A DNA stretch of 64,000 bases from Natrinema pellirubrum DSM 15624. GTDB taxonomy: Archaea; Halobacteriota; Halobacteria; Halobacteriales; Natrialbaceae. Below the pieces are notes generated by a model that saw nothing but the letters and a program-made list of their open reading frames with translations, ran no database searches and was not told where the DNA came from. This document shows positions 1 to 64,000 of the stretch, one piece after another (positions within the stretch are counted from its first letter, which is position 1; each line of letters opens with the position of its first letter). The DNA lies in assembly GCF_000230735.2 (NCBI RefSeq), contig NC_019962.1:2914001-2978000 (forward strand), written 5' to 3'. A program made the translations under genes and the position numbers.

Positions 1-828
1 GGGCTGGCCGACCGCGGCTACGAGATTGCCGATATCGACGACATCGTCCTCACGCACTTCCACGCCGACCACGCCGGACTGGCCGGCGAGATTCAGGCCG
101 AAAGCGGGGCCACCGTCTACGTCCACGAGGCCGACGCCCCGCTCGTCGCCGGGGCGGAAGACGCCGTCGCGGCCGTCGAGGATCGCCGTCGCGAACTGCT
201 CGCGGAGTGGGGCGTCCCCGAGGACGCCCGGCGGGAACTGCGTACCTTCTTCGAGTCGGCCGAGATCGAGGGGCCGCCGGCCGAGCCGACGCCCATCGAG
301 GACGGCGAGGTCCTCGCGGTCGGCGGCCACCGTCTCGAGACGGTCCACGCGCCGGGCCACGCGGCGGGCCTGTGCTGTTTCGAGATCGACGACGGGGACG
401 AGGCGTTCGTCGGCGACGCCTTGCTACCAGTGTACACCCCGAACGTCGGCGGCGCGGACGTCCGGGTCGAGCGCCCCCTCGCAAAGTACGTCGACACGCT
501 GGAACGACTCGCCGACCGCGACTACGACCGGGCCTGGCCCGGCCACCGCGACCCCATCGACGACCCGACTGCCCGCGCCGAGACGATCCTCGAGCATCAC
601 CGCGAGCGGGCGGCAACGATCGTCGAGTTGCTGGCCGACCATGGGCCGGCCGATGCCTGGACGATCAGTGCCCACCTGTTCGGCGACCTCGAGGGAATCC
701 ACATCGTCCACGGTCCCGGCGAGGCCTACGCCCACCTCGATCACCTCCGCCACGAGGGCTTTGTCACGGCCGATGGCGGCACGTATCGCCTCGAGCGGGA
801 ACCGAACGCTACGGAACGGATCGTTTGA
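1..828 (+). CDS. MBL-fold metallo-hydrolase, 5' truncated by window edge
   Basis: This frame is open from base 1 to the TGA at 826-828, so the gene starts before the window. The zinc motif HFHADH is encoded at 55-72. It is followed by VHAPGHAAGL, VGDALL and WPGHRDP, which supply the remaining metal ligands of the metallo-beta-lactamase fold. The last ~80 residues form a helical/winged-helix tail, as in lactamase-like proteins of the glyoxalase II / LACTB2 type. It is probably a cytosolic Zn-dependent hydrolase of a thioester, lactone or ester; the substrate cannot be told from sequence. The next gene starts 212 bp downstream with its own promoter, so the two are separate transcription units. 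Confidence 0.9.
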   Translation, partial: GLADRGYEIADIDDIVLTHFHADHAGLAGEIQAESGATVYVHEADAPLVAGAEDAVAAVEDRRRELLAEWGVPEDARRELRTFFESAEIEGPPAEPTPIEDGEVLAVGGHRLETVHAPGHAAGLCCFEIDDGDEAFVGDALLPVYTPNVGGADVRVERPLAKYVDTLERLADRDYDRAWPGHRDPIDDPTARAETILEHHRERAATIVELLADHGPADAWTISAHLFGDLEGIHIVHGPGEAYAHLDHLRHEGFVTADGGTYRLEREPNATERIV

Positions 829-979
829 GCCGCTGACTGACGGCGTCCGAAGTCACAAACACCACACGTATTCACTGTTCTCAAGAGCCGCTCGAGAGCG
901 TCTGAGCCGAAGTATTGTCGGTGCCGTAGTAAGAAACTCCATATTAGTGTATTGTTCACAAGATCCTTGCTAACTTCCC

Positions 980-998
980 TCACCTTTATTACGGGTGA
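980..998 (+). promoter_or_regulatory. livK promoter with flanking inverted repeat
   Basis: A TATA-like element (TTTATTA, about 985-991) lies between the arms TCACC (980-984) and GGTGA (994-998). A further GGTGA half-site follows at about 1012. The TATA position predicts a start site near 1012 and a leader of about 30 nt before the livK ATG at 1041. The repeat around the TATA box could be a repressor operator; that part is inference. Confidence 0.4.
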
Positions 999-1040
999 CT
1001 CGAAACTGGTGGGTGAGAATCGGTAACTCAGTGACACACA

Positions 1041-2381
1041 ATGGTTAACGAAGATAACGATACGATCGATTCAGGTGGGATTGGTAACGGTAGTGTCGGA
1101 CGGCGGACGTTTTTGGGGGCTGCAGGTGCCGGTGCGGTGACGACGGCGCTGGCCGGCTGTCTCGGCGGCGTCGACGGTGGCGGTAGCGATGATGGCGTCT
1201 TCAAAATTGGGCATCTGGCACCGACCGCGAACCCGAACGGCATCGGTTCGGAGCGAAGCGCCGAACTCGCCGTCGGCGAGATCGAGGACGACGGTGTCCT
1301 CGATCAGGAGGTCGAACTCATCGCCGAGGACACGCAGGGCGATACGAGTGAAGCGACATCCGAGGTCGAGCGGATGATCGAGCAGGAGAACATCGACCTG
1401 CTCGTCGGGACCTTCGCCAGCGAAGTGACCCAGTCGATCGCCGACTACGTCGGCGAGCGCAACGTACCGTTCCTCATCTCCGGATCGGCCGATCCGGACA
1501 CGATCACGGAAAACCACGGCGAGGACTACGACACGTTCAAGAACATCTTCCGCGTCGGACCGCTGAACTCCGAACTGCAGGTCGAAGGGTTCGGCGACTA
1601 CGCCGAGTACCTCAACGAACGACACGGCTGGACCGACTTCGCGGTCCTCCCCGAGGACGCGGCGTGGACGACGTCGTTCCAGGACGGCATCGCCGATGAA
1701 TTCGAGGATCGCGGCTTCAACGTCGTCTACGAGAACACCTCGAGTACGGAGACCGAGGACTACACGCCCTTCTTCAACGATATCGAGGAGGCCGGTGCCG
1801 ACGCGCTGTTCCGCTTCTTCGCTCACTCCGGACAGGGCCCGGACGTCGGGGCGTGGAGTCAGGGCGAGTACGAGTTCGCCCTCGAGGGAACGCACGTCGC
1901 TTCGATGTCGCCCGAATTCTATGGATTGACCGAAGGGGCTTCCCTGTACGAGTCGACAAACCAGTCCGGGGCCGGCGGTATCACCGACCTGTCCGACAAA
2001 ACGGGGCCGTTCGTCGAGGCCTACGAGGAGGAGTACGCCGACGACGATGCGCCGAGCAAACCCATGTACATGGGGTTCAACACCTACGACGCGATCCACC
2101 TCTACAAGGAGGCCGCCGAAGAGGCGGGGACGGTCAACTACGGCGAAGACCTCGATACGATCGTCGACACGCTTCAGGGAATGTCCTACACCGGTACCGC
2201 CGGAAAGATCGAGTTCTTCGGCGAGGACGAGGCGTACCCGAACGACCTCAAGCCGACTCGGGACGACAGCGGGAAGATCGAGAACTTCCCGATCACGCAG
2301 TGGCAGGGAGACGGAACTGTCGAATGTGTCTACCCCAGCGCCGATCAAACCGCCGACCACGTCGCGCCCGAGTGGATGTAA
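1041..2381 (+). CDS. livK: Branched-chain amino acid type ABC transporter substrate-binding lipoprotein
   Basis: The 446-residue protein has a Tat signal (R21-R22, hydrophobic stretch) ending in a lipobox (LAGC, Cys40), so it is probably exported folded and lipid-anchored outside the membrane. The rest matches the type I periplasmic-binding fold of LivJ/LivK and UrtA proteins (Peripla_BP_6): it opens with KIGHLAPTANPNG and contains GTFASEVTQSIADY and FLISGSADPD. It is the first gene of a K-H-M-G-F operon; livH starts 6 bp after its stop. The ligand may be leucine-type amino acids, but urea or amide importers have the same gene order and cannot be excluded. The ATG fits the promoter at about 985. 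Confidence 0.9.
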   Translation: MVNEDNDTIDSGGIGNGSVGRRTFLGAAGAGAVTTALAGCLGGVDGGGSDDGVFKIGHLAPTANPNGIGSERSAELAVGEIEDDGVLDQEVELIAEDTQGDTSEATSEVERMIEQENIDLLVGTFASEVTQSIADYVGERNVPFLISGSADPDTITENHGEDYDTFKNIFRVGPLNSELQVEGFGDYAEYLNERHGWTDFAVLPEDAAWTTSFQDGIADEFEDRGFNVVYENTSSTETEDYTPFFNDIEEAGADALFRFFAHSGQGPDVGAWSQGEYEFALEGTHVASMSPEFYGLTEGASLYESTNQSGAGGITDLSDKTGPFVEAYEEEYADDDAPSKPMYMGFNTYDAIHLYKEAAEEAGTVNYGEDLDTIVDTLQGMSYTGTAGKIEFFGEDEAYPNDLKPTRDDSGKIENFPITQWQGDGTVECVYPSADQTADHVAPEWM

Positions 2382-2387
2382 GAAGAC

Positions 2388-3287
2388 ATGCTCGATTCTA
2401 TCATTACCGTCCTCCTTCTCGGAGCGACGATGAGCGCCATCTACGCGCTGATCGCCCTCGGGTTCACGATGGTGTTCGGCGTCGGCGGGGTGTTGAACCT
2501 CGCCCACGGCGGCCTGATCATGGTCGGCGCGTACGCGTACCTGGTCACTACCCGATCGGGCGCGCTCGACTGGCTTCCCGGGGCGGGCCCGGAAGTTGCG
2601 AGTCTGCTCGTCGCGGCACTCGTCGCTGCACTCGTCTCGTACGTGTTGTACGCCGGACTCGTCCGCTATATCGAGGAGAACGTCGTTATCACGTTCCTTG
2701 CGACGGTCGTCGTCGCACTCTTGCTCACGGAGATCGCGCTCTACCAGTTCGGTAGCCAGCCGAACACGCTCCGTGCGATCTGGGGCGGTGCGACGAACCT
2801 CGAGAGCGTCGGAACCCGCGTGCTGCACATGCACGTCCTCGGGTTCGTCGTCTCCTGGGTAATCATCGGCGGGCTCTGGTACTACGTGAAACGGACCGAT
2901 GAGGGACGGTCGATCCTCGCGGCGTCGATGAGCGAACGCGGCGCGGAGCTGACCGGCGTCAGCCTCCGGAAAGTCAAGTCCCGAACGTGGCTGATCGCCG
3001 GCGCGTTCGCCGGTGTCGCCGGGGTCTTCCTCGGCGCGACGACGCAGCCGGCGTCGCCGAACATGTGGCTTAACCCGCTAGCGCTCGCGTTCATCATCGT
3101 CGTCATCGGCGGTATCGGCAGCATCAAGGGATCGGTCGTCGCGGCGTACCTCATCGGGTACCTCGAAGCGTTTACGATCGAAGTGATCGGCGCGAGCTAC
3201 CAGGGGATCTTCTCGCTGGTGGTTCTGGTCGCCGTCCTACTGGTCTTACCTGAAGGCCTCTACGGGAGGGAGTTCGTCCATGAGTAG
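2388..3287 (+). CDS. livH: Branched-chain amino acid type ABC transporter permease LivH
   Basis: This is a 299-residue polytopic membrane protein of the LivH/UrtB permease family. Typical features are the N-terminal GFTMVFGVGGVLNLAHG motif (residues ~26-42) and the C-terminal VIGGIGSIKGSVVAAYLIGY coupling region. Length is normal for the family. It forms the transmembrane channel with LivM. The start lies 6 bp after livK, and the end overlaps livM by 8 bp (livM ATG at 3280), indicating translational coupling. Confidence 0.93.
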   Translation: MLDSIITVLLLGATMSAIYALIALGFTMVFGVGGVLNLAHGGLIMVGAYAYLVTTRSGALDWLPGAGPEVASLLVAALVAALVSYVLYAGLVRYIEENVVITFLATVVVALLLTEIALYQFGSQPNTLRAIWGGATNLESVGTRVLHMHVLGFVVSWVIIGGLWYYVKRTDEGRSILAASMSERGAELTGVSLRKVKSRTWLIAGAFAGVAGVFLGATTQPASPNMWLNPLALAFIIVVIGGIGSIKGSVVAAYLIGYLEAFTIEVIGASYQGIFSLVVLVAVLLVLPEGLYGREFVHE

Positions 3288-4371
3288 CGAAACCGATAGT
3301 TCAACTACGATCACTGGAGAGTCGTCGGGGAGAGTCGTCGATCGCCTGCGCCCCGTCACGGGACCGGTCGACAGCGCGCTTTCACCGCTTTCGAGCACGT
3401 ATAACCGCTTCCTCGGACCACACTTCGGCAAGATGAACGGGCTCCAGCTCGCGCTCGTGGTCGTCTCGCTGGTCTCGCTGGTGACCGCGCCGTTCTGGTC
3501 GAACTTCATCATTGTCCAGACGTTTACTCTCGCCTCGATCTGGGCGATCTTCGCGATGAGCTGGGACATTCAGAGCGGCTACACCGGCTACATCAGCTTC
3601 GGCCATTCGGCGCTCTCCGGCGCGGCGGCGTACACGACCGCAATGTTGCTCTACAACGTCGGTGACCTGCCGTTCATGGCCACGGCACCGGTTTCGGTAC
3701 TCGTGACCTTAGTCGTCGGCCTCGCGATCGCGCTGCCGTCGCTGCGGCTGAGCGGGCCGTACTTCTCGCTGATCACGTTCGTTGCGGTCCTGATCTTCTA
3801 TCGGCTCATCCGACCGTTCAGCGATTACACCGGCGGCGAGACGGGACTCCAGTCGGTGGAGGTGTTCACCTACGATCCCATCCCGAGGTTCTATTACATG
3901 GTGATCCCGATGCTCGTCATCGCGGTCGCCCTGCTGTTCATCGCCCGGTCGAACATCGGACTCGTGTTCACGGCGATCCGCGAGAACGAAAGCGCCGTCG
4001 AGGCGGCCGGGCTGAACGCGACGAAGTTCAAGCTCTGGTCGTTCGTCATCAGCGCGATCCCGATGGGGATCGGCGGCGTATTGCTCGCCCACTACTCCGG
4101 CGGCGTCGACCCGAACGCATTCGTCGTCGTCGACAACAGCATCGAGATGATCGCGATGGCGGTCGTCGGCGGCATGAGTTCGATTCTCGGACCGCTCGGC
4201 GGCGCGTTCCTGTTCCTGAGTCTGGACCGGATCATCCTGACCGAGTTGCCGACGAGGCTGCGCTGGATCCTCATCTGGGTCTTCGTGCTGTTGGTCCTCG
4301 TGTTCGCCCGTGACGGCCTGTTGCGCAAACTGTGGCACGGGCTCGATCGACTCGGGGGTGATCGCCGATGA
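3280..4371 (+). CDS. livM: Branched-chain amino acid type ABC transporter permease LivM
   Basis: The 363-residue protein has a polar N-terminal stretch of about 50 residues and then 8-10 membrane segments. GYTGYISFGHSALSGAAAY and AVVGGMSSILGPLGGAFLF are typical of the LivM/UrtC family. It pairs with LivH to form the translocation pore. The start overlaps livH by 8 bp, and the stop overlaps the livG start by 4 bp (ATGA at 4368-4371). The extended polar N-terminus is longer than in bacterial LivM. Confidence 0.92.
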   Translation: MSSETDSSTTITGESSGRVVDRLRPVTGPVDSALSPLSSTYNRFLGPHFGKMNGLQLALVVVSLVSLVTAPFWSNFIIVQTFTLASIWAIFAMSWDIQSGYTGYISFGHSALSGAAAYTTAMLLYNVGDLPFMATAPVSVLVTLVVGLAIALPSLRLSGPYFSLITFVAVLIFYRLIRPFSDYTGGETGLQSVEVFTYDPIPRFYYMVIPMLVIAVALLFIARSNIGLVFTAIRENESAVEAAGLNATKFKLWSFVISAIPMGIGGVLLAHYSGGVDPNAFVVVDNSIEMIAMAVVGGMSSILGPLGGAFLFLSLDRIILTELPTRLRWILIWVFVLLVLVFARDGLLRKLWHGLDRLGGDRR

Positions 4372-5096
4372 GCGTCCTCGAGGTCGACGGGCTGACCAAG
4401 AAGTTCGGCGGACTCGTCGCCGTCGACGACTTCTCGTTCGAGGTCGGCGAGGGCGAGATCGTCGGCCTGATCGGGCCGAACGGCTCGGGCAAGTCCACGG
4501 TGTTCAACTGCATCATGGGCATCTACGGCGTCACCGACGGCGCGATCCGGTTCAACGGAACCGACATCACCGACGATTCGACCCACGAGGTCGTCAACAA
4601 GGGGCTCTCGCGAGTCTCCCAGGAGTCGAACCCGATCGACTCGATGTCGGTCGCGGGGAACATCAAGCTGTTCACGCTCCCGAACAGCATCGTCTCGCTT
4701 CGCGGCGGTGCCAGCGAGGAGGAGATCTACGACTACGCCGCCCGCATCGACATCGAGGAGCATCTCCACGAGATGCCCGACGAGTTGCCCCATGCGGACG
4801 TCCGCCGGCTCGAGATCGCCAAGTCGCTGGCGACCGAGCCCGAGATGATGCTGCTCGACGAGCCGTTTGCGGGGATGAACCAGGCCGAGATCACCGAACT
4901 GGCCGAGCAGATCGAGCGGTTCCGCGAGCAAGGAATGTCGATGGTCGTCGTCGACCACAACATGGGCGGTCTGATGGATCTGGTCGATCGGATCGTCGTC
5001 CTCAACAACGGCGACTTCCTCGCGGAGGGCACGCCGGAGGAAATCGCCGAGAACGAGCAAGTCCAGGAGGCGTACCTCGCTGGGGAGGGACTCTAA
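4368..5096 (+). CDS. livG: ABC transporter ATP-binding protein LivG, atypical signature motif
   Basis: The protein has 242 residues. Walker A is GPNGSGKST (residues 36-44), Walker B is MMLLDEPFAGM, and the switch His is in VVVDHNMGG. The ABC signature, normally LSYGQ or LSGGQ, reads LPHADVRRLEIAKSLA here, so the signature Ser and Gly are replaced while the following RRLEIA helix is kept. It should energise LivHM together with LivF. It overlaps livM by 4 bp and livF by 1 bp (TAATG). The odd signature may be a haloarchaeal trait of this subfamily; I could not check this. Confidence 0.92.
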   Translation: MSVLEVDGLTKKFGGLVAVDDFSFEVGEGEIVGLIGPNGSGKSTVFNCIMGIYGVTDGAIRFNGTDITDDSTHEVVNKGLSRVSQESNPIDSMSVAGNIKLFTLPNSIVSLRGGASEEEIYDYAARIDIEEHLHEMPDELPHADVRRLEIAKSLATEPEMMLLDEPFAGMNQAEITELAEQIERFREQGMSMVVVDHNMGGLMDLVDRIVVLNNGDFLAEGTPEEIAENEQVQEAYLAGEGL

Positions 5097-5815
5097 TGTC
5101 CAATACGCTACTCGAGATCCAAGACCTCAACGTCTACTACGGCAAGTCACACGCGCTGAAGGGCGTCTCGCTGTCGATCCAGGAAGGCGAAATCTATGGC
5201 GTCATCGGCCCCAACGGGGCCGGGAAGACGACGATGCTGAACGCCGTCGCCGGCTTCCTCGACTACGAGGGATCGATCAGCTACGCCGGTCGCGATCTCG
5301 CGGGACAGCCGTCCCAGGAGATCGTCGAGTCCGGGCTCATCTACTGCACCGAGGACCGGGATCTGTTCCCGTACTTCTCGGTCCACGAGAACCTGCTGAT
5401 GGGCGCGCAGTTCCGCGACGACAAGGCGGCGGTACAGGACGATCTCGACATGGTCTACGACCTGTTCCCGCGGCTGGACGAACGCCGCGAACAGGAGGCC
5501 GAAACCATGAGCGGCGGCGAACAGCAGATGCTCGCCGTCGGCCGCGCGCTGATGAGCGACCCCGACATGCTGATGTTGGACGAGCCGACGCTCGGACTCG
5601 CGCCGGTCATCATCGAGGACATCGGTGAGGCCCTCGAGACGCTCCAGCAAGAGGAGGGGCTGACCATCCTGCTGGCCGAGCAGAACTCGACGTTCGCGCT
5701 GAATCACGCGGACCGGCTCTCGCTGATCGAGACCGGCGAGATCGAACTGTCGGGCCCGCACGACGAGTTTACGGACAACGACTACGTCCGCGAGGCGTAC
5801 GTCGGCGTCCACTGA
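5096..5815 (+). CDS. livF: ABC transporter ATP-binding protein LivF
   Basis: The 239-residue protein starts at the ATG that overlaps the livG stop (TAATG, ATG 5096-5098). It has a standard Walker A (GPNGAGKTT), a full signature (MSGGEQQMLAVGRALM) and Walker B (MLMLDEPTLGLAP), with the LivF hallmark LGLAP and a C-terminal AYVGVH. As the canonical partner of the atypical LivG, it probably supplies the consensus signature of the heterodimer. It is the last gene of the operon; a T-tract lies at 5833-5838 before the convergent thioesterase gene. Confidence 0.93.
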   Translation: MSNTLLEIQDLNVYYGKSHALKGVSLSIQEGEIYGVIGPNGAGKTTMLNAVAGFLDYEGSISYAGRDLAGQPSQEIVESGLIYCTEDRDLFPYFSVHENLLMGAQFRDDKAAVQDDLDMVYDLFPRLDERREQEAETMSGGEQQMLAVGRALMSDPDMLMLDEPTLGLAPVIIEDIGEALETLQQEEGLTILLAEQNSTFALNHADRLSLIETGEIELSGPHDEFTDNDYVREAYVGVH

Positions 5816-5832
5816 CCGGCGGTTCGGGCTCG

Positions 5833-5838
5833 TTTTTT
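5833..5838 (+). terminator. T-tract terminator after livF
   Basis: A run of six T follows the livF stop by 17 bp and lies before the stop of the convergent gene at 5856. Archaeal RNA polymerase commonly terminates at such T-tracts without a hairpin. Confidence 0.4.
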
Positions 5839-5855
5839 GCTCGATTCGACTGGAA

Positions 5856-6344
5856 TCAGCGGCTACTATACCCGTCGGTCTCGAGGCCGCCCTGAAACGC
5901 CGCGACGGCGTCGCGGAACGCGTCGGGGATCCGGGTCGGCTCCTCGGTCTCGGTGTCGACGGCGACCTGCGTGACGGTACCGTCGGCCAGTACGGTGCCG
6001 TCGTCTTTTCGCTTCGCCCGGTACTCGTACTCGAGGCTCGAAGTTCCGATGTCCGCGACCCGGAGTTCGTTGACGATCACGTCCTCGAACTCCGCGCCGG
6101 CTCGGTAGTTCAACTCGGTGTTGACGACGTGGATCTGCCAGCCGTCCTCGCGCATGCGGTCGTAGCCGTAGTCGATCGCGCGGAAGAACGCGGAGACGGC
6201 CTCGTCCTGAAAGGTGAAGTACTCCCCGTAGAAGACGATTCCCTGCTGGTCGGTCTCGGCGAACCGAACGCGGTTCTCGAAGACCGGCTGGAACGCGGGG
6301 CCGTCCGCGTCTCGATCCGCGTTCGCCGTGTCGTTTGCTCCCAT
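5856..6344 (-). CDS. Acyl-CoA thioesterase, 4HBT hotdog fold
   Basis: The 162-residue protein starts at the ATG complementary to 6342-6344; the longer upstream frame looks non-coding. The motif RFAETDQQGIVFYGEYFTF matches the active-site helix of 4-hydroxybenzoyl-CoA thioesterase / YbgC proteins, where the Asp is catalytic. The rest is a single hotdog domain ending near residue 150. It probably hydrolyses short or aromatic acyl-CoA in the cytosol. It is convergent with livF and apparently monocistronic. Specificity is not predictable. Confidence 0.88.
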   Translation of the reverse strand: MGANDTANADRDADGPAFQPVFENRVRFAETDQQGIVFYGEYFTFQDEAVSAFFRAIDYGYDRMREDGWQIHVVNTELNYRAGAEFEDVIVNELRVADIGTSSLEYEYRAKRKDDGTVLADGTVTQVAVDTETEEPTRIPDAFRDAVAAFQGGLETDGYSSR

Positions 6345-6470
6345 ACCGACAACGCCGCCGCGACGGCCAAAACCGTACCGGCCACGGCAAGGGGCCACAG
6401 TCGAGGGTCGCTCGCGCCCCGCTGTGAATGCGTGCCGATACGCTATCCGTCGCGACGGCGTGACCGGCAC

Positions 6471-6608
6471 ATGGTCAAGCTCTCGACGCTCGTCGTCCTC
6501 GCCGGCGTAGTGATGCTCGTCGTCCCGATCCCGCCGATCGCCAGCACCCTCGGCGGGGTGGCCGTCATCGTCATCGGGCTCGTGCTTCGGTTGCTGACGG
6601 ACAAGTGA
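6471..6608 (+). CDS. Small haloarchaeal membrane protein (45 aa)
   Basis: This short frame begins MVKLSTLVVLAGVVMLVVPI and continues with an IPPIAS turn and a second hydrophobic stretch ending LVLRLLTDK. It thus forms a two-segment hydrophobic hairpin. I recognise it from memory as a type of tiny membrane protein common in haloarchaea. Codons are strongly GC3-biased like those of its neighbours. It is divergent from the thioesterase gene and lies 94 bp before the oxidoreductase gene. Function unknown. Confidence 0.7.
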   Translation: MVKLSTLVVLAGVVMLVVPIPPIASTLGGVAVIVIGLVLRLLTDK

Positions 6609-6673
6609 CGAGGTGTGTGACGGACGCGCTCGCCCGCCGGCGAACTCCAACGCCTGCACTGTTGGGTCGACTC

Positions 6674-6680
6674 TTTTATT
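6674..6680 (+). promoter_or_regulatory. TATA box for the oxidoreductase at 6703
   Basis: TTTTATT is centred 26 nt upstream of the ATG at 6703. This is the spacing expected for a leaderless transcript and supports that start over the longer frame beginning at 6613. Confidence 0.5.
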
Positions 6681-6702
6681 CGTCGGCGATCGATCAACGG
6701 CT

Positions 6703-8001
6703 ATGCACTCGACGCCGCAGGTAGTCGTCGCCGGCGGTGGGCTGGCCGGGCTCGTCGCTGCCCGGCACCTCGCCGCCGCCGGTACAGACGTGACGTTGTT
6801 CGAACGCCGCGAGACGACCGGGGGTCGGGTTCGCACCCTCGAGCGTGACGGCTTCCGGTTCGACCGGGGCTTTCAGGTCTGCTTTACCGCCTATCCCGCC
6901 GTTCGGCGCGAACTCGACCTCACGGCGCTGCACCTCCGTCGGTTCGCGCCGGGAGCGACGATCGCCGGCCCCGACGGACTGTCGACGCTCGCGGACCCGC
7001 TCAGGGAACCGGGGACGATTCCGGCGACGCTGTCGAACCCGTACGTTTCGGCGGGCGACGCACTCCGGGTGGCCCGGCTCTGGCTCCGGCTCCGGCGAAC
7101 CGATCCCGGCGACATCTTCGCCGGGGACGACGAACGGATCGATGACTTCCTCCGTAACCGGAGGTTCTCCGAGCGGTTCATCGAGGGCTTCGTCGCGCCG
7201 TTCTACGGCGGGATCACGCTCGATCGGTCGCTGGCGACCTCGCGGCGCGTCTTCGAGTACACCTTCCGGACCCTCGCGGCGGGCGAGACGGTGGTCCCGG
7301 CCGCCGGCATGGAGGCGATCCCGTCGCAACTCGCCGACCGCGTCCGCGAGGTCGGCGGAACGATCCGAACGGGCACTACGGTCGAGTCGGTCGCGGCCGA
7401 CGGCGGGGACGCTAGCGATTCCGCGGGCTCGGTTACGGTCGAAACCGATGCGGAACCCCTCGAGGCGGACGCGGTCGTCGTCGCGACCGATCCGCCGACG
7501 GCGCGGGACCTAACGGGGATCGAGTCGATCCCGACCGAGGCGCGAAGCTGTGTCACCCAATACTACGCGCTCCCGGCGGGAACCGATCTGGGGACCGGCC
7601 GTCGGCTCCTGCTGAACGCGACCGGGCGAGGGCCGAACCACGTGGTTCCCCACAGCGCGGTCGCCCCCGAGTACGCGCCCGACGACGCGACGCTGATCAG
7701 CGCGACCTATCTCGGGGAGCAGCCGGCGAGCGACGACGACCTGGCCGAGCGGACCCGCCGCTCACTCGAGTCATGGTCTCCGAACCGGGAATTCGACGAC
7801 CTCGAGACGCTGCATACCGAGCGGATCCCGTTCGCGCAGTTCGACCAGCCGCCGGGAATCCACGACCTGCTCCCCGACGTTCGCAACCCCGCGGGCTCGG
7901 TCTATCTGGCCGGCGACTACACACAGTGGTCCTCGATACAGGGCGCGATGGAGAGCGGGCGACGGGCGGCCGAAGCGGTCATCGACGATCTGTCGGGCTG
8001 A
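6703..8001 (+). CDS. FAD-dependent amine oxidase / phytoene-desaturase-like oxidoreductase
   Basis: The 432-residue protein has an N-terminal dinucleotide-binding motif (VVAGGGLAGLVAARHLA, residues ~7-23) followed by LFERRETTGGRVRTLERDG, the GG-doublet of the amine oxidase / carotenoid desaturase superfamily. The C-terminus has the FAD-binding segment VYLAGDYTQWSSIQGAMESG, also typical. It probably oxidises an isoprenoid, amine or related substrate; this shorter group is often annotated only as NAD(P)/FAD-dependent oxidoreductase. The start was chosen because of the TATA box 26 nt upstream. No pathway partner is adjacent, so the substrate is open. Confidence 0.87.
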   Translation: MHSTPQVVVAGGGLAGLVAARHLAAAGTDVTLFERRETTGGRVRTLERDGFRFDRGFQVCFTAYPAVRRELDLTALHLRRFAPGATIAGPDGLSTLADPLREPGTIPATLSNPYVSAGDALRVARLWLRLRRTDPGDIFAGDDERIDDFLRNRRFSERFIEGFVAPFYGGITLDRSLATSRRVFEYTFRTLAAGETVVPAAGMEAIPSQLADRVREVGGTIRTGTTVESVAADGGDASDSAGSVTVETDAEPLEADAVVVATDPPTARDLTGIESIPTEARSCVTQYYALPAGTDLGTGRRLLLNATGRGPNHVVPHSAVAPEYAPDDATLISATYLGEQPASDDDLAERTRRSLESWSPNREFDDLETLHTERIPFAQFDQPPGIHDLLPDVRNPAGSVYLAGDYTQWSSIQGAMESGRRAAEAVIDDLSG

Positions 8002-8171
8002 TCCGTCGGTCGACTCGAGCGACCGGACAGGGTTCGACCCGAGCGCCGGCGACGCTACCGCAGTCGAGCGACCGCAGACATCCGGCCAGACATCCGGTGT
8101 GTGTCGTACTGGACAGTCACTCGACGGCCAAACGACTACGGCGCTTGGCGTCGTTCCGTCGACAGGCATCC

Positions 8172-8384
8172 ATGGCCATCGACGAACTCCTCGAGGGGGC
8201 GGACCTCACCGGGCGACAGGCGGCGATCATCTTCTTTAGCTTTCTCCTCTTGATCGTGCTGGCCGCCGTGCTGTTGATCACGTTCAGCGACTTCTTCCGG
8301 AACCTCGTGGTCTCCGTTCAGGTGGCCGTCGTCGTCCCCGCTGCCCGACCGACTCGAGCGGCTGTCTCGGAACGAGTGGAGTGA
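8172..8384 (+). CDS. Small single-span membrane protein (70 aa)
   Basis: The ATG at 8172 opens a 70-codon frame beginning MAIDELLEGADLTGRQAAII. It has one strong hydrophobic helix (residues ~18-40), then SDFFRNLVVSVQVAVVVPAA and a short basic tail. It ends one base before the convergent metallophosphoesterase stop. Its hydrophobic segment and GC3 bias suggest it is real. I do not recognise the family. Confidence 0.5.
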   Translation: MAIDELLEGADLTGRQAAIIFFSFLLLIVLAAVLLITFSDFFRNLVVSVQVAVVVPAARPTRAAVSERVE

Positions 8385-9101
8385 CTACAGGAGCCGTCGG
8401 CACCGCCCGAGCGGCGGGAACCACAGCACTTCGTCCGCCGCGTCGTCCCTGACGGCGGGATGGAACGCGTCTGGAGTCCGGACCAGCGGCGACTGGAAGT
8501 CCCGACCGCGCATTCCGTTGACGGTCGCGCCGGCCGCGAGGCGCGTAAACGCCGGCAGGACGATCACGTCCGCGCCCTCGTAGCAGTCCGGCCCGTAGAG
8601 GAGGCAGGGTAACTTGCGGCCCTCGATCGACAGCGCGGGGTGGTCATGGCCGACGACGTACCGCTCGGCGCTTTCCACGGGGCGCTCGTGACCGTGACAG
8701 ATCACCGTCTCGCCACCGTCCGGCCGGTACTCGGGAACGGTCTGCCCCGAGAAGACCTCCCCGAGCATCGTATCGTGGTTGCCCGGCGTCACGACCAGCT
8801 CCGCACCGGCGTCCGCGACGGTCGCGACGACCGCCTCGAGGTCGCGCTCGAGGCCCCGTGGCAGCCGCGAAAACGAGTGGAGGAGGTCGCCCGCGACGAC
8901 GACCGTCGCCGGCGCGGTCGTCTCGAGTACCGCCGCGAGCCGGTCGCGAACGTCGGCTCCGTCGTCGATCGGCGCGTCGACGCTCGAGTCGGCAGCCTTG
9001 CCGAGATGGACGTCCGCGAGGACGAGCGTCTCGGTCGCCGGAAGGAAGATCGACCGGTCGTGGACGGCGAACGGAACGTCGACCTCGACGCCGTCGGTCA
9101 T
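8385..9101 (-). CDS. Metallophosphoesterase, calcineurin-like (archaeal MJ0037/ICC-like)
   Basis: The 238-residue protein has the dimetal phosphoesterase motifs in order: LADVHLGKAAD, GDLLHSFSR, TPGNHD, CHGHE and VVGHDHP. It resembles the short archaeal calcineurin-like family often encoded near Lhr helicases, so a nucleic acid or nucleotide phosphodiester substrate is possible. Its start overlaps the artA stop by 4 bp (ATGA on the minus strand, 9098-9101), so it is the second gene of an artA-led operon. Any functional link to the sortase is unproven. Confidence 0.9.
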   Translation of the reverse strand: MTDGVEVDVPFAVHDRSIFLPATETLVLADVHLGKAADSSVDAPIDDGADVRDRLAAVLETTAPATVVVAGDLLHSFSRLPRGLERDLEAVVATVADAGAELVVTPGNHDTMLGEVFSGQTVPEYRPDGGETVICHGHERPVESAERYVVGHDHPALSIEGRKLPCLLYGPDCYEGADVIVLPAFTRLAAGATVNGMRGRDFQSPLVRTPDAFHPAVRDDAADEVLWFPPLGRCRRLL

Positions 9102-10165
9102 CGATCCGCGTCGTCGTCCACGGCCGGTCCGCTATCGTGGTCGGCGGACGCGCCCGCGTCAGTTCGCGCACCGCCGTCGGCCCGCATCTCCTGTCCCAGG
9201 GCGTCTGCGAGGTCGTACTCCGTGCCGGTCAGGATGTAGAGGACGTCCTCGAGGGGTTCCAGCACCTCCGGGAGGATGCGGAGGACGAGGTAGGTGATAC
9301 CCAGCAGGGCGACGATCGACAGCGACTGGGCGATGAAGTTGTGGGCGACGATGTAGGAGGTCCGGTCGGCCGGCGCGCCCATGAACTCCGTCGCGATGGT
9401 GACGAAGATATCCTGCTGGAACCAGCCCCACGGCGAAGCCAGCCCGATGAAGACGTTCCGGACGAGGTTCAGGAACCAGATGACGCCGACCGCGAGCGGG
9501 AAGGCAACCGCCTTCCGCTTGAGCGGCGCTTTGACGGCGGCGATGAGGCCGCCGAAGATGGCCATGCTCCCGATGCCCGTACAGGCCGTGATGATGTAGG
9601 TCGTCCGGCCGGTCACCGTCTCGTCGGGATCGAAGGCAAAGCGGCTCTGATAGCCGTTTGCCCCCTCCTCGAGGCCGGGGCTGTGGCCGAGCAGCTCCAT
9701 CCCGAAGTGGGTCTGGGCGGCGGTCGTCTCGATCAACCACGTGCGGACGACCGGAATCGTCTCGACGGGCAGGTAGATCAGCCCCATGAACGCGACGGCC
9801 TTCGAGAGCAGGAGCAGCGACTCCCGGCCGGTGGCAAGCAGATAACCGGTGTAGGCACACAGCGGCAGCGCTGCCACCGTCAGCAGCGTCTCGATCGGGC
9901 TCTTGACCTCGAGGTAGTAGTGGGGAGCAAGCGTCAGCCAAAAGACGCCGAAGACGACCCACGCGCCCGCTGCGAGGTATCGTGCGGGATCGGTAGCCCC
10001 GTACCATTGGATGACGGCCGCGACGACGAACGCGCCGATCGCGGTCCAGGCGAGGGCGTCCGACAGGGGAACGGATCCGATACTCATCGAGAGTACCGTC
10101 GCGGATCCCGCCACGGGGTCGACAACCGCACCGGGGGCTGCGGTCGTCACTGGGAGGGGCGACAT
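9098..10165 (-). CDS. artA: Archaeosortase A, membrane cysteine transpeptidase-like
   Basis: This is a polytopic membrane protein of the exosortase/archaeosortase family, which processes C-terminal PGF-CTERM tripartite tails of surface proteins and attaches lipid. Visible catalytic elements are the Cys in YIITACTGIGSMA (Cys195), the Arg in NLVRNVFIG (Arg236) and a His in SYIVAHNF (His275). A highly acidic cytosolic tail follows the last helix. The ATG at 10165 gives 355 aa. An internal ATG at 10087 gives 329 aa and removes a poorly hydrophobic N-terminus, so it may be the true start. No PGF-CTERM substrate is recognised in this window. Confidence 0.92.
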   Translation of the reverse strand: MSPLPVTTAAPGAVVDPVAGSATVLSMSIGSVPLSDALAWTAIGAFVVAAVIQWYGATDPARYLAAGAWVVFGVFWLTLAPHYYLEVKSPIETLLTVAALPLCAYTGYLLATGRESLLLLSKAVAFMGLIYLPVETIPVVRTWLIETTAAQTHFGMELLGHSPGLEEGANGYQSRFAFDPDETVTGRTTYIITACTGIGSMAIFGGLIAAVKAPLKRKAVAFPLAVGVIWFLNLVRNVFIGLASPWGWFQQDIFVTIATEFMGAPADRTSYIVAHNFIAQSLSIVALLGITYLVLRILPEVLEPLEDVLYILTGTEYDLADALGQEMRADGGARTDAGASADHDSGPAVDDDADR

Positions 10166-10300
10166 AGTCACGTAATCCCGAGGGACTCTCGCGCTATCAA
10201 CTTGACGCCTCGCGGTCGCTTTCCAGTCCGGCGAGACGCGGCGGCCGACCGACGGTGCGACCGCGTACCTTTTTGCATCGCTCCCGCTAACCATCGACAT

Positions 10301-11080
10301 ATGGTCGACGTCCTCGACAACAAGCGCACCGCGACGCGGTTTCGGATCCTCGTCCAGATCGCGGAACGCCAGCCCGCGGTCAGCCAGGGGGAGATCGCCG
10401 GGGAAGTCGGCGTGACGAGTCAGGCGGTCAGCGAGTACATCCGGGAACTCGTCGATGACAGTCTCGTCGAGAAGGAGGGCCGGTCGCGATATCACGTCAC
10501 CAACGAAGGCGTCGACTGGCTGTTCCGGACCGCCGACGACATCCGCCGGTTCGCCGACCACGTAACCGGCGACATCCTCGGGGCGATGAGCGAGGCCGCC
10601 TACATCGCGACCGACGACATCGAGGAGGGTGATACCGTCTCGCTGTCGGTGAAAAACGGGCTCCTCCACGCGACGCCCGGCGAGGAGGGACCGGCGACCG
10701 GCGTCGCGACCACGGACGCCGCGGCCGGCACCGATGTCGGCGTCACCAGCTTCGAGGGCGTCATGGACTTAGAGCCCGGCTCGGTGACCGTCCTGCAGGT
10801 TCCCGGTGTCCGGACCGGCGGGAGCCGCGCGATCGAGTCCGACACCGTCGCCGACCGCTGTACCGACGCCGACCTCGTCGTCGCTGCCGGCGTCGAAGCG
10901 ATCGTCGCCTGTCGGGAGGCCGGGACCGATCCGACGGTCACGTTCGCCGCGGGCTCCGTCGCCGCCGACGGGGCCAAGCGCGGGCTCGATGTGACGGCCG
11001 TCGCCACGACCAACGAGGTCGGCCGAGTCACCGACGCGCTTCGCGACGCCGACGTCTCCTACGAAGTCCTCGAGGGCTAG
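10301..11080 (+). CDS. Winged-helix transcriptional regulator with C-terminal ligand-type domain
   Basis: The 259-residue protein has an N-terminal winged helix (residues ~8-75): RFRILVQIAERQPAVSQGEI, then GVTSQAVSEYIRELVDD as the recognition helix and a wing. The remaining ~180 residues form an alpha/beta region with no recognised catalytic motif (CREAGTDPTVTFAAGSVAAD). It is an archaeal MarR/TrmB-like regulator of a conserved but poorly characterised family. It is divergent from artA across 136 bp, so it may regulate artA, itself, or both. ATG at 10301, with a T-rich TATA-like CTTTTTGC about 28 nt upstream. Confidence 0.85.
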   Translation: MVDVLDNKRTATRFRILVQIAERQPAVSQGEIAGEVGVTSQAVSEYIRELVDDSLVEKEGRSRYHVTNEGVDWLFRTADDIRRFADHVTGDILGAMSEAAYIATDDIEEGDTVSLSVKNGLLHATPGEEGPATGVATTDAAAGTDVGVTSFEGVMDLEPGSVTVLQVPGVRTGGSRAIESDTVADRCTDADLVVAAGVEAIVACREAGTDPTVTFAAGSVAADGAKRGLDVTAVATTNEVGRVTDALRDADVSYEVLEG

Positions 11081-11341
11081 TCGCCGTCTACAGGCGTTCC
11101 CGATCGCGAACACCATTTCTCACCACCGACTGTCGGCACCGGCTGGTTCCACGAAGACGATTCGTCCGACTAGAAGCGATTGGTTACGCGAGCGGTTCGT
11201 CGAGCGACGCGACGGTCGTCCTCCCCGAGAACAGGCGCTCGAGCGGGTCCTCGCGGTGGACACGGAGTTAGACGACTGGCCGGTAGACCCTCGTCTCACA
11301 CACCAGCCGTAGAAATCGACCGGAACGCGTCGCAGCCCCGC

Positions 11342-12109
11342 CTAGCCGATGTAACGCAGGTCGTCGTCGGTCGGCACGTCCATCCCCTGTTGCTGTTCCA
11401 TTTCCTGGATCTTGCCGATGACCTCCTCCATCTCGTCGGCCCGTTCGTCCAGGGACTCGTAGTCGAGTTCGAAGCCGAGTACGGCTTCGAGGACCTCCAG
11501 TACCGCCCGGGCGCTTTTGGGATCGACGAGGTAGCCGCTGGTCTCGCCCATCAGGCAGGTCGCCTCGAAGCCGCGACGTTCGCCCAGGCCGAGCAGGAGT
11601 CCCGAGACGCCGACGATACCGCCCGCCGGCTCGTCCTCGCGGAACTCGACGCCCGCGTCCTCGAGTGCCTCGAGCAGCGACTCGTCGCTGACGGCGCCGA
11701 CGACCGCGTACTCCTCGATGAGTTCGCCCGTCGGGACGCCGCCTAACGCGTACACCTCGGTCGCACCGAACTCCTCGGCGACGTCGAGGAAGGCATCGGT
11801 CAGCGTGTAGTGGCCCGCGTTGCTCTGAGCCTGGTGGTCGCCGGTCAGAAGGAGGAAGTCACGACCGTCGGGGACCTCGACGGCGTGGATCTCGGCGCAG
11901 GTCAGCTCAGAGACGCCGTCCTCGACGCTGACCTGCGGCGGGAACTCGCGGGAGTAGAGCCGCCGGACGAGCGTACTCTCGCCCTCGAGTTCCTCGAGCA
12001 GATGTTCGACGGCCAGCGTGCCGACGTGTCCGACCCCGGGCAACCCCTCGACGAGAACGGGGTCGTCCAGTTCGACCTCGGCAACCGCGTCGATCTCGAG
12101 TTCGTCCAT
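11342..12109 (-). CDS. PAC2-family protein, proteasome assembly chaperone homolog
   Basis: The 255-residue protein has the PAC2 features LVEGLPGVGHVGTLAVEHLLE near the N-terminus and YALGGVPTGEL plus GVSGLLLGLGERRGF centrally. It is the archaeal PbaA/PbaB type, related to eukaryotic PAC1-PAC2 chaperones of 20S assembly; some archaeal members have other roles. It is the last gene of the L44e-S27e-aIF2alpha-Nop10 operon and starts 7 bp after the Nop10 stop. This placement is conserved in haloarchaea (from memory). The C-terminal helix ends MDVPTDDDLRYIG. Confidence 0.9.
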   Translation of the reverse strand: MDELEIDAVAEVELDDPVLVEGLPGVGHVGTLAVEHLLEELEGESTLVRRLYSREFPPQVSVEDGVSELTCAEIHAVEVPDGRDFLLLTGDHQAQSNAGHYTLTDAFLDVAEEFGATEVYALGGVPTGELIEEYAVVGAVSDESLLEALEDAGVEFREDEPAGGIVGVSGLLLGLGERRGFEATCLMGETSGYLVDPKSARAVLEVLEAVLGFELDYESLDERADEMEEVIGKIQEMEQQQGMDVPTDDDLRYIG

Positions 12110-12116
12110 ACCCCTA

Positions 12117-12296
12117 TCAGCGGTTGCGACGTTTAAGAGAGCGTCGGTACTCGCCATGGGGGTCCGCGGGGTCGAGCGGTGCCGGCGCGCTGTTTTCGGC
12201 GTCGGCACCACACTCCGGACAGGTCGAAGAAAGCGTATACACCGGGCGATCGTGGACGTCCTGCCACGCCGAACACACCCGGATGTCCGATTTCAT
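12117..12296 (-). CDS. nop10: H/ACA ribonucleoprotein protein Nop10 (59 aa)
   Basis: Translation of the complement from the ATG at 12296 begins [20 protein letters not shown], continues [19 protein letters not shown], and ends [17 protein letters not shown]. The PxDPxGEYRRxLKR tail is the Nop10 signature that binds Cbf5 in the H/ACA pseudouridylation RNP. Only the second CxxC zinc half-site (CPEC) is complete; the first is reduced to one Cys, unlike methanogen or Pyrococcus Nop10. Its start overlaps the aIF2alpha stop by 4 bp (ATGA). This also explains why no other frame is used between 12110 and 12293. Confidence 0.95.
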
Positions 12297-13093
12297 TCGT
12301 CGTCGGTGCGTCGCTCGCGGTGGTACTCGCCCGCACCGCCGTGGCCCTCGATCGCGGCGATCGCTCGATCGGCGCTTTCCTCGAGTTCGGATTCGGCAGT
12401 CTTGTAGTTCGGTGCTTGCACCTCGATGCGGTACTCGGGCGCGCCGACGTAGCTTACTTCGAGGTCGACCTCCTCGGGCACCGTACCGTTGCCCTCGGCG
12501 GCTTCCAGCGCCTCGCGGATCCCGTCGACGCCGCTTGGCGATGGGTTCTCGAGGTCGACGTAGCCGGTGACGTTGACGTACGGCACCGAGACGTTCTCGC
12601 GTGCGGTGTCGACGATCGCCTCGATCTCGTCGCCGTCGAGGTCAGTGTCCTCGAGGGCCTCTTCGCCGTGGATGGCGGCCTGTTTGAAGCCGTCGTAGAG
12701 GCCGCCGTGGGCCGCGATCAGTTCGTTCGCGATCGCGGTGTAGACCTCGTCGTCGATCTCCTCGCCGAAGGCCAGTTCCATCCAGTTGTCGGCCTTCTGC
12801 TCGTTTTTCCACTCCTGGATCTTATCGGAGCGCTGGTGATCGTTGACGTCTTTCAGCGAGAGGTCGATCTGCTGGGAGCCCTCGTCGACATCGAGGACCT
12901 TACAGACGACGATCTGTCCCTCGCGGACGTGGTCGCGGACGTTCTTGATCCAGCCGCTGGCGACCTCGGAGATGTGGATCAGTCCGCGTTTCTCCTCGTA
13001 CTCCTCGAGATCGACGAAGACGCCGAAGTCCTCGATCTCGTCGATCTTGCCGACGACGAGTTCGCCGGGGTCGGGCCAGCCGCTGTATTTCAT
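12293..13093 (-). CDS. eif2a: Translation initiation factor aIF2 subunit alpha
   Basis: The 266-residue protein has an N-terminal S1 domain (residues ~8-84) with [20 protein letters not shown] and [16 protein letters not shown], then the helical domain and the C-terminal alpha/beta domain that contacts the gamma subunit. The Ser-containing loop region of eukaryotic eIF2alpha is not conserved. It delivers initiator tRNA-Met to the ribosome together with the beta and gamma subunits. It overlaps the S27e gene by 4 bp upstream and Nop10 by 4 bp downstream. The initiator tRNA gene lies 1.6 kb away. Confidence 0.96.
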
Positions 13094-13263
13094 CGTGACT
13101 CGACTGTCTCGACGATCTCGTGGTCGATCTCGGCGTTGCCGCCGGTCGGTCGGGCGAGCGTCGTGCCACAGACGGCACAGGCGACCTCCGTGGAGGCCTT
13201 GCCGAAGACGGTCTGTTCGTTCTCGCAGTCACTGCATCGGACGCTGTAGAAATTTCCTGCCAT
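13090..13263 (-). CDS. rps27e: 30S ribosomal protein S27e
   Basis: The 57-residue zinc ribbon begins [20 protein letters not shown], with a second CxxC (CAVC, residues 29-32) and the family ending [17 protein letters not shown]. The start is the ATG complementary to 13261-13263; the longer frame upstream runs into the L44e gene and is not needed. It lies 5 bp after the L44e stop and overlaps aIF2alpha by 4 bp. Confidence 0.96.
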
Positions 13264-13268
13264 TGGTA

Positions 13269-13550
13269 TCACTCCTGGAACTCGAGTCGGCCGGCGCGCC
13301 ATCCCTCGCGGAGGTGGGCCTTGCCGCACTCGCTGCAGCGGTATTTGAGGTCGGTCTTTTTCGTGGGCTTTTCGCCGGCGGGCACCTTCGAGAAGCGACC
13401 GGAGTTACCGATCGACGAGGAGTTTCGCCGGGTGCGGCGAGCGTCCCATTTCAGTCCCGAGGAACGGCCGGTTCGGGACTTCTCGACTTCGTGTTCGTGG
13501 TGTTCGTTGCAGTGCGGGCAGTACGTATTGAAGCGGCGTGGCATCTGCAT
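13269..13550 (-). CDS. rpl44e: 50S ribosomal protein L44e
   Basis: The 93-residue protein begins [20 protein letters not shown] and ends [20 protein letters not shown] plus LEFQE, nearly the text of Haloarcula L44e as I remember it. The two CxxC pairs form the zinc site near the ribosomal E site. It is the first gene of the operon. A second ATG two codons in is possible, but MQMPRRF is the start I recall for haloarchaeal L44e. Confidence 0.97.
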
Positions 13551-13585
13551 GGTTATCTCACTTGGCGTGGGCTAAGACACCGCTG

Positions 13586-13592
13586 TTTAAAA
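13586..13592 (-). promoter_or_regulatory. TATA box of the L44e operon
   Basis: Read on the minus strand the site is TTTTAAA, within GGTTTTAAAC. It predicts a start site near 13563 and a leader of about 12 nt before the L44e ATG at 13550. Confidence 0.5.
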
Positions 13593-13685
13593 CCCGTTTG
13601 GTTCGTCCCCGTCGCCGCCGGCCGTCGGTTCCACAATTGGTCGTCGAGTCGGCCCCGAACGGATCGACACTACCGCTCCGAAGCG

Positions 13686-13691
13686 TTTAAT
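13686..13691 (+). promoter_or_regulatory. TATA box for the gene at 13716
   Basis: TTTAAT is centred about 27 nt upstream of the ATG at 13716, as expected for a leaderless mRNA. It lies back to back with the L44e promoter. Confidence 0.45.
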
Positions 13692-13715
13692 CGTCTCTCC
13701 TGTGAACGCTCGCGT

Positions 13716-13994
13716 ATGAAACAGCTCATCATCCACGGCGATCCCGGCATCCGCAACGGGGCCATCGTTCGGTACGAGGGGGACGAGGGGGAGGCCGAGG
13801 TGGTCTGTTTCGGGATCAACCGCAACGGCGAGTACCACGGTCCCGATCGGGTCCAGCTCTGGTGTACCGTCGGCGACGAGGACGAGTACGAGGACTACGA
13901 GAAGCGAAACTTCACGCCACATTTCCTCGACGTCGATCGGGTCGACGCCGACGACGTCGAGGTCGTCCGGGCGAAAAGCGACCTCGCGATCTGA
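13716..13994 (+). CDS. HAH_0734-family small acidic protein (92 aa)
   Basis: The protein begins MKQLIIHGDPGIRNGAIVRY and is a compact beta-rich acidic protein with a run of Glu/Asp/Tyr (GDEDEYEDYEKRNF). I recognise it from memory as the haloarchaeal conserved HAH_0734 family, found beside the L44e operon. It has no signal peptide or membrane segment. Function unknown; the location suggests a translation-related role, which is only inference. Confidence 0.82.
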   Translation: MKQLIIHGDPGIRNGAIVRYEGDEGEAEVVCFGINRNGEYHGPDRVQLWCTVGDEDEYEDYEKRNFTPHFLDVDRVDADDVEVVRAKSDLAI

Positions 13995-14167
13995 TCGGGC
14001 CGGGCGAGCGGCCGCGCGTCGTCCCTCGAACATCGTCGCAGTCCTGCCGATCCGGCCGACGGAACCGAGCGGCGATCAGTTATTTTTGGTGACTGTCAGC
14101 TTTACGGATCGATCGCAAAAGGGAAATCGTTGCCGCCGACACTGGGGAGTACGCTCGAGCATCCACG

Positions 14168-14614
14168 ATGAGTGATTCCCTCACAGAGGCCGTCCGGACG
14201 CGGGCTCGAGCCCTTCTTTCGACGACGCGGTTCGGGCAGTTCGTCGGCGTCGGGGCAGTCGGCGCGACCGTCGACAACGTCGTGCTGGTCCTGTTGGTCG
14301 AGGCCACGTTCCTCGGGCCGGTCGTCGCGAAGCTCCTCTCCTGGGAACTCGGGATCGCGGTCATCTTCGCGATCAACGAGCGATGGACCTTCTCGGAGTA
14401 CGGGGAAGTCGGGCTGGGGCCGCTGGTGAGGCGGTTCCTGCGATCGAACGTCGTTCGCTTTGGCGGCTTTCTCGTGACGCTTGCCGTGTTGACACTGCTG
14501 GTCCGTCGCTACGCGATCTGGTACGTCGCGGCGAACGTGGTTGGCATCGGCGTCGGCTTCTTCGTCAACTACACCTGTGAGAGTCTCTACACGTGGCAGG
14601 TCCACCAGGACTAA
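14168..14614 (+). CDS. GtrA-family membrane protein
   Basis: The 148-residue protein has four predicted membrane helices with the GtrA-like start RFGQFVGVGAVGATVDNVVL and the hallmark FAINERWTFSEYG between helices 2 and 3. The last helix contains GFFVNYTCESLYTW. GtrA proteins are proposed flippases for polyprenyl-linked sugars in cell-surface glycan synthesis. Here it stands alone upstream of tRNA-iMet; glycan genes occur 30 kb away. Length and topology are normal. Confidence 0.88.
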   Translation: MSDSLTEAVRTRARALLSTTRFGQFVGVGAVGATVDNVVLVLLVEATFLGPVVAKLLSWELGIAVIFAINERWTFSEYGEVGLGPLVRRFLRSNVVRFGGFLVTLAVLTLLVRRYAIWYVAANVVGIGVGFFVNYTCESLYTWQVHQD

Positions 14615-14650
14615 CGGTAGAAACCCGCATACGGCGACCGAATCACAACC

Positions 14651-14658
14651 CTTAACTA
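14651..14658 (+). promoter_or_regulatory. TATA box of tRNA-iMet
   Basis: CTTAACTA lies about 26 nt upstream of the first base of the mature tRNA at 14681. Confidence 0.45.
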
Positions 14659-14680
14659 GCACACTCGGGTATGAACTGGT

Positions 14681-14755
14681 AGCGGGATGGGATAGCCAGG
14701 AGATTCCGGCGGGCTCATAACCCGCAGATCGGTAGTTCAAATCTACCTCCCGCTA
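14681..14755 (+). tRNA. Initiator tRNA-Met (CAU)
   Basis: The 75-base gene folds into a full cloverleaf. The acceptor arm pairs AGCGGGA with TCCCGCT followed by A73. The anticodon stem is GCGGG/CCCGC around the loop CTCATAA (anticodon CAT). The T arm is GGTAG-TTCAAAT-CTACC. The three consecutive G-C pairs next to the anticodon loop and the A1-T72 pair are hallmarks of archaeal initiators, so this is not elongator Met or Ile2. There is no intron, and CCA is not encoded. The 3' end is repeated in degenerate form downstream. Confidence 0.96.
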
Positions 14756-14801
14756 TACTTCTGACGCGAGCAAGTTCGCGAGCGTCGAGTTATAGCACGG
14801 C

Positions 14802-14870
14802 GGTAGTTTGAACCAGACAGCACTCGAGCAAAGCGAGCGTGCTGGCGTGGTTCAAATCTACCTCCCGCTA
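14802..14870 (+). repeat. Degenerate repeat, copy 1, ending in a tRNA-iMet 3' copy
   Basis: Bases 14848-14870 match the tRNA 3' end (14733-14755) at 22 of 23 positions, including TTCAAATCTACCTCCCGCTA. The 5' part reads GGTAGTTTGAACCAGACAGC, followed by an imperfect hairpin GCACTCG...CGAGCGTGC. Confidence 0.65.
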
Positions 14871-14941
14871 CTTTTCAGGGATTCAACGACGAACAACGAG
14901 CATAGCAAGGAGTGAGTCCTGAATCCCGGACAATACGACGA

Positions 14942-15005
14942 GTATATTTGAACCGGACAGCGCTCGAGCGAAGTGCGAGCGTTGGTTCAAATCTCTCCCC
15001 TGGTA
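14942..15005 (+). repeat. Degenerate repeat, copy 2
   Basis: The block shares TTTGAACC(A/G)GACAGC, the CGCTCGAGCGAA...GCGAGCG hairpin and GGTTCAAATCT with copy 1. Its acceptor-like end has decayed to CTCCCCTGGTA. Confidence 0.55.
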
Positions 15006-15160
15006 TTCTGTACTGACCGACTCCGCGAGTGACGGTATCGCACGGTGAGCGCTCGACATCGGAAGCATCGTTCCGACCGTAGTTCGAATCCCGGCCGCGA
15101 GCCGCCATTGCGGCCGTGGTCGAACCCCTGTTCTCCGCTCGAAGCGGTCGAACGGCGGGT

Positions 15161-15937
15161 CTACGGCTCTTCGGCGAGGTAATCACGGAGCCGGCGGCCC
15201 TGCGGGTAGGTGAACGTGACCGTCCCGTGGAGGACCGACGGCGTCGAGAGGGGGTCGACGGGAGCGAACCGCTGGAACCCCGACTCCGCGGGAAAATCGA
15301 AGTCGATGCGATCGACGTCGGCCTCGTACAGTTCGCTGACGAAGGGGATCGGGAACTCGAGGAGTTCGCTGATCTGTGCGCGGCTCCCCGTCGGGTCCGG
15401 AAGCTGCCGGTGGGCGTAGTAGTGGAGGTGGCCGGTGAGCGTGTCGATTTGATCGTCACCGACGCTCGCTTCGGCTTCGATGACTGGCTCGCCGTCGACC
15501 GAGAGCGTCGAGACGAGTTCGTCGCCGTCCTCCTCCCAGGTACACGAGCCGGGACGGGTCGGGATGCCGGCGCTTTCGCGGGTATACGCCTGCAGCTGGG
15601 GCGAATCGGTCCAGTAGCCCACCCAAAACCGGCCAGGAATCGGTAGTTCGCCCTGCGCGGCACTGACCGCGCGGCTATCGTGATCGGCAATTTCGACCGT
15701 CAGATAGGTCAGGGTGTACGGATCGAGGTGCGCCGTCTGCTCGGCCGACGGCACGCGATACATGTTCATCTGGACGAGCCCGTTCGGGTGCGGCTCGAGG
15801 CCGGGCGGCAGCGCCGCCGCGAGGACCTCGGGGTCGGCCTCGTAGCCGACGATGAGCATCCGCGCGTTCTTGATGAGCTGTGGCGGCGACACGGCCGTTC
15901 CCTCAAGGGGATCGGCGGGGAAGTCGTGGTCAGTCAT
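15161..15937 (-). CDS. Acetoacetate decarboxylase-like protein (ADC superfamily)
   Basis: The 258-residue protein matches the ADC-like fold: an N-terminal AALPPGLEPHPNGLVQMNMY, a central VEIADHDSRAVSAAQGELPI, and a C-terminal beta-barrel ending FTYPQGRRLRDYLAEE. The catalytic Lys environment (EPKK) of clostridial acetoacetate decarboxylase is not visible, so the activity is likely something else, for example hydrolysis or cyclisation as in other ADC-superfamily members. It starts 6 bp after the stop of the alpha/beta hydrolase gene, forming a two-gene operon. Confidence 0.8.
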   Translation of the reverse strand: MTDHDFPADPLEGTAVSPPQLIKNARMLIVGYEADPEVLAAALPPGLEPHPNGLVQMNMYRVPSAEQTAHLDPYTLTYLTVEIADHDSRAVSAAQGELPIPGRFWVGYWTDSPQLQAYTRESAGIPTRPGSCTWEEDGDELVSTLSVDGEPVIEAEASVGDDQIDTLTGHLHYYAHRQLPDPTGSRAQISELLEFPIPFVSELYEADVDRIDFDFPAESGFQRFAPVDPLSTPSVLHGTVTFTYPQGRRLRDYLAEEP

Positions 15938-15943
15938 GAACGA

Positions 15944-17311
15944 TCACCTGTTGGCGTCGACGTCGACGTCGTCGGGTGCGAAGACCTCGGGAACCGGTTC
16001 GTCTCTGACGCCGCGGATGTCGTCGAGAACTGGCTTGAGATAGGCCCGAAACAGCACCGGGCGCTCGCTCATCGGGAAGTGACCGGTCGCTTTCATCTCG
16101 TGGGCGGTCGCTCCCTCGCCGATGGCGTCGGCGGCCTCGCGGGCGTCGTCGGGATTGGTCAGGTAATCGTACTCGCCGTTCATGAGGTACATTCGGACCT
16201 GCGTGGCCTCGATCTCGTCGGCGGATTCGCTGTAGTCGTGGTCCATCGAGTAGTAGTGGAGGTCGCCTTTGAGGACGCCGTTGGCACCCTGTTCGTACAG
16301 ATAGAGCGTCTCACGGCGCGCCCACTCGGGGCCGTGTGGCGCCATCAGCCCCCACGTCGCGTGGGAGTTGACGTCGTTCGCGTTGACGTGTGGATGATCG
16401 AGCCACTGGATGTAGAAGCCGGGCGTGACCAGCCCCGCCTCGAGGCCGATCAGCGCCCGGAACCGCTCGGGGTACCAGTCCGCGAGTTCGAGTGTGATCG
16501 TCCCGCCCATGCTCGAGCCGATGAAGACCGGGTCCTCGAGTTCGAGCGCGTCGACGATAGCGACGATGGTATCGGTGAACCGCTCGGCGGTGAGGTCGTA
16601 CTGGTCGGTCCACCACGATTCGCTCGACGGCGGGACCGACTTCCCGTGGCGCGGCAGGTCGTACGCGATCACCCGGAAGTGGTCGGTGATCTCCGGATCG
16701 TTCAGGACGTGGCGCCACTGCTGGTTGTTACAGCCGGCCGTGTGCTGACAGAGCAGGGGGATGCCGTCCTCCGGCCCGGCGGCCTCGTAGTAGATACGGT
16801 GGTCGACGCCGTCGAGGTCGACGGTAACGTACCGGCCCGTAATGGGCTCGTCCGTCGGCTCTTCCGGTCGGTGCGTCCCCACAGTGGGCGGTTCGCCGCC
16901 GTTGTGTGCCGTCCGCATCAACTCGAGCGCGCGCTGGACCGATCGGAAGTTCTGGAAGATGGTCTTGTGGTTGCCGATCAGATCGAAGTACCCCTCCTCG
17001 CCCTTGACCGCGGTCCGGTAGAAGGAGGCGAACACCTCGTTGTGGTGGGCCGCCGGAATCTCGCTGACGAACTCGTCCCAGGCCTCGCGCGGCCCGACGA
17101 CGCCGAACGACCACGCGTCGTCCAGCCCTGGCGCCCGGACGTCCCGCACCTCGCCGTCCCGCATCTCCAACAGGAAGTGGTCGTCGCCGATGCCGATAAC
17201 GAAGTTCTCGTCGAAGGCGTCGCGGCCGTGCTGGGCCATCTCCGGGTCCGCGTTTACGACGTCTCGATACTCCTGCCACCACTCCTCGCTGGCCAGTTCG
17301 GTCGGTGCCAT
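15944..17311 (-). CDS. Alpha/beta hydrolase with N-terminal sterol-carrier-like domain
   Basis: The 455-residue protein starts at ATG 17311 (MAPTELASEEWWQEYRDVVN); a longer start at 17338 would overlap the putative operator. Residues ~1-130 resemble an SCP2-like lipid-binding domain (FVIGIGDDHFLLEMRDGEV). Residues ~150-440 form an alpha/beta hydrolase with the nucleophile elbow GSSMGG (Ser267), acid in LMNGEYDYL and His in KATGHFPMSE. The domain pair suggests hydrolysis of a hydrophobic ester or a ring-cleavage product. The adjacent ADC-like gene supports a degradative pathway. A palindrome lies just upstream. Confidence 0.85.
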   Translation of the reverse strand: MAPTELASEEWWQEYRDVVNADPEMAQHGRDAFDENFVIGIGDDHFLLEMRDGEVRDVRAPGLDDAWSFGVVGPREAWDEFVSEIPAAHHNEVFASFYRTAVKGEEGYFDLIGNHKTIFQNFRSVQRALELMRTAHNGGEPPTVGTHRPEEPTDEPITGRYVTVDLDGVDHRIYYEAAGPEDGIPLLCQHTAGCNNQQWRHVLNDPEITDHFRVIAYDLPRHGKSVPPSSESWWTDQYDLTAERFTDTIVAIVDALELEDPVFIGSSMGGTITLELADWYPERFRALIGLEAGLVTPGFYIQWLDHPHVNANDVNSHATWGLMAPHGPEWARRETLYLYEQGANGVLKGDLHYYSMDHDYSESADEIEATQVRMYLMNGEYDYLTNPDDAREAADAIGEGATAHEMKATGHFPMSERPVLFRAYLKPVLDDIRGVRDEPVPEVFAPDDVDVDANR

Positions 17312-17683
17312 TCTATGTGTATTGTTCTCTACCAACATAGCATCGTATGCTACTTATCTATGATGAGAGAACGGACGGTCGTGGAAACTGGCGCGAACCC
17401 GCCACAAAGGAGAGACCGGACGGCGTCTCGTCACGGAGAGACGGCGGGGACGCAGGCAAGCGCCATCGTGATCGTCGCCCACCGGCACATCCCGGCGACG
17501 GATCCGTTGGGGTTCGCCGCCGCGCGTCGCCGACTCGGGATTTCAACCTGCTTGAATTTCATCGTTCGCTCGCGGGCCCGCGCGCCCGTGATATCAGGAC
17601 GCTGGCTGTGAACCGGGACGAAGACTACACTGATCAGTCGCTCTACGCCACGGAGAGTGCGACGAGAACGGTGGATCCGTCGG
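17312..17683. other. 372-bp intergenic region
   Basis: The right boundary is the stop of the last gene of the dpp operon. The left side contains the hydrolase promoter and palindrome (17338-17361). No credible protein or RNA gene is seen in the remainder; frames here lack haloarchaeal composition. Confidence 0.5.
17338..17352. promoter_or_regulatory. Palindromic putative operator at the hydrolase promoter
   Basis: TAGCAT-CGT-ATGCTA is a perfect inverted repeat with a 3-bp centre. Immediately upstream in the minus-strand direction is a TATA-like AGATAAGT (about 17353-17361). The palindrome thus sits between the TATA box and the start at 17311, where a bound repressor would block transcription of the hydrolase/ADC operon. 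Confidence 0.45.
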
Positions 17684-18202
17684 TTATGCGTTGCCGGCGA
17701 TGAAGGGGTCGTACTCGTCGTGTTCGAACGTTCCGAGGATCGTCCCGTCGATCGTCTTGAAGTGGGTATAGAGGGCATCTTCGTCCTCGGCGGCCGTGAT
17801 CATGCCGTCGGCGCGCGCGATGTCGTATCGACTGGGGATCAGCATCGATCGCTCGGTTTCCGGGTCGATCAGTTCCGTGACGACGAACATGAACCCGTCT
17901 ATCTCGGTGCCATACACCAGATACTCGGTGAACTCGTCGCTGTCGAAGGTATCGGTAACGGTCTCGACGTAGTTGTTCGGAATCACGTGCATGAGTCCGA
18001 ATCGATCGTCTTCACCCATGTCTCGGCTTACCGTGTCGGTGTGTGCGGCCATGACGGTGACGACATCCCAGCCCTCGTCGCGACGCTCCTGGGCGATCGC
18101 TTCCGTATCCTCGAGCGTCTGTTTCCAGGCTTCCGTCTGGACACCCTGTGGATCCCGACGTCGGAACGAACCGGGATCGGCAGCGCCGATATCGTCGTGC
18201 AT
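17684..18202 (-). CDS. Haloarchaeal conserved protein of the DUF7529 type (172 aa)
   Basis: The protein starts MHDDIGAADPGSFRRRD (ATG at 18202). It contains AWKQTLEDTEAIAQERRDEG, HTDTVSRDMGEDDRFGL and a C-terminal TIDGTILGTFEHDEYDPF. I recall this pattern as the haloarchaeal DUF7529 family; the number is from memory. It is soluble and acidic, with no signal peptide and no catalytic motif recognised. It is the last gene of the dpp operon, 50 bp after the small membrane protein gene. Role unknown. Confidence 0.72.
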   Translation of the reverse strand: MHDDIGAADPGSFRRRDPQGVQTEAWKQTLEDTEAIAQERRDEGWDVVTVMAAHTDTVSRDMGEDDRFGLMHVIPNNYVETVTDTFDSDEFTEYLVYGTEIDGFMFVVTELIDPETERSMLIPSRYDIARADGMITAAEDEDALYTHFKTIDGTILGTFEHDEYDPFIAGNA

Positions 18203-18252
18203 ACCCCACTGTCCGCAGAGGAGCCGGTTAATTCTTTCCGGAGATGGAGACC

Positions 18253-18702
18253 TCAGCCGACCCCGAATGCGGTCTCCATGAGAAACGACAGCAACAGCAC
18301 CAGGAGACTGCCGAGCAGGAGTTTCCCCGGCGGCGTGAGTCGCTTTTCCGGCGGCGGCAGTTGGATCCACCGAAGCGGCGGCAGCGACCGGACGAGCGAC
18401 TGAAACCGCGTCGAATCGTGGGCAACCGGTATCGCTCCGGCGACGCCACGGTTCGATGGCGGTCCCACGTCGTCGGGAGACGTCGGCCACAGCCGGACCG
18501 TCGCGTACGCGAGGAGGAGCCATCCGGCGACGAACAGCAGGGCCTTCGCACGGACGACTCCGCCACCGGTCGCGACGCCGATGATCAGGGCACCGATACC
18601 GGTGAGTGCCGCGACGGCGATCGCGTACGTCATCGCGTCCAGTCCGACGCGCCCGAACACCCGGAGTCGGTCACCGAACCCGTCGCTCGGTGGCATCGTC
18701 AC
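18253..18702 (-). CDS. Haloarchaeal membrane protein of the DUF7555 type (149 aa)
   Basis: The protein has two hydrophobic segments near the N-terminus ([20 protein letters not shown] and [20 protein letters not shown]) and one at the C-terminus ([20 protein letters not shown]). A proline-rich loop containing [18 protein letters not shown] lies between. It resembles the haloarchaeal DUF7555 family (from memory). A GTG at 18702 overlaps the dppF stop by 3 bases; an ATG two codons in (18696) is an alternative. The coupling suggests co-translation with the transporter. Confidence 0.72.
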
Positions 18703-20051
18703 CCGTGGCGGTTCTCGATGACGGCATCCGGAGATCGATACTCGTCGGTGTGCCGGTGACAGTAGCTCTGGTGGCCGCCATCGCCCATGTCGTGATACGC
18801 CGGCGGTTCGTCGTCACAGACGCTGCCAAACGCCTCGTTGAAGACGGCGATCGCCTCGCTCTCGTTGTGGTCTCGAGCGAGAGTCGCGATTTCGTCCAGC
18901 ACCGACTGAACGCGCGCGGGCACCTCCAGGTCCCCGAACAGTTCGTCGTAGGTCTCCTCGACCGTCCCGAAGCGCGTGTCTTTCCCGACTGCCGCGCGGA
19001 GTCGATCGCGAACCGAGCGGTCCGCGCGCTGGCGCTCGCTGAGCAGTTCACGAAGCGTATTGAGTCGATTCCAGAGTTCGTCGTCGAGGTCCTGATACTC
19101 CGCCGGACGGATTCGTGCCGGACAGCGCGTACTGAACGGGCAGCCGGCGGGCGGGTACCGCGGGTTCGGCGGCGTCCCGTGGAGCGTGATTCGGTCGCGT
19201 TCGACTGTCGGATCTGGCTCCGGAATCGCCGACAGCAACGCGTGCGTATACGGATTCGACGGATCGGTGAACAGTTCCTCGGTCGGCCCGATCTCCATGA
19301 CGTTCCCGAGATACATCACTGCGACCCGGTCACAGAGGTGGTGGACGACGGAGAGGTCGTGTGCGATAAACAGGTAGGTCAGCCCGAACTCGTCTTGGAG
19401 GTCCTCGAGCAGGTTGATGATTTCGGCCTGCACGGAGACGTCGAGCGCCGAGACCGGTTCGTCGAGGACGACGAAGTCCGGCTCGAGCGCCAAGGTACGG
19501 GCGATACTGATCCGCTGGCGCTGGCCGCCGGAGAACTGGTGGGGATAGCGGTAGTAGTGTTCGCGCTGGAGACCGACGGTATCGAGCAACTCTTTGACGC
19601 GCTGGCGTCGCGCTTGCGGCGTCTCCCACTCGTGAACGTCCAGCGGTTCACGGACGATTTCGCCGATCGTCATTCGGTCGTTGAGGCTCGATTCGGGGTC
19701 CTGAAACACCATCTGGGCGTTTCGTCGCCACTCGTGGAGGTCGTCGCCCTCGAGGGTCGTGATATCGACGCCGTCGAACCGGACCTCGCCGTCGGTCGCG
19801 TCCTCGAGTTGCAGGAGCGTTCGCCCCAGCGTCGTCTTGCCACAGCCGGACTCGCCGACGAGGCCGAGCGTCTCGCCACGGTGAATATCGAACGAGACAC
19901 CGTCGACGGCCTTGACGGGCGTTCCACCGAGGAGGCCGCCGTCCTCGTAGTAGGTCTTTAGCCCCTCGACTTCGATCATCACGTCGCCGTCGCTGTCGGT
20001 CGGTACGTCGGTCTCGGTCGCTATCGGCTCCTGGCTCAGTTCGTGACTCAT
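18699..20051 (-). CDS. dppF: Dipeptide/oligopeptide ABC transporter ATP-binding protein, DppF type
   Basis: The 450-residue protein has Walker A (GESGCGKTT), signature ([15 protein letters not shown]), Walker B ([14 protein letters not shown]), and a C-terminal oligopeptide-transporter domain with CPFSTRC. About 100 extra residues are inserted between that Cys cluster and the closing [15 protein letters not shown]...YCH part, so the protein is longer than the usual ~330 aa. The insertion is helical and charged. The start is the ATG at 20051, which overlaps the dppD stop by 4 bp. It works with DppD to energise DppBC. Confidence 0.92.
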
Positions 20052-21385
20052 TCGGTATCGCCTCCGGTCCGTCTCGCGTTTCGTCGTCGATGCTGGTCGA
20101 CCGCCTTGTCCGTCGAACGGTCGCCGGGACAGAGCAAGCACGCCGCGGTGTGATCGTCGGTCCCCTCCTCGACCGGGACCGGAACGGGATGAACGGCGTC
20201 ACACTCGTCGAACGCCTTCGGACACCGCGGTGCGAACCGACAGGATGTCGCCGGTTCGTTCGGCGTCGGAACGTTCCCTTCGATCGTCTGGAGCCGGTCA
20301 CCGGATTGTTGTCCCGGAATCGACTCGAGCAGGCCGCGCGTGTACGGATGCCTCGGATCCGAGAACAGCTCGTTCACGCCGGCCGTTTCGACGATTTCTC
20401 CGGCGTACATGACGTTTACTCGATCGGAGATCTCCGCGATCACACCCATGTCGTGGGTGATGAACATCATCGAGAGATCCCGTTCCGCCTGTAGATCGGC
20501 GAGCAGGTCGAGGATCTGGGCCTGAATCGTCACGTCGAGTGCCGTCGTCGGCTCGTCGCAGATCAGCAACTCCGGCTCGCAGGCAAGCGCCATCGCGATC
20601 ACGGCTCGCTGACGCATCCCGCCGGAGAACTGGTGTGGATACTCGTTGACGCGGCGACGAGCGTCGGGGATGCCGACGGCCTCGAGCAGATCGATCGCTT
20701 CCTGCGTCGCCGCTTCGCCCCGCAGTCCCTGGTGGAGCCGGACGGACTCCTTGATCTGGTTTCCGACCGTGTAGACGGGGTTGAGACTCGTCAGCGGGTC
20801 CTGGAACACCATCGCGATCCGTCCACCGCGCATGCGTCGCCGCGGTTCGCCGCTGAGACGCGTGATCTCGACGAATCCGTCGGCGATCTCCGTCGGCGTC
20901 TCTGGACTTCCGTCGGTGACGAACACGCAGTCGTCCTCGTCGACGAGACCGAGTTCGTCGCCGTAGCCGGCGGCGACGACGTCCGCAAGCGGCACGTCAC
21001 TGGCCCTCTCGCAGCCGAACGCCGCCGGCGTGATATCGATCGTCTCGCGGTCGAACAGGGCAACCGGGTCGTAGTCGGCCGCCACCGTCTCGAGGTCGAC
21101 GGTACGACCCGGGAACTCCGAGGCGTACTCTCGAACCGTCTCGAGGTGGTTGAAGCGGACGCTACTGCCCTGAAGGGTCCGTCCCGGCGAGTCGACGAGT
21201 CCCATGATCGACCGGGCGGTTACGCTCTTGCCCGATCCGCTCTCGCCGACGATGCCGACGGTTTCGCCCCGTTGGATGTCGAACGAGACCCCGTCGACCG
21301 CTCGGATAGTCTCCTTGTCGGTGAAAAACGCCGTCTGGAGGTTCCGAACGTCGAGGATCGGCTTGGCTTCCGTCTCCGCCGACAT
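20048..21385 (-). CDS. dppD: Dipeptide/oligopeptide ABC transporter ATP-binding protein, DppD type
   Basis: The 445-residue protein has Walker A (GESGSGKSV), signature ([15 protein letters not shown]) and Walker B ([13 protein letters not shown]). Compared with bacterial DppD (~330 aa), about 85 residues are inserted (roughly 75-160) between the start of the helical domain and the Q-loop [14 protein letters not shown]. The C-terminal domain has the Cys motif [14 protein letters not shown]. It starts at a TAATG overlap with dppC. The insertion has no recognised motif and may be common in haloarchaeal DppD. Confidence 0.92.
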
Positions 21386-23118
21386 TATCCACCACCTCCA
21401 GCTGCTGCAGTACCGGTGTCGTCTGTCCCGCCGGTATCCGCCTCCGGATCGATCGCGTCTCGGAGGCCATCACCCAGTGCGTTGAAGGCGGTGACCACGA
21501 GGACGATCATCAGCCCCGGGATGGTCGCAACGTGCCACGACGACGTACCGACGAACGATCGCCCGTCACTGACGAGTCGTCCCCATTCGGGGGTCGACCC
21601 TTCGATGCCCAGGCCGAGGAACGAGAGCGCGGCCGTGGAGATGATGATCCCACCGAGCAGGAGAGAGCCGTAGATCATTATATACCCTGCAATGTACGGG
21701 GCCATGTGTTTACGCATTGTGTTGACCGGTGACTGTCCGTAGCTCCGTGCGGCGTCGACCCACTCCTCCTCGGCGACCTGTAACGACGGGCCGCGGATCG
21801 TCCGCCACATCCCCGGCCAGTAGACGAACGCGAAGATCAGCCCGAGGAGGACTCCGCCGTTGAGCGGTTCCGCGATCGGGTGATTCCCCTGGTTGAAGAT
21901 GACAGATAACATCATCACGAGCAGAAATGCCGGGATCGAGATGATCGTGTCGCTCGCGATCACTGTCAGGACGTCGACGAGTCCCTTGTAGTAGGCGGTC
22001 AGCATCGACATCGTGACTGCGATCAGTCCGCCGAGGCCGATCGCGAGCAGCCCGATCACCAGTGACGTCTGCGCGCCGTAGGCTATATGGGTAAGCAAGT
22101 TTTGTCCCGATGATGTCGTCCCCAGCGGTGCCCAGCGGTCGTAATCGTCGTAACTCATCGGACCGATGGTGTTTTGTCCGTTCGATTGGCTGTTGAGGTT
22201 CGCCTGTCCGGGCGTGGTCGTCGCGACTTCGCCGTCGTCGGTGAGATACTCGACCTCGTACTCGTAGGGAGAGGCGATGTTCTGGTCTGCCGTGGTGGGA
22301 CTGATGGCCGGTGCCCACAACGCCGTGACAATGAACATGAGTACGACGATCAGGCCGAACTGTCCCCAGTAGTGGGATCGGAATCGACCGAGCGTGTCGT
22401 CACGCGGCGTCCAGTCCGCCTGCCGGTAGTGTTCCCGAAAGATCGTATACCCTTTCCAGGTCCAGACGATCACGGCAAGCGCGTAGCCGTAGACGAGCAA
22501 CGTACGAATCCCCCACGCCACTGCCGGTGAGAGACCGAGGAACGTTCCGTCCCAGCCACCGCCGGGCGTTCTGTGGCCCTGATTGGAGATGACTTCGCGG
22601 CTCGTGAGCGTCGGAAGCGACGACAGGGTGTTGAACACGCCGTCGATCGCGCCGTCGACGAGTCCGCCGACCGGCGTGAACGCGAGCAAAACCGCGATCG
22701 TGGCCAGGACGGCGGTCAGGACGGCCCGCTCGAGGAAGCGGACGATGCGATCGCTCAGACCGACATCGAACCGGTCCGTGGCGGACCAGGACGTGAACCT
22801 GGTGACGAGAACGGAGAGTCCGAACAGCAAGAGCAGCGTGATCGCGTCGCTGACGAAGTAGCTAACTATCGGAACGGTCGCCTCGCCGACCGAGTCGCCG
22901 ATCCAACTTGGCAGCAGCCCCACCAGGCCGATGACGTACTTGACTGCCCCCACGAGCTGGTAGGCCCAGCCCATGAATCGGCCGAACTCGAGGGCGACCA
23001 ATACAGCGGTGCCAAGCAACCAGAACCGCGCCGGGTCGGGATTGTCGGCGACGCGTTTACGGAGGGGCCTCGATTCGTCTGTCGTCTCGTTCGGTTCGAA
23101 GGATGTACTCATACTCAT
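21385..23118 (-). CDS. dppC: Dipeptide/oligopeptide ABC transporter permease, DppC type, N-terminally extended
   Basis: At 577 residues this is nearly twice the usual DppC length. The C-terminal ~250 residues are the standard permease domain with the EEWVDAARSYGQSPVNTMRK coupling loop. The first ~320 residues carry several additional hydrophobic segments, interrupted by polar loops. Two ATGs (23118 and 23112) are possible; the first overlaps the dppB stop by 4 bp. It ends with a Gly-rich tail (GTAAAGGGG). It forms the channel with DppB. Confidence 0.9.
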   Translation of the reverse strand: MSMSTSFEPNETTDESRPLRKRVADNPDPARFWLLGTAVLVALEFGRFMGWAYQLVGAVKYVIGLVGLLPSWIGDSVGEATVPIVSYFVSDAITLLLLFGLSVLVTRFTSWSATDRFDVGLSDRIVRFLERAVLTAVLATIAVLLAFTPVGGLVDGAIDGVFNTLSSLPTLTSREVISNQGHRTPGGGWDGTFLGLSPAVAWGIRTLLVYGYALAVIVWTWKGYTIFREHYRQADWTPRDDTLGRFRSHYWGQFGLIVVLMFIVTALWAPAISPTTADQNIASPYEYEVEYLTDDGEVATTTPGQANLNSQSNGQNTIGPMSYDDYDRWAPLGTTSSGQNLLTHIAYGAQTSLVIGLLAIGLGGLIAVTMSMLTAYYKGLVDVLTVIASDTIISIPAFLLVMMLSVIFNQGNHPIAEPLNGGVLLGLIFAFVYWPGMWRTIRGPSLQVAEEEWVDAARSYGQSPVNTMRKHMAPYIAGYIMIYGSLLLGGIIISTAALSFLGLGIEGSTPEWGRLVSDGRSFVGTSSWHVATIPGLMIVLVVTAFNALGDGLRDAIDPEADTGGTDDTGTAAAGGGG

Positions 23119-24143
23119 CGTTCGTACCCCACTCGTGGATCGATGATCGTGTACAGGAGGTCCTGGAAGATGTTCAACAGGATGATGACCAGCGTGAAGA
23201 TAAACAGTAACGCCCCGGCAAGCGGCAGGTCTCCCTGGAGCGTCGCCTGGAAGAAGATCTTCCCGAGACCGTTGATGTTGAAGATATACTCGACGATGAC
23301 CGAGCCACCGATCAACAGGAACGCCTCGTTCGTGATGACGGGCACCAGCGGAATCAATGCGTTTCTGAAGACGTGTTTCCAGATGATGGCGCGGTCCGTC
23401 AAGCCCTTCGCTTTGGCCGTCTCGACGTAGTTCGAGTTGATCGTCTCGAGGATGGCGGTCCGTCCGATACGGAGTTCCGCGGCCATCGAAGCCGATCCGA
23501 GGACCAGCGCCGGCGGAAGGATGAGTTTGATATCACTAGCGATCGTCCCCCAGTCGATACCGGCCGCCGTAACGAACGTCAGATCGGGCGTTCCCGTGAT
23601 GCTCCTGATATCCGGGCCGAACGTGTACCAATCGAACCCGAACCAGCCGCCCTGTTTGGTCTTGCGAAGGACGGCGAGGAGGATGATGCTCAGCCAGAAG
23701 TTCGGCATCGCCTGCCAGAGGATACCGCTCACGGAGGCGACGTAGTCGCCCCCGCTGTTGGGCCGCAGCCCGGCGTAGAACCCGAGCGGGATACCGATGA
23801 ACAGCGGGAGCAGGATCGCCCAGAACCCCAGCCAGAGCGTCGGCGGACCCGCAAACGAAATGACTCGAGTCACTTCCATGTCGCCGTAAATGACCCAGGA
23901 CTGACCCAGATCGAGGGTCAGGAAGTTCGTCACGAAGTCAAGGTACTGTTCCCAGAGCGGGTCGTTGAGTCCGAGCCGTTCGCGCATTCGCGCGGCCTCG
24001 GCTCCCGACGCCTCGGGGCCGAGTCGAGCGGCCACGGGGTCGATCGGTCCCATCCGTAATAGTGCGAATATGAACGTCATTACGAGAAAGAGGACCGGCA
24101 CGGAGAGCAGGAGCCGCTTGAAGAAGTATCTCCACCGACTCAT
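23115..24143 (-). CDS. dppB: Dipeptide/oligopeptide ABC transporter permease, DppB type
   Basis: The 342-residue permease has the family N-terminus (RYFFKRLLLSVPVLFLVMTF), the LGLNDPLWEQYLDFVTNFL segment and the coupling loop NYVETAKAKGLTDRAIIWKH. It ends with LYTIIDPRVGYER, typical of DppB. It starts 140 bp after the binding-protein gene, a gap that may allow different expression of the binding protein and permease. It overlaps dppC by 4 bp. Confidence 0.93.
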   Translation of the reverse strand: MSRWRYFFKRLLLSVPVLFLVMTFIFALLRMGPIDPVAARLGPEASGAEAARMRERLGLNDPLWEQYLDFVTNFLTLDLGQSWVIYGDMEVTRVISFAGPPTLWLGFWAILLPLFIGIPLGFYAGLRPNSGGDYVASVSGILWQAMPNFWLSIILLAVLRKTKQGGWFGFDWYTFGPDIRSITGTPDLTFVTAAGIDWGTIASDIKLILPPALVLGSASMAAELRIGRTAILETINSNYVETAKAKGLTDRAIIWKHVFRNALIPLVPVITNEAFLLIGGSVIVEYIFNINGLGKIFFQATLQGDLPLAGALLFIFTLVIILLNIFQDLLYTIIDPRVGYER

Positions 24144-24283
24144 GGGCGCTTACGGGCGGTTCGGAGGTCGTTTTTCAAACAATCGTTCATAGATGTCCGT
24201 TCGCTTAGTTTTCCCACATGCATCTGAATATTTTGCTTCTTTTTGTCTCAAGAACGGGGATAGGCAGCGGGGTCGCGTCGCCG

Positions 24284-26104
24284 TTAGGACTCGTCTTCGA
24301 GGTTCGCCTGCCAGTCGAGGTAGTAGCCGGTCGCTTCGTTCGGCATCTTCGACGTATCGGTGTTCTTCGGCTCGAAGCTGAAGTGGCCGTACGCGACGTC
24401 CGGCCAACTCCAGATCCAGCCGAGCGAGTACATCTCGAGATCGCCGTCCTCACCGCGGTCCTGGAGCGTCGAGAACTCCGTCGCCTTGGTCTTGAGGTCG
24501 ATGCCGATCCCGGAGAGCCTGCGTTTGATCTCGTCGGCCATGTCCTGGAACGTCGGACTGGACTTGTAGACGGTCGCTTCCATCTCGAACGGATCGTCTT
24601 CGGTGAAGCCGGCCTCCTCGAGGAGGTCTTTCGCTTCGCTGCGTTGCATGTCGTTGACGCCGTAGGGCCACTCGTCTTTCCAGTCCTGATAGCCGTCCGC
24701 TCCGGTCGGCCACATCGTCGGCGGCGTGAAGCTGAACGCCTCGAAGCCGCGGTTCTGGAGGATATCGTTGACGAACTCCTCGTGGTTCACGACGTGCGCG
24801 ACTGCCTTTCGAACGGGTGCGGGGACGTTCGTGACGTTGAACGCGAAATAGTACGTGCCGAGTTCGGGGACCGCGAGGTAGTTCGTGGTCTCGCCGTTCT
24901 CGAACTCCCCGTACGTACCGAACTCCCGGTTGTTGTCGTCGGTCTCGGCGTCGATGAGGCCGGGATCGTAGTACGAGGTCGGAATCTCGAAGAAGTCGGC
25001 GTTTTTCTCCATCGCGTAGGTGAACTTCGATTCTGGGTCCTCGTTGATCTCCCAGTGGACGGATTCGACGCTCGCGACGGTCCCGTAGAAGTTGTCGTTG
25101 CGGACGAGCCGAACGTCTTCTCCGGGGTTGAACTCGTCGAACTCGAACGGCCCGGTCCCGTTGGCCATCTCGGTACGGAACTCGTCGTGGCTGACCTCGC
25201 CGTCATAGCCCTCAATGTCGCCGACGAGACCCTCCGGAACGACGGCGAATCCGGTGTGCGTGAGGACGTCCAGTACGGCCGGATTCGGCTCTTGAAGGGT
25301 GACCTCGAACGTGAGGTCGTCGACGATGTCGATCGCCAACGAGTCAGGAGCCACACCGCCGTCGTCGGTCGTCTCGTGTACGATACCGAGACCGCTCGTC
25401 GAGCTGGTAACGAAGTTCGATCGTTCGCTGTACTCGGATTCGGCGAGCCGGCGGAACGAGTACTTGACGTCGTCGGCGGTTAGGTCCCGTCCGTCGTGGA
25501 ACTGGACGCCGTCTTTGAGCGTGAACGTCCACGTCAGCCCGTCGTCGGACGTCTCGAAGGAATCGAGCAGCTGATTCTCGACCTCGGCGACGCCGGCCGG
25601 GTAGTTGGTCAGCGTATCGTAGAGCTGGACGATGACCTCGCCGGACGCGGTGTCCGTCGACATGATCGGGTCCAGCTCGTCGAAGGAAGCGTTGATCAGG
25701 TTCAGTTCCGAATCACCCTCGACTTTCGTCCGGTTGTGTTTCACGTGGTGGCGGCCGAGGGCACCGAGCCGGGGAAGCTCGACGTTGTCGTACCAGAAGA
25801 ATTCACCCTTGCTGTGGTACATCGGGAGCAAGACCATGTCGTCCCGGACGGCCTCCTCGATCTCGATGTACGCCTGAGTACGCGTTTCTTCCGCGTCGGG
25901 GCCCGGGTTGTTCACGATGCGCTCCCAGGCCTCCTGTGCTTTCTCAGCGTGTTCTGTCGTCTCGTAGTCGGTTTCCTCGTCTTCCTCGTCGTCGCTGAGG
26001 AGGGCCGAACACCCAGCCAGTCCGACCGATGCACTGCCACCGAGGAGAGCAAGCATTTGTCGTCGCGATCGATCTACAGTTGATGCATCCGGTATGTCGG
26101 CCAT
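24284..26104 (-). CDS. dppA: Family 5 solute-binding lipoprotein, apparently circularly permuted
   Basis: The 606-residue lipoprotein has a Tat-like signal (R14-R15) and lipobox (LAGC, Cys32). The core from about residue 133 on (DELDPIMSTDTASG, LTWTFTLKDGVQFHDGRDLT, NGTGPFEFDEFNPGED) is a family 5 peptide-binding protein. Residues ~50-128 (AWERIVNNPGPDAEETRTQA, MVLLPMYHSKGEFFWYDNVE, LGALGRHHVKHNRTKVE) look like the segment that normally closes the protein. The C-terminus stops at YYLDWQANLEDES, where that segment would be expected. This suggests circular permutation. The start at 26104 is chosen for its TATA box 27 nt upstream. It is the first gene of the dpp operon. Confidence 0.9.
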   Translation of the reverse strand: MADIPDASTVDRSRRQMLALLGGSASVGLAGCSALLSDDEEDEETDYETTEHAEKAQEAWERIVNNPGPDAEETRTQAYIEIEEAVRDDMVLLPMYHSKGEFFWYDNVELPRLGALGRHHVKHNRTKVEGDSELNLINASFDELDPIMSTDTASGEVIVQLYDTLTNYPAGVAEVENQLLDSFETSDDGLTWTFTLKDGVQFHDGRDLTADDVKYSFRRLAESEYSERSNFVTSSTSGLGIVHETTDDGGVAPDSLAIDIVDDLTFEVTLQEPNPAVLDVLTHTGFAVVPEGLVGDIEGYDGEVSHDEFRTEMANGTGPFEFDEFNPGEDVRLVRNDNFYGTVASVESVHWEINEDPESKFTYAMEKNADFFEIPTSYYDPGLIDAETDDNNREFGTYGEFENGETTNYLAVPELGTYYFAFNVTNVPAPVRKAVAHVVNHEEFVNDILQNRGFEAFSFTPPTMWPTGADGYQDWKDEWPYGVNDMQRSEAKDLLEEAGFTEDDPFEMEATVYKSSPTFQDMADEIKRRLSGIGIDLKTKATEFSTLQDRGEDGDLEMYSLGWIWSWPDVAYGHFSFEPKNTDTSKMPNEATGYYLDWQANLEDES

Positions 26105-26127
26105 AAACATGAGTTGCCAAGACAATC

Positions 26128-26135
26128 ATTATAAA
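26128..26135 (-). promoter_or_regulatory. TATA box of the dpp operon
   Basis: On the minus strand the site reads TTTATAAT, centred 27 nt upstream of the ATG at 26104. It implies a leaderless mRNA and argues against the in-frame ATGs at 26110 and further upstream. Confidence 0.6.
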
Positions 26136-26294
26136 CTTACCGACAACGGGAGAAGGTTGAACTGAGGTTTATTGCACCGATTGACACACAAATGCACAGA
26201 TGCGGTCGTTAGCGGGGTAAAAACAGGAATTCGGTGGCACGGCGGCTCGGGTCCGGGTCGATTTTCGAAGGCTAACGCAACGTATCGAGACGTC

Positions 26295-26864
26295 TCAGTT
26301 GTCGCCCTCTTCGTCGATGATGACGACTTCGCCGTCGATGACGTCGACGTTGATCAGCGTCTTGACGTCGTAGCCCGCGTCGTCGACCTTGTTCTCGCCG
26401 CCGACCTTCTTGATGACCGCGACCGTATCGATGACCTCCGCGCCGATCCCGTCGAGGGCATCCAGTACCGCTGCAAGGGTCCCGCCCGTCGAGAGAACGT
26501 CGTCGAGGACCAGCACCCGCTCGCCCTCCCGGACGTCGTTGATGTACATCTCGTTCTCCGAGTAGCCGGTCTTCTGGGAGATCGCGACCTCGTCGTCGAG
26601 GCCGTACTGTCGCTTGCGGATCACGGTCAGCGGGATGTCGGTCATCAGCGAGACCGCGGTGGAGATGTGAATGCCCATCGCGGCCGGGGTGACGATCCGG
26701 TCGACCTCCTCGAGCTGGGCCTTCCGGATGATCCGGATGACGATTTCGCGCAGTAGGGTCGGGTCGAGCTTGGGGACCCCGTCGCTGATCGGATGGACGA
26801 AGTAGTGATAGCCGTTCTTCTCGATGATCGGAGCCTCGAGCAGGGACTGCTTGAGTTGATCCAT
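26295..26864 (-). CDS. hpt: Hypoxanthine/guanine phosphoribosyltransferase-like protein
   Basis: The 189-residue protein has the type I PRPP-binding loop [20 protein letters not shown] (residues ~116-135) and an N-terminus [20 protein letters not shown] typical of the archaeal HGPRTase/APRT-like family. It would salvage purine bases to nucleotides using PRPP. It is complete and has no obvious operon partner. In haloarchaea this family is sometimes annotated as adenine phosphoribosyltransferase-like, so base specificity is uncertain. Confidence 0.9.
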
Positions 26865-26980
26865 GTCGTCGGTGGGACGGTAGCGGAGTAAAACTTGACG
26901 ATACGCGCGAACGAGAATTGCAGGCGTCGAAATCCGGTCGGTTCTCCGTCTCGTCCCGTCGCCACGGCGTCTCGGGCCCC

Positions 26981-27607
26981 TTACTGCTCGCCGTAGCTGA
27001 GTTCGGGTGGCTGCTCGCCGTGGCCGAGCCGCATGTTGCGTTCGTGATAGATGTGTGCGACGGCGGTGACCGTCACCGTCACGGCGATGATAGCCGTCCA
27101 GGCGAGGTTCGAGAGGGCGGTCAACGGATAGATCTCCAGCCAGAGCGCGGCGACCAGCGCACAGCTGATCGCACCGAGCGAGAGGTACAGCTCCCGCCAG
27201 GCGAACTCCCGGCCAGGAACGATCTCGAGGTAGACGCTGATGTCCCGGGTTCGTTCGGTCGGCTCAATAACGCCCCGATCGGAGTCGAACTCGAGGATAC
27301 CCGACGTGTCCATCTTCGGGAGGTGTGTCTGTTGCAGCGTCGTATAGACCCGCTTTCGCTGTTCGGGGGTAACCCCCTCGAGGGTCGTCTCGTACTCCCA
27401 GGCGGCGATCTGCTGGGCGAGGTCGCCGAGTTCGACGGGACGGTCGTCCTGTTTGAGAAACTGGAGGACGTACCGCCGTCGCTGATTGCGCAGTACTTCG
27501 AAGATTTCTCCCTTGGTGAGTTGGTCGTCGACCTCGTCACTCTCGTCATTCTCGCCGCCATCGGCCTCGTCAGCGTCGGCGTCCGGCGGACGTTGTTGTT
27601 GGGCCAC
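26981..27607 (-). CDS. Membrane-anchored winged-helix regulator, DUF7344 type
   Basis: The 208-residue protein is read from GTG at 27607, preceded by a clear Shine-Dalgarno-like GAGGTGA at 5-6 nt. A GTG at 27697 is also in frame but lies next to a TATATAG promoter element, so it is probably upstream of the transcript. Residues ~35-120 form the winged helix ([40 protein letters not shown]). Two hydrophobic helices follow ([38 protein letters not shown]). I recognise it from memory as DUF7344. The target is unknown. Confidence 0.85.
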
Positions 27608-27728
27608 CGTGATCACCTCGCGCTCCCGGTCCCGGCCGGCAGCGCGTGTGGTCCCGTACCCGATCGTATTCCCATCGGTTCGGGCGATGAACTGCACCTA
27701 TATAATTCTCCTGAACCAACCTATCCGA

Positions 27729-28901
27729 TTACTTCGATGTCTCGTCCGCACCCAGTACCGCCGCGATCGACTCGGCGATCTCACCGCCCAGCCCAGCCTT
27801 TGTCCCCTCGTAGCGGGCGGCGTCGCCGGCGTGGACCAGCAGCGCTCTCGTCCGGTCCTTGCCCATTACGCTCGCGTCGTTAGCGACGACGAAGGCCAGC
27901 CCCGCCCGCTCGAGGGTCGTCCGGGCCTGCTCGATCATCGCTTCCTCGTCGCCGGAGGTCTCGGTCTTGAAGCCGACGATCGGCAACTCCGGGAACTCGG
28001 CGCGGATCTCGTCGATGAGCTTCGGCGTCGGCTCGAGGTCGAGGGTCAACTCCTGACCTGAGCGGATCTTTTCGTCGCTTTCCGCGACGGTGTAGTCGCC
28101 GATGGCGGCCGCCGACACCATCGCGTCGGCGTCCTCGCAGGCCGCCCGCGTCGCCGCGAGCATCTCCGCGGCGCTCTCGACATCGCGAACGTCGGCGTAT
28201 GGTACCTCGGGACCGTCGTGGACCAGCGTCACGTCCGCACCGCGAACGTAGCAGGCTTTCGCGACCGCCCGGCCCATCTTGCCCGACGAGCGGTTCGTGA
28301 TGATCCGGACGGGATCGATCGACTCGCTGGTCGCGCCGCTGGTGACGACGACTGACGCACCCTCGAGGGGGCGATCGCCGGCCGCGCGGGCGACGTCACA
28401 GACGATCGCCTCCTCGCTGGCGATCTTGGCCTTCCCCTCCTCGAGACGCGGATCGACGAACTCGACGCCCCACCCGGAAACGGTGTCGATGGCCTCGAGG
28501 ACGCCGGGGTGGTCGTACATCGGTTCGTGCATCGCGGGCGCGATCACGACCGGAGTGTCGGCTCCGAGCGCGGTCGTCGCACAGGTCGTGACCGGGGTGT
28601 CGTCGACGGCCCCCGCAATTTTGCCGACCGTGTTCGCGGTGGCGGGCGCGATCAGGAAGACGTCGGCCCAGCCGTCGTACCCACAGAGATCGACGTGTTC
28701 GACGCTACCCGTAATCTCGGTGACGACGTCGTTCTCGGTGGCGAACTCGACGGCCCAGGGGTGGACGATCCCCTGTGCGCTGTCAGTCATCACGCCGCGA
28801 ACCGTCGCCCCCCGGCGTCGCAACTCGTGGGCGAGTTCGACCGTCTTGACGGCCGCGATCGATCCCGTCACCCCGAGCGCGACGTTGACTCCCTCGAGCA
28901 T
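27729..28901 (-). CDS. coaBC: Bifunctional phosphopantothenoylcysteine decarboxylase / phosphopantothenate-cysteine ligase
   Basis: The 390-residue protein has an N-terminal flavoprotein CoaC domain (ALGVTGSIAAVKTVELAHEL; EHVDLCGYDGWADVFLIAPA; ATANTVGKIA; APAMHEPMYDHP) and a C-terminal CoaB domain with VVVTSGATSESIDPVR, ITNRSSGKMG and VSAAAIGDYTV. It catalyses two steps of coenzyme A synthesis. Length is typical. It ends 121 bp before the regulator gene. An IS lies upstream (29036-30104), but 134 bp of native upstream sequence remain. Confidence 0.95.
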   Translation of the reverse strand: MLEGVNVALGVTGSIAAVKTVELAHELRRRGATVRGVMTDSAQGIVHPWAVEFATENDVVTEITGSVEHVDLCGYDGWADVFLIAPATANTVGKIAGAVDDTPVTTCATTALGADTPVVIAPAMHEPMYDHPGVLEAIDTVSGWGVEFVDPRLEEGKAKIASEEAIVCDVARAAGDRPLEGASVVVTSGATSESIDPVRIITNRSSGKMGRAVAKACYVRGADVTLVHDGPEVPYADVRDVESAAEMLAATRAACEDADAMVSAAAIGDYTVAESDEKIRSGQELTLDLEPTPKLIDEIRAEFPELPIVGFKTETSGDEEAMIEQARTTLERAGLAFVVANDASVMGKDRTRALLVHAGDAARYEGTKAGLGGEIAESIAAVLGADETSK

Positions 28902-29026
28902 ATGCCGGGTACTTCGGAAGGGGTCCCTTTAGGCGTACCGTCGTCCCGCGATCGCACCGCTCGTCCGTCGTCGCCGTTTCGTGCTACCAAGCGAAGTCGA
29001 CGAGTTCGCCACCGAAAACCGTTAGT

Positions 29027-29035
29027 GACTGTGAT
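29027..29035. repeat. Target-site duplication, left copy
   Basis: GACTGTGAT directly abuts the left end of the IS and is identical to the copy at 30105-30113. Confidence 0.85.
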
Positions 29036-30104
29036 GAGGGTGTCATAGAACTCTTGTCACACCGTGATGATCGTGCTTCCCGGATTATCTCCTCGTTCGT
29101 AGTTGGTGATCGCAATAACGAGACGCAGACACAACGACAGGAACACTTGTGCTCGTGCATGGACGCGGCCTCGGGCGTGGACGTGCCCGAGGCCGCAGTC
29201 CTTGACTGCGTCGTTAGTTCGTTCGACGCCTGTCCGGCAGTTGTACGTCTCATCTAACGTCGATTGCTTCAACTTCACGTCCTTGCTGTGTTCTTTGATA
29301 CGGTCTTCGACCCTGTACTCTATGTCCAGTGGATCGTCGGTGTTGCGTGCGTTGTACGGGGCGATTGGCACGACTCCTGCGGTCAGCAGGTAGTCGTGCC
29401 AATCGAGTGTGTCATAGGCGCTGTCTCCAAGCATCCAGATCGGAGTGTCGACGGCGAGCGCGTCACGCGTGACGCGCATCGCCGTCTCTTCTGGCGCTTG
29501 TTTGCTCTCGGTGAATTCCGCTGCAATCGGGATCTTTGAACCAGTCGAAACGATCGTGCAGCCGTAGCCGTAGTAGTACTCTTCAGCCGTTGGATCGTAG
29601 CATTTCGACGCGTCTTGATCGGCTGGCATCGTTCTCACGTCTGTCGAATCAATCGAGTAGGTCAAGTCGAGCAGGCCCCGCAAGGCGGCCTGCTCGACGA
29701 GGTGGTCGAAAATCTCGTCGATGACGTGTTCGAGATCGGTGAGGAAACGATCGACCGCGTCTCTCGACGGCGGTCGATCGAAGCCACAGCTGAGCCAGAC
29801 GACTGTGTTGTTCAGTTCTCGCGCAACCGGACGAATGCCGTAGATATCCTTGTAGTAGCAGTGCAGAAACCCACGCATCATCTCGGGTGGTTCGTGGTCT
29901 CGTGTTCGCCCCGTCTCCGCCGGGGCGAACACGTCGAATTCTTCGAGAAACTCGAAGGAGAGATGCTCGAACAGCGCTAGCGTCTCCGTCTCCACGGCAT
30001 TGAAGAACGTCTCTACCGTAGGATTATCTTGCAGGGTCGCTGGGCTCATACCACCTCAGCGTTCACCCTGCTCTCTGGTATGAGAACTGTTCTATGACAC
30101 CCTC
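29036..30104 (-). mobile_element. Complete IS5-like insertion sequence (1069 bp)
   Basis: Both ends carry the perfect 16-bp inverted repeat GAGGGTGTCATAGAAC (29036-29051; complement at 30089-30104). It is flanked by the 9-bp direct repeat GACTGTGAT. The transposase occupies almost the whole element. The intact frame, perfect ends and perfect duplication suggest recent transposition. The right end is 23 bp from the start codon of the pilin-like gene at 30128. Confidence 0.93.
29057..30049 (-). CDS. IS5-like DDE transposase
   Basis: The 330-residue frame is intact. The DDE residues are likely in LTYSIDSTDVR, WMLGDSAYDTLD and CRTGVERTNDAVKD; the last resembles the Y-(2)-R-(3)-E-(6)-K motif of IS4/IS5 families. 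The N-terminus has a helical dimer/DNA-binding region with MMRGFLHCYYKDIYGIRPVA. Codon and base use are less GC-rich than in the neighbours. Exact subgroup is not assigned. Confidence 0.9.
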   Translation of the reverse strand: MSPATLQDNPTVETFFNAVETETLALFEHLSFEFLEEFDVFAPAETGRTRDHEPPEMMRGFLHCYYKDIYGIRPVARELNNTVVWLSCGFDRPPSRDAVDRFLTDLEHVIDEIFDHLVEQAALRGLLDLTYSIDSTDVRTMPADQDASKCYDPTAEEYYYGYGCTIVSTGSKIPIAAEFTESKQAPEETAMRVTRDALAVDTPIWMLGDSAYDTLDWHDYLLTAGVVPIAPYNARNTDDPLDIEYRVEDRIKEHSKDVKLKQSTLDETYNCRTGVERTNDAVKDCGLGHVHARGRVHARAQVFLSLCLRLVIAITNYERGDNPGSTIITV

Positions 30105-30113
30105 GACTGTGAT
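30105..30113. repeat. Target-site duplication, right copy
   Basis: GACTGTGAT follows the right end of the IS. It matches 29027-29035 exactly and ends 14 bp before the ATG at 30128. Confidence 0.85.
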
Positions 30114-30127
30114 AGTAAGTACATCCA

Positions 30128-31180
30128 ATGAATTTGCGTCGCTCGTCTCGCGACGACCGGGGCGTCTCGGTCGTGGTCGGGACCGTCCTCCTGATCGGGA
30201 TGATCACGATGGCGATGGCAGTTCTCGGCGCGGCCGTTCTGAGTACCGATCTCGTCGACAGCCCCCCTCGAGCGGAGTTCGTCTATCAAGAGGATGGTAA
30301 CGGGACCGTCGCGATCGGCTTGACTGACGTACAGAAACTGACCGCCGACGGCACGGAGATCAAACTCGAGGGCGAGGGCAGTTGCGGGATGTGGGGCAGT
30401 GGCGGTGATCTCGAGGAAGGGGCTGTGACGACCGTGGAGGATGGTGATTGTCCGGACAGCCTCGAGGAGGGTGACGTGATTCAGATAATCGGTGCCGAAA
30501 CGTTGATCGACACCTACGAACTGCGGGGTGTCTCAGGTGCTACGTATGGTGCCGACTGTACGGACGAAATCGACGAAAAAATCGATGACGGCGATCCAAT
30601 CGTGATTCAAGATGGCGAAGTCGTCGAATGTGATCTCACCGATGGTGATGATCGGATTGACAGTCCAGTGACGGTTAGAGATGGTGGAGAACTAATCGGA
30701 AACATAAGTACAACCGATGAAATAAAAATAGATGACGGGACCGTCGATGGCTACGTAAATAGTTCGAAGAACTTCCAGTTGAAGGACTCCTCGACTATTG
30801 GTGGGAGCGTCCGCCTTACGGGTGGCGGCAGTGATCTAACCGTAGAAGGTGGAACTGATGTTGGGGGATCGATTACTACGACCGATAACGATCTCAATAT
30901 TGTGATCGATAATACTGGTAGTACTATTGGGAGTGATATCACCAGTGATGGCAGCGTTACTGTCAAAAGTGATCATAATATCCAGGGATCCATCACTGCT
31001 ACCGACGATATTACTCTTAACGATGGCTCAAAGGTTGACGACGACGTCGACGCTGGCGATAATGACGTAACACTCAAAGACACATCAATAATTCAGGGCA
31101 ACGTCACTGATGCGGATTTTGTCGACTGTAAGGGCTCCTCAGATGTCAAAGGGTCGATCAATGCAGATACCAATTGTTGA
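30128..31180 (+). CDS. Archaeal type IV pilin-like protein with bactofilin-like beta-solenoid tail
   Basis: The 350-residue protein has a class III signal (SSRDDRGVSVVVGTVLLIGM) with a hydrophobic helix at residues ~12-40, as in archaeal pilins processed by prepilin peptidase. The tail from about residue 170 is a short-period repeat of the pattern GxIxxxDxIxLxDGSxVxG (for example SSTIGGSVRLTGGGSDL; HNIQGSITATDDITLNDGSK), which suggests a right-handed beta-solenoid like bactofilins. Six Cys are scattered outside the helix. The 3' half is visibly AT-richer than its neighbours, consistent with transfer. An IS separates the gene from its original upstream sequence. Confidence 0.8.
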   Translation: MNLRRSSRDDRGVSVVVGTVLLIGMITMAMAVLGAAVLSTDLVDSPPRAEFVYQEDGNGTVAIGLTDVQKLTADGTEIKLEGEGSCGMWGSGGDLEEGAVTTVEDGDCPDSLEEGDVIQIIGAETLIDTYELRGVSGATYGADCTDEIDEKIDDGDPIVIQDGEVVECDLTDGDDRIDSPVTVRDGGELIGNISTTDEIKIDDGTVDGYVNSSKNFQLKDSSTIGGSVRLTGGGSDLTVEGGTDVGGSITTTDNDLNIVIDNTGSTIGSDITSDGSVTVKSDHNIQGSITATDDITLNDGSKVDDDVDAGDNDVTLKDTSIIQGNVTDADFVDCKGSSDVKGSINADTNC

Positions 31181-31193
31181 TCGGCTACGGGCG

Positions 31194-31931
31194 CTACTCC
31201 CGATCGACGCTCGGGTGCATCGTCGGCGCCTCGTCTAACGGCTCTTCGAACGCCTCGAGCATCCGCGCCCTAGCCTGCTCGTCCCGTCGCCGCCGTTCGT
31301 CGTCGTCGATCTCCTCACAGCCGGGCGGCACCTCGCGGCCGCGACCGGTGAAATAGCCCTCGGGGGTGACCCAGTCGTGGTAGAAGTTCGCGTCGGAGTC
31401 GTGGACGGCGGCGAGGCCGACCTTCGCGCCGTGGCCGGCCGCGACGATCGCCTGATGGGGTTCCTCGGCCAGCCGGCCCGCGGCGTAGACGCCGTCGACG
31501 GCCGTCCGCCCGGCTGCATCGGTGCTGACGAAGTGCTTGCTCCCTCGCTGGATGCGACCCACGTCCAGCGGCACGAGATAGTCACTGTCCGACCACGAGG
31601 CCGCGATCACCCGGCGGGCCTCGAGCGGCTCGCCACCCTCGGTCTCGAGAGTGAAGCCCGCCTCGAGGTCCGTCTCGGCTACTGGTTCCGCACGCGTTAC
31701 GCGCCCGAGTTCGAACTCGGCACCGGCGGTGCGGGCCTGCTCGCGGCTCAGTTGCAGGTAGCGCCGGGCGTCGACCCCGTCGGGAAAACCGGGATAGTTC
31801 TCGAGGCTGGCGTTGCGCGCGAGGATCGACTCGCCACCGTCGACGACGAGCGTGTCGAGTCCCGCGCGGGCGGTGAAGATCGAAGCGGCGAGGCCGGCGA
31901 CGCCCCCGCCGACGATACAGACGTCTCGCAT
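31194..31931 (-). CDS. FAD-dependent NAD(P)-disulfide oxidoreductase-like protein (thioredoxin reductase fold)
   Basis: The 245-residue protein has an N-terminal FAD motif (CIVGGGVAGLAASIFTARAG) and a C-terminal FAD segment (AVDGVYAAGRLAEEPHQAIV). It lacks both the CxxC redox centre and the separate NAD(P)H domain of true thioredoxin reductases, so it is a short flavoprotein of unknown activity. A charged C-terminal region (EEIDDDERRRRDEQARARML) follows. The start at 31931 is chosen because the longer upstream frame has no conserved features. Confidence 0.82.
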   Translation of the reverse strand: MRDVCIVGGGVAGLAASIFTARAGLDTLVVDGGESILARNASLENYPGFPDGVDARRYLQLSREQARTAGAEFELGRVTRAEPVAETDLEAGFTLETEGGEPLEARRVIAASWSDSDYLVPLDVGRIQRGSKHFVSTDAAGRTAVDGVYAAGRLAEEPHQAIVAAGHGAKVGLAAVHDSDANFYHDWVTPEGYFTGRGREVPPGCEEIDDDERRRRDEQARARMLEAFEEPLDEAPTMHPSVDRE

Positions 31932-32114
31932 GGCAGTCCGTTGACTCGGCAGTGTATAGAAGGTTGCCGTCGACCGCAACGCCGGACGAGGACCGGTCTC
32001 GGCGTTCGAGACCCGCTCGGCTCGAGTCACGTGGGGACCGCGGAACGCTGTGGCTCGACCCTCGTCATGTGGCCCACCCAACAGTATTTTGAGCCGAACC
32101 GGTGAAGGTCCGGT

Positions 32115-33314
32115 ATGTTCGTCGCCGCCGCCTTCCTGATCGGACTCGCGGTGGTTCCGTTTCTCGTCTTTCGCGCGTATGCGACTCGAGTCGAGGCGTC
32201 GGACGAACCAATCGAGGACCGACTCCACCGCCTCAACCGCGCCCAGCAGGTCGGCGGGTTCACCCTCCCGGTCGCAGCGATCATCGAGCTGTACGCGCTC
32301 GAGTTGAGCGAGCGAGCGCTCGCTGCGGTCGGCGCTAGCGGCCCCGAGATCGCCGGTCTGGCCGTCCTCGAGTTCGGCGCGATCGTGCTGGTCTCGTTCG
32401 GGGTCGTGACGCTGCCGCTCGTGGGGATGGCGCTTGGCACCTACCCGACGGTGCGCTCGCTCCGGGACACGTCGGCGTCGCTGTGGCGGGTCGTCAAGGG
32501 CATCCTCGCGGTGATGGGAATCACCGCCGTCTCCGTCGGGGTCGCACTGGCGGGCTTTTTCGCGATCCAGTCGGTCTTCGGCTCGTCGCTGCCGGTCCTG
32601 ATCGGCGGGCTCGGGACCGTCATCTTCGTCGGCTTCGGTCTCTCGCCGTACCTGATCGTGATTTTTCAGGACCGGGTCCCGCTCGAGGACCAGCGCCGCG
32701 AACGGGTCGACCGTCTCTGTGCGGACCTGGGCTATCGGCCCCGCGGACTCTTCCTGCTCGAGGGGGAGTCGACCAAGACCGCGAACGCTCTCGTTGCGGG
32801 CACCGTTCCCGGCCTGCGGTACGTCTTCCTGACCGACTACCTGCTGGCCGAGTGTGACGACGACGAACTGTGCGCGATCCTCGCTCACGAGTTCGGCCAC
32901 GTCGCGGGCCGGCACCTCTGGCAGCGCGGGCTGTTGACCGTCGCCGTCTTCGGCGCGTGGATCGCCGGTGCCGAGTTCGTCGGCTTCGGCGCGCTCGAGG
33001 AAGCGCTTGGCTTCCTCGGCTTCTTCCTGCCGTTCATGGGGCTCTACGCTGTCTATCACGTCGTCTTGCTGGGCGGGCTCGCACGCTGGCAGGAGTTCCG
33101 GGCCGACGCCTACGCCGCCCGACGTGTCGGCCACGAGGCGATGGTCGCGGCCCTCGAGCGCCTCGCGGACGCGAACGACACGCGCCGCGAGGCGGGGCTG
33201 CTCTACAGTCTGGCGACCCATCACCCGCCGATCAGCGACCGGATCGAGGCGGTCCGCGACTGGATCGAGGCGACCGGCGACGCCCGCGGGAGCGAGACGC
33301 CTTCAGGCGGCTGA
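32115..33314 (+). CDS. M48-family membrane metalloprotease (HtpX/Ste24-like)
   Basis: The 399-residue protein has about four N-terminal membrane segments. The zinc motif HEFGH is at residues 258-262, preceded by LCAILA. Two more membrane segments and the third ligand in QEFRADAYAARR (Glu327) follow. A C-terminal HHPPISDRIEAVRDW is typical of Ste24/HtpX proteases. It is probably involved in membrane protein quality control or CAAX-like processing. Complete and of normal length. Confidence 0.92.
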   Translation: MFVAAAFLIGLAVVPFLVFRAYATRVEASDEPIEDRLHRLNRAQQVGGFTLPVAAIIELYALELSERALAAVGASGPEIAGLAVLEFGAIVLVSFGVVTLPLVGMALGTYPTVRSLRDTSASLWRVVKGILAVMGITAVSVGVALAGFFAIQSVFGSSLPVLIGGLGTVIFVGFGLSPYLIVIFQDRVPLEDQRRERVDRLCADLGYRPRGLFLLEGESTKTANALVAGTVPGLRYVFLTDYLLAECDDDELCAILAHEFGHVAGRHLWQRGLLTVAVFGAWIAGAEFVGFGALEEALGFLGFFLPFMGLYAVYHVVLLGGLARWQEFRADAYAARRVGHEAMVAALERLADANDTRREAGLLYSLATHHPPISDRIEAVRDWIEATGDARGSETPSGG

Positions 33315-33387
33315 CAGCGGCGCGCGCTCGCGCCAACGGCGTCGATCGGATGGCAATCCTTACTTTCGAACCCGTCGTACGGCCGCC

Positions 33388-33909
33388 GTGGACCGAATTC
33401 TCCTCAGCACGCTCGCCCATCGGTCGCCCGAGGAGGTCTTTCCGTACGTCCGCTCGTTCACCGAGTACCCGCGGTACACGGACCACCTGAAGGAGGTCCG
33501 CGTCAACGGCGACGGCGGCGTCGGCTCCGTCTACGACCTCGAGTTGGCGTGGTGGAAGCTCAGCTACACGGCTCGCTCGCGGGTGACCGACATCTCGGCC
33601 CCGACGTCGCTCACGTGGCAACTCGTCAACCACCTCGACGCCCGCGGGGAGTGGCGCGTCGAACCCGAGCCGGAGTCGGCACCGCCGGACGTCGAGACGG
33701 CAAGCCGGATCTACTTCGAGGCCGTCTACGACCCACACTCGGCCAACGAGGACGCCATCTCGCTGCCCAGACTCGTCTCGCTGGACTGGGTCGTCCGGAA
33801 GGTCGAGCCGAAACTGCTCAACGAGGCCCGAACGGTCGTCGAGCGGCTGGTCGCGGACATCGAGGGTCGGCCGCGGGACGTCGAACTGACCGTCCACGAG
33901 ATGCCCTGA
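33388..33909 (+). CDS. SRPBCC-fold protein (START/PYR-like)
   Basis: The 173-residue protein is read from GTG at 33388 (MDRILLSTLAHRSPEEVFPY when translated from GTG). The pattern PEEVFPYVRSFTEYPRYTDH followed by a beta-strand-rich middle and a C-terminal helix (LLNEARTVVERLVADIEG) fits the SRPBCC hydrophobic-cavity fold, as in ligand-binding or cyclase-like proteins. It lies 73 bp after the M48 protease gene on the same strand. Ligand unknown. Confidence 0.8.
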   Translation: MDRILLSTLAHRSPEEVFPYVRSFTEYPRYTDHLKEVRVNGDGGVGSVYDLELAWWKLSYTARSRVTDISAPTSLTWQLVNHLDARGEWRVEPEPESAPPDVETASRIYFEAVYDPHSANEDAISLPRLVSLDWVVRKVEPKLLNEARTVVERLVADIEGRPRDVELTVHEMP

Positions 33910-34024
33910 ATCGATCAGCGTCGCTCGCTCGAGGAGCAGGCCAAACCCACTTCCGCGCCGCTGTCGACAGTCCGGACATGAACGCTGGCAGCGCCGGCTC
34001 GAGTCCGCGGGAGGTGAGGCGTCG

Positions 34025-35362
34025 GTGCGCGTGATCGTCGTCGGTGCGGGCGAAGTGGGCTCGAACATCGCGGCGGGCCTCGACGAGGATCACCACGTCG
34101 TGGTCATCGATCGGGACTCGGAGCGGGTCGAGGAGGTCACCTACTCCCACGACGTGTTGGCGATCCGTGGCGACGGGACCGCGATCGAGACGCTCCGTGA
34201 GGCCGACGTCGCGGACGCGGACCTGGTCATCGCCAGTACGGACGTCGACGAGACGAACATCGTCGTCTGCGGAGCGGCCAAAGCGGTCGGCGACCCGTTT
34301 ACGATCGCCCGCGTCAGGCAGACGAACCTGCTTCGCACCTGGGAGGAATCGATGGGGGCTTTCGGTGTGGATTTCATGGTCTGTACGGACCTCCAGACCG
34401 CCGAGACGATCGTCCGGATCGCCGGGCTGCCGGGCGCACACGATGTCGAGACGTTCGCCGGCGGACTCGTCCGGATGGCCGAGTTCGAAATCGGCCCGGA
34501 GAGCCCGATCGCCGGCGAGACCGTCTCGGCGGCCGACCGGTTCGAGTCGCTGACGTTCGTGGCCCTGTTGCGCGAGGACGAGGTCGTCGTGCCTCGGGGT
34601 GAGACGGTCATTAGGACCGGCGACGCGGCGGTCGTGATCGGCTCCGGGGAGAGCGTCCGGTCGTTCGCGAGTGCGCTGACGCCGGCACCGACCCTCGAGG
34701 ACGCCCGTGAGGTCGTCATCGTCGGCGGGACGGAGATCGGCTACCAGACCGCACGGTTGTTCGAGGCCGAGGGGGTCGAGTCGCGACTGATCGAACGCGA
34801 CCCCGGGCGGGCGCGGGAACTAGCCGAGCGTCTGCCGGACACGCTCGTGTTGGAAAGCGACGCGACGGACATCGACTTCCTCGTCCGGGAACACGTCGAC
34901 GAGTCCGATATCGTGGTCGCCGCCCTCGAAAGCGACGAGCGGAACCTGCTCGTCTCCCTGCTTGCCAAGCGGATCGGCGTCGAGCGGACGATCGGGGTCG
35001 TCGAGTCCGCCGCGTACGTCGACCTCTTCGAGACGGTCGGGATCGATGTCGGGGTCAACCCGCGGCTGGTCACCTCCGAGGAGATCACCCGGTTCACCCG
35101 CGAGCAGCGGACCGAAAACGTCGCCATGCTCGAGTCCGATCGCGCGGAGGTCCTCGAGATCGAGATCGATGCCGACAGCGTTCTCTTCGAACGCTCGATC
35201 CAGTCGGCGATGGCCGACCTGCCCGACGGGGTGGTCGTCGGCGCGATCAGCCGCGCTGGTGAACTGATAACGCCCCGCGGCGAGACGGTCGTCGAGGGCG
35301 GCGATCACGTGGTCTTGTTCGTCGAGACCGCAGTGTTGAACGCGGTCGCCGGGGCGTTGTGA
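34025..35362 (+). CDS. trkA: Trk potassium uptake regulatory subunit TrkA
   Basis: The 445-residue protein is read from GTG at 34025. It has two RCK_N Rossmann domains (MRVIVVGAGEVGSNIA at the N-terminus; VVIVGGTEIGYQTARLFEAE centrally), each followed by an RCK_C domain. This is the full duplicated TrkA architecture, which binds NAD(H) or ATP and gates TrkH channels on the inner membrane face. K+ uptake is central to salt-in osmoadaptation. No trkH gene is adjacent. Confidence 0.94.
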   Translation: MRVIVVGAGEVGSNIAAGLDEDHHVVVIDRDSERVEEVTYSHDVLAIRGDGTAIETLREADVADADLVIASTDVDETNIVVCGAAKAVGDPFTIARVRQTNLLRTWEESMGAFGVDFMVCTDLQTAETIVRIAGLPGAHDVETFAGGLVRMAEFEIGPESPIAGETVSAADRFESLTFVALLREDEVVVPRGETVIRTGDAAVVIGSGESVRSFASALTPAPTLEDAREVVIVGGTEIGYQTARLFEAEGVESRLIERDPGRARELAERLPDTLVLESDATDIDFLVREHVDESDIVVAALESDERNLLVSLLAKRIGVERTIGVVESAAYVDLFETVGIDVGVNPRLVTSEEITRFTREQRTENVAMLESDRAEVLEIEIDADSVLFERSIQSAMADLPDGVVVGAISRAGELITPRGETVVEGGDHVVLFVETAVLNAVAGAL

Positions 35363-35366
35363 CCGA

Positions 35367-36434
35367 TTACCGGCGGTCGGCGACGCGCTCGGCGACCTCG
35401 AGGCCGTTGCGCAACGCCGCGTGCAGTCGGGCCTCGCCGGCGACCCAATCGCCGAGACAGTAGAGGCCGTCGGCCTCGGCCAGTTGGAGCGGATCGCGGG
35501 CGACGCCGTCCTCGGGGAGGGCGTATCGCCAGCCCTGATGGTCGGTCCAGTCTGGCTCGCGCAGACGCTCGTCGTCGAGCAGGTCGGCGGTCAGGGCCGC
35601 CAGTTCGGTCAGGTTCTCCGCCGGTGGTTCGTCGTAGCGGTCGACCGACCACTCGTGGTTGGCCTGGACGACCAGCAGCGACTCGCCGTCGGGGACGTGG
35701 CCGGGCTTGCACTCCTCGCGGGCGACCCAGCCCACCTCGTGGGCCTTGTCCGTGTTGACCAGTGCGTAGTAGGGCGTCTCGAGTTCGAAGGGGTAGTGAA
35801 AGATCCCGGTCCAGATCGTCCGGAAGGGGACGGCGTCGATGGCATCGACGAGGCGGCCCCGAACGTCGCTCTCCCAGTCGGCCGACAGCAGCAGTTCGGC
35901 GGTCTGTGGCGCTGGCGGGTTCAACAGGAGGACGTCGAACGGCCCCCACCGCCGGCCGTCGGCGTCCTCGAGATGCCAGACGCCCGCCGTCTCGCCGGAA
36001 CCCCGACCACCGTCGCCGTCCCGAATCACCCGTTCGACCCGCGTCTCCCGGTGGACCGTCGCGTCGCTACGGGCGAACAGCCGCTTGGCGATCTGGGTCA
36101 GTCCCTGCCGGTACGTCCACTTGTGATCGTCGCGGTCCTCGCCCGGCGATACCTCGCCGTCGACGGCGAAGGTCCAGACAGGCTCCTCGATATCAACCAG
36201 TCCGTGAGTGTCGAGGGTTTCGGTCAGCAAATCGACGACTCGATCGTCGTCGGACTTGACGTAATTCGCACCATAGTCGTAGACCGTCCCGTCGCGGCGT
36301 CTGGTCGCGGCCCGCCCGCAGACCCCGCGGGACTTCTCGAGTACCGTTACGTCGGCGTCCGGTGCCGTTCGCTCGAGCGCGTTGGTCGCGGCCGCTGCGC
36401 CGGCACCCGCACCGACGATTCCGATCCGTGTCAT
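35367..36434 (-). CDS. FAD-dependent oxidoreductase, renalase-like
   Basis: The 355-residue protein has an N-terminal MTRIGIVGAGAGAAAATNAL and VLEKSRGVCGRAATRR, the GR-ATR pattern of the renalase-like amine oxidase family. A C-terminal GLYCLGDWVAGEARLHAALR completes the FAD site. The start is the ATG at 36434. It is convergent with trkA, with only 4 bp between the stops. Substrate unknown; in bacteria related proteins oxidise isomeric NAD(P)H forms. Confidence 0.87.
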   Translation of the reverse strand: MTRIGIVGAGAGAAAATNALERTAPDADVTVLEKSRGVCGRAATRRRDGTVYDYGANYVKSDDDRVVDLLTETLDTHGLVDIEEPVWTFAVDGEVSPGEDRDDHKWTYRQGLTQIAKRLFARSDATVHRETRVERVIRDGDGGRGSGETAGVWHLEDADGRRWGPFDVLLLNPPAPQTAELLLSADWESDVRGRLVDAIDAVPFRTIWTGIFHYPFELETPYYALVNTDKAHEVGWVAREECKPGHVPDGESLLVVQANHEWSVDRYDEPPAENLTELAALTADLLDDERLREPDWTDHQGWRYALPEDGVARDPLQLAEADGLYCLGDWVAGEARLHAALRNGLEVAERVADRR

Positions 36435-36632
36435 GCTCGACCTTCGGTGGCGCGGCCTCAAGTAGCTCGGCCCAAACAACGACAACCGGACGGGTGAACT
36501 ATCGCTACCGGATGCCGCCGATCGGGGTCGGGCCGTCACGGCGAGTGTGTTTCGGGCAGCCGCCCGTCGCGGTCAGTCACGGAATCGGACGGATCGAACG
36601 GCTTTTGCAACGTCGGGGGGTAGGAGCGGGCG

Positions 36633-37403
36633 ATGGACGTACTGATCGTCGGCGCGGGGTCGATGGGGTCGTGGTTCGGGGCGGCGATCGACGCCCGGAT
36701 CGCGTTCGCCGACGTCGACGACGACGCCGCGGCGGCCGCGGCCGAGACGGTCGGCGGTGAGGTCGCCGACCTCGAGGGCGACCGGACCTACGACGCCGTC
36801 TGTCTCGCGGTGCCGATGACGACGGTCGCCGACGCGATCGCCGCCCAGGCCGAGCGGGCCGAGCGAGCGATCGTCGACGTTTCGGGCGTCATGCAACCCG
36901 CGCTCGCGGCGATGGAGCGACACGCACCCGACCGCGAACGGGCGAGCCTGCATCCGCTCTTCGCCCCCGAACGGGCTCCCGGCTCGATCGCCGTCGTCCG
37001 CGAGCAGTCGGGGCCGGTCACCGACGAGTTGCTGGCCGGGCTCGCGGCCCGGGGCAACGACTTGGTCGAGACGACGGCGACCGAACACGACGACGCCATG
37101 GAGACGGTCCAGGCGGCGACCCACGCTGCGGTGCTTTCGTTCGCGCTCGCGGCGGAGCCGGTCCCCGAGGGGTTCGAGACGCCGATCTACGAGGAACTGG
37201 GGCGACTCGCCAGACAGGTGACCGCGGGAACGCCGCGGGTCTATGCGGACATTCAGGCGACGTTCGACGGTGCGGACGCGGTCGCCGACGCCGCCGCCGC
37301 GGTCGCCGACGCCGACGCCGACGAACTCGCCGCCCTCTACCGGGAGGCGGCGGCGAACTGGCACGGAGCAAGCGATACCCGGAACGAGTCCGAGAATGAG
37401 TGA
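36633..37403 (+). CDS. tyrA: Prephenate dehydrogenase
   Basis: The 256-residue protein has the Rossmann motif MDVLIVGAGSMGSWFG and the TyrA features VSGVMQPALAAMERH and LHPLFAPER (the catalytic His is within SLHPLF). It would make 4-hydroxyphenylpyruvate for tyrosine synthesis. At 256 aa it is short but typical for haloarchaea, with no ACT domain visible. It overlaps the next gene by 8 bp, indicating coupling to the Rsm22-like gene. Confidence 0.88.
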   Translation: MDVLIVGAGSMGSWFGAAIDARIAFADVDDDAAAAAAETVGGEVADLEGDRTYDAVCLAVPMTTVADAIAAQAERAERAIVDVSGVMQPALAAMERHAPDRERASLHPLFAPERAPGSIAVVREQSGPVTDELLAGLAARGNDLVETTATEHDDAMETVQAATHAAVLSFALAAEPVPEGFETPIYEELGRLARQVTAGTPRVYADIQATFDGADAVADAAAAVADADADELAALYREAAANWHGASDTRNESENE

Positions 37404-38943
37404 CCAACGCGAGGCCGTCCGATCGAACGCGAAGTATCTGCGCAACGTCCGACCGATCGATCCCGACGAGATCTGTGACTACGTCGAGGGCACCCCCCAT
37501 CCCGCGGTGGTCCGGCAACTCCTCAGGGAGGAGGCCGCCGACCTCGGGCTGATCGAGCGCGACGACGGCACCTTCGTCCCGGTCGCGGACGAGCCGGTCC
37601 GACCCCGTCGCGGTCCGGTCGAGCGATTCCCCGCCGCTTACGAACGCCGCCTCGAGGACCTGCTGGCGGATCGCTACGGACCGAACTGGTTCGAGGGTGC
37701 CTCGGGTGACTTGCTGCGGTCGACGATTCGGCGGTTCAAGGCCGACTACCTCGAGGGCCGATCGGTCGAGTACGACGACGACGCCGCGGCCGGCTACGCG
37801 ATCTATCACCTGCCGGCCTACTACGCGGCGGTGCAGTACGCGCTCGACGACCTCGCCGACCGGGGGCTGCTGGGTCGTGACCTCCGCGTCCTCGATATCG
37901 GCGCGGGGGTCGGCGGCCCCGCGCTCGGGCTCTGTGACTATTTGCCCGACGACGCCCTGGTCGACTACCACGCGGTCGAACCCAGCGCCGCCGCGGACGT
38001 CCTCGCGGATCTGCTCTCGGAGACCGACCGGAACGTCCACCCGACGATCCACCGGACCACTGCCGAGGAATTCGACCCCGCGGCGGCCGCCGACGGCGAG
38101 GGATCGGCCGGCTTCGATCCGACCGCGCCCGACGACGGGTTCGACCTCGTGCTGGCCTGTAACGTCCTGAGCGAACTCGAGGACCCCGTCGCCGTCGCAC
38201 GATCGGCCCTCGAGACGCTTGCGCCCGAGGGGACCCTCCTCGCGATGGCCCCCGCGGACAAGAACACGAGCGTCGGCCTGCGCGAGGTCGAACGCGAACT
38301 CGAGGGCGAGCGGCTCTGGGAGCGCGACGCGGTCGCGGTGGGCACGGACGACGGGGACGAGAACGGCGACGACCCGGCGGACTACCGGCGCGGCTCGGTG
38401 ACGGTCTACGGTCCCACCGTTCGGCTCTGGCCCGGCGAGACGCCGTCGGATCGCGGCTGGTCGTTCGACGTCCGGCCCGACCTCGAGACCCCGTCGTTCC
38501 AGCGACGACTCGACGAGGCGACGCCGGCCGACGACGCCGACCACGCCCCCGGCGAGTTCGAGAACGTCGATGTCCAGTTCTCTTACTCGCTGTTGCGCGT
38601 CGACGGCCGTCGGCGGACCGACATGGCGTTGGACACCGACGAGTGGGCGAAGATGGCCGAGATGGAACGCCACGTCACCGAGCGGATCGATCTGGTGGCA
38701 GCGAAGCTCAGCCGCTCGCTCTCCGACGAGGGAGCCAACCCGCTTTTCAAGATCAGCGACGGTAGCGAAGACACCGACCACTACGCCGTCGTCACGAACG
38801 AGACCGCCCTCAACCGGGACCTGCTCGAGGCCGACTACGGCGAACTCTGTTCGTTCGAGGGGGCCCTCGCGCTGTGGAACGACGACGAGAGCGCGTACAA
38901 CCTGGTCGTCGACGAGGAGACGATCGTCGACCGGATCGCCTGA
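37396..38943 (+). CDS. Rsm22-like small ribosomal subunit methyltransferase-fold protein
   Basis: The 515-residue protein starts at ATG 37396 inside the tyrA end. It has an N-terminal helical region, then a SAM-binding motif VLDIGAGVGGPALGLCDYL (around residue 165) and ACNVLSELEDPVAVARSALE as motif IV. It matches the Rsm22/METTL17 family required for small-subunit assembly. The C-terminal ~120 residues add a domain of unknown role. The family often carries Cys ligands for an Fe-S cluster; no clear Cys cluster is seen here. Neighbour tyrA may share regulation only. Confidence 0.87.
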   Translation: MSDQREAVRSNAKYLRNVRPIDPDEICDYVEGTPHPAVVRQLLREEAADLGLIERDDGTFVPVADEPVRPRRGPVERFPAAYERRLEDLLADRYGPNWFEGASGDLLRSTIRRFKADYLEGRSVEYDDDAAAGYAIYHLPAYYAAVQYALDDLADRGLLGRDLRVLDIGAGVGGPALGLCDYLPDDALVDYHAVEPSAAADVLADLLSETDRNVHPTIHRTTAEEFDPAAAADGEGSAGFDPTAPDDGFDLVLACNVLSELEDPVAVARSALETLAPEGTLLAMAPADKNTSVGLREVERELEGERLWERDAVAVGTDDGDENGDDPADYRRGSVTVYGPTVRLWPGETPSDRGWSFDVRPDLETPSFQRRLDEATPADDADHAPGEFENVDVQFSYSLLRVDGRRRTDMALDTDEWAKMAEMERHVTERIDLVAAKLSRSLSDEGANPLFKISDGSEDTDHYAVVTNETALNRDLLEADYGELCSFEGALALWNDDESAYNLVVDEETIVDRIA

Positions 38944-38994
38944 GCCGTCGCCGGAAGCGGTGGGCTTTTCGCGTCGCCGTCCAACGGGAGCGAT

Positions 38995-39801
38995 ATGAGC
39001 GACGACCTCGAGATCCTGTTGACCAACGACGACGGGATCGACAGTACCGGCATCAGGGCGCTGTACGACGCCCTCTCGGAGCGCGCCAACGTGACCGTCG
39101 TCGCCCCGGCCGACGACCGCAGCGCCTGCGGTCGCTCGCTCTCCCACGAGGTCGAGGTCGACGAGCGCGAGTTGGGGTATGCGGTCCACGGGACGCCGGC
39201 GGACTGCGTCGTCGCAGGGCTGGCCGAACTCGGCCCCGTCCCCGATCTGGTCGTCGCGGGCTGTAACAAGGGCGCGAACCTCGGCGAGTACGTCCTCGGC
39301 CGATCGGGAACGATCAGCGCCGCCGTCGAGGCCGCGTTCTTCGACGTGCCGGCGATTGCCACCTCGATGTACGTCCCCGCCGCCGGCACCTCGCTGGCCG
39401 AGACCGACCTGACCGCTGCCGACTACGCCGAGGCGACCCGCGTGACGAGCTATCTGGCCGAGCACGCCCTCGGTGCCGGCGTCTTCGACCACGCCGCGTA
39501 CCTCAACGTCAACGTTCCGGTGGCCGACGGCGACCCCGCCCCCATCGAGATCACCCGCCCCTCGAAACGCTACGAGATGGACGCCGAACGCAACGGCGCA
39601 CACGTCACCCTCAAGGACCGCGTCTGGGAGGACATGAACCCCGAATCGTTGCCGGACCCCGAGGGGACCGATCGCCGGGCCGTCGTCGAGGGCCGCATCA
39701 GCGTCTCGCCGCTGACGGCACCCCACTCGACGAACGGTCACGAGGCGCTCGACGCGCTCGCCGAGACGTACCTCGAGACCGTCCGTTCGACCGACCGCTG
39801 A
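38995..39801 (+). CDS. surE: 5'/3'-nucleotidase SurE
   Basis: The 268-residue protein has the SurE motifs in order: ILLTNDDGIDSTGI (metal ligands Asp-Asp), APADDRSACGRSLS, HGTPADCVVAGL, and GCNKGANLGEYVLGRSGTIS with the conserved Asn. It dephosphorylates nucleoside 5'/3'-monophosphates in a metal-dependent way. It lies 51 bp after the Rsm22-like gene and may be co-transcribed with it. Complete. Confidence 0.95.
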   Translation: MSDDLEILLTNDDGIDSTGIRALYDALSERANVTVVAPADDRSACGRSLSHEVEVDERELGYAVHGTPADCVVAGLAELGPVPDLVVAGCNKGANLGEYVLGRSGTISAAVEAAFFDVPAIATSMYVPAAGTSLAETDLTAADYAEATRVTSYLAEHALGAGVFDHAAYLNVNVPVADGDPAPIEITRPSKRYEMDAERNGAHVTLKDRVWEDMNPESLPDPEGTDRRAVVEGRISVSPLTAPHSTNGHEALDALAETYLETVRSTDR

Positions 39802-40098
39802 GGCGGTCCCGCGGTTTCGACCCTGCGTCCGACTCGAGGTGGGAGACAGGGTGAACTACCGCCCTCTCGGCCGGCTGGGACGTATCCGCGATCCGTCGGA
39901 TCGCGTGAGTCGGCAAGCCTGTCGGTCGCTGAAAGTGATAACTGACTTGCGGGTCGCAAGGCCGTCGCTATTCGCCGACGGTCCCGTCACGATAGTCATA
40001 CCGTAACCGACCGCGTACACCAATGTCATCCACAAAACATAAAATCAAGGTAGGTGGGCGTTCAAGCTGTGGTAGTCCCAGCGGAGCGTGATCAACAC
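39802..40098. other. 297-bp gene-free region with hairpin and AT-rich promoter
   Basis: No protein gene is seen. A perfect 8-bp hairpin (CGCGATCC-GTC-GGATCGCG) lies at 39887-39905. An A-rich stretch CATAAAATC near 40038 probably contributes the promoter of the gene at 40099. The text GGGTGAACTACCGCCCTC at about 39849 recalls ends of haloarchaeal IS200/IS605-type elements, but no transposase remnant is present. Confidence 0.4.
39887..39905. repeat. Perfect hairpin downstream of surE
   Basis: Two 8-bp arms, CGCGATCC and GGATCGCG, enclose a 3-base loop 86 bp after the surE stop. It could be part of a terminator or an IS-end hairpin; no T-tract follows. Confidence 0.5.
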
Positions 40099-40491
40099 AT
40101 GGTATTCAACACACTCTGGACGCGGCTTTCCTCTCTCTGGAGCGGATCGGCCGACGAGGCCCAATCGGACGAGTCCGCGGCGGCGACCGAGGAACCGGAC
40201 GACGACCCCGACGACGAAACGTTGAGCTACGCCGAAGAGATCGAGTACGGCGTCGACGAAGGCGAACTCCCCGACGAGGACAAGATCCTCAGACTGCTCG
40301 TCAAACGCGGCGGCCGCGTCGATCAATCGACCGTTCGCGAGGAGACCGGGTGGGCACAGGACCGCCTCGAGGACGTCATCGATCGGATGGAAGACGACGA
40401 CCAGATCAGCGCGATCACCGTCGGTCGCAAGCGTGTGATCTGCCGGCGCGGGTTCGAACCCAACGGGTATCGATCGCATCTCAACGAGTAG
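40099..40491 (+). CDS. Winged-helix DNA-binding protein (130 aa)
   Basis: The start is the ATG at 40099 (MVFNTLWTRLSSLWSGSADE). An acidic linker (EEPDDDPDDET) follows. Residues ~60-115 are a winged helix: DEDKILRLLVKRGGRVDQST, EETGWAQDRLEDVIDRMEDD and wing ISAITVGRKRVICRRG. It resembles the MarR-type wHTH found in haloarchaeal DUF7343-like proteins. A first amphipathic helix may attach to the membrane. Target unknown. Confidence 0.75.
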   Translation: MVFNTLWTRLSSLWSGSADEAQSDESAAATEEPDDDPDDETLSYAEEIEYGVDEGELPDEDKILRLLVKRGGRVDQSTVREETGWAQDRLEDVIDRMEDDDQISAITVGRKRVICRRGFEPNGYRSHLNE

Positions 40492-40742
40492 GAACGCGTT
40501 CCCAGCCGTCATGTCCGCCGTCCCCTGCCCCGAATCACTCCCCATTGGCCCGGTGGTCGCTGCCGGCCACGACTCGCCGACCGGTATCCCACTATGGGTC
40601 TCGGACGCAGCCTCCGATTCGCTGATCGAGGCGAGCAGAAACGCCGTCTATCGCGGCTGAACTGCCCCGGTCGCGCCGCTCGTTTTGGCCGGCGATGGAG
40701 TAGAAACTTTCATTCAGTTTGTTTGCAAACTCACCCTCGGGG

Positions 40743-40928
40743 ATGGCACACAGAGACGACGTGACACGGGTGCTTGCGACGTGTACAGCGTGTAACTCCG
40801 TCTACGCAGCACGGCAGTGGCCGGACGGTGAAATCAAGATTATCGGGCAAGACAGGTGTTCTTGCGGCTCGACCGACTTCGAACTCGTCGACGATTCGGC
40901 GGACGGAACGGAGAGCGACGCCGGCTAA
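40743..40928 (+). CDS. Small zinc-ribbon-like protein (61 aa)
   Basis: The start is the ATG at 40743 (MAHRDDVTRVLATCTACNSV). Two cysteine pairs, CTAC and CSC in GQDRCSCGSTDFELVDD, would make a single zinc ribbon. The tail is acidic. A TTG eight codons upstream is in frame but less likely. Many haloarchaea encode such tiny zinc proteins, generally of unknown function. Confidence 0.65.
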   Translation: MAHRDDVTRVLATCTACNSVYAARQWPDGEIKIIGQDRCSCGSTDFELVDDSADGTESDAG

Positions 40929-41319
40929 GATCCGGGCGGCCGATCACGCATGCGGTGGCACCGACGAACGAATCGGAAGCAACGCGGATCGGCACGGCTC
41001 ACCCCGCCCTCCTCGTCGGGGGCGAGATGGTACCGTTCCGCCTCGTTCGACTACCGGGTAGCCGCTCACCGTGTCGACCTCGAGGCGATGAGACAGCACT
41101 GTCGGAACCGCCGAAGCAGCGGCGAACCGACCGGTTGTTCGGACTGGAACGGACTTATGGACCGTATAGTGAACCGGTAGACGGTGAACTGTCGGGTAAT
41201 GATATCTCGAATACCAGTCTCGGACGAACAGCAGTGCCGACGTTCCTCGAGCGGGACAGTCGGCGAGTCGAGGAGTGTGTAATGCAACACCCAGCAGCGT
41301 CTTCCCCCGTTCACCGATA
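40929..41319. other. 391-bp region without a recognisable gene
   Basis: Open frames here are short, basic and Arg-rich, unlike acidic haloarchaeal proteins. A TATA-like GTATAGTGA lies near 41162, too far from the ATG at 41320 for a leaderless start. Nothing else is recognised. Confidence 0.4.
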
Positions 41320-42246
41320 ATGCGCCGTAATGCCCGAGAAAACCGGACGGAAACCCGATCGATTCAACGCAGCGTCCAGATTTTGCTCACCGTCACCGGC
41401 ATCGTCTTCCTGTTGGCCGGGCTGGCACTCGCCGCAAGCGGTGCCTCAGTTAGCAGCGCCATCGGGTCGGTCAGTGACAGCGTGGACGGGTTCGACCAGC
41501 CGACCGACGGCGGTGGCAACCCATCGGATGACGACACGGCAAGCGGCGACGGCGACAGCGACGACGAGTCCGACGAGACCAGCGACGGAAACGGCGAGAC
41601 GGAAAGCGGTAACAGTAGCGACGGTGGAGCGGACACCGGGAGCGACAACGAAACCGATGCCAGCGACGATCTCCGTCCGCTGACGACGGTCGTCGAGAAT
41701 CGGAGCGGGGAGCCGATCGATACCGCCACCGTCACCGTCGACACCGGACCGGACTCGAGCGAGCAGGAGTCGGTCAACGGAAGCGGGGAAGCCGAGTTCT
41801 CGCTCGCGGACGGCGAGTACACGGTGACCGCGAACGCCGACGGATACCGGCCCTCGAACGAGACCGTCGGGGTCGACGGCGATGCCGTGACGAAGACGTT
41901 GACACTCGACCAACGAACCACCGGCGACGATAGCAATAGTAGCGGCACTGACGACGACGATAGCGAGACCGAGGGTCACACGCTGTCAGTGGCCGTCGAA
42001 GACGAGAACGGCGATGCGATCGATAACGCGACCGTGCAACTCGAGGAGGACGCCGGGTTCCTAACCACCGGCGAAACCGACGAGAAAGACGTCGGCGACG
42101 ACGGGACGGTCGAGTTCACGGCCCTCGAGGACGGCGAGTATACGGTGACTGCGTCGGCGGACGGCTTCGAGCAAACGGCACGAGACGTCGAGATCGACGG
42201 CTCGGACGACGAGATTACACTGACGCTCGCGTCGAACGACGGGTAA
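41320..42246 (+). CDS. Secreted or membrane-anchored acidic protein with two PEGA/carboxypeptidase-regulatory-like repeats
   Basis: The 308-residue protein starts at ATG 41320. One N-terminal hydrophobic segment (VQILLTVTGIVFLLAGLALA) is followed by a low-complexity Asp/Ser/Gly linker (residues ~60-115). Two related Ig-like repeats follow: LTTVVENRSGEPIDTATVTV...GEYTVTANADGYRPSN and LSVAVEDENGDAIDNATVQL...GEYTVTASADGFEQTA. It is probably exposed at the cell surface. No PGF-CTERM tail is present. Possible roles are adhesion or scaffold. A GTG at 41275 is an alternative start. Confidence 0.75.
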   Translation: MRRNARENRTETRSIQRSVQILLTVTGIVFLLAGLALAASGASVSSAIGSVSDSVDGFDQPTDGGGNPSDDDTASGDGDSDDESDETSDGNGETESGNSSDGGADTGSDNETDASDDLRPLTTVVENRSGEPIDTATVTVDTGPDSSEQESVNGSGEAEFSLADGEYTVTANADGYRPSNETVGVDGDAVTKTLTLDQRTTGDDSNSSGTDDDDSETEGHTLSVAVEDENGDAIDNATVQLEEDAGFLTTGETDEKDVGDDGTVEFTALEDGEYTVTASADGFEQTARDVEIDGSDDEITLTLASNDG

Positions 42247-42757
42247 TCGAATCGGCTGCCGGTCTCGGTGTGTCACGCGGGGTCGGCTCTCTTGTTTCGG
42301 TTCCGGCTCGTTGCGCTCGAGTCCGGTGATCGACCGAATCGGTCGGCGTCTTCTTGATCCCCGTCGAGCCACTGTGTGTCCGCCGCGTTCGCGTCTCGAA
42401 TCTGGCGACGGGATCGAGTACGACAGTCCGAGTGAGCGACCGCGCCGACACCGCCGCCTCGAGTGGACGCGTTAGCCACGTGCATCTTTCGCCGGCTCGG
42501 ACAGGACGATGACCTGGGCCCGATTCAGGTGGCGGTCGATGTCGCTTCGCTGGTACCGAGTCGCCGCGCCGGTGACGGTGCTGCTTCACCGGCCGAAGCC
42601 AACGGTCGGCGTTCCGCGATTCCGTGTGCGACTCGAGTCGGGCCGTCGCGTCCGTCCCTCAGTCCCATCGTTCCGTCGCCGCACTGCTAGAGACGGTTCT
42701 CGGTTTGGACCGGGTATCGAACAGCGCGCAAAAGGTGTTAACGACCGCGCGAGACGG
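42247..42757. other. 511-bp region without a recognisable gene
   Basis: The region lies between the secreted-protein gene and the end of glmS (convergent). Frames on both strands are Arg/Pro/Ser-rich shadows. On the minus strand a TTTT tract after glmS (about 42731-42734) may end its transcript. No RNA gene is recognised. Confidence 0.4.
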
Positions 42758-44566
42758 TCACTCGACCGTCACGCTCTTCGCGAGGTTCCGCGGTTTGTCG
42801 ATCGGGCGGTCGAGCTGTGTCGCGGCGTGATAGGAGAGCAGTTGTAACTGGACGTTCGCGAGCAGCCCCGTCCAGACGGGGTGAGTATCGGGAACCGACA
42901 GGTGGGCGTCGGCGATGTCGACGAGGGGATGGTCGTCCGGTCCGACGGCGACGATCGGCGCGCCGCGGGACTTGGCCTCGATCGCGTTCGTCTTCGTCTT
43001 CCCGTCGGCATCGCCGGTCGCGACCGCGAACACCGGGGTCTTCTCGGTCACGAGCGCGAGCGGGCCGTGTTTGAGTTCCCCAGCAGCGAACCCCTCCGCG
43101 TGTTCGTAGGTGATCTCCTTGAACTTCAGCGCCCCCTCGAGCGCGACCGAATGGGCGGGGCCGTTCCCGATGAAGAAGAACGACTCGCTGTCGATGGTGT
43201 CCGCGGCGAGGGGTTCGGCCTCGCTCGTCTCCAGGACGGTCTCGACCTGCTGGGGGAGGTCCGCGAGCGCCTCGAGCATCGCCGCTCGATCGTCGGCGGC
43301 GGTCGCCGTCGGGACGTCGCCGGCGATGCGCTGACTGAGCATGGCGAGCGTGACCGCCTGCGAGGAGTAGGTCTTCGTCGCCGCGACGCCGACCTCCGGG
43401 CCGGCACGGATGTAGACCGCGTCGTCGGCTTCACGCGCGGCCGTCGACCCGACGACGTTGGTGACGGCGAGCGTCCGCGCGCCTCGGTTGGCTGCCGTCC
43501 GAACGGCATCGAGGGTGTCGGCGGTCTCGCCACTCTGGGTGACCGCGACGGCGAGCGTGTTCTCGTCGACCGGCCCCGACGTGGACTCGTACTCGCTCGC
43601 ACGCAGGACCTCGGTTCGAATCCCGGCCTCGCGCACCAGTTGGCCGCCGTACATCGCGGCGTGATAGGACGTCCCGCAGGCGACGAACTGGACGCACTCG
43701 ACGTCCTCGAACGAGCCGGCCGGGAGGTCCTCGAAGGCGACGTCGCCGTCCTTGATCCGGCCCTCGATCGTGTTCGCGAGGGCCGTCGGCTGCGTGTGGA
43801 TCTCCTTGCGCATGTAGTGGTCGTACTCGCCTTTCCCCGCGTCCTCCGGATCCCAGTCGACGGTGTCGACGGCCCGCTCGACCGGATTGCCGTCGAGATC
43901 GGTTATCCGGTAGGCGTCCGGATCGAGGACGACGAGATCACCGTCCTCGAGGTAGATCACGTCCTCGGTGCGCTCGAGAAACGCCGGGACGTCGCTGGCG
44001 AGGTACCACTCGTCGTCGTCGAGCCCGAGAACCAGTGGCGATCCCTTCCGCGCGGCGTAGACCGCCTCCTCTCCGTCGACGATGGCGGCGATCGCGTAGC
44101 TCCCCTCGAGGACGTCGACCGCCCGACGAACCGCTCGTTCGGTGTCGCCGGTCTCCGCCCGATACTCGTCGATGAGATGTGGGATGACTTCGGTGTCGGT
44201 GTCGCTCTCGAACTCGTGGCCGTCCGACCGGAGGGAGGCCTTGAGTTCCTCGTAGTTGTCGATGACGCCGTTGTGAACGACGGCGACGTCGCCCGCGGTG
44301 TCCGTGTGCGGGTGGGCGTTCTCGTCGGTCGGTGGCCCGTGCGTACTCCAGCGAGTGTGGCCGATCCCCATGTTCCCGTGTGGCTGGGTATCGAGCTTCG
44401 ATTTGAGGCGGGATACCTCGCCGGAACACTTGTGTACCTTGACGCCGGACCCGTTCTGGACGGCGATCCCAGCCGAGTCGTAGCCCCTGTACTCGAGGTT
44501 CTCCAGGCCCGAGAGGAGCGGTTCCGCCGCGTTCCCGTGACCGATGCGCGCGATAATACCGCACAT
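42758..44566 (-). CDS. glmS: Glutamine-fructose-6-phosphate transaminase (isomerising)
   Basis: The 602-residue protein has the class II glutaminase nucleophile Cys2 (MCGIIARIGHGNAAEPLL) with GIGHTRWSTHG, followed by two SIS sugar isomerase domains (VACGTSYHAAMYGGQLVREA; ESTSGPVDENTLAVAVTQSG; ATKTYSSQ) and the C-terminal DKPRNLAKSVTVE. It makes glucosamine-6-phosphate, the entry to UDP-GlcNAc and related sugars for surface glycans. It lies beside a nucleotide-sugar dehydrogenase/glycosyltransferase cluster. Its ATG overlaps the stop of a short upstream frame (TAATG). Confidence 0.96.
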   Translation of the reverse strand: MCGIIARIGHGNAAEPLLSGLENLEYRGYDSAGIAVQNGSGVKVHKCSGEVSRLKSKLDTQPHGNMGIGHTRWSTHGPPTDENAHPHTDTAGDVAVVHNGVIDNYEELKASLRSDGHEFESDTDTEVIPHLIDEYRAETGDTERAVRRAVDVLEGSYAIAAIVDGEEAVYAARKGSPLVLGLDDDEWYLASDVPAFLERTEDVIYLEDGDLVVLDPDAYRITDLDGNPVERAVDTVDWDPEDAGKGEYDHYMRKEIHTQPTALANTIEGRIKDGDVAFEDLPAGSFEDVECVQFVACGTSYHAAMYGGQLVREAGIRTEVLRASEYESTSGPVDENTLAVAVTQSGETADTLDAVRTAANRGARTLAVTNVVGSTAAREADDAVYIRAGPEVGVAATKTYSSQAVTLAMLSQRIAGDVPTATAADDRAAMLEALADLPQQVETVLETSEAEPLAADTIDSESFFFIGNGPAHSVALEGALKFKEITYEHAEGFAAGELKHGPLALVTEKTPVFAVATGDADGKTKTNAIEAKSRGAPIVAVGPDDHPLVDIADAHLSVPDTHPVWTGLLANVQLQLLSYHAATQLDRPIDKPRNLAKSVTVE

Positions 44567-44709
44567 TAGCCGCTCACCCCCGTTCGTGCGACCGTCGGCG
44601 GCTGCACCGCACCACCCGGCCGGTGTGCACCGGCGTACTCGTCGAGCGGGACGGACGAATCGAGTCGGTTCGAGACCGCTGCCTTGCGTTCAGTCCTGTT
44701 CCGTGTCAT
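44566..44709 (-). CDS. Possible short leader ORF coupled to glmS (47 aa)
   Basis: An ATG at 44709 opens a 47-codon frame (MTRNRTERKAAVSNRLDSSV...) whose stop overlaps the glmS ATG as TAATG. The peptide is basic and unlike known families. The exact overlap may reflect translational coupling or control of glmS; coincidence is quite possible. Confidence 0.25.
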   Translation of the reverse strand: MTRNRTERKAAVSNRLDSSVPLDEYAGAHRPGGAVQPPTVARTGVSG

Positions 44710-45244
44710 TGGTATCTCCGGTCCGAGCCGCCCATCGCGGACGGTCGGGCTCCGTTTCCCCCGTGGACGATAGCGGCCATTACTATAGCACGAATAAGAC
44801 GGTACCGCGAATACGACGCCGGCTATCGACTGTATAAGACGCGTTCGTCCGCCGCGTTCCGACCCCGCAGCCGATCCTGTTTCCCCTGTACGCAGCACGG
44901 ACGACTGCTCGAGTCATCCCTGTCGTAGCAGGGATCGATCCGTCGCTCCCGCGGCTACTGTCGGCGACCAGCGGCGTCGCGCATCGACGGGGGACACGGT
45001 GCCTATCCGGAGCCGTGCCCGTCGACAGGGACAGCACATCGGAACGAAACGGCCGAACGGTGTCCCGATCGGCTTCGGCCGGCAGCAAATAGCAGCTTCG
45101 AGGTCGACTACGCGATCGAACGCCGTTACAGACGCCGATGACGGGGTTCGACGACGGCGGGAGCCACATCGCCGCCGCTCGTCGGTTCGGTGATGCCGGT
45201 CGTCGTCCGACCCGGACGACGGCGCTGACAGGAGTGACCGGCGC
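44710..45244. other. 535-bp region with glmS promoter side and a hairpin
   Basis: The glmS promoter probably lies in the AT-richer stretch around 44780-44815; minus-strand text includes CTTATTCGTGCTATAGTAAT. A perfect 7-bp hairpin ATCCCTG-TCGTAG-CAGGGAT occurs at 44916-44935. No protein gene is supported. Confidence 0.4.
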
Positions 45245-45877
45245 TCAGGCGGCCGGACTCTCGGCGTCGTCCGACTGCGTCTCGTTGCCGACCGGTCGCT
45301 CAGCGAAGACGATGACGTTCTCTCGTCCGAGCGACCGCTTCTCTATCGTCCCGTCGGCGTGCATTCGGGAACAGATCCTGCTCACCTTCGACTTCGACCA
45401 GCCGGTCTCCGCCGCGATCGTCCGCTGGCGAATGCGGCCGTCGTTCGCGATGAGCAATCGGACCACCGTCCCCTCGTCGCTCAGGAGCCTCGGTGGCGTT
45501 TCGGGCGAGAGATACGAGCCGGGTGGCTCGCGATCGGCAGTGGCTGCGTCGGACGGGTCGTCCGTCGCTCCCGTCGGATCCGTACCGAGCGCGAGCGACG
45601 GCAACTCGAGTTCGCGCTCCGACAGCGCGTCTGCAATACGAATCCCGACGAGGGCACTGATCAGCAGGGACAGAATCACGATCTGGGTAGCTTCCCAGAA
45701 CGACGTCACGCGAAGCAGTTGGATCACGGCCAACGGTCCACCGGATCGACCGCCGACTCCGGGAGGGATCGCGTGTACGCCCTGGTGGGAGATCGATGTC
45801 GGGCCGGCGTCGATCGAGACGACGGTGTGAATCGATTCGAACCGGGCGCCGACACCGATCTGAGGATGGGAAACCAT
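45245..45877 (-). CDS. Membrane-tethered MarR-like winged-helix regulator
   Basis: The 210-residue protein has an N-terminal extracytosolic-like part, one strong hydrophobic helix (residues ~60-80, ATQIVILSLLISALVGIRIA), an acidic linker, and a C-terminal winged helix (residues ~130-190): SDEGTVVRLLIANDGRIRQR, AAETGWSKSKVSRICSRMHA and wing EKRSLGRENVIVF. It matches the haloarchaeal DUF7343-type regulator. It is divergent from the nucleotide-sugar dehydrogenase operon across 351 bp, so it may regulate that glycan cluster. Confidence 0.85.
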   Translation of the reverse strand: MVSHPQIGVGARFESIHTVVSIDAGPTSISHQGVHAIPPGVGGRSGGPLAVIQLLRVTSFWEATQIVILSLLISALVGIRIADALSERELELPSLALGTDPTGATDDPSDAATADREPPGSYLSPETPPRLLSDEGTVVRLLIANDGRIRQRTIAAETGWSKSKVSRICSRMHADGTIEKRSLGRENVIVFAERPVGNETQSDDAESPAA

Positions 45878-45975
45878 GAGTACGCGATTCTGTGACGGTC
45901 GGTGCGTGACCGAGTCCGATGGGGTGGACTCGCCGACCGCACCCGAGATCCGAGCCGTGGCCCCTTCATTATGAA

Positions 45976-45985
45976 CCCATATGGG
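45976..45985. promoter_or_regulatory. Perfect 10-bp palindrome between divergent genes
   Basis: CCCATATGGG is followed by GCGAGTTTAATAAC. Its position between a winged-helix regulator gene and its divergent operon makes it a candidate operator, by inference. Confidence 0.3.
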
Positions 45986-46105
45986 CGAGTTTAATAACGT
46001 TCTAAGCGCTCAGACGGCCGTTCAGGCTCGACCGGTCGATGCCGTCGACAACCCCGACACGGCCCGGTCTCACTCCCTCTCACGCTTGCAGTCGCTTAGC
46101 CGCGG

Positions 46106-46113
46106 TATAGTAA
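46106..46113 (+). promoter_or_regulatory. TATA-like element before the nucleotide-sugar dehydrogenase
   Basis: TATAGTAA would place transcription start near 46135, giving a leader of about 95 nt before the ATG at 46229. Confidence 0.3.
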
Positions 46114-46228
46114 ACCCCCGACAGCGACTTGCGGATTTTACGGCACGGCCCGCGGACCGCGGGCGCATCGGTTTCGGACATCGCCGTCGCACGCGGTCGT
46201 GTGACGGTCCAGCGACAACGCATCACCC

Positions 46229-47629
46229 ATGACTACGATAATCAGCGATACGGAGGAGACAGCGGACGAGGGAACGAGCGGCCAGTACGCGTTCGAAACG
46301 AGCGATGAGGGAACTACCCTCGAACACCCGACGGACCGGTCCACGCGCGAAGCGACGATCTGCGTCGTCGGACTGGGGTACGTCGGACTGCCGCTTGCGG
46401 TCGGATTCGCCCAGTCGGACTACCGCGTGATCGGATACGACGTCGACGACGTGACCGTCGGCCGACTCCAGGAGGGTGTCGACACGACCGGTGACCTCCC
46501 GGACGAGGCGATTCAGGACGGCGATATCTCCTACACGACCGACGCGACCTCGATCGCCGAGGCCGACTACGTCATCATCGCCGTTCCGACGCCGATCGAC
46601 GACGACGAGCGGCCGGACCTCGGCTACGTCGAGAGCGCGGCGGCCACCGTCGGCTCGAAGATGGAACCCGGGACGACGGTCGTCCTCGAGTCGACGGTTT
46701 ACCCGGGGACGACGCGCGAGGTCCTCGCTCCGGCACTCGAGGACGCGTCCGGACTGACCGCCGGCACGGACTTCTTCGTCGGTTACTCCCCGGAACGCGC
46801 CACGCCGGGCGACGACGAACACGGTCTCGCAGACGTCGTCAAGGTCGTCAGCGCACAGAACGAGAAAGTGCTGGAAGACCTCGCGACGCTGTACGAGTCG
46901 GTCGTCGACGCGGGCGTCCACCCCGCCCCGTCGATCGAAGTCGCCGAGGCCTGCAAAGTCGTCGAGAACGCCCAGCGGGACCTCAACATCGCGTTCGTCA
47001 ACGAACTCTCGATGGCGCTCGACAACATGGACATCGACAGTCGGGCCGTTCTCGAGGCCGCGGGCACGAAGTGGAACTTCCACGATTACCGACCGGGACT
47101 GGTCGGCGGCCACTGTATCCCGGTCGATCCGTACTTCTTCGCGTACCGATCGGCACGGGAGGGCTTTGACCCCGAACTCATGCAGACGAGTCGGCAGGTC
47201 AACGAATCGGTCCCCGATCACGTCGCGGAGCTGACGATCAAAGCGCTCAACCAGAGTCACAAGACGCTCCGCGAGAGTCGCGTTCTGGTACTCGGACTGG
47301 CGTACAAAGCCGGCGTCGGAGACATTCGCAGTTCGAAGATCGACGCCGTCATCGACGCCCTTCAGGAGTACGACATCGATATCGCCGGATACGATCCGTT
47401 CGCCGACGGCGACGCGGCCCGGGAATCGTTCGGCATCGAGGTCCAGGAACGGCTCGCGTTCGAGGGCTTCGATGCCGTCGTCCTCGCGACGCCCCACGCG
47501 GAGTTCGAACAGTTGGATCTCGAGTCGGTAGCGAGGAAACTCACCGACGACCCCGCACTGATCGACGTGACCGGGACGGTCGGCGAAGACGCCGCCGTCG
47601 ATGCGGGATTCGTCTACCGGGGGTTGTGA
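46229..47629 (+). CDS. Nucleotide-sugar dehydrogenase (UDP-ManNAc or UDP-glucose dehydrogenase type)
   Basis: The 466-residue protein has an N-terminal acidic extension of ~42 residues, then the NAD motif CVVGLGYVGLPLAVGFAQ. The catalytic Cys296 is in VGGHCIPVDPYFF, and the C-terminal domain has VLVLGLAYKAGVGDIRSSK. The latter resembles WecC/TviB-type enzymes that oxidise UDP-HexNAc to the uronic acid. It is the first gene of the operon with DUF354, GT4 and GT-C-like proteins. Glycan uronic acids are common in haloarchaeal N-glycans. Substrate specificity cannot be fixed from sequence. Confidence 0.93.
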   Translation: MTTIISDTEETADEGTSGQYAFETSDEGTTLEHPTDRSTREATICVVGLGYVGLPLAVGFAQSDYRVIGYDVDDVTVGRLQEGVDTTGDLPDEAIQDGDISYTTDATSIAEADYVIIAVPTPIDDDERPDLGYVESAAATVGSKMEPGTTVVLESTVYPGTTREVLAPALEDASGLTAGTDFFVGYSPERATPGDDEHGLADVVKVVSAQNEKVLEDLATLYESVVDAGVHPAPSIEVAEACKVVENAQRDLNIAFVNELSMALDNMDIDSRAVLEAAGTKWNFHDYRPGLVGGHCIPVDPYFFAYRSAREGFDPELMQTSRQVNESVPDHVAELTIKALNQSHKTLRESRVLVLGLAYKAGVGDIRSSKIDAVIDALQEYDIDIAGYDPFADGDAARESFGIEVQERLAFEGFDAVVLATPHAEFEQLDLESVARKLTDDPALIDVTGTVGEDAAVDAGFVYRGL

Positions 47630-47742
47630 GGCGATGCGAGACCAGCGATACGTAACCGGGACGGTGACGGGCCGTACGGCCACTCGCCCATCGCCGGTCG
47701 GAGCCGCTGTTCCAGCCTGTGCGGAGATGGGGGTGTCGTGAC

Positions 47743-48816
47743 ATGCGCGTCATGATAACGATACAACACCCCGGTCACGTCCACTTCTTCCGGCACGCCA
47801 TCGAGGAACTCGAACACCGGGGTCACGAGGTCCACGTCTTCGCCCGCGAGAGCGACGTCGCCGTCCAACTCCTCGAGGCGTACGACATCGACCACGAGGT
47901 ACTGGCCGGCGACTCCGATTCGCTGGTCTCGCTGGCGGCAGTCCAGGCGACGTACGAACTCCGACTACTCCAGCGGGCGCGGCGACTCGAGCCGGACGTC
48001 ATCACGGCCATCGGCGGCGTCGCCGCCGCCCACGTCGCGTCGGTGGTCGGCGCGAAGAGCCTGGTCTTCTACGACACCGAACACGCGACCCTCGTCACGA
48101 AACTCAGCTATCCGTTCGCGGACACGATCTCGACGCCGGAGTGTTACCGAGACGATATCGGCCCGAAACAGGTGACGTATCCGGGGTATCACGAACTCGC
48201 CTATCTCCATCCCGAGCGGTTCGAGCCCGATCCGGCCGTCCTCGAGGCCGTCGGTCTCGCGCCCGAGGAGTCGTTCGCCGTGGTTCGGCTCAGTAGCTGG
48301 ACGGCCTCCCACGACGTCGGCCACGGCGGTTTCGACGACCCGCACGCGGTCGTCGATCGGCTCGAGGCGGCGGGCCTGCAGGTCTTGCTCACCGCGGAGG
48401 GCGAGCCGCCGGCGGCCCTCGAGTCCTACCAGTTCACGACGGCACCGGAGCGAATGCACGACCTGCTCGCCGCCGCAGACGTCGTTCTGAGCGAGGGGGC
48501 GACGACCGCGGCCGAGGCCGCCGTCCTCGGCACGCCGGCCGTCTACGTGAACCCCCTCTCCCTGGGCTACACGGCGGAACTCGACGCGGAGTACGGACTC
48601 CTGTTCGAGTACACCGGCGAGGAAAGACACGTCCACGGCCTCGAGCGGGCGGTCTCGGTCCTCGCGGAACCCGACGACACGTGGGCCCGCCGGCGCGAGC
48701 GCCTGCTCGCGGATCGGATCGACGTGACGGATCTCGTCGTGCAACAGCTCGAGACGATCGCACAGACGCGGACGGCCGACCGACCCGCTCCCGCAGCGAA
48801 CCCGGACCGATCATGA
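47743..48816 (+). CDS. DUF354-family glycosyltransferase-like protein
   Basis: The 357-residue protein starts MRVMITIQHPGHVHFFRHAI, the DUF354 hallmark. Together with DVITAIGGVAAAHVASVVGA and LLAAADVVLSEGATTAAEAA it indicates a GT-B fold like MurG or UDP-GlcNAc 2-epimerase. The C-terminal Gly-Ala-Thr-Thr site would bind a nucleotide sugar. The start is the ATG at 47743, 113 bp after the dehydrogenase. The stop overlaps the next gene by 4 bp. Confidence 0.9.
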   Translation: MRVMITIQHPGHVHFFRHAIEELEHRGHEVHVFARESDVAVQLLEAYDIDHEVLAGDSDSLVSLAAVQATYELRLLQRARRLEPDVITAIGGVAAAHVASVVGAKSLVFYDTEHATLVTKLSYPFADTISTPECYRDDIGPKQVTYPGYHELAYLHPERFEPDPAVLEAVGLAPEESFAVVRLSSWTASHDVGHGGFDDPHAVVDRLEAAGLQVLLTAEGEPPAALESYQFTTAPERMHDLLAAADVVLSEGATTAAEAAVLGTPAVYVNPLSLGYTAELDAEYGLLFEYTGEERHVHGLERAVSVLAEPDDTWARRRERLLADRIDVTDLVVQQLETIAQTRTADRPAPAANPDRS

Positions 48817-49775
48817 ACGTCCTCCAACTGGTTACCTCGCGACGGCCGTTTTTCGACCAGCAAGTATCGGCCCTCGAAGATCGCGGCGTCGACTGTACGG
48901 TTCTCGAGGTCCCGGGCCGACACAGCGGCGATTCGGGCCGGTCGCCCGCGGCGTACGCACGGTTCTATCCGAACGTCCTCTCGGCGGTCCGCTCGTCGTC
49001 GTTCGACATCGTTCACGCGAACTACGGCCTCGTCGCGCCGTTCGCGCTCGCACAGCCGACTCGACCCGTGGTGGTGACCCTGTGGGGAACGGACCTCATG
49101 GGCCAGCAGTCGTGGCTCCGATCGGTCAGTCGGTACGGTGTCCGACGGGCGGACGCCGCGGTCGTCCCGAGCCAGCCCATGTCGCGGGAACTCGAGACGG
49201 ATCACGACCTGATTCCGTTCGGCGTGGACACTGACCTGTTTCGGCCGATGTCTCGAGCGCACGCGCGCGAGTACGTCGGGTGGGAGACCGACCGGCCGGT
49301 CGCGCTGTTCCCGTACGACCGGACTCGAGCGGTGAAGGACTTCCCGCGGGCTCGGCGACTCGTCGAGCGAGCCGAGGTCGACGTCGAACTCCGAACGGTC
49401 ACCGGCGTCGATCACGCGGAGATGCCCTACTACATGAACGCGAGTGACCTCCTGCTTGTCACGTCGAAGCGCGAGAGCGGGCCGATGGTCGTCAAGGAAG
49501 CCGCTGCGTGTGATCTGCCGGTCGTCTCGACCGACGTCGGCTTCGTCCACGAGACGGTTGGCGACGTGACGAACTGCGTCGTCAGCGACAACGACGGTGC
49601 CCTTCTGGGCGGCCTCGAGCGGATCGTCGAAACGGGCGACCGAGCCCACAGTCGCGATGCCGTCGACGGACTGTCGGTCGATTCGCTCGGCGAGCGTCTC
49701 CACGGGCTGTATCGCCGAGTACTCGACCGAGAGGAAGCGACCGGCTATCCGACGGGGGTCAGTCATGACGTATAG
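48813..49775 (+). CDS. Glycosyltransferase family 4
   Basis: The 320-residue GT-B protein starts MNVLQLVTSRRPFFDQQVSA, has the acceptor-domain text VVTLWGTDLMGQQSW and the donor motif LLVTSKRESGPMVVKEAAAC (E-x7-E pattern of GT4). The E-x7-E glutamates bind the nucleotide sugar. Its start overlaps DUF354 (ATGA), and its end overlaps the next membrane protein by 11 bp, so the four genes form an operon. Confidence 0.92.
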   Translation: MNVLQLVTSRRPFFDQQVSALEDRGVDCTVLEVPGRHSGDSGRSPAAYARFYPNVLSAVRSSSFDIVHANYGLVAPFALAQPTRPVVVTLWGTDLMGQQSWLRSVSRYGVRRADAAVVPSQPMSRELETDHDLIPFGVDTDLFRPMSRAHAREYVGWETDRPVALFPYDRTRAVKDFPRARRLVERAEVDVELRTVTGVDHAEMPYYMNASDLLLVTSKRESGPMVVKEAAACDLPVVSTDVGFVHETVGDVTNCVVSDNDGALLGGLERIVETGDRAHSRDAVDGLSVDSLGERLHGLYRRVLDREEATGYPTGVSHDV

Positions 49776-51744
49776 CTCGCTGTCGGAACTCCGGCCGTTG
49801 CGACTCGACACCGTCGCAGCGATCGTCGGGCTCGTCCTCGCGCTCGTACTGTTCCCGCTCAGATTCCTCGCATCACAGATCTACATCCAGACGGTCCCGA
49901 TCGTCCTCGGGACCGCGTGTGCGCTGTATCTCCTCTCGCTGTATCAGCGCGACGACGCACGGGACGTCCCGACCCTGCCGTCGCCGGTAACGATGGCGCT
50001 TCCGGGCATCGTTTTCGCCGGACTCGCCGCACTCGTGCTGCTGACGGTCGTCCAGGGAGCCAGAACGCCCCTCTTTTTCGGGGCGGCAAGCGTCGTCGGG
50101 ACGCTCGTCGTCGCCCAGATCGTCTTCGCAAGCGACCGGGACTTCCATTCGGGGCTGTTGTTGCTCCAGATCGTTTGCTTCGCGGTCGTCTTCCGGTTTA
50201 CCGCGCTGTACGCGACGCCCGGCTACATCGGGATCGACATCTGGACCCATCGCGAGTTCGTCGAGGCAATCCTCACGGAGGAGTCACTGAGTGCGATCTC
50301 CCACGACAAACACTACGGATCGCCGTTTTACCACCTGCTGGTCGCCGCCTCGTCGTTGCTGTACGACGTTCCGATCCGCGCCGCGTTGTACCTCTCCGTC
50401 GGCCTCGTGATGCCGCTCTCGGTCCTGCTCGTCTACGCGACGACGAACTTGCTCGTCACACAGCGGTGGGCGGTACTGGCGACGGCGCTCTACGCGTTCG
50501 CGAGTCACGTCGTGCGGTGGGGGACACATCACATTCCCACGAGTCTGGGGCTCGTCTTCTTCCTCGCGATGTTGTACGCGCTGCTCAGGGTGATGCGGAT
50601 CGAGTACTCGATCCGGGACTTCTCGTTGCTGTTACTGCTGAGCGTCGCCGTCATCCTCACACACCAGGTATCGACGTTCATCATGCTCGTCTTGCTGCTG
50701 GCGGCGTTTCTCGCCCAGGTGGTGTTCGTCGTCGGCCCGTTCGGGCTCACGCGCCTCGATACGAGCGTGTTCCGAACGAAAAAGCCGGTCAACCTCGTCG
50801 GGCTCGTCGTCTTCAACCTCGGGCTGACGATCTTCGTGTGGTCGCTGACACCGTACCGGCAGGAGTCGTTTCTAGCGACCGTGTTGAGCTACTTCACGCA
50901 GACGCTCAAGGAGAGCGCCGGCTTTCTCAACACCGCAGGCGAATCCTCGTCCGATAGCAGCGAGGCGGGGACCGAGGCCGCACAGACACTGCTGGACCAG
51001 ATCGTCCCCTACGTGGACGTCCTGGGCTTTCTGTTCCTGCTCGGTGTGACGTTCGTCGGGTGTCTGTACGTCGTCCACAGGCGCCGCGCCGAACAATCGG
51101 TGTTTACCCTCCTGCTGGCGGCGGCGTTCATGTTGGTGTTCGTCCTCGGATTACCGATGTTCGGCGTCCGGACGTTCATCCCGACCCGCTGGTTCGCGTT
51201 CCTCTACGCGCCGATGGCCATTCTCGGCGCGATCGGGTTGCAGACGCTGCGCGGGAACCTGTCGCCGTCGCTCGCCACCGCCGTCCTGTTGGTCGTCGTT
51301 CTCGCCTATCCGGGTGCGATGTTTCTCGCCCCGGAAAGCAACGCCGACGATCCGGTGTTTTCCGACCACCACGAGCGCCTCGCATACGACGAGTCGGAAC
51401 TCGCCGCGGCCGAGTCGATCGCCGAACTGACCGGCTCGCCAGAGGGCGACGAGATCCGGCCGGATCAGCAACTCCACACCGACCACCCGTATCAGACGCT
51501 GTTCAAACGGACCGGCGCGTATCCGTCGACGACGACCGCGACGGTCCCCGAAGGCGGTAGTGCGGACCACGACTACACGGTCTATCGATCGGCCCAGTCG
51601 ACCGATGCCACGTATGTCACGGACTCGGACGAGAACGCACGGATTGCGGACCTCTCACGGACACAACTCTGCCGGCCGGAGCAAGCGACGGTCTACACGA
51701 ACGGCGACGTGACGATGTGTACGCCGTCCCCGGCAGCGAGCTAA
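49765..51744 (+). CDS. Polytopic membrane protein, GT-C glycosyltransferase-like
   Basis: The 659-residue protein has about 12 membrane helices over residues ~15-540 and a soluble C-terminal domain of ~120 residues. After the first helices it has TPGYIGIDIWTHREFVEAIL, an acidic first-loop motif typical of GT-C enzymes that use lipid-linked sugars. Further text, FASHVVRWGTHHIPTSLGLV, resembles the DUF2206/PMT group. It is the last gene of the nucleotide-sugar operon. It could transfer a sugar onto a lipid or protein on the outer face, or act as an oligosaccharyl-lipid polymerase. The start is ATG 49765. Confidence 0.82.
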   Translation: MTYSSLSELRPLRLDTVAAIVGLVLALVLFPLRFLASQIYIQTVPIVLGTACALYLLSLYQRDDARDVPTLPSPVTMALPGIVFAGLAALVLLTVVQGARTPLFFGAASVVGTLVVAQIVFASDRDFHSGLLLLQIVCFAVVFRFTALYATPGYIGIDIWTHREFVEAILTEESLSAISHDKHYGSPFYHLLVAASSLLYDVPIRAALYLSVGLVMPLSVLLVYATTNLLVTQRWAVLATALYAFASHVVRWGTHHIPTSLGLVFFLAMLYALLRVMRIEYSIRDFSLLLLLSVAVILTHQVSTFIMLVLLLAAFLAQVVFVVGPFGLTRLDTSVFRTKKPVNLVGLVVFNLGLTIFVWSLTPYRQESFLATVLSYFTQTLKESAGFLNTAGESSSDSSEAGTEAAQTLLDQIVPYVDVLGFLFLLGVTFVGCLYVVHRRRAEQSVFTLLLAAAFMLVFVLGLPMFGVRTFIPTRWFAFLYAPMAILGAIGLQTLRGNLSPSLATAVLLVVVLAYPGAMFLAPESNADDPVFSDHHERLAYDESELAAAESIAELTGSPEGDEIRPDQQLHTDHPYQTLFKRTGAYPSTTTATVPEGGSADHDYTVYRSAQSTDATYVTDSDENARIADLSRTQLCRPEQATVYTNGDVTMCTPSPAAS

Positions 51745-52105
51745 TCGTCTTCCCCTGTCATTGGGCCGGTGTCCTCGACGATATCAGATCGCGCTCGAGC
51801 CGCGGATTCGACGACGAGCGAAATAGTGCTTCTGCCGTCGCGTTTCGTCGGTGGTAGTTCGGTCGCTGAGCGACCGATCGCGGCCCATCCGTTGCCCGGC
51901 GGATCGAGAACAGTGACAGTTCGAGACCGAGCCGCCGGTCACCCCGTCGCGACGACGAGTCGATCGGTACCGTTATCGACGTCGACTCGATCGCTCTCGC
52001 TCCGGTCGGTCTCCATCGAACGACCGCGAGAACGGACACAGTAGCACACAGCGCGACTCGAGTCACACGGTGGAGGAAGACACTCTTCTGCGGCAGCCAA
52101 CCCGG
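51745..52105. other. 361-bp region between convergent genes
   Basis: No gene is recognised between the GT-C-like gene and the YdjM-like gene. Frames are Arg/Ser-rich and lack haloarchaeal acidic bias. No clear T-tract terminator is seen. Confidence 0.4.
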
Positions 52106-52684
52106 TCAGCGAGCCCGACGGGCGCGCAGTAGTCGCCACATGTCAGCCGCGACCGGCGCGCCGTCGGCGACCCATAGCGAGAACACCGCAAGCCCAAGTA
52201 GTAGCTGAAACAGGACCTGCAGCGTCATGCCGCCGGCGAGAAGCAGGCTCACGTACCGGCCGACGTACAGACCGAGATGGTCGAGAAACCCCCCGTGAGC
52301 GGTCGCTGGCGGTGACGCGAGCGGCCAGAGGACGGTCCGGGGATCGACCGCCCCATCTCTGAGCAGTTGGCTGAGCAGGTCCGCAAGCGGGTGAGAGAGA
52401 TACGCGATCGAGAACGCACCCGCAAGCGTTCGACGGCCCCACCGGGCGGCCACCGCGTACGCACCGAGACAGACGAGCGGCGCGACGAAGATCGAGTGAC
52501 CGACGGAGTAGCCGGCGTCCGTGAGTCCGACCGTCCAGGCGAGGGGTTTGTCGAGCAGATCCGGGAACTGTGAGCCAACGGCGACGGCGAGTACCCCGCA
52601 CGCCGAGGGCGGCTCTCGAGCGATCGTATTCGTGGCTAGCGAGTAGAGAACGTACGCGACCGCGAGGTGTTCCCACGGCCACAT
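52106..52684 (-). CDS. YdjM-like membrane-bound metal-dependent hydrolase (DUF457)
   Basis: The 192-residue protein starts MWPWEHLAVAYVLYSLATNT. It has the DUF457 histidine/acid positions WEHL, SQFPDLLDKPLAW, GYSVGHSIFV and YLSHPLADLL. There are four to five membrane helices. The stop of the DUF1616 gene is directly next to its start (52685), so both are co-transcribed. Its reaction is unknown; family members are called hydrolases on motif grounds only. Confidence 0.85.
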   Translation of the reverse strand: MWPWEHLAVAYVLYSLATNTIAREPPSACGVLAVAVGSQFPDLLDKPLAWTVGLTDAGYSVGHSIFVAPLVCLGAYAVAARWGRRTLAGAFSIAYLSHPLADLLSQLLRDGAVDPRTVLWPLASPPATAHGGFLDHLGLYVGRYVSLLLAGGMTLQVLFQLLLGLAVFSLWVADGAPVAADMWRLLRARRAR

Positions 52685-53674
52685 CTATGTCACCTCGATC
52701 GGCAGGTGAATCGCACGATAGGCGTTCTCCGTCGTCGGCTCCGCCGGCGGTTCGCCCACGTAGAGCAACAGCGTTACCCGTAGGTTGTCGCCCCGCATCG
52801 ACGGCGTGATCGCGAGGGTCTGTCCGTGGGAGTCGCCGGCGGCGACCGTCGCAGTCCGCCTGTCTACTTCGGTCGATTCGCGGACGGTCGTCGCGTTCTC
52901 CTCGTAACTCACCCGCTGGAGCAACGCCACAGTCGTGTAGGTCCGTTCTTCGTGTTCCCGGTTCGTGATCGTCGCCTGCAGTTCCTGTGGCTCGCCCGCA
53001 GTATAGGTCGACTCGTACATCGTGTCGGTCTCGCCGGTGACGTTCTCGGTTTCGACCGAAAACTCCGTGAACCCGTCGTGTTGTGGCGGATTCGCGAGGG
53101 CGAATCCCCCGCTCGCGAGCAACAGGACGAGCCCGATCACGATCGCCAGGTTGTACGGTCGACGGCTGGTCCGCTCGTACGGACTCGGCCGTCCGCGATC
53201 GAAGAACGGGGAGACCGGCGAAATCGACGGCACGAACCGTCGATCGGCCGGACAGCGGTAGCGAGAGACGATCGCGAGGAGCGCGAGGACGACGGTGAGT
53301 ATGGAGAGTCCGAGGAGGATCGGTTTCAGCGCCACACCCCTAGGGGTTACGGTCGCGAAAAGGGCAATCGCGGGAACGAGGGCAACGCTAAAGACGACTG
53401 ATAGGATCGTCCGCTCGATCGCCTCGAGCCCGCCACTGACCAGCAACGGATTCCCGAGTCCCGTCTTCTCGTCGTCGAAGGATTGGTACTCGTCGTTCGG
53501 TTCGTCCGGAAAGAGTGCGGAGACGAGCGCATACCCGGGTAGAAAGAGGACGAGGGGAATCGTCAAGACGATTCGTTCGATGCCGGAGAGACCCGAAATG
53601 ATCCCGAACATGAGCCCGCCAGTGACTGCGATGACGACCGCGAGATCGAAAAACCACCAGTCGGTGTCGCTCAT
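52685..53674 (-). CDS. DUF1616 membrane protein
   Basis: The 329-residue protein starts at ATG 53674 (MSDTDWWFFDLAVVIAVTGG), supported by an AATAAA-like TATA box about 30 nt upstream; longer in-frame starts lie upstream of that box. Four helices precede the outside domain. The first DUF1616 part contains GIERIVLTIPLVLFLPGYAL and LGNPLLVSGGLEAIERTILS. After the last helix comes an extracytosolic beta-rich domain with NPPQHDGFTEFSVETENVTG and many NxT sites. Such proteins are frequent near haloarchaeal glycan genes; role unknown. Confidence 0.85.
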   Translation of the reverse strand: MSDTDWWFFDLAVVIAVTGGLMFGIISGLSGIERIVLTIPLVLFLPGYALVSALFPDEPNDEYQSFDDEKTGLGNPLLVSGGLEAIERTILSVVFSVALVPAIALFATVTPRGVALKPILLGLSILTVVLALLAIVSRYRCPADRRFVPSISPVSPFFDRGRPSPYERTSRRPYNLAIVIGLVLLLASGGFALANPPQHDGFTEFSVETENVTGETDTMYESTYTAGEPQELQATITNREHEERTYTTVALLQRVSYEENATTVRESTEVDRRTATVAAGDSHGQTLAITPSMRGDNLRVTLLLYVGEPPAEPTTENAYRAIHLPIEVT

Positions 53675-53701
53675 TTCCTCGTCACTAGCGGGTGGTGATG
53701 G

Positions 53702-53710
53702 TTTATTATC
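53702..53710 (-). promoter_or_regulatory. TATA box for the DUF1616 gene
   Basis: The minus-strand text is GATAATAAA, centred about 31 nt upstream of the ATG at 53674. Confidence 0.4.
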
Positions 53711-54019
53711 GCCAGAATAAGCCCGCCCCATCGGGTCAGATCGGTACCGAACCATAACGAAGCCGATAGTGAATAGCCGCCCACTCACAACAGTGGATTC
53801 CGTGAACGTCACGCGGTCATGAACGGTCCAAAACTCGCTATAAGATTCCGAACGATGTATCCTCAGTAGGCGTGAAATAAATGCCCTATTGGATATCTCG
53901 TATCGTGGTTTTCAACCCCTATAATCACCAGTATCGGGGTTTTAAAAATATAGAAAAGACAGATAGAATCCCATGGAAATACATAAAATCAGTAATTCTC
54001 GGATACACGGTTTCTATGC

Positions 54020-54026
54020 TTTATTA
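54020..54026 (+). promoter_or_regulatory. TATA box for the gene at 54056
   Basis: TTTATTA is centred about 33 nt upstream of the ATG at 54056, giving a very short or absent leader. Confidence 0.45.
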
Positions 54027-54055
54027 CCTCCCTCTGACTACGGAAGACTGGCGAA

Positions 54056-54667
54056 ATGAAAGCGAAACATATCAGCTCCGAAGAGAAAAGTGGGCAGGGG
54101 ACGACCGACGACGCTCAGGACCCGGCTGACGAAGCTGATAACCCCTCCGAGGAGCCACCGTTTTCGAAAGACGAAATCTTCCATCTCCTCCAGAACGAAC
54201 GCCGGCGCATGGTTCTCCGGTATCTCCGGGGCACCAACGGGCCCGTACGCATGCGAGACGTCGCAGAACAGGTCGCCGCGTGGGAACACGATACTACCGT
54301 CGACGGACTCACGTCTACCCAACGCCAGCGCGTCTACATTCCGCTGTACCAGTCCCATCTCTCGAAACTCGATAACGCGGGCCTGATCGAGTATCAGAAG
54401 AACCGCGGGATCGTCGAACGAAAGCCCCTCGCCGATCGCGTCGACACGTTCCTCGAGCTGGATCCGTCCGAGGACTCGCCCGACGAGACAGACGTTGAGA
54501 GTCCCGAGTGGCAGGATTCCTATATCTTCGCGACGGTCGTCTCCTACGCGATCCTCCTCGGTGCAGTGATGGAGATGCCGTTCACTTCGCTTCTCTCAGG
54601 GATCGGCTTGAGCGCACTCATCCTGTCGCTGTTCACCGTGCTTACGATCCGCCGGCTCGTCAACTGA
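54056..54667 (+). CDS. Membrane-anchored winged-helix regulator, DUF7344 type
   Basis: The 203-residue protein has an N-terminal acidic tail, then a winged helix (residues ~38-125: KDEIFHLLQNERRRMVLRYL, EQVAAWEHDTTVDGLTSTQR, SHLSKLDNAGLIEYQKNRG), then a pair of hydrophobic helices at the C-terminus (SYIFATVVSYAILLGAVMEM; LLSGIGLSALILSLFTVLTI). It is a paralog of the protein at 26981-27607. It is convergent with the next gene, overlapping by 8 bp at the stops. It probably senses something at the membrane; the target is unknown. Confidence 0.88.
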   Translation: MKAKHISSEEKSGQGTTDDAQDPADEADNPSEEPPFSKDEIFHLLQNERRRMVLRYLRGTNGPVRMRDVAEQVAAWEHDTTVDGLTSTQRQRVYIPLYQSHLSKLDNAGLIEYQKNRGIVERKPLADRVDTFLELDPSEDSPDETDVESPEWQDSYIFATVVSYAILLGAVMEMPFTSLLSGIGLSALILSLFTVLTIRRLVN

Positions 54668-55208
54668 CGGCGGCTGCCGTCACACTGCCGAGGGAGAACA
54701 ACCGGCGCACGGTCTGCGGTTCGATCTGTGCGCTCGTCACAACCACACCGAACGCGAGTACGACGAGCAGTACACCGATGGAGATCGCGACGAGTACGGT
54801 CGGCGAAACCGAGTGAGTCCCGTCGACGGGCGTCGCCGAGCGCTCGACCAGTCCCTGTGTTTCGTCGAACTCGATGGCTCCCGATGCATCCAGTGCCGGC
54901 AGCCGGTCCTCGTAGAGGCGCTCGTGGACGGCCGCCCACGTTTCGATCGGCGGGTCGGCTGGTTCGACCAACGCGTCGGTAATTTCGTCGACGGTGGCGG
55001 GCATGACCATCTCGTCGAGGACGGTCACGAGAGCGGCGTTTGACTCCGGAAGGAACTCCCCCACCCGAGTATCGGTGTCGTCTCCCGCCAAGAAATCGCA
55101 GCCCGGGGCATAGACCGTCGTCGACCCGGCATCAGGATCGGACTCCTCGGACCGCTCTTCAGCGGAATCCGCCGACGAAGAGCGCAACCAAGATGGCGTC
55201 AGACGCAT
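54660..55208 (-). CDS. Haloarchaeal winged-helix-like membrane protein, DUF7344-related (182 aa)
   Basis: The start at ATG 55208 (MRLTPSWLRSSSADSAEERS) is set by a TATA box 26 nt upstream. Residues ~50-125 look like a degenerate winged helix (ALVTVLDEMVMPATVDEITD; WAAVHERLYEDRLPALDASG; FDETQGLVERS), as in DUF7344, followed by one membrane helix (VLVAISIGVLLVVLAFGVVV) and a short tail. Its stop overlaps that of the convergent DUF7344 gene by 8 bp. It may act with the neighbour, but this is inference. Confidence 0.75.
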   Translation of the reverse strand: MRLTPSWLRSSSADSAEERSEESDPDAGSTTVYAPGCDFLAGDDTDTRVGEFLPESNAALVTVLDEMVMPATVDEITDALVEPADPPIETWAAVHERLYEDRLPALDASGAIEFDETQGLVERSATPVDGTHSVSPTVLVAISIGVLLVVLAFGVVVTSAQIEPQTVRRLFSLGSVTAAAVS

Positions 55209-55230
55209 ATTCCAGGCTAACTCCCCGTGG

Positions 55231-55237
55231 TATATAA
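55231..55237 (-). promoter_or_regulatory. TATA box for the gene at 55208
   Basis: The minus-strand text TTATATA is centred 26 nt upstream of the ATG at 55208, implying a leaderless mRNA. Confidence 0.55.
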
Positions 55238-55354
55238 GGTTTCTCACGGTTTATTTCCCGTAAACTGAATAGGTGGCTGTTAGGCGCTGTTCACGGGAGT
55301 TCGCCGCGGCCGCACATATCGGATAATAGAACTGTCGCCGCTGTGGCTCTCTGG

Positions 55355-57058
55355 TTATGCGACCGCTGGATCCGGGGGTCGAAGCCAGGAGCGCAGTCGC
55401 ATTGCTCCCTCCGGCCGGAACTCGAGCCACCCGCGGAGGTCGATGACCCTGAGCTTGTGGCGGGTCGGGAGGCTGTGGACGTGCGGTAGGTCGCCCAGAT
55501 GCCGCTGATCGAAGTCGTGTCGTTCGAAGAGTGCCTCCCGGTCCGGCCAGGGAGGTTCGAACGACGAGAGAAACGGGGTCTTCCGGCGGACGAAGCCTTC
55601 GATCTCGTTGAAAAGCGTCGTCTCGTGTGGGCGGTCTGGGGGTCTGTGTCGCAAGATGTCGTCGTCGATCCGTTCACACGCCCGGAGGAACGTCTCCGTC
55701 GTTCGGCGTTCCGGCGGGGTCCGGAGATGCCAGTCGATCAGGTCCCGATCGGCCGCCAGAAACGACGTCAGGAAGTTGTCGGAGAGGTGATTGTGAAACG
55801 GCATCGATGGCTGATTGGCGATTCCACAGCAGGTCAGTGCGTTCTGTATCCGGTCCGCACGCGACCGTCTCGAGTCGAACTCGTCGCGGATCGCCCCTCG
55901 GACGAACGCGTCCGGATCGACGGCGAACGAGGTCCGCTCGGCGAGATCGAGGCTGGTTTCGCGGCTGTATCCGAACTTCTCGAGCAAGGCATCGACGGGG
56001 TCCGGGTCGGACTCGAGGCGACCGGTCGGAACCCGCTTGCCGAGGACGTCGACGGTGTTCTCGGCGGTAAAGTGACCCCGGAAGAACGTATCACAGAGGA
56101 GGCCGTGATACATCGTGTCGACATCGATCTCGTCGGTGTAGCCCGCGTGATGGATGTGCAACGACTCCTTGATGCCCTGTGAGTACCGGCGCTTCGACTC
56201 GTCGGGTCGGAGGTACCGCTCGTCCGGCGGGAAGGCGGTGTGGCTCGCGCCGTATTGTGCGGCGACCGCTCTCGCGCCGCGGACCTCCTGTGCGTCTAGC
56301 GATCCGACCGTGTAGCTGTGGGCTATCTCGGGGAGTTGCGAGAGGATGATCCGCGAGTCATAGCCCGCCGAGAGGAGGACGCCCTTTCGGCCGGGGAGGA
56401 CCGATCGCCGACGGAGCGCCCGCTCGAGACGATCGGCGAGTTCCCCGACCGCGTCGAAGTCCGCTGCCGGCTGGGGATCGTAGACGAACCGATCGAGCGG
56501 GTCGATCGCCGTCGACGTGAGTCGGCTGTCGAGCGGGACCCGACGGAGTTCCGAGAGCGGCGTCTTCTCGCCCAGGGCCACCCCCAGATGTAGGAACTCG
56601 AGGACACCGTCTCGGTCGAGCGTCGGCTCCGTGACGGTTCGACCGACCGAAGCGGCGTCGGTTCCGAAGGTTCGAGGTCCCGGTTCGTCGGTGTAGAAGC
56701 ACTCGCGGGAACGGACCGGATCCGTGGCGATAACCGCCTCGTCGGTCGGCCCGGCGTCGATCACGGCCAGATACGAGCCGTTGAGATCACGGAGCGCATC
56801 GATACCGTCCGCCCGGTAGCGCTCGAGGAGCCAGCGAGCCGCGTTCGGGTCGTCCGTGGGGACGTACGATTCGCCCCAGACGAGACAACGGCCCTCGTCG
56901 CCGGTGTACGTGGCGCTCCAGCCCGGAGCGCCGAGGTCGGAATCCCTGATTCCGACCGTGAGCGTCGGCCCGGCGAGTACCTCGTCGAAGTCGTCGCTGG
57001 ATCGAAACTGCTCGAACGTGTCGATACCGCCGAATACACCGAAGAGTTCCCTGTTCAT
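55355..57058 (-). CDS. Asparagine-synthase-like protein without the glutaminase Cys
   Basis: The 567-residue protein has an N-terminal Ntn-like half (MNRELFGVFGGIDTFEQFRS; DLNGSYLAVIDAGPTDEAVI) and a C-terminal ATP-binding synthetase half with the P-loop GVLLSAGYDSRIILSQ, normally SGGxDS. Residue 2 is Asn, not the catalytic Cys, so glutamine hydrolysis is unlikely. Such proteins are common in archaeal and bacterial surface-glycan loci and may make an amide or lactam with ammonia. It is divergent from the deacetylase gene at 57274. Length is typical. Confidence 0.85.
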   Translation of the reverse strand: MNRELFGVFGGIDTFEQFRSSDDFDEVLAGPTLTVGIRDSDLGAPGWSATYTGDEGRCLVWGESYVPTDDPNAARWLLERYRADGIDALRDLNGSYLAVIDAGPTDEAVIATDPVRSRECFYTDEPGPRTFGTDAASVGRTVTEPTLDRDGVLEFLHLGVALGEKTPLSELRRVPLDSRLTSTAIDPLDRFVYDPQPAADFDAVGELADRLERALRRRSVLPGRKGVLLSAGYDSRIILSQLPEIAHSYTVGSLDAQEVRGARAVAAQYGASHTAFPPDERYLRPDESKRRYSQGIKESLHIHHAGYTDEIDVDTMYHGLLCDTFFRGHFTAENTVDVLGKRVPTGRLESDPDPVDALLEKFGYSRETSLDLAERTSFAVDPDAFVRGAIRDEFDSRRSRADRIQNALTCCGIANQPSMPFHNHLSDNFLTSFLAADRDLIDWHLRTPPERRTTETFLRACERIDDDILRHRPPDRPHETTLFNEIEGFVRRKTPFLSSFEPPWPDREALFERHDFDQRHLGDLPHVHSLPTRHKLRVIDLRGWLEFRPEGAMRLRSWLRPPDPAVA

Positions 57059-57233
57059 CGTCGAAGACCACCTCGCAGACGGCGTCCGGATGCGGGGACG
57101 GGTCCGAACGGCCGTCCGCACGTCCGCCTCCGTAGCTTTCCTCCGGCCGAGCGTGCAATTACTATGCGACTGTTAAGCACCGGTTCGACGGGGCCGAGTC
57201 GATCCCGACGACGGTCGATCCGGCCTATCGGAT

Positions 57234-57242
57234 CTATAATAA
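57234..57242 (+). promoter_or_regulatory. TATA-like element for the deacetylase gene at 57274
   Basis: CTATAATAA within GATCTATAATAATAGG lies about 36 nt upstream of the ATG, giving a leader of roughly 10 nt. Confidence 0.4.
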
Positions 57243-57273
57243 TAGGATCGCTGTCGGTAGCATCGGCTCGCCA

Positions 57274-58602
57274 ATGACACGGAAACGCGCCACGCGACGT
57301 CGGTTCCTCGCACTGTCCGGTGCAGTCGGTGCCGTCGGAATGGCCGGCTGTGCGGATCGTATCGAGTCGGCGGTCGATCGGGTCGACACCGGTTCGTCGA
57401 ACGGGACCGATGCGCCGGACGACTCGGCCACGCCGGGGCTTGCGGACGGCGTCCCAGCGCTCGAGACGGCGTTCGATAGCCGGGACCGGTTCCGGCAGCC
57501 GGGCGAATCGCTGGACGACTTCGGCGATCTCGACGCCTGGACAGTCGTTCAGGGCTCGGGAACGGCCGACACCGACGTCGTTTTCGACGGCGAACAGAGC
57601 TTCAGGCTCGAGTCGAACGGGAGCGAGAACGTCATCGCGGAACGGAGCCTCGACGGCGAGGACCTGACGGCGACGGATCTGTCCGTCGCGGTGCGAACGA
57701 CGACGCCCGACAGTATCGCCGTCAACCTGCGTCTCGTCGACCAGTTCGGGAGCGAGAAGGTCTACTCCCTCCGCCAGATCAGGTACCGTGCGCCCGACGT
57801 CGGCTGGTTCAGAACGAGCCCCGGCGTCTTCCAGCAAAGCGAGCCCGAGCCCTCGCTGGATCACCTCGATCGGCTCGAGGTGCAGGTGCTGCACTCGATG
57901 CCGGAAGCGGAAGTCTGGATCGACGACCTGCGCACCCACGAGACGCCCGATCAGGGCTATGTCATGTTGAGCTGGGACGACGGAACGCTCGACTACTACG
58001 AGACGGCCGCGCCGCTGCACGACGAGTACGGGTTCCCGGCAGTGCAGGCACCGGTGCCGCGGTGGGCCGAACAGGGTGTTGACGGGCACATGTCGATCTC
58101 GGAACTGCAGGACCGACAGGAGGCAGGCGATCAGATCGTCGTCCACGGAACCCACGACCCGATTCACGAACTCGACGACGCGGAGACGATCGACGAACGG
58201 CTCAGACGGGACAAACAGTGGTTCGTCGACAACGGGTTCGAGGGGGCGAACTACATCGTCCATCCGCACAACAGTTTCGACAAGACGAGCCTCGAGCGGA
58301 CGACCGACTATCACTACTGTGGCGGGTTCAACCAGGCCGGCAACGTCAACACGACGAGCGTCTACGGCTTCGATCCGCTCGCCCTCCCGCGGACGATCGG
58401 GCACGACCTCGACATCTCGAAGCAGTGTGTCGATCTGGCTGCCAAACACAACCAGTGTACGATTCTGAACTTCCACACGTTCGAGGCCACCAACACGATG
58501 CCCGAGGACGACTACGAGTCGTTGCTCGAGTACATCGACAGTGCTGACATCGAGGTCATCACGTTCGACGACCTCTGGAAGCTGCGTGTGGCCGACCACT
58601 GA
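57274..58602 (+). CDS. Tat lipoprotein with polysaccharide deacetylase (NodB-like) domain
   Basis: The 442-residue protein has a Tat signal (RRRF at 8-11) and lipobox (MAGC, Cys26). Residues ~75-220 form a beta-sandwich (carbohydrate-binding-like). From ~230 a NodB-like barrel follows, with motif 1 LSWDDGTLDYY (Asp235, Asp236), motif 2 HDPIH (His294 and His298) and a C-terminal ILNFHTFEATNTM. It is probably anchored outside the cell and removes acetyl groups from a surface glycan. It has a paralog at 61192 that lacks these metal ligands. Confidence 0.87.
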   Translation: MTRKRATRRRFLALSGAVGAVGMAGCADRIESAVDRVDTGSSNGTDAPDDSATPGLADGVPALETAFDSRDRFRQPGESLDDFGDLDAWTVVQGSGTADTDVVFDGEQSFRLESNGSENVIAERSLDGEDLTATDLSVAVRTTTPDSIAVNLRLVDQFGSEKVYSLRQIRYRAPDVGWFRTSPGVFQQSEPEPSLDHLDRLEVQVLHSMPEAEVWIDDLRTHETPDQGYVMLSWDDGTLDYYETAAPLHDEYGFPAVQAPVPRWAEQGVDGHMSISELQDRQEAGDQIVVHGTHDPIHELDDAETIDERLRRDKQWFVDNGFEGANYIVHPHNSFDKTSLERTTDYHYCGGFNQAGNVNTTSVYGFDPLALPRTIGHDLDISKQCVDLAAKHNQCTILNFHTFEATNTMPEDDYESLLEYIDSADIEVITFDDLWKLRVADH

Positions 58603-58715
58603 TTCGGGCCCCACGAGGGCGTTTCGTCGAGCGGGAGTCGCGTACCGAATCGACCGACAGCGGGTAACGATGCGTCTCTCTTTCGAGGCAAGTACTGGAC
58701 TGCAACGAGAAGCGG

Positions 58716-59894
58716 TTAGCAGTCCGTCGAGAGCGTGAGCCGATCGACATCAGTCGCTCCGTCGTCGTCGACGACGCGCAACGCCACCGGGTGGTCGCCG
58801 GTCGCGCTGATCGTCACGTCGATCGTCTCCCCGGTCTCGTCGAACGAGCCGGTATCACCGAGACGCCACTCGTAGCGGACGAGTTCTCCGTCCGGGTCGG
58901 ACGACTGTGACGCGTCGAGCGTGACCGTCTGCCCGGGCTCGAGCGTCGTGTCGGAACCCAATGCCGGGGCGGTCGTGATCCGTGCAGTGGGTGACTCCCC
59001 GGTCTGGCCCTCGTCGTCGGTGCCGTCGTCGACCGGTTCCGAGGGCTCCGCGTCGTCCCGGTTCTCGGGAGGACTGCCGTCGCCGGCGTCCTCGAGCAAC
59101 AACTCGCCCGCGAGGAGCCGGTCGACGATCGCCGTGTGCCATCGGACACGAGTTTCCAGTTCGACGCCCGTCGAGAGCGTCTCCGCGAGGAACGCATCGG
59201 CCCCCAGATCGCGGGCGGCTTTGTGGACGAGCAAGCCGGTCGGATCGCTCTCGGGGCTGGAGAACGGCCCGGGCCGGAACTCGAGTTCGGGGTCGTCGAC
59301 GAACTTCCGGGTCACGGCGTCGGCGACAGCGCCAGCGGTGTCGGCGGCCGCATCGCTCTCGCCGTGAAAGATCGCCTGGCCGACGCCGTCCATGGGATCG
59401 CCCGCGTAGATGCCCGTCGACTCGTGGAGATCGACGACGACGTCCGGGTCGTATTCGGTGATGACGTCCCAGATGGCCCCTGCGAGTTCCGTTCCCGGGG
59501 GTTCACCCTCCGGGAACTGTCGATTGAGATTGTTTCCGTCGTCGTCGGTTCTCGTCCCGCGTTCGATGGCGACGGCGTTGGCCGCCGGGATCGCGACGAG
59601 CGTGCCGGCGTCGATCGGCCAGTCGGCAATCCGGCCGGCGGCCGTATAGCCCGCGACTTCGTTCCCGTGGATCCCGCCGACGACGACCGCCGTCGGTCCC
59701 TCGGCGTCCGCGGTTGTCACGTACACCGTCGTCTCTTCCGGCGTCCCCTCGCGAACGACGAACGACGCTCGAGAAACGGTCCCCGCGTCCGATCGGTCCG
59801 TATCGCCGACGACGCTGGCGGCGCTTGCACTCGCGAGTACACAACTGGCTGTGACGGCCAATACGGATCGTCGTGAGTGGATATCACGTCTCAT
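58716..59894 (-). CDS. Secreted succinylglutamate desuccinylase/aspartoacylase-like deacylase with PKD domain
   Basis: The 392-residue protein has a Tat-like signal (residues ~8-35; SRRSVLAVTASCVLASASAA). The zinc-peptidase-like core has VVVGGIHGNEVAGYTAAGRI (HGNE, metal His and Glu), VVDLHESTG (second His) and LNRQFPEGEPPG. It belongs to the AstE/AspA (M14-like) group. After a Thr/Pro/acidic linker a PKD-like beta domain (residues ~295-390) follows: VTLDASQSSDPDGELVRYEW. It is probably exposed outside the cell. Substrate unknown; the domain could bind glycan or protein. Confidence 0.85.
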   Translation of the reverse strand: MRRDIHSRRSVLAVTASCVLASASAASVVGDTDRSDAGTVSRASFVVREGTPEETTVYVTTADAEGPTAVVVGGIHGNEVAGYTAAGRIADWPIDAGTLVAIPAANAVAIERGTRTDDDGNNLNRQFPEGEPPGTELAGAIWDVITEYDPDVVVDLHESTGIYAGDPMDGVGQAIFHGESDAAADTAGAVADAVTRKFVDDPELEFRPGPFSSPESDPTGLLVHKAARDLGADAFLAETLSTGVELETRVRWHTAIVDRLLAGELLLEDAGDGSPPENRDDAEPSEPVDDGTDDEGQTGESPTARITTAPALGSDTTLEPGQTVTLDASQSSDPDGELVRYEWRLGDTGSFDETGETIDVTISATGDHPVALRVVDDDGATDVDRLTLSTDC

Positions 59895-60035
59895 CCGGTC
59901 GACCCGTCGGTTCCGAACGGGTTTACTACAGGTGCGATAACCGATGGAAACAGTACCGTTTCAGTTCTGCAACCGTCCCGTCGTGCGTCGATTCGTGCTG
60001 TTCGGTGCCGATTCGAGACGATCGGTGCGGACCGC

Positions 60036-61010
60036 TCACTCGGAACGCGTGTGTCGTCCGAGCGTGATTACGACCAGCAGGGCGACGAGCGCCACGACGA
60101 TCGGTCGCGATCGCCGTCGAAGCCCGGCCCCGGCGACCCAGCAGACGCCGGGATACGTCCGCGGCGACGCCCCAGCCTTGCGGAAGTGCCAGAGGGCCCG
60201 CAGGAACCGCCCCTCCGCGAAGTACCGCTTTGCGATGATGAGTTCGTGCCTCGAGCGGATCTCGTAACCCTCAGCCTCGAACCGCTCGACCTCGGATTCG
60301 TAGGTCGACAGGTACTGTCGGCTCGCAGTTCTCGTCACGTCCGCGGGCGGATGGCCGGTCTCGTTGCGGCGAACGAGTGCCGCGTCGACGTACGCGAGGT
60401 TCCCGCACTCGAGGACGCGCAGACAGAACTCCGGATCCTGGAACCGGTCGAGATCCTCGTCGAAGCCGCCGACCTCTCTGGCGACGTCGGTGCGGACGAG
60501 CAGCGTCGACCCCGCGCCCGGCTGAACGTTGTCCGCGAGGATCTCGCCGATCAGTTCTTCACCACCTTCTCTCGTCGGTTCGTCGTCCGAGCGAGCGAGT
60601 ACGGACGCGGCGATCGACCGGAGCCGTCCGCTCGCGCCGGAGAGGTCGTATGCCGTCCCGCAGTAGGCGCCGACCCAGTCACTCGAGCGATCCTCGAGGG
60701 CCGCGAGCTGGCGCTCGAGTTTCGTGGGCTGCCACTCGTCGTCCGAATCGAGGAAGGCGACGTACTCGCCGTGAGCGTGTTCGAGTCCCGTGTTCCGGGC
60801 GACGTTTGCGCCCCGGTTGGTCGCGTGGAGTACGGGCCGCACCCGCGGGTCCTCGTACTCGGCCAGCACCGACTCGGTGTCGTCGGTCGAACCGTCGTCG
60901 ACGACGACCACCTCGAGGTCGTCGATCGTCTGTGCGAGCGCGCTGTCGATCGCGCGCGGAAGCGTCGCCGCTCTGTTGTACGTCGGGATGATGACGCTGA
61001 CGCGAGTCAT
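60036..61010 (-). CDS. Glycosyltransferase family 2 with C-terminal membrane helix
   Basis: The 324-residue GT-A protein starts MTRVSVIIPTYNRAATLPRA, has VVVDDGSTDDTESVL, NRGANVARNTGLEHAHGEYV and the DxD motif AFLDSDDEWQPTKLE. The acceptor half contains GGFDEDLDRFQDPEFCLRVL. A Cys/Arg-rich end and one hydrophobic helix (PIVVALVALLVVITLG) close the protein. It is divergent from the deacetylase-like gene at 61192, sharing a 181-bp promoter region with a TATA-like GTATAAGC near 61152. Confidence 0.92.
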   Translation of the reverse strand: MTRVSVIIPTYNRAATLPRAIDSALAQTIDDLEVVVVDDGSTDDTESVLAEYEDPRVRPVLHATNRGANVARNTGLEHAHGEYVAFLDSDDEWQPTKLERQLAALEDRSSDWVGAYCGTAYDLSGASGRLRSIAASVLARSDDEPTREGGEELIGEILADNVQPGAGSTLLVRTDVAREVGGFDEDLDRFQDPEFCLRVLECGNLAYVDAALVRRNETGHPPADVTRTASRQYLSTYESEVERFEAEGYEIRSRHELIIAKRYFAEGRFLRALWHFRKAGASPRTYPGVCWVAGAGLRRRSRPIVVALVALLVVITLGRHTRSE

Positions 61011-61191
61011 TTCCCGGCAGTTCCGGCGCGTCTCGGATTATTATCGCGTCGATAAACGCCACCACCGGACGGCTGCGGCCGCGTCGACTCGCCCCCTCGG
61101 CGACCGGCCGGCTCGAGATCGACGGCGTTCGATCGTGATGCCCGCACTAATAGCCGTATAAGCAAGGGCGAACGGTTCGTCGACGCGGTCG

Positions 61192-62472
61192 ATGACGAAC
61201 AGAAACCGCCGATCGTTCGTAACGACGGTTGCAGCGACCGGAACGCTCGGCCTCGCCGGCTGTCTCTCGCGGATGCGGGAGTGGCGTGGCGCGGACGGCG
61301 AGCCGGCGACATCCCAGTCGAGCGACGGGAACGACGGCGACGAGGCCGGTGACCGACTGTCCCTTCCGGGGGACCCGATCGACCGCTTCGAGGATCTCGA
61401 CCGATGGACGCCGATGATCGACGCCGGGCAACTCGAGGCCGGGACGGCCGACCCGTACGCCGGCTCGCAGTCGGCCCACCTCACGGCCGCCGAGGATACC
61501 GAGTATGCAGCCGTCTACAGGACGATTCCGGACGGACTGGATCTGAGCGACAAGAGCCTCTCGCTTGCCGTCAGCTTCACCGGCCGCGAGCAGCTTCACC
61601 TCACGCTCGAGTTGTTCGCACCGAACTCGCGCAACGTCCACGCCATGCAGCGCACGCTCGTCGGACCGACCGATCGGTGGGTCCGGGTCGACTTCGGGAC
61701 CGATCGGGTCGAGGGCCAGCCCGACCTGACCGATGTCCGGGAGGTACGGCTGATCGCCCGCCGTCGCGCCGACTCAACCGGCCCGATCGACTGCCGGATC
61801 GACGACCTCCGCGCGACCGACCGTCCCGAAACCGGCGCGGTCATGCTCCTGTTCGACGGCACGCTCGAAAGCCACTACACGGCCGCGTTCGAGCAGCTGC
61901 AGGCGTACGGCTTCGCGGGCGTCGAAGCGGTCATCCCGGAGGCCGTCGGCGAGGACGGCCGGCTCACGATCGACGAACTCTCCGACCTCGACGCCGCGGG
62001 CTGGGATATGGCGGCCCGGCCGCGAACCGGCGCGCGGTCCCTCGACGAGTTCCCGCCGGAAAAACAGGCGGAGCTGATTCGGGGGACGAAAGCGGCCCTC
62101 GAGAGTCGCGGCTTCGAGGACGGTGCGAAGCACTTCGTCACGCCGCGAAACGTCCTGGGATCGACCGCCCGCGATCTCGTCCGGGAGTACCACGAGCAGG
62201 CGTTCCGGTTCGGTGGCGGTCCGAACGGGTTGCCGCTTACCGACCCACACGACGCGGGCTTCTTCGCCGGCGATGCCGGCGACGTGACGAAATCCTACAT
62301 CGACTTCGCCGCCGAGTACGGACAGCTCGCGGTCTTGCACTTCGAACACGTCGGCGAGAACGGGATGAGCGAGCGCGCGTTCGCGGACCTGCTCGAGTAC
62401 GTCGACGCGCAAGACGTCGACGTCGTCACCGCGACCGACCTGCTGGAGCGGACGAGCGGAGGCGATCGCTGA
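61192..62472 (+). CDS. Tat lipoprotein, degenerate polysaccharide deacetylase-like
   Basis: The 426-residue protein has a Tat signal (NRNRRSFVTTVAATGTLGLA) and lipobox (LAGC). It shows the same architecture as the protein at 57274: a beta-sandwich (residues ~55-205), then a NodB-like barrel. Motif 1 reads MLLFDGTLESH (only one Asp, Asp222), and the motif 2 His pair is absent (MAARPRTGARSLDE). Thus metal binding is probably lost. The C-terminal AVLHFEHVGENGMSERAF keeps the fold. It may be a glycan-binding, non-catalytic paralog. It overlaps the next GT2 gene by 1 bp (TGATG). Confidence 0.83.
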   Translation: MTNRNRRSFVTTVAATGTLGLAGCLSRMREWRGADGEPATSQSSDGNDGDEAGDRLSLPGDPIDRFEDLDRWTPMIDAGQLEAGTADPYAGSQSAHLTAAEDTEYAAVYRTIPDGLDLSDKSLSLAVSFTGREQLHLTLELFAPNSRNVHAMQRTLVGPTDRWVRVDFGTDRVEGQPDLTDVREVRLIARRRADSTGPIDCRIDDLRATDRPETGAVMLLFDGTLESHYTAAFEQLQAYGFAGVEAVIPEAVGEDGRLTIDELSDLDAAGWDMAARPRTGARSLDEFPPEKQAELIRGTKAALESRGFEDGAKHFVTPRNVLGSTARDLVREYHEQAFRFGGGPNGLPLTDPHDAGFFAGDAGDVTKSYIDFAAEYGQLAVLHFEHVGENGMSERAFADLLEYVDAQDVDVVTATDLLERTSGGDR

Positions 62473-63530
62473 TGTACCGGAACGCGAGCGTCGGCGTCGT
62501 GTTACCCGCCTACAACGAGGAGGGGTTCGTCGGTGACGTGATCCGCGAGATGCCCGCGTACGTCGATCGGATCTACGCGATCGACGATCGGTCGACGGAC
62601 GGCACCTGGGACGAGATCCGCGAGGCTGCCCGGGCGGACGCGACCGCCACCGATCGCGGCAACGGCGAGTCCGTCGATCGGCTCGTGGCTGACGGCGGTG
62701 CGTCCGCGCTCACGAACCGGGCGGCGGTCCACGACGCCATCGGCCGCGTCGTCCCGATCAAGCACACGGAAAACCGCGGTGCCGGCGGGGCGATCAAGAC
62801 CGGCTATCTCGCCGCGCTCACGGACGGCGTGGACGCGACGGTCACCGTCGACGCCGACGGACAGATGGACCTCTCACAGATGCAGCGGCTCCTCGATCCG
62901 ATCGTCGACGGTGGGGCCGACTACGCGAAGGGCAACCGGCTCCTATCCCGAGAGTACCGGGACGCGATGCCACGATTTCGGTTCGTGGGCAACGCGGTTC
63001 TGACCTTCCTGACGAAGATCGCCTCCGGCTACTGGAAGACGATGGACCCCCAGAACGGGTATACGGCGATCTCCCACGACGCCCTCGCGGCGATCGAGGT
63101 CGAGAACCTCTACGAGTACTACGGCTACTGCAACGATCTACTGGTGAAGCTAAACGTCCACGGGATGCGCGTCGCCGACGTGGCGATGCCAGCCGTCTAC
63201 GGCGACGAGGAGTCGAGTATTACGTATTGGCGGTACATTCCCAAGGTCTCGTCGATGTTGCTTCGCAACTTCCTGTGGCGGCTGAAAACGAAGTACCTCG
63301 TATTGGACTTCCACCCGCTCGCACTGTTTTACCTCTTCGGAGCGGCGACAGCGACGACCGGCGTCCTCGGCGTCGGCGTGGTCGTCTCTGCCGCGCTCTC
63401 GAGTCCCGGTACACCGGCCGTCGGGAGCGTGACGAGCCTGCTGTTGTTCGTCGCCGGAACGGCGTTTCTCCTTCTGGCGATGGTGTTCGACATGGCCGAA
63501 AGCGACACCCTCGAGACCCAGATCCAGTAA
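62472..63530 (+). CDS. Glycosyltransferase family 2, dolichol-phosphate sugar synthase-like
   Basis: The 352-residue protein starts at ATG 62472 (MYRNASVGVVLPAYNEEGFV). It has AIDDRSTDGTWDE, ENRGAGGAIKTGYLAAL, the DxD motif TVDADGQMDLSQM and DPQNGYTAISHDAL, a pattern of GT2 enzymes acting on polyprenol phosphates. Two C-terminal helices (LFYLFGAATATTGVLGVGVV; SLLLFVAGTAFLLLAMVFDM) anchor it. It is translationally coupled to the deacetylase-like gene, so both are likely to act on the same glycan. Confidence 0.92.
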   Translation: MYRNASVGVVLPAYNEEGFVGDVIREMPAYVDRIYAIDDRSTDGTWDEIREAARADATATDRGNGESVDRLVADGGASALTNRAAVHDAIGRVVPIKHTENRGAGGAIKTGYLAALTDGVDATVTVDADGQMDLSQMQRLLDPIVDGGADYAKGNRLLSREYRDAMPRFRFVGNAVLTFLTKIASGYWKTMDPQNGYTAISHDALAAIEVENLYEYYGYCNDLLVKLNVHGMRVADVAMPAVYGDEESSITYWRYIPKVSSMLLRNFLWRLKTKYLVLDFHPLALFYLFGAATATTGVLGVGVVVSAALSSPGTPAVGSVTSLLLFVAGTAFLLLAMVFDMAESDTLETQIQ

Positions 63531-63656
63531 CACCGGACACGCGCAGGATCGGGTACGTACTCAGCTGTCCGGACGTCTCGACGGCCCTGGTATCACGACA
63601 GTGATCGATTGGAAGGGGTAACCGGGCTCGAGAGTCCGTGGCGCGTACAGACTCGG

Positions 63657-64000
63657 TCAGGGCGTGACGCTCCCGATCCCGGAGCCGAGTAGCCCCAGTG
63701 TGAGTCCCGAGACGAGCAGGGATAATCCGACGACGAACAGCAGACTGTGTAACCTGTTTTGCTCCCGTTGTTTCGTCCCGCCGGCCGCGAGCCAACCGCG
63801 TATTGCGTCCGCCTTCGCGCCGAGCGGGTCGGGGAACGTCGACAGCACCTCGAATGGCTCGGCCGGGTCGAGTGCGCCGACGAGCAGTGCGAACACGACG
63901 AAGATCACGAAGCCAGCGGGCGGGACGACCGCGAGTGCGAGCCACGGGTTCCCGATGGCCGTCGAGAGGGTGACGATCGGGCCAGCTGCGAGGACGGTCG
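63657..64000 (-). CDS. Membrane protein of unknown family, 5' end outside the window
   Basis: The frame stays open on the complement from the stop at 63657-63659 to base 64000, so only the C-terminal ~114 residues are seen. It has hydrophobic segments (PIVTLSTAIGNPWLALAVVP; VIFVVFALLVGALD), then a polar stretch (EVLSTFPDPLGAKADAIRGW) and a final pair of helices joined by a short turn (LHSLLFVVGLSLLVSGLTLG; LLGSGIGSVTP end). An internal GTG at 63908 could start it, but upstream codons are also hydrophobic and coding-like. I do not recognise the family. Confidence 0.6.
   Translation of the reverse strand, partial: TVLAAGPIVTLSTAIGNPWLALAVVPPAGFVIFVVFALLVGALDPAEPFEVLSTFPDPLGAKADAIRGWLAAGGTKQREQNRLHSLLFVVGLSLLVSGLTLGLLGSGIGSVTP

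Follow-up and report, generated by a model that had tools for sequence, protein, structure and literature searches.

The initiator tRNA-Met(cat) gene lies on the forward strand at positions 14680-14756 of the window (the whole 64-kb stretch of DNA analysed here) as called by ARAGORN, with a match to the Rfam tRNA family RF00005 at 14681-14755. The last 20 nt of the gene, TTCAAATCTACCTCCCGCTA (14736-14755, from T54 to the discriminator base, hereafter the tail), recur downstream at 14851-14870 (20/20) and in degenerate form at 14986-15005 (15/20), and nowhere else in the window does either strand match the tail at 15/20 or better. A sequence-only reading of this DNA had described two blocks repeating the tRNA 3' end, each preceded by a common block and a hairpin, and our analysis bears out both statements. 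The tail copies follow a 39-nt direct repeat (14807-14845 and 14947-14985, 79% alike), and TTTGAACCA in the blocks is the reverse complement of TGGTTCAAA, so that each unit forms a single long hairpin when folded; unit 1 (14792-14871) and unit 2 (14936-15006), as single-stranded DNA, have z scores of -5.92 and -3.54 against shuffles.

The units follow the order tRNA-A-R-B-D(-A-R-B-D), in which D is the tail of the adjacent tRNA, R is an inverted arm complementary to its T-loop and T-stem, and A and B are hairpins that recur in new combinations. All elements at this locus lie on the forward strand. A1 (14756-14792) is a GC-rich spacer with a weak X-type hairpin, GACGCGAGCAA..CGCGAGCGTC, which by itself (14757-14795) folds no better than shuffles (z -0.17). 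The inverted arm R1 (14793-14812), TAGCACGGCGGTAGTTTGAA, is complementary to the T-loop and T-stem of D and imperfectly to its acceptor end, as seen in the sequence, the pairing test and the fold. It is followed by the hairpin B1 (14813-14850), CCAGACAGCACTCGAGCAAAGCGAGCGTGCTGGCGTGG, delimited by the direct repeat and the fold of unit 1 and carrying the linkers CCAGA and GCGTGG, and by the first tail copy, D1 (14851-14870). In the second unit, A2 (14871-14933) is a Y-type spacer hairpin, CTTTTCAGGGATTCA..TGAATCCC, recognised as an inverted repeat (fold z -1.82); R2 (14934-14952), TACGACGAGTATATTTGAA, is partly decayed and was placed from the sequence and from the arrays of relatives; B2 (14953-14985) is the hairpin CCGGACAGCGCTCGAGCGAAGTGCGAGCGTTGG, supported by the direct repeat and the fold of unit 2; and D2 (14986-15005) is the degenerate copy, whose text also ends the iMet array in the relative G007. 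Beyond it, positions 15006-15127 probably represent a third, decayed unit, assigned through repeat families: TATCGCACGG echoes TATAGCACGG of R1, CGACCGTAGTTCGAA echoes CGGCGGTAGTTTGAA, and a palindrome at 15070-15127 folds with a z score of -3.32.

Among 29 loci of relatives, the GtrA-like gene upstream of tRNA-iMet is present in 24 and the decarboxylase-like gene downstream in seven, where it begins 269 to 515 nt from the tRNA, leaving no room for a large element between them in those seven loci. Elsewhere in the window ARAGORN also calls a 93-nt tRNA-Phe(gaa) on the reverse strand (36390-36482), which is absent from the Rfam tRNA list of the genome and is probably a false positive.

The sequence-only reading had pointed to the other tRNA genes of the genome as a place to look for such blocks, and we found them behind 16 more. 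Of 45 tRNA genes identified by Rfam, 17 have within the following 300 nt a stretch that agrees with their own tail at 17 or more of 20 positions (at 19 or more in 16 of them), compared to none of 1932 swapped pairs in which tail and downstream sequence came from different tRNAs, which excludes chance as the source of the copies. Own-tail copies on the opposite strand were found for one gene in 45, and no tail copy lies behind 28. The R arm, at 11/12 or better, was detected for 9/45 own tRNAs against 15/1772 swapped pairs and is thus less well kept than D. Text preceding D is shared between different tRNAs of this genome (G000), being alike at 32/32 positions between Arg-cct and Val-cac and at 31/32 between Arg-tct and Pro-tgg, while the tails and arms in these pairs nonetheless fit each gene's own tRNA. 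Among the tRNAs compared in G005, which were part of its set, Asp-gtc and Thr-cgt agree at 28/32, and no pair in G007 reaches 27/32.

Across the loci examined, the tRNAs with units belong to 17 amino-acid classes (149 tRNA genes with a copy), and the median distance from the tRNA end to the copy is 102 nt; since the presence of a unit was the reason for including most of these loci, the figure of 149 is no measure of frequency. The match between D and its tRNA was measured in 117 units collected with a pattern that leaves the last 12 nt of D free. These agree with the adjacent tRNA at a mean of 10.91/12 positions (79 exact, 91 at 11 or more) compared to 5.31 for other tails, and in 83 of the 117 units none of the 113 other tails matches as well as the own one. 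At the free T-stem positions R pairs with D at 3.03/4 compared to 2.14 in 1000 shuffles (sd 0.07, highest 2.36). Complementarity of R to the acceptor part gave no signal in a first test (4.10 vs 4.02 of 8) and a weak in-register signal in a second (2.84 vs 2.43 of 8), and R therefore stands for the T-loop plus T-stem, about 12 nt. The second hairpin, B, carries recurrent linkers of the form NNAG..CGTGG. In motif-free sets, the base before D is G in 58/58 cases, with G in 42 and T in 14 at -2, T in 37 at -3, G in 39 at -4 and C in 37 at -5, and the bases after R are A at +3 and G at +4 in 27/34 each; G53 is common to tRNA and copy in 58/58, as expected from tRNA conservation.

Taken together, the A hairpins are more stably folded than their shuffled counterparts (n=60, mean z -2.33), and for B hairpins alone the gain in stability is only slight (mean z -0.89 over 60 hairpins); the palindromic arm score is likewise 8.0 compared to 5.3 in shuffles for A and barely raised for B (5.6 vs 4.9). 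By eye, B hairpins of many genera share the internal-loop text GTCGCA..CCGTC with tandem G-A steps, possibly a recognition feature. The A hairpins, the recurrent B text and the strong fold of iMet unit 1 are what might be expected of a functional RNA, whereby cleavage of read-through tRNA transcripts at the tail copies would liberate small RNAs in the manner described for the rtT/RttR RNA downstream of E. coli tyrT. The E. coli tyrT/tyrV repeats are indeed a bacterial likeness with tandem tail copies downstream of the tRNA: in K-12, three copies of the final 19 nt of tyrV follow at intervals of 178 bp (+155, +333 and +511), and the small RNA rttR and a small protein are annotated there. However this locus, the one examined in E. 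coli, differs from the haloarchaeal units in its longer period (178 bp compared to a median of 102 nt), in a tail that starts two nt later and includes CCA, in its annotated products, and in having no inverted T-arm at 11/12 or better. The pairing also argues against an RNA, since selection on a sense-strand RNA would be expected to favour G-U over A-C mismatches in its arms, and we found no such excess (G-U to A-C: 51 to 40 in R:D, 28 to 20 in B and 24 to 46 in A, the last running against the sense strand). TTT occurs within 9 nt after 60/149 tRNAs with units, 74/197 D copies and 25/84 tRNAs without a copy, compared to a background of 98/2390 at +300..390, indicating that the units bring a terminator-like T-run along; the runs that come directly after the tRNA count against an RNA function. 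In addition the units are absent behind 28 of the 45 tRNAs noted above, Rfam at gathering thresholds finds only RF00005 over the iMet tRNA in the whole window and no described RNA family on the blocks, and the hairpin text differs widely between species, contrary to the base-for-base conservation that the sequence-only reading had named as the mark of a functional RNA. We consider this explanation unlikely. A non-systematic look at the arrays listed revealed no obvious open reading frame in the units.

The units are widespread in haloarchaea. A pattern built from haloarchaeal units (GGATTYGAA-N25..55-GTGGTTCRAATCC) matches 206/292 genomes of the class, and a reversed control pattern matched none of the genome entries of the same 292. 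A stricter pattern (GATTYGAANNAG-N20..50-CGTGGTTCRAATC) matches 52/81 genomes of the class and 0/311 other genomes of the phylum, a comparison in which lineages with different text could be missed because the patterns were drawn from haloarchaeal units. A scan across 84,980 species gave at least 120 loci; of the 120 listed, 118 are haloarchaeal by title, one belongs to the uncultured archaeon A07HN63 and one to a Methanomassiliicoccales metagenome-assembled genome (MAG). These loci contain 127 pattern instances, 119 of which lie downstream of a tRNA gene of the same strand at a distance of at most 700 nt; five of the remaining eight are too near the locus edge to decide, and three lack a tRNA (one of them behind a 3.1-kb insert). 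In the Methanomassiliicoccales-labelled locus (L131, 6600-7000), tRNA-Ser is followed by two units that share the haloarchaeal linkers. In these units the acceptor complement is split off from the T-stem complement, and a loose pattern matches at two further places in that genome. In another genome, four pattern matches of identical text at 111-bp spacing (G083:C1:2656899-2657279) represent a recent tandem amplification. Plasmids of Haloferax, Natronorubrum and Halarchaeum (e.g. NZ_CP063207.1, 145740-145953) contain sequence resembling tRNA-iMet, in some cases together with a portion of the unit downstream of it.

We compared G000 tRNA by tRNA with its relatives G007 and G005 and with two loci of G004. 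The genes flanking tRNA-iMet differ in their affinities, the upstream gene of G000 being nearest to those of G004 and G005 and the downstream gene to that of G007. Behind Arg-gcg a unit is present in G000 and G005 and absent in G007, and the sequence after D in the two filled genomes corresponds to that directly after the tRNA in the empty one (junction identity 0.98 and 0.82). Ser-gga is filled in G000 and empty in G007 with the same precise D boundary (identity 0.98), and the Glu-ttc arrays of G000 and G007 each exceed that of G005 by one unit (identity 0.96). In all three cases a direct repeat of the tRNA 3' part precisely bounds the additional unit. Under a strict empty-site criterion applied to 105 orthologous pairs, Arg-gcg is the only case apart from tRNA-Asp of G007, which was dropped as an assembly duplication; a looser criterion adds further tRNAs, at which similar A hairpins may imitate an empty site. 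The direction of these events is not polarised, and some of them are probably losses by recombination between D repeats. Unit order also varies, being X,Y in G000 and Y,X in G005 at iMet and reversed between G000 and G007 at Ile-gat; such reversals could derive from an older, longer array that suffered different deletions. The copies themselves show polarity. In arrays with at least two copies, counted after neighbouring tRNA genes were removed, the tRNA-proximal D is better preserved than D2 in 24, worse in six and equal in 21 (better to worse: 3 to 0 in the own genome, 19 to 4 in pattern loci and 2 to 2 in the other genomes, G004, G005 and G007). R arms show no polarity (8 to 7, with 21 ties), and the few arrays from those other genomes show none either. 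The precise presence and absence of units between tail copies and the tendency of the proximal copy to be the better preserved agree in outline with the earlier suggestion of a small tRNA-derived repeat family subject to serial integration and loss.

A serious rival to insertion and loss is turnover without any dedicated enzyme, in which template switching and slippage, prompted by the near-palindromic T-arm, generate inverted and direct tail copies, gene conversion spreads hairpin text among tRNA loci and keeps the copies tRNA-like, and recombination at D or R deletes units. Haloarchaea are polyploid and undergo gene conversion. Under this explanation the target-matched arms follow directly; the palindromes lack wobble bias, the shared B text is flanked by T-loop text that is common to all tRNAs, identical units in tandem do exist (the four in G083), and the better state of the proximal D could likewise be owed to gene conversion. 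Furthermore the iMet array in G007 resembles the product of a deletion from one R arm to another, an event for which no dedicated enzyme is required. However, the recurrence of linkers and B types across the class is left unexplained, as is their absence from all 311 other genomes of the phylum (albeit with a pattern drawn from haloarchaea), and we regard enzyme-free turnover as a real possibility that is nevertheless less probable than not.

The remaining candidates involve known mobile elements. T-loop-type integrases cross over in the T-loop of the tRNA and duplicate the very part of the gene that D spans, and the blocks might thus be scars, i.e. attL and attR of viruses or plasmids that stayed behind at the tRNA attachment site when the interior was lost. 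The units share with elements of this kind a direct repeat from the T-loop to the 3' end, an intact tRNA and precise presence or absence. They differ in being about 100 nt long without integrase or cargo, in their inner hairpins and tRNA-matched inverted arm, and in occupying many tRNAs per genome. In favour of scars, a 3.1-kb insert that contains an ORC/Cdc6-like gene separates tRNA-Val from an intact unit in one relative (L167) and is bounded by tail copies of 20/20 and 18/20. Yet neither this insert nor the repeat at tRNA-Glu(ctc), the one clear integrase-linked tail repeat of the own genome and thus a single case, with at least 43 bp shared, has R-B-D at its ends, the unit interiors, being small, structured and recurring, do not look like random remains, the pattern is almost absent from viral contigs (two matches among 2.9 million, neither with a tRNA upstream), and none of the 12 matches to the integrase domain PF00589 in the genome falls inside the window. 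The idea that the blocks are the remains of integrated elements, also put forward in the sequence-only reading, is therefore weakened, as they are repeated, complete non-coding units that do not look like remains of ordinary integrase elements; we rate scars as the least probable of the explanations considered, and improbable in absolute terms. A candidate ORF in the L167 insert, considered as an integrase piece, had no Pfam match.

An integrase match lies 0.86 kb downstream of the tRNA-Glu(ctc) gene, and a distant copy of its tail at C1:1973488 was the one far copy obtained with a joined query of the tails of those own tRNAs that lack near copies. The gene and this copy are 288 kb apart (C1:1685246-1973514) with integrase matches near both ends, and the interval may be either one large island or several nested ones. 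A pleolipovirus-type attP was also considered as the origin of the units because IntSNJ2, an integrase of this type, integrates in tRNA-Met. It was rejected, since blastn of the iMet region against phages gave matches to the tRNA part only (among the 20 of 54 listed), the unit pattern occurs in just the two viral contigs, and ends of this kind are missing from the Glu-ctc element of the own genome. For comparison, the archaeal att lengths given in an excerpt of PMC8371274 include a 14-nt att for IntSNJ2, and an excerpt of PMC3119063 describes an integrated element in Haloquadratum with a 43-nt tRNA-His repeat whose copies are 52 kb apart.

The units also resemble MITEs and REP- or PATE-type repeats in being short, non-coding, palindromic and present in many copies per genome, and like a MITE with its target-site duplication they are flanked on both sides by a duplicated target, the D of 20 nt. 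They differ in being fixed behind tRNA genes and in having arms that match the host tRNA, such that the insert depends on its target. The palindrome-associated elements (PATEs) of Haloquadratum are described in the same excerpt as not causing target duplications (PMC3119063).

On balance we favour, at slightly better than even confidence, the interpretation that these blocks are 'tail cassettes', members of a family of palindromic, non-coding haloarchaeal units that are inserted and lost at tRNA tails. Such units would enter and leave by recombination in the T-loop, an entry leaving the tRNA intact and setting a new tail-bounded unit directly behind it, while older units would be pushed outwards and decay there. 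This would entail that insertion occurs, and not only deletion and duplication, and that the units, which may themselves be non-autonomous, are served in trans by a recombinase, perhaps one of the tyrosine type. The class-wide linkers and the B text common to different tRNAs favour a dedicated recombination system of this sort; our sequence analysis found no enzyme or circular form for the units.

Arrays of cassettes in integrons (attI, attC) offer a formal parallel. In integrons the freshest cassette sits at the anchor, and units end in imperfect palindromes that fold. The tail units likewise form arrays beside an anchor, the better-preserved copy being more often the one next to it, each unit ending in an imperfect palindrome able to fold into a duplex resembling a recombination core. 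They are unlike integron cassettes in that no ORF was seen in the units examined, the arms are tRNA-specific, and the anchor is a tRNA gene. It is conceivable, if doubtful, that tRNA genes serve as anchors at which a trans-acting recombinase captures minimal cassettes, so that the arrays would record past captures. The R-B-D end would in that case fold into a single-stranded copy of the T-arm core; in the folded R-B-D this core would comprise an overlap of 7 and a T-stem of 5, the exact stretch where R matches.

Full-text searches of open-access papers listed no description of this family, and the short hairpin units behind haloarchaeal tRNA genes have the appearance of small cassettes docking at tRNA ends that form a family so far undescribed. 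If this is true, a whole class of archaea carries an unnamed repeat family tied to its tRNA genes, whose units rewrite the stretch behind the tRNAs, the same stretch in which viruses and plasmids integrate. The arrays could then mark lineage history, or act to decoy or attract integrating elements, and the origin of target-matched inverted arms would be accessible in a genetically tractable system (Haloferax volcanii, Haloarcula hispanica).

Follow-up and report, generated by a model that had tools for sequence, protein, structure and literature searches.

In this study we show that the first gene of a dppBCDF operon in Natrinema pellirubrum DSM 15624 encodes a substrate-binding protein (SBP) whose parts stand in circularly permuted order. 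The gene lies within a stretch of 64,000 nucleotides of contig NC_019962.1; "the window" means this whole stretch, and feature positions are counted from its first letter. A preliminary description of the sequence had proposed such a permutation, and its account of the sequence proved accurate in all checkable details. The proposal itself is supported: both parts of the window protein are homologous to one canonical protein, their order is swapped, nothing is duplicated and a closed fold is predicted. As the best explanation we propose, with a probability of about 0.88, that the protein is the working, membrane-tethered SBP of a Dpp-type importer and has been circularly permuted; its function is inferred, and there are no ligand, expression or transport data. 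Going beyond the preliminary description, we found two other permutations in PF00496 proteins and recurrent changes at one seam, and permuted SBPs are common in archaea.

Architecture and predicted fold of the window protein

The gene and its operon comprise the following features.

24284..26104, minus strand: permuted substrate-binding lipoprotein gene, whole; one open reading frame of 606 aa plus stop, ATG start at MADIPDAS
26009..26104, minus strand: Tat-type lipoprotein signal SRRQMLALLGGSASVGLAGC with lipobox LAGC, Cys at residue 32 (read from the sequence)
25958..26008, minus strand: acidic linker from the lipobox Cys to the first module, residues 33-49 (homolog junction comparison and AlphaFold)
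25718..25957, minus strand: module C, the canonical C-terminal segment, now N-terminal, residues 50-129 (matches the C-terminus of unpermuted homologs)
25712..25720, minus strand: VEGDSELNL joint, native C-terminus fused to native N-terminus (junctions compared across homologs)
24680..25714, minus strand: module B1, the canonical N-terminal part, residues 131-475 (mapped with the HMM module and by BLAST)
24311..24676, minus strand: module B2, the canonical middle part ending GYYLDW, residues 477-598 (HMM modules, junction comparison)
23115..24143, minus strand: DppB-like permease, next gene after the SBP (PF00528, PF19300)
21385..23118, minus strand: DppC-like permease with a long N-terminal extension, 577 aa (PF00528 at 368-559, PF12911)
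20048..21385, minus strand: DppD-like ATPase (PF00005, PF08352)
18699..20051, minus strand: DppF-like ATPase (PF00005, PF08352; start placed by eye at MSHELSQE)

The usual C-terminal segment does sit near the N-terminus, as had been claimed. Residues 50-129 of the window protein match the C-terminus of normal-order homologs with E-values down to 2.8e-17, the value reached with residues 589-668 of the unpermuted homolog L011 (42.5% identity), while residues 121-584 of L011 correspond to window residues 131-598 at 52% identity. The same swapped matching was seen with three further normal-order homologs (L012, L013 and L016). At the other end, module B2 is followed by eight residues and the stop, forming a new C-terminus (seam 1), and the protein indeed terminates at YYLDWQANLEDES, exactly where its relatives begin the moved segment. 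The PF00496 (SBP_bac_5) match (E 1.5e-68; 232 bits against a curated cut-off of 32.4) stops 34 residues short of the stop, so that no space is left for a normal C-terminal segment. The halves had been said to join almost seamlessly; the breaks fall between the GYYLDW strand and the KAQxAWxxxxxNP helix with zero residues lost, and the short stretch VEGDSELNL bridges the native C-terminus and the native N-terminus. Searched by itself as a profile, the moved segment gave only a weak match in the PDB (2wok, E 0.041), at the expected C-terminus of a family-5 SBP.

At window positions 24350-24420 (residues ~560-570, LGWIWSWPD), the alignment places GWIWSW of the window clade opposite GWTGD of DppA, and most normal-order relatives have ADW there. 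In DppA, D436 (precursor numbering) of GWTGD binds the peptide amino group, and the replacement suggests a different ligand for the window clade, as far as can be told from the alignment. The feature tracks clade and not chain order, since the normal-order L011 also has WSW.

The SBP gene heads an intact operon with all genes on the same strand. A reading frame resembling IS4/IS5-type transposases (by eye) lies about 3 kb upstream of it, at 29057-30049. For the DppC extension, the spacing of neighbouring genes suggests similar DppC sizes in operons with other SBP orders too.

The mature window protein was modelled by AlphaFold2 from an alignment with 73 relatives. The model is a single confident fold (pLDDT 93, pTM 0.90); the moved segment forms helix-helix-strand-strand at pLDDT 90-98, and the first 16 mature residues have pLDDT < 50. 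Foldseek returned OppA, DppE, MppA, DppA and NikA as the nearest solved folds (E down to 3.5e-27), the top matches all being of the OppA/DppA/NikA type with its bilobed three-domain fold. The sequential TM-score against solved SBPs was ~0.6. This score depends on chain order, and no permutation-aware superposition was made; such a value is expected with one part out of order and does not prove closure. That the window chain closes into the same bilobed fold as canonical SBPs is therefore predicted by the model, not measured.

Chain orders across the family

For classification, the family sequences were divided into three modules, C, B1 and B2, and each protein was assigned an order from its HMM matches, in two rounds. 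Among 140 full-length members, 48 have the window order C-B1-B2, 87 the normal order B1-B2-C and 5 a second permuted order, B2-C-B1. Homologs bearing the segment at both ends would have spoken against a permutation; by HMM order, module C occurs twice in none of the 140 (0/140). The suggested search of haloarchaeal genomes for the same domain order thus yielded 47 further natural proteins. Close family members occur in 225 of the 392 genomes of the order searched, and the carriers of the permuted order include isolates and complete chromosomes, the frames being intact. A homolog in Natrinema thermotolerans is 86% identical to the window protein, and other named relatives come from Natronococcus, Halopiger, Halorubrum, Halovenus and Saliphagus. 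Could the arrangement be an artefact, caused by mis-assembly or a wrongly placed start, or could the N-terminal part be an unrelated domain? We consider this ruled out for practical purposes by the 48 distinct proteins of the same order, some from complete chromosomes, together with the single open frame, the signal directly upstream and the confident fold. The gene dppB adjoins the SBP gene downstream at 45/48 loci of the window type, 5/5 of the second type and 60/87 of normal order; chain order has hence changed inside an otherwise constant operon.

The second type, nine proteins once members from four more genomes were added (L176, L170, L171, L167, L021 and L206-L209), groups as one clade with good support, surrounded by normal-order proteins. 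Its hosts include Halosimplex pelagicum (complete chromosome), Halapricum hydrolyticum and Halonotius pteroides. An AlphaFold model of L021 reached pLDDT 86 and pTM 0.84; Foldseek aligned only ~290 columns of it.

A third seam is present in the genome of N. pellirubrum itself, where four of the seven PF00496 proteins are permuted: the window protein and the following three (genome coordinates).

G000:C1:1907147-1908073: L195, third-seam permutant (PF00496)
G000:C1:2680503-2681543: L196, third-seam permutant (PF00496)
G000:C1:2683324-2684283: L197, third-seam permutant (PF00496)

In all three, the match to PF00496 positions 1 to ~285 runs up to the C-terminus. Residues 62-137 of L196 match PF00496 284-360 (E 6.8e-5) and its residues 271-617 match 1-284; the genes for L196 and L197 are near neighbours with the same orientation. 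Taken alone, the first 186 residues of L195 have no Pfam match, and a dedicated profile of the C-terminal part (CT) finds them with E 1.3e-12. Scanning with this profile and one of the N-terminal part (NT), both built from 33 normal-order haloarchaeal SBPs, we found CT ahead of NT at 93 examined loci of other subfamilies, some of them repeats of the same gene (~90 archaeal proteins), most of the CT matches having E-values in the range 1e-6 to 1e-22. Seven normal-order SBPs used as controls had NT before CT with the same profiles. The third type also occurs outside the haloarchaeal order in the same phylum (L367, L368, L369 and L370 of family f21; CT E-values 1e-22 to 1e-28, NT 1e-61 to 1e-78). 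On a tree of NT alone, 33 of 35 type-3 representatives fall into one clade, with weak deep branches. A type-3 profile aligns with solved SBPs as two separate pieces, of which the main piece places profile positions 175-521 on the N-terminus of the chain (1xoc, E 6.3e-89); among the best 60 PDB sequences listed there is no single full-length match, so none of these has this order. A further frame of 880 aa (L211, G042:C3:12065-19447) is a normal-order SBP extended, judging by eye, by a pair of cupredoxin-like domains and by a hydrophobic segment at the C-terminus.

Repeated order change and its possible causes

For the SBP tree, modules were put into a common order before alignment. The normal-order proteins L068, L070 and L079/L083 are nested within the permuted group, and a tree that keeps the permuted proteins monophyletic is rejected (p-AU 0.0003). 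The tree of the neighbouring DppB, an independent marker, has the same nesting and rejects monophyly too (p-AU 0.017). For L068 and L070, the best match of the C segment is a permuted C segment (75% and 69% identity), and the DppB protein has its best or nearly best match in a permuted operon (84% and 79%). As SBP body, C segment and permease agree, the order has changed at least three times at the window seam. These tests depend on models and sampling, and not all deep forks are supported. A recombination placing the C segment of a normal-order paralog onto a permuted body was ruled out for L068 and L070 by the same C-segment identities. In the DppB tree, the basal branch of the operon group with permuted SBPs is long (0.34, support 100/100), hinting at fast permease change around that time.

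The direction of these changes, reversal or repeated gain, remains unresolved. We regard it as an even call whether the permutation arose once, long ago, and was then reversed at least two or three times, or was gained several times independently. The place of L068 and L070 inside permuted clades for both SBP and DppB, with C segments nearest to permuted ones, would suit reversals, and a hand count on these trees finds one gain and about three reversals cheaper than about six gains. However, L068 and L070 have a W-x-x-x-D-S joint that agrees in length and letters with the ancestral normal joint, as if these genes had never been rearranged, and some of the deep forks concerned lack support. As for the molecular route, the permutations probably arose by in-frame tandem duplication followed by trimming. 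A tandem intermediate is expected in permutation by duplication, for which saposin/swaposin and DNA methyltransferases are examples (PMC3320104). In another family of the phylum we found a head-to-tail double SBP that matches this intermediate, a frame of 1026 aa from position 840 of its locus (L371, G503:C18:9470-14894) with the order NT-CT-NT-CT. Cut-and-paste of the 80-residue segment, i.e. segmental transposition of independent origin without whole-gene duplication, seems unlikely to us. It could explain why the same seam was reused and why no doubled intermediate was found in the subfamily of the window protein; this lack, and that of relic C or B2 segments in flanking DNA, where none were found, counts against the duplication route; yet the double SBP and the adjacent paralogs L196/L197 indicate that duplication is common in the superfamily.

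What the new order does to the membrane anchor can be inferred by alignment to DppA, which places the window seam at about chain residue 436 and that of type 2 at about 320. In AliD, lobe 1 consists of domain I (29-63, 191-296, 583-617) and domain II, and lobe 2 of domain III (297-582) (PMC11192437). Both seams thus fall in the domain III region, and the lipid anchor would have moved from lobe 1 to lobe 2; the re-anchoring that had been suggested for the window protein is plausible on this inference. Its twin-Arg signal and lipobox, hallmarks of haloarchaeal Tat lipoproteins, predict lipid attachment and a membrane location. Both elements precede the first module in 45 of the 48 C-B1-B2 homologs; a signal peptide and lipobox do so in all three orders, with similar linker lengths (medians 32, 35 and 30 residues). 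We propose that the native termini, neighbours in domain I, were fused through the short joint and that new ends were created in domain III (lobe 2) by a cut that separates the GYYLDW strand from the next helix. Signal peptide, lipobox and acidic tether would have been retained at the new start, and the bilobed fold may have been kept with its anchor on lobe 2 instead of lobe 1.

Such a change might be tolerated because a flexible tether largely uncouples the fold from its anchor, which would account for several seams and repeated order changes; with a long flexible tether, the choice of anchor point could be nearly neutral. Alternatively, the permuted order might be adaptive, the tether on lobe 2 orienting or tuning the docking on DppB/DppC and having been fixed by selection. 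Permease contacts involve both lobes: the DppB scoop motif sits in the DppA cleft (PMC12136057), and AmiC and AmiD make contact with lobe 1 as well as lobe 2 (PMC11192437). Conservation of the permuted form across many genera, the common placement of the window and type-2 seams in lobe 2 and the long DppB branch could all be cited for selection, and the authors of the work on TpMglB-2 raised membrane anchoring as a possible reason for the permutation of their protein (PMC4990184). The normal-order orthologous operons nested inside the permuted group and the similar linkers of the three orders suggest near-neutrality instead, and we lean against an adaptive order without excluding it. A wider idea, to which we give slightly less than even odds, is that SBP chain order is a reversible evolutionary switch in archaea, with the normal order as the starting point, three seams in lobe 2, a flip back at one of them inside orthologous operons and nearly interchangeable anchoring lobes.

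Comparison with known systems

In the open-access literature we found no report of permuted haloarchaeal, cluster C or oligopeptide-binding SBPs. New here are the topology of the window protein, the recurrence of order changes at a single seam and the spread of further seams. As a rule, a natural circular permutation is a single, ancient event; here, close orthologs in the same operon position occur in both orders, and together with the further seams they provide natural replicates. These amount to a natural experiment that asks if it matters in which order the parts of a protein follow each other and where the protein is tied to the membrane. They may help to answer how permutations arise, whether they are reversible and whether the tether point of a lipoprotein SBP affects transport. 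Annotation based on PF00496 hides such chains, as the four of seven in this genome illustrate.

The window protein is homologous over both segments to the cluster C, or family 5, SBPs (DppA, OppA, AppA, NikA; PF00496) and shares with them the predicted bilobed fold and the operon with DppB, DppC, DppD and DppF; binding of peptides or other solutes is inferred from family, fold and operon, without binding data. It differs in its order, C-B1-B2 instead of B1-B2-C, and in its predicted anchor on lobe 2 instead of lobe 1, and is thus a topological variant of cluster C. The closest precedent belongs to another SBP class: TpMglB-2 (Tp0684) of Treponema, a natural circularly permuted glucose-binding lipoprotein of Type I/cluster B (PMC4990184). 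Both are natural circular permutations of an ABC substrate-binding lipoprotein. TpMglB-2 is bacterial, of a different fold class and permuted at another seam; the portion of its report available to us does not describe repeated switching at one seam, and the tether-point question rested there on one protein. The window protein is not of the TpMglB-2-like Type Ic/cluster Bc, its closest folds and sequences being those of cluster C. With saposin/swaposin and the DNA methyltransferases (PMC3320104) the SBPs share the outcome and the proposed route, and the tandem double SBP fits the predicted intermediate; they differ in having at least three seams in one superfamily and repeated change within orthologous operons.
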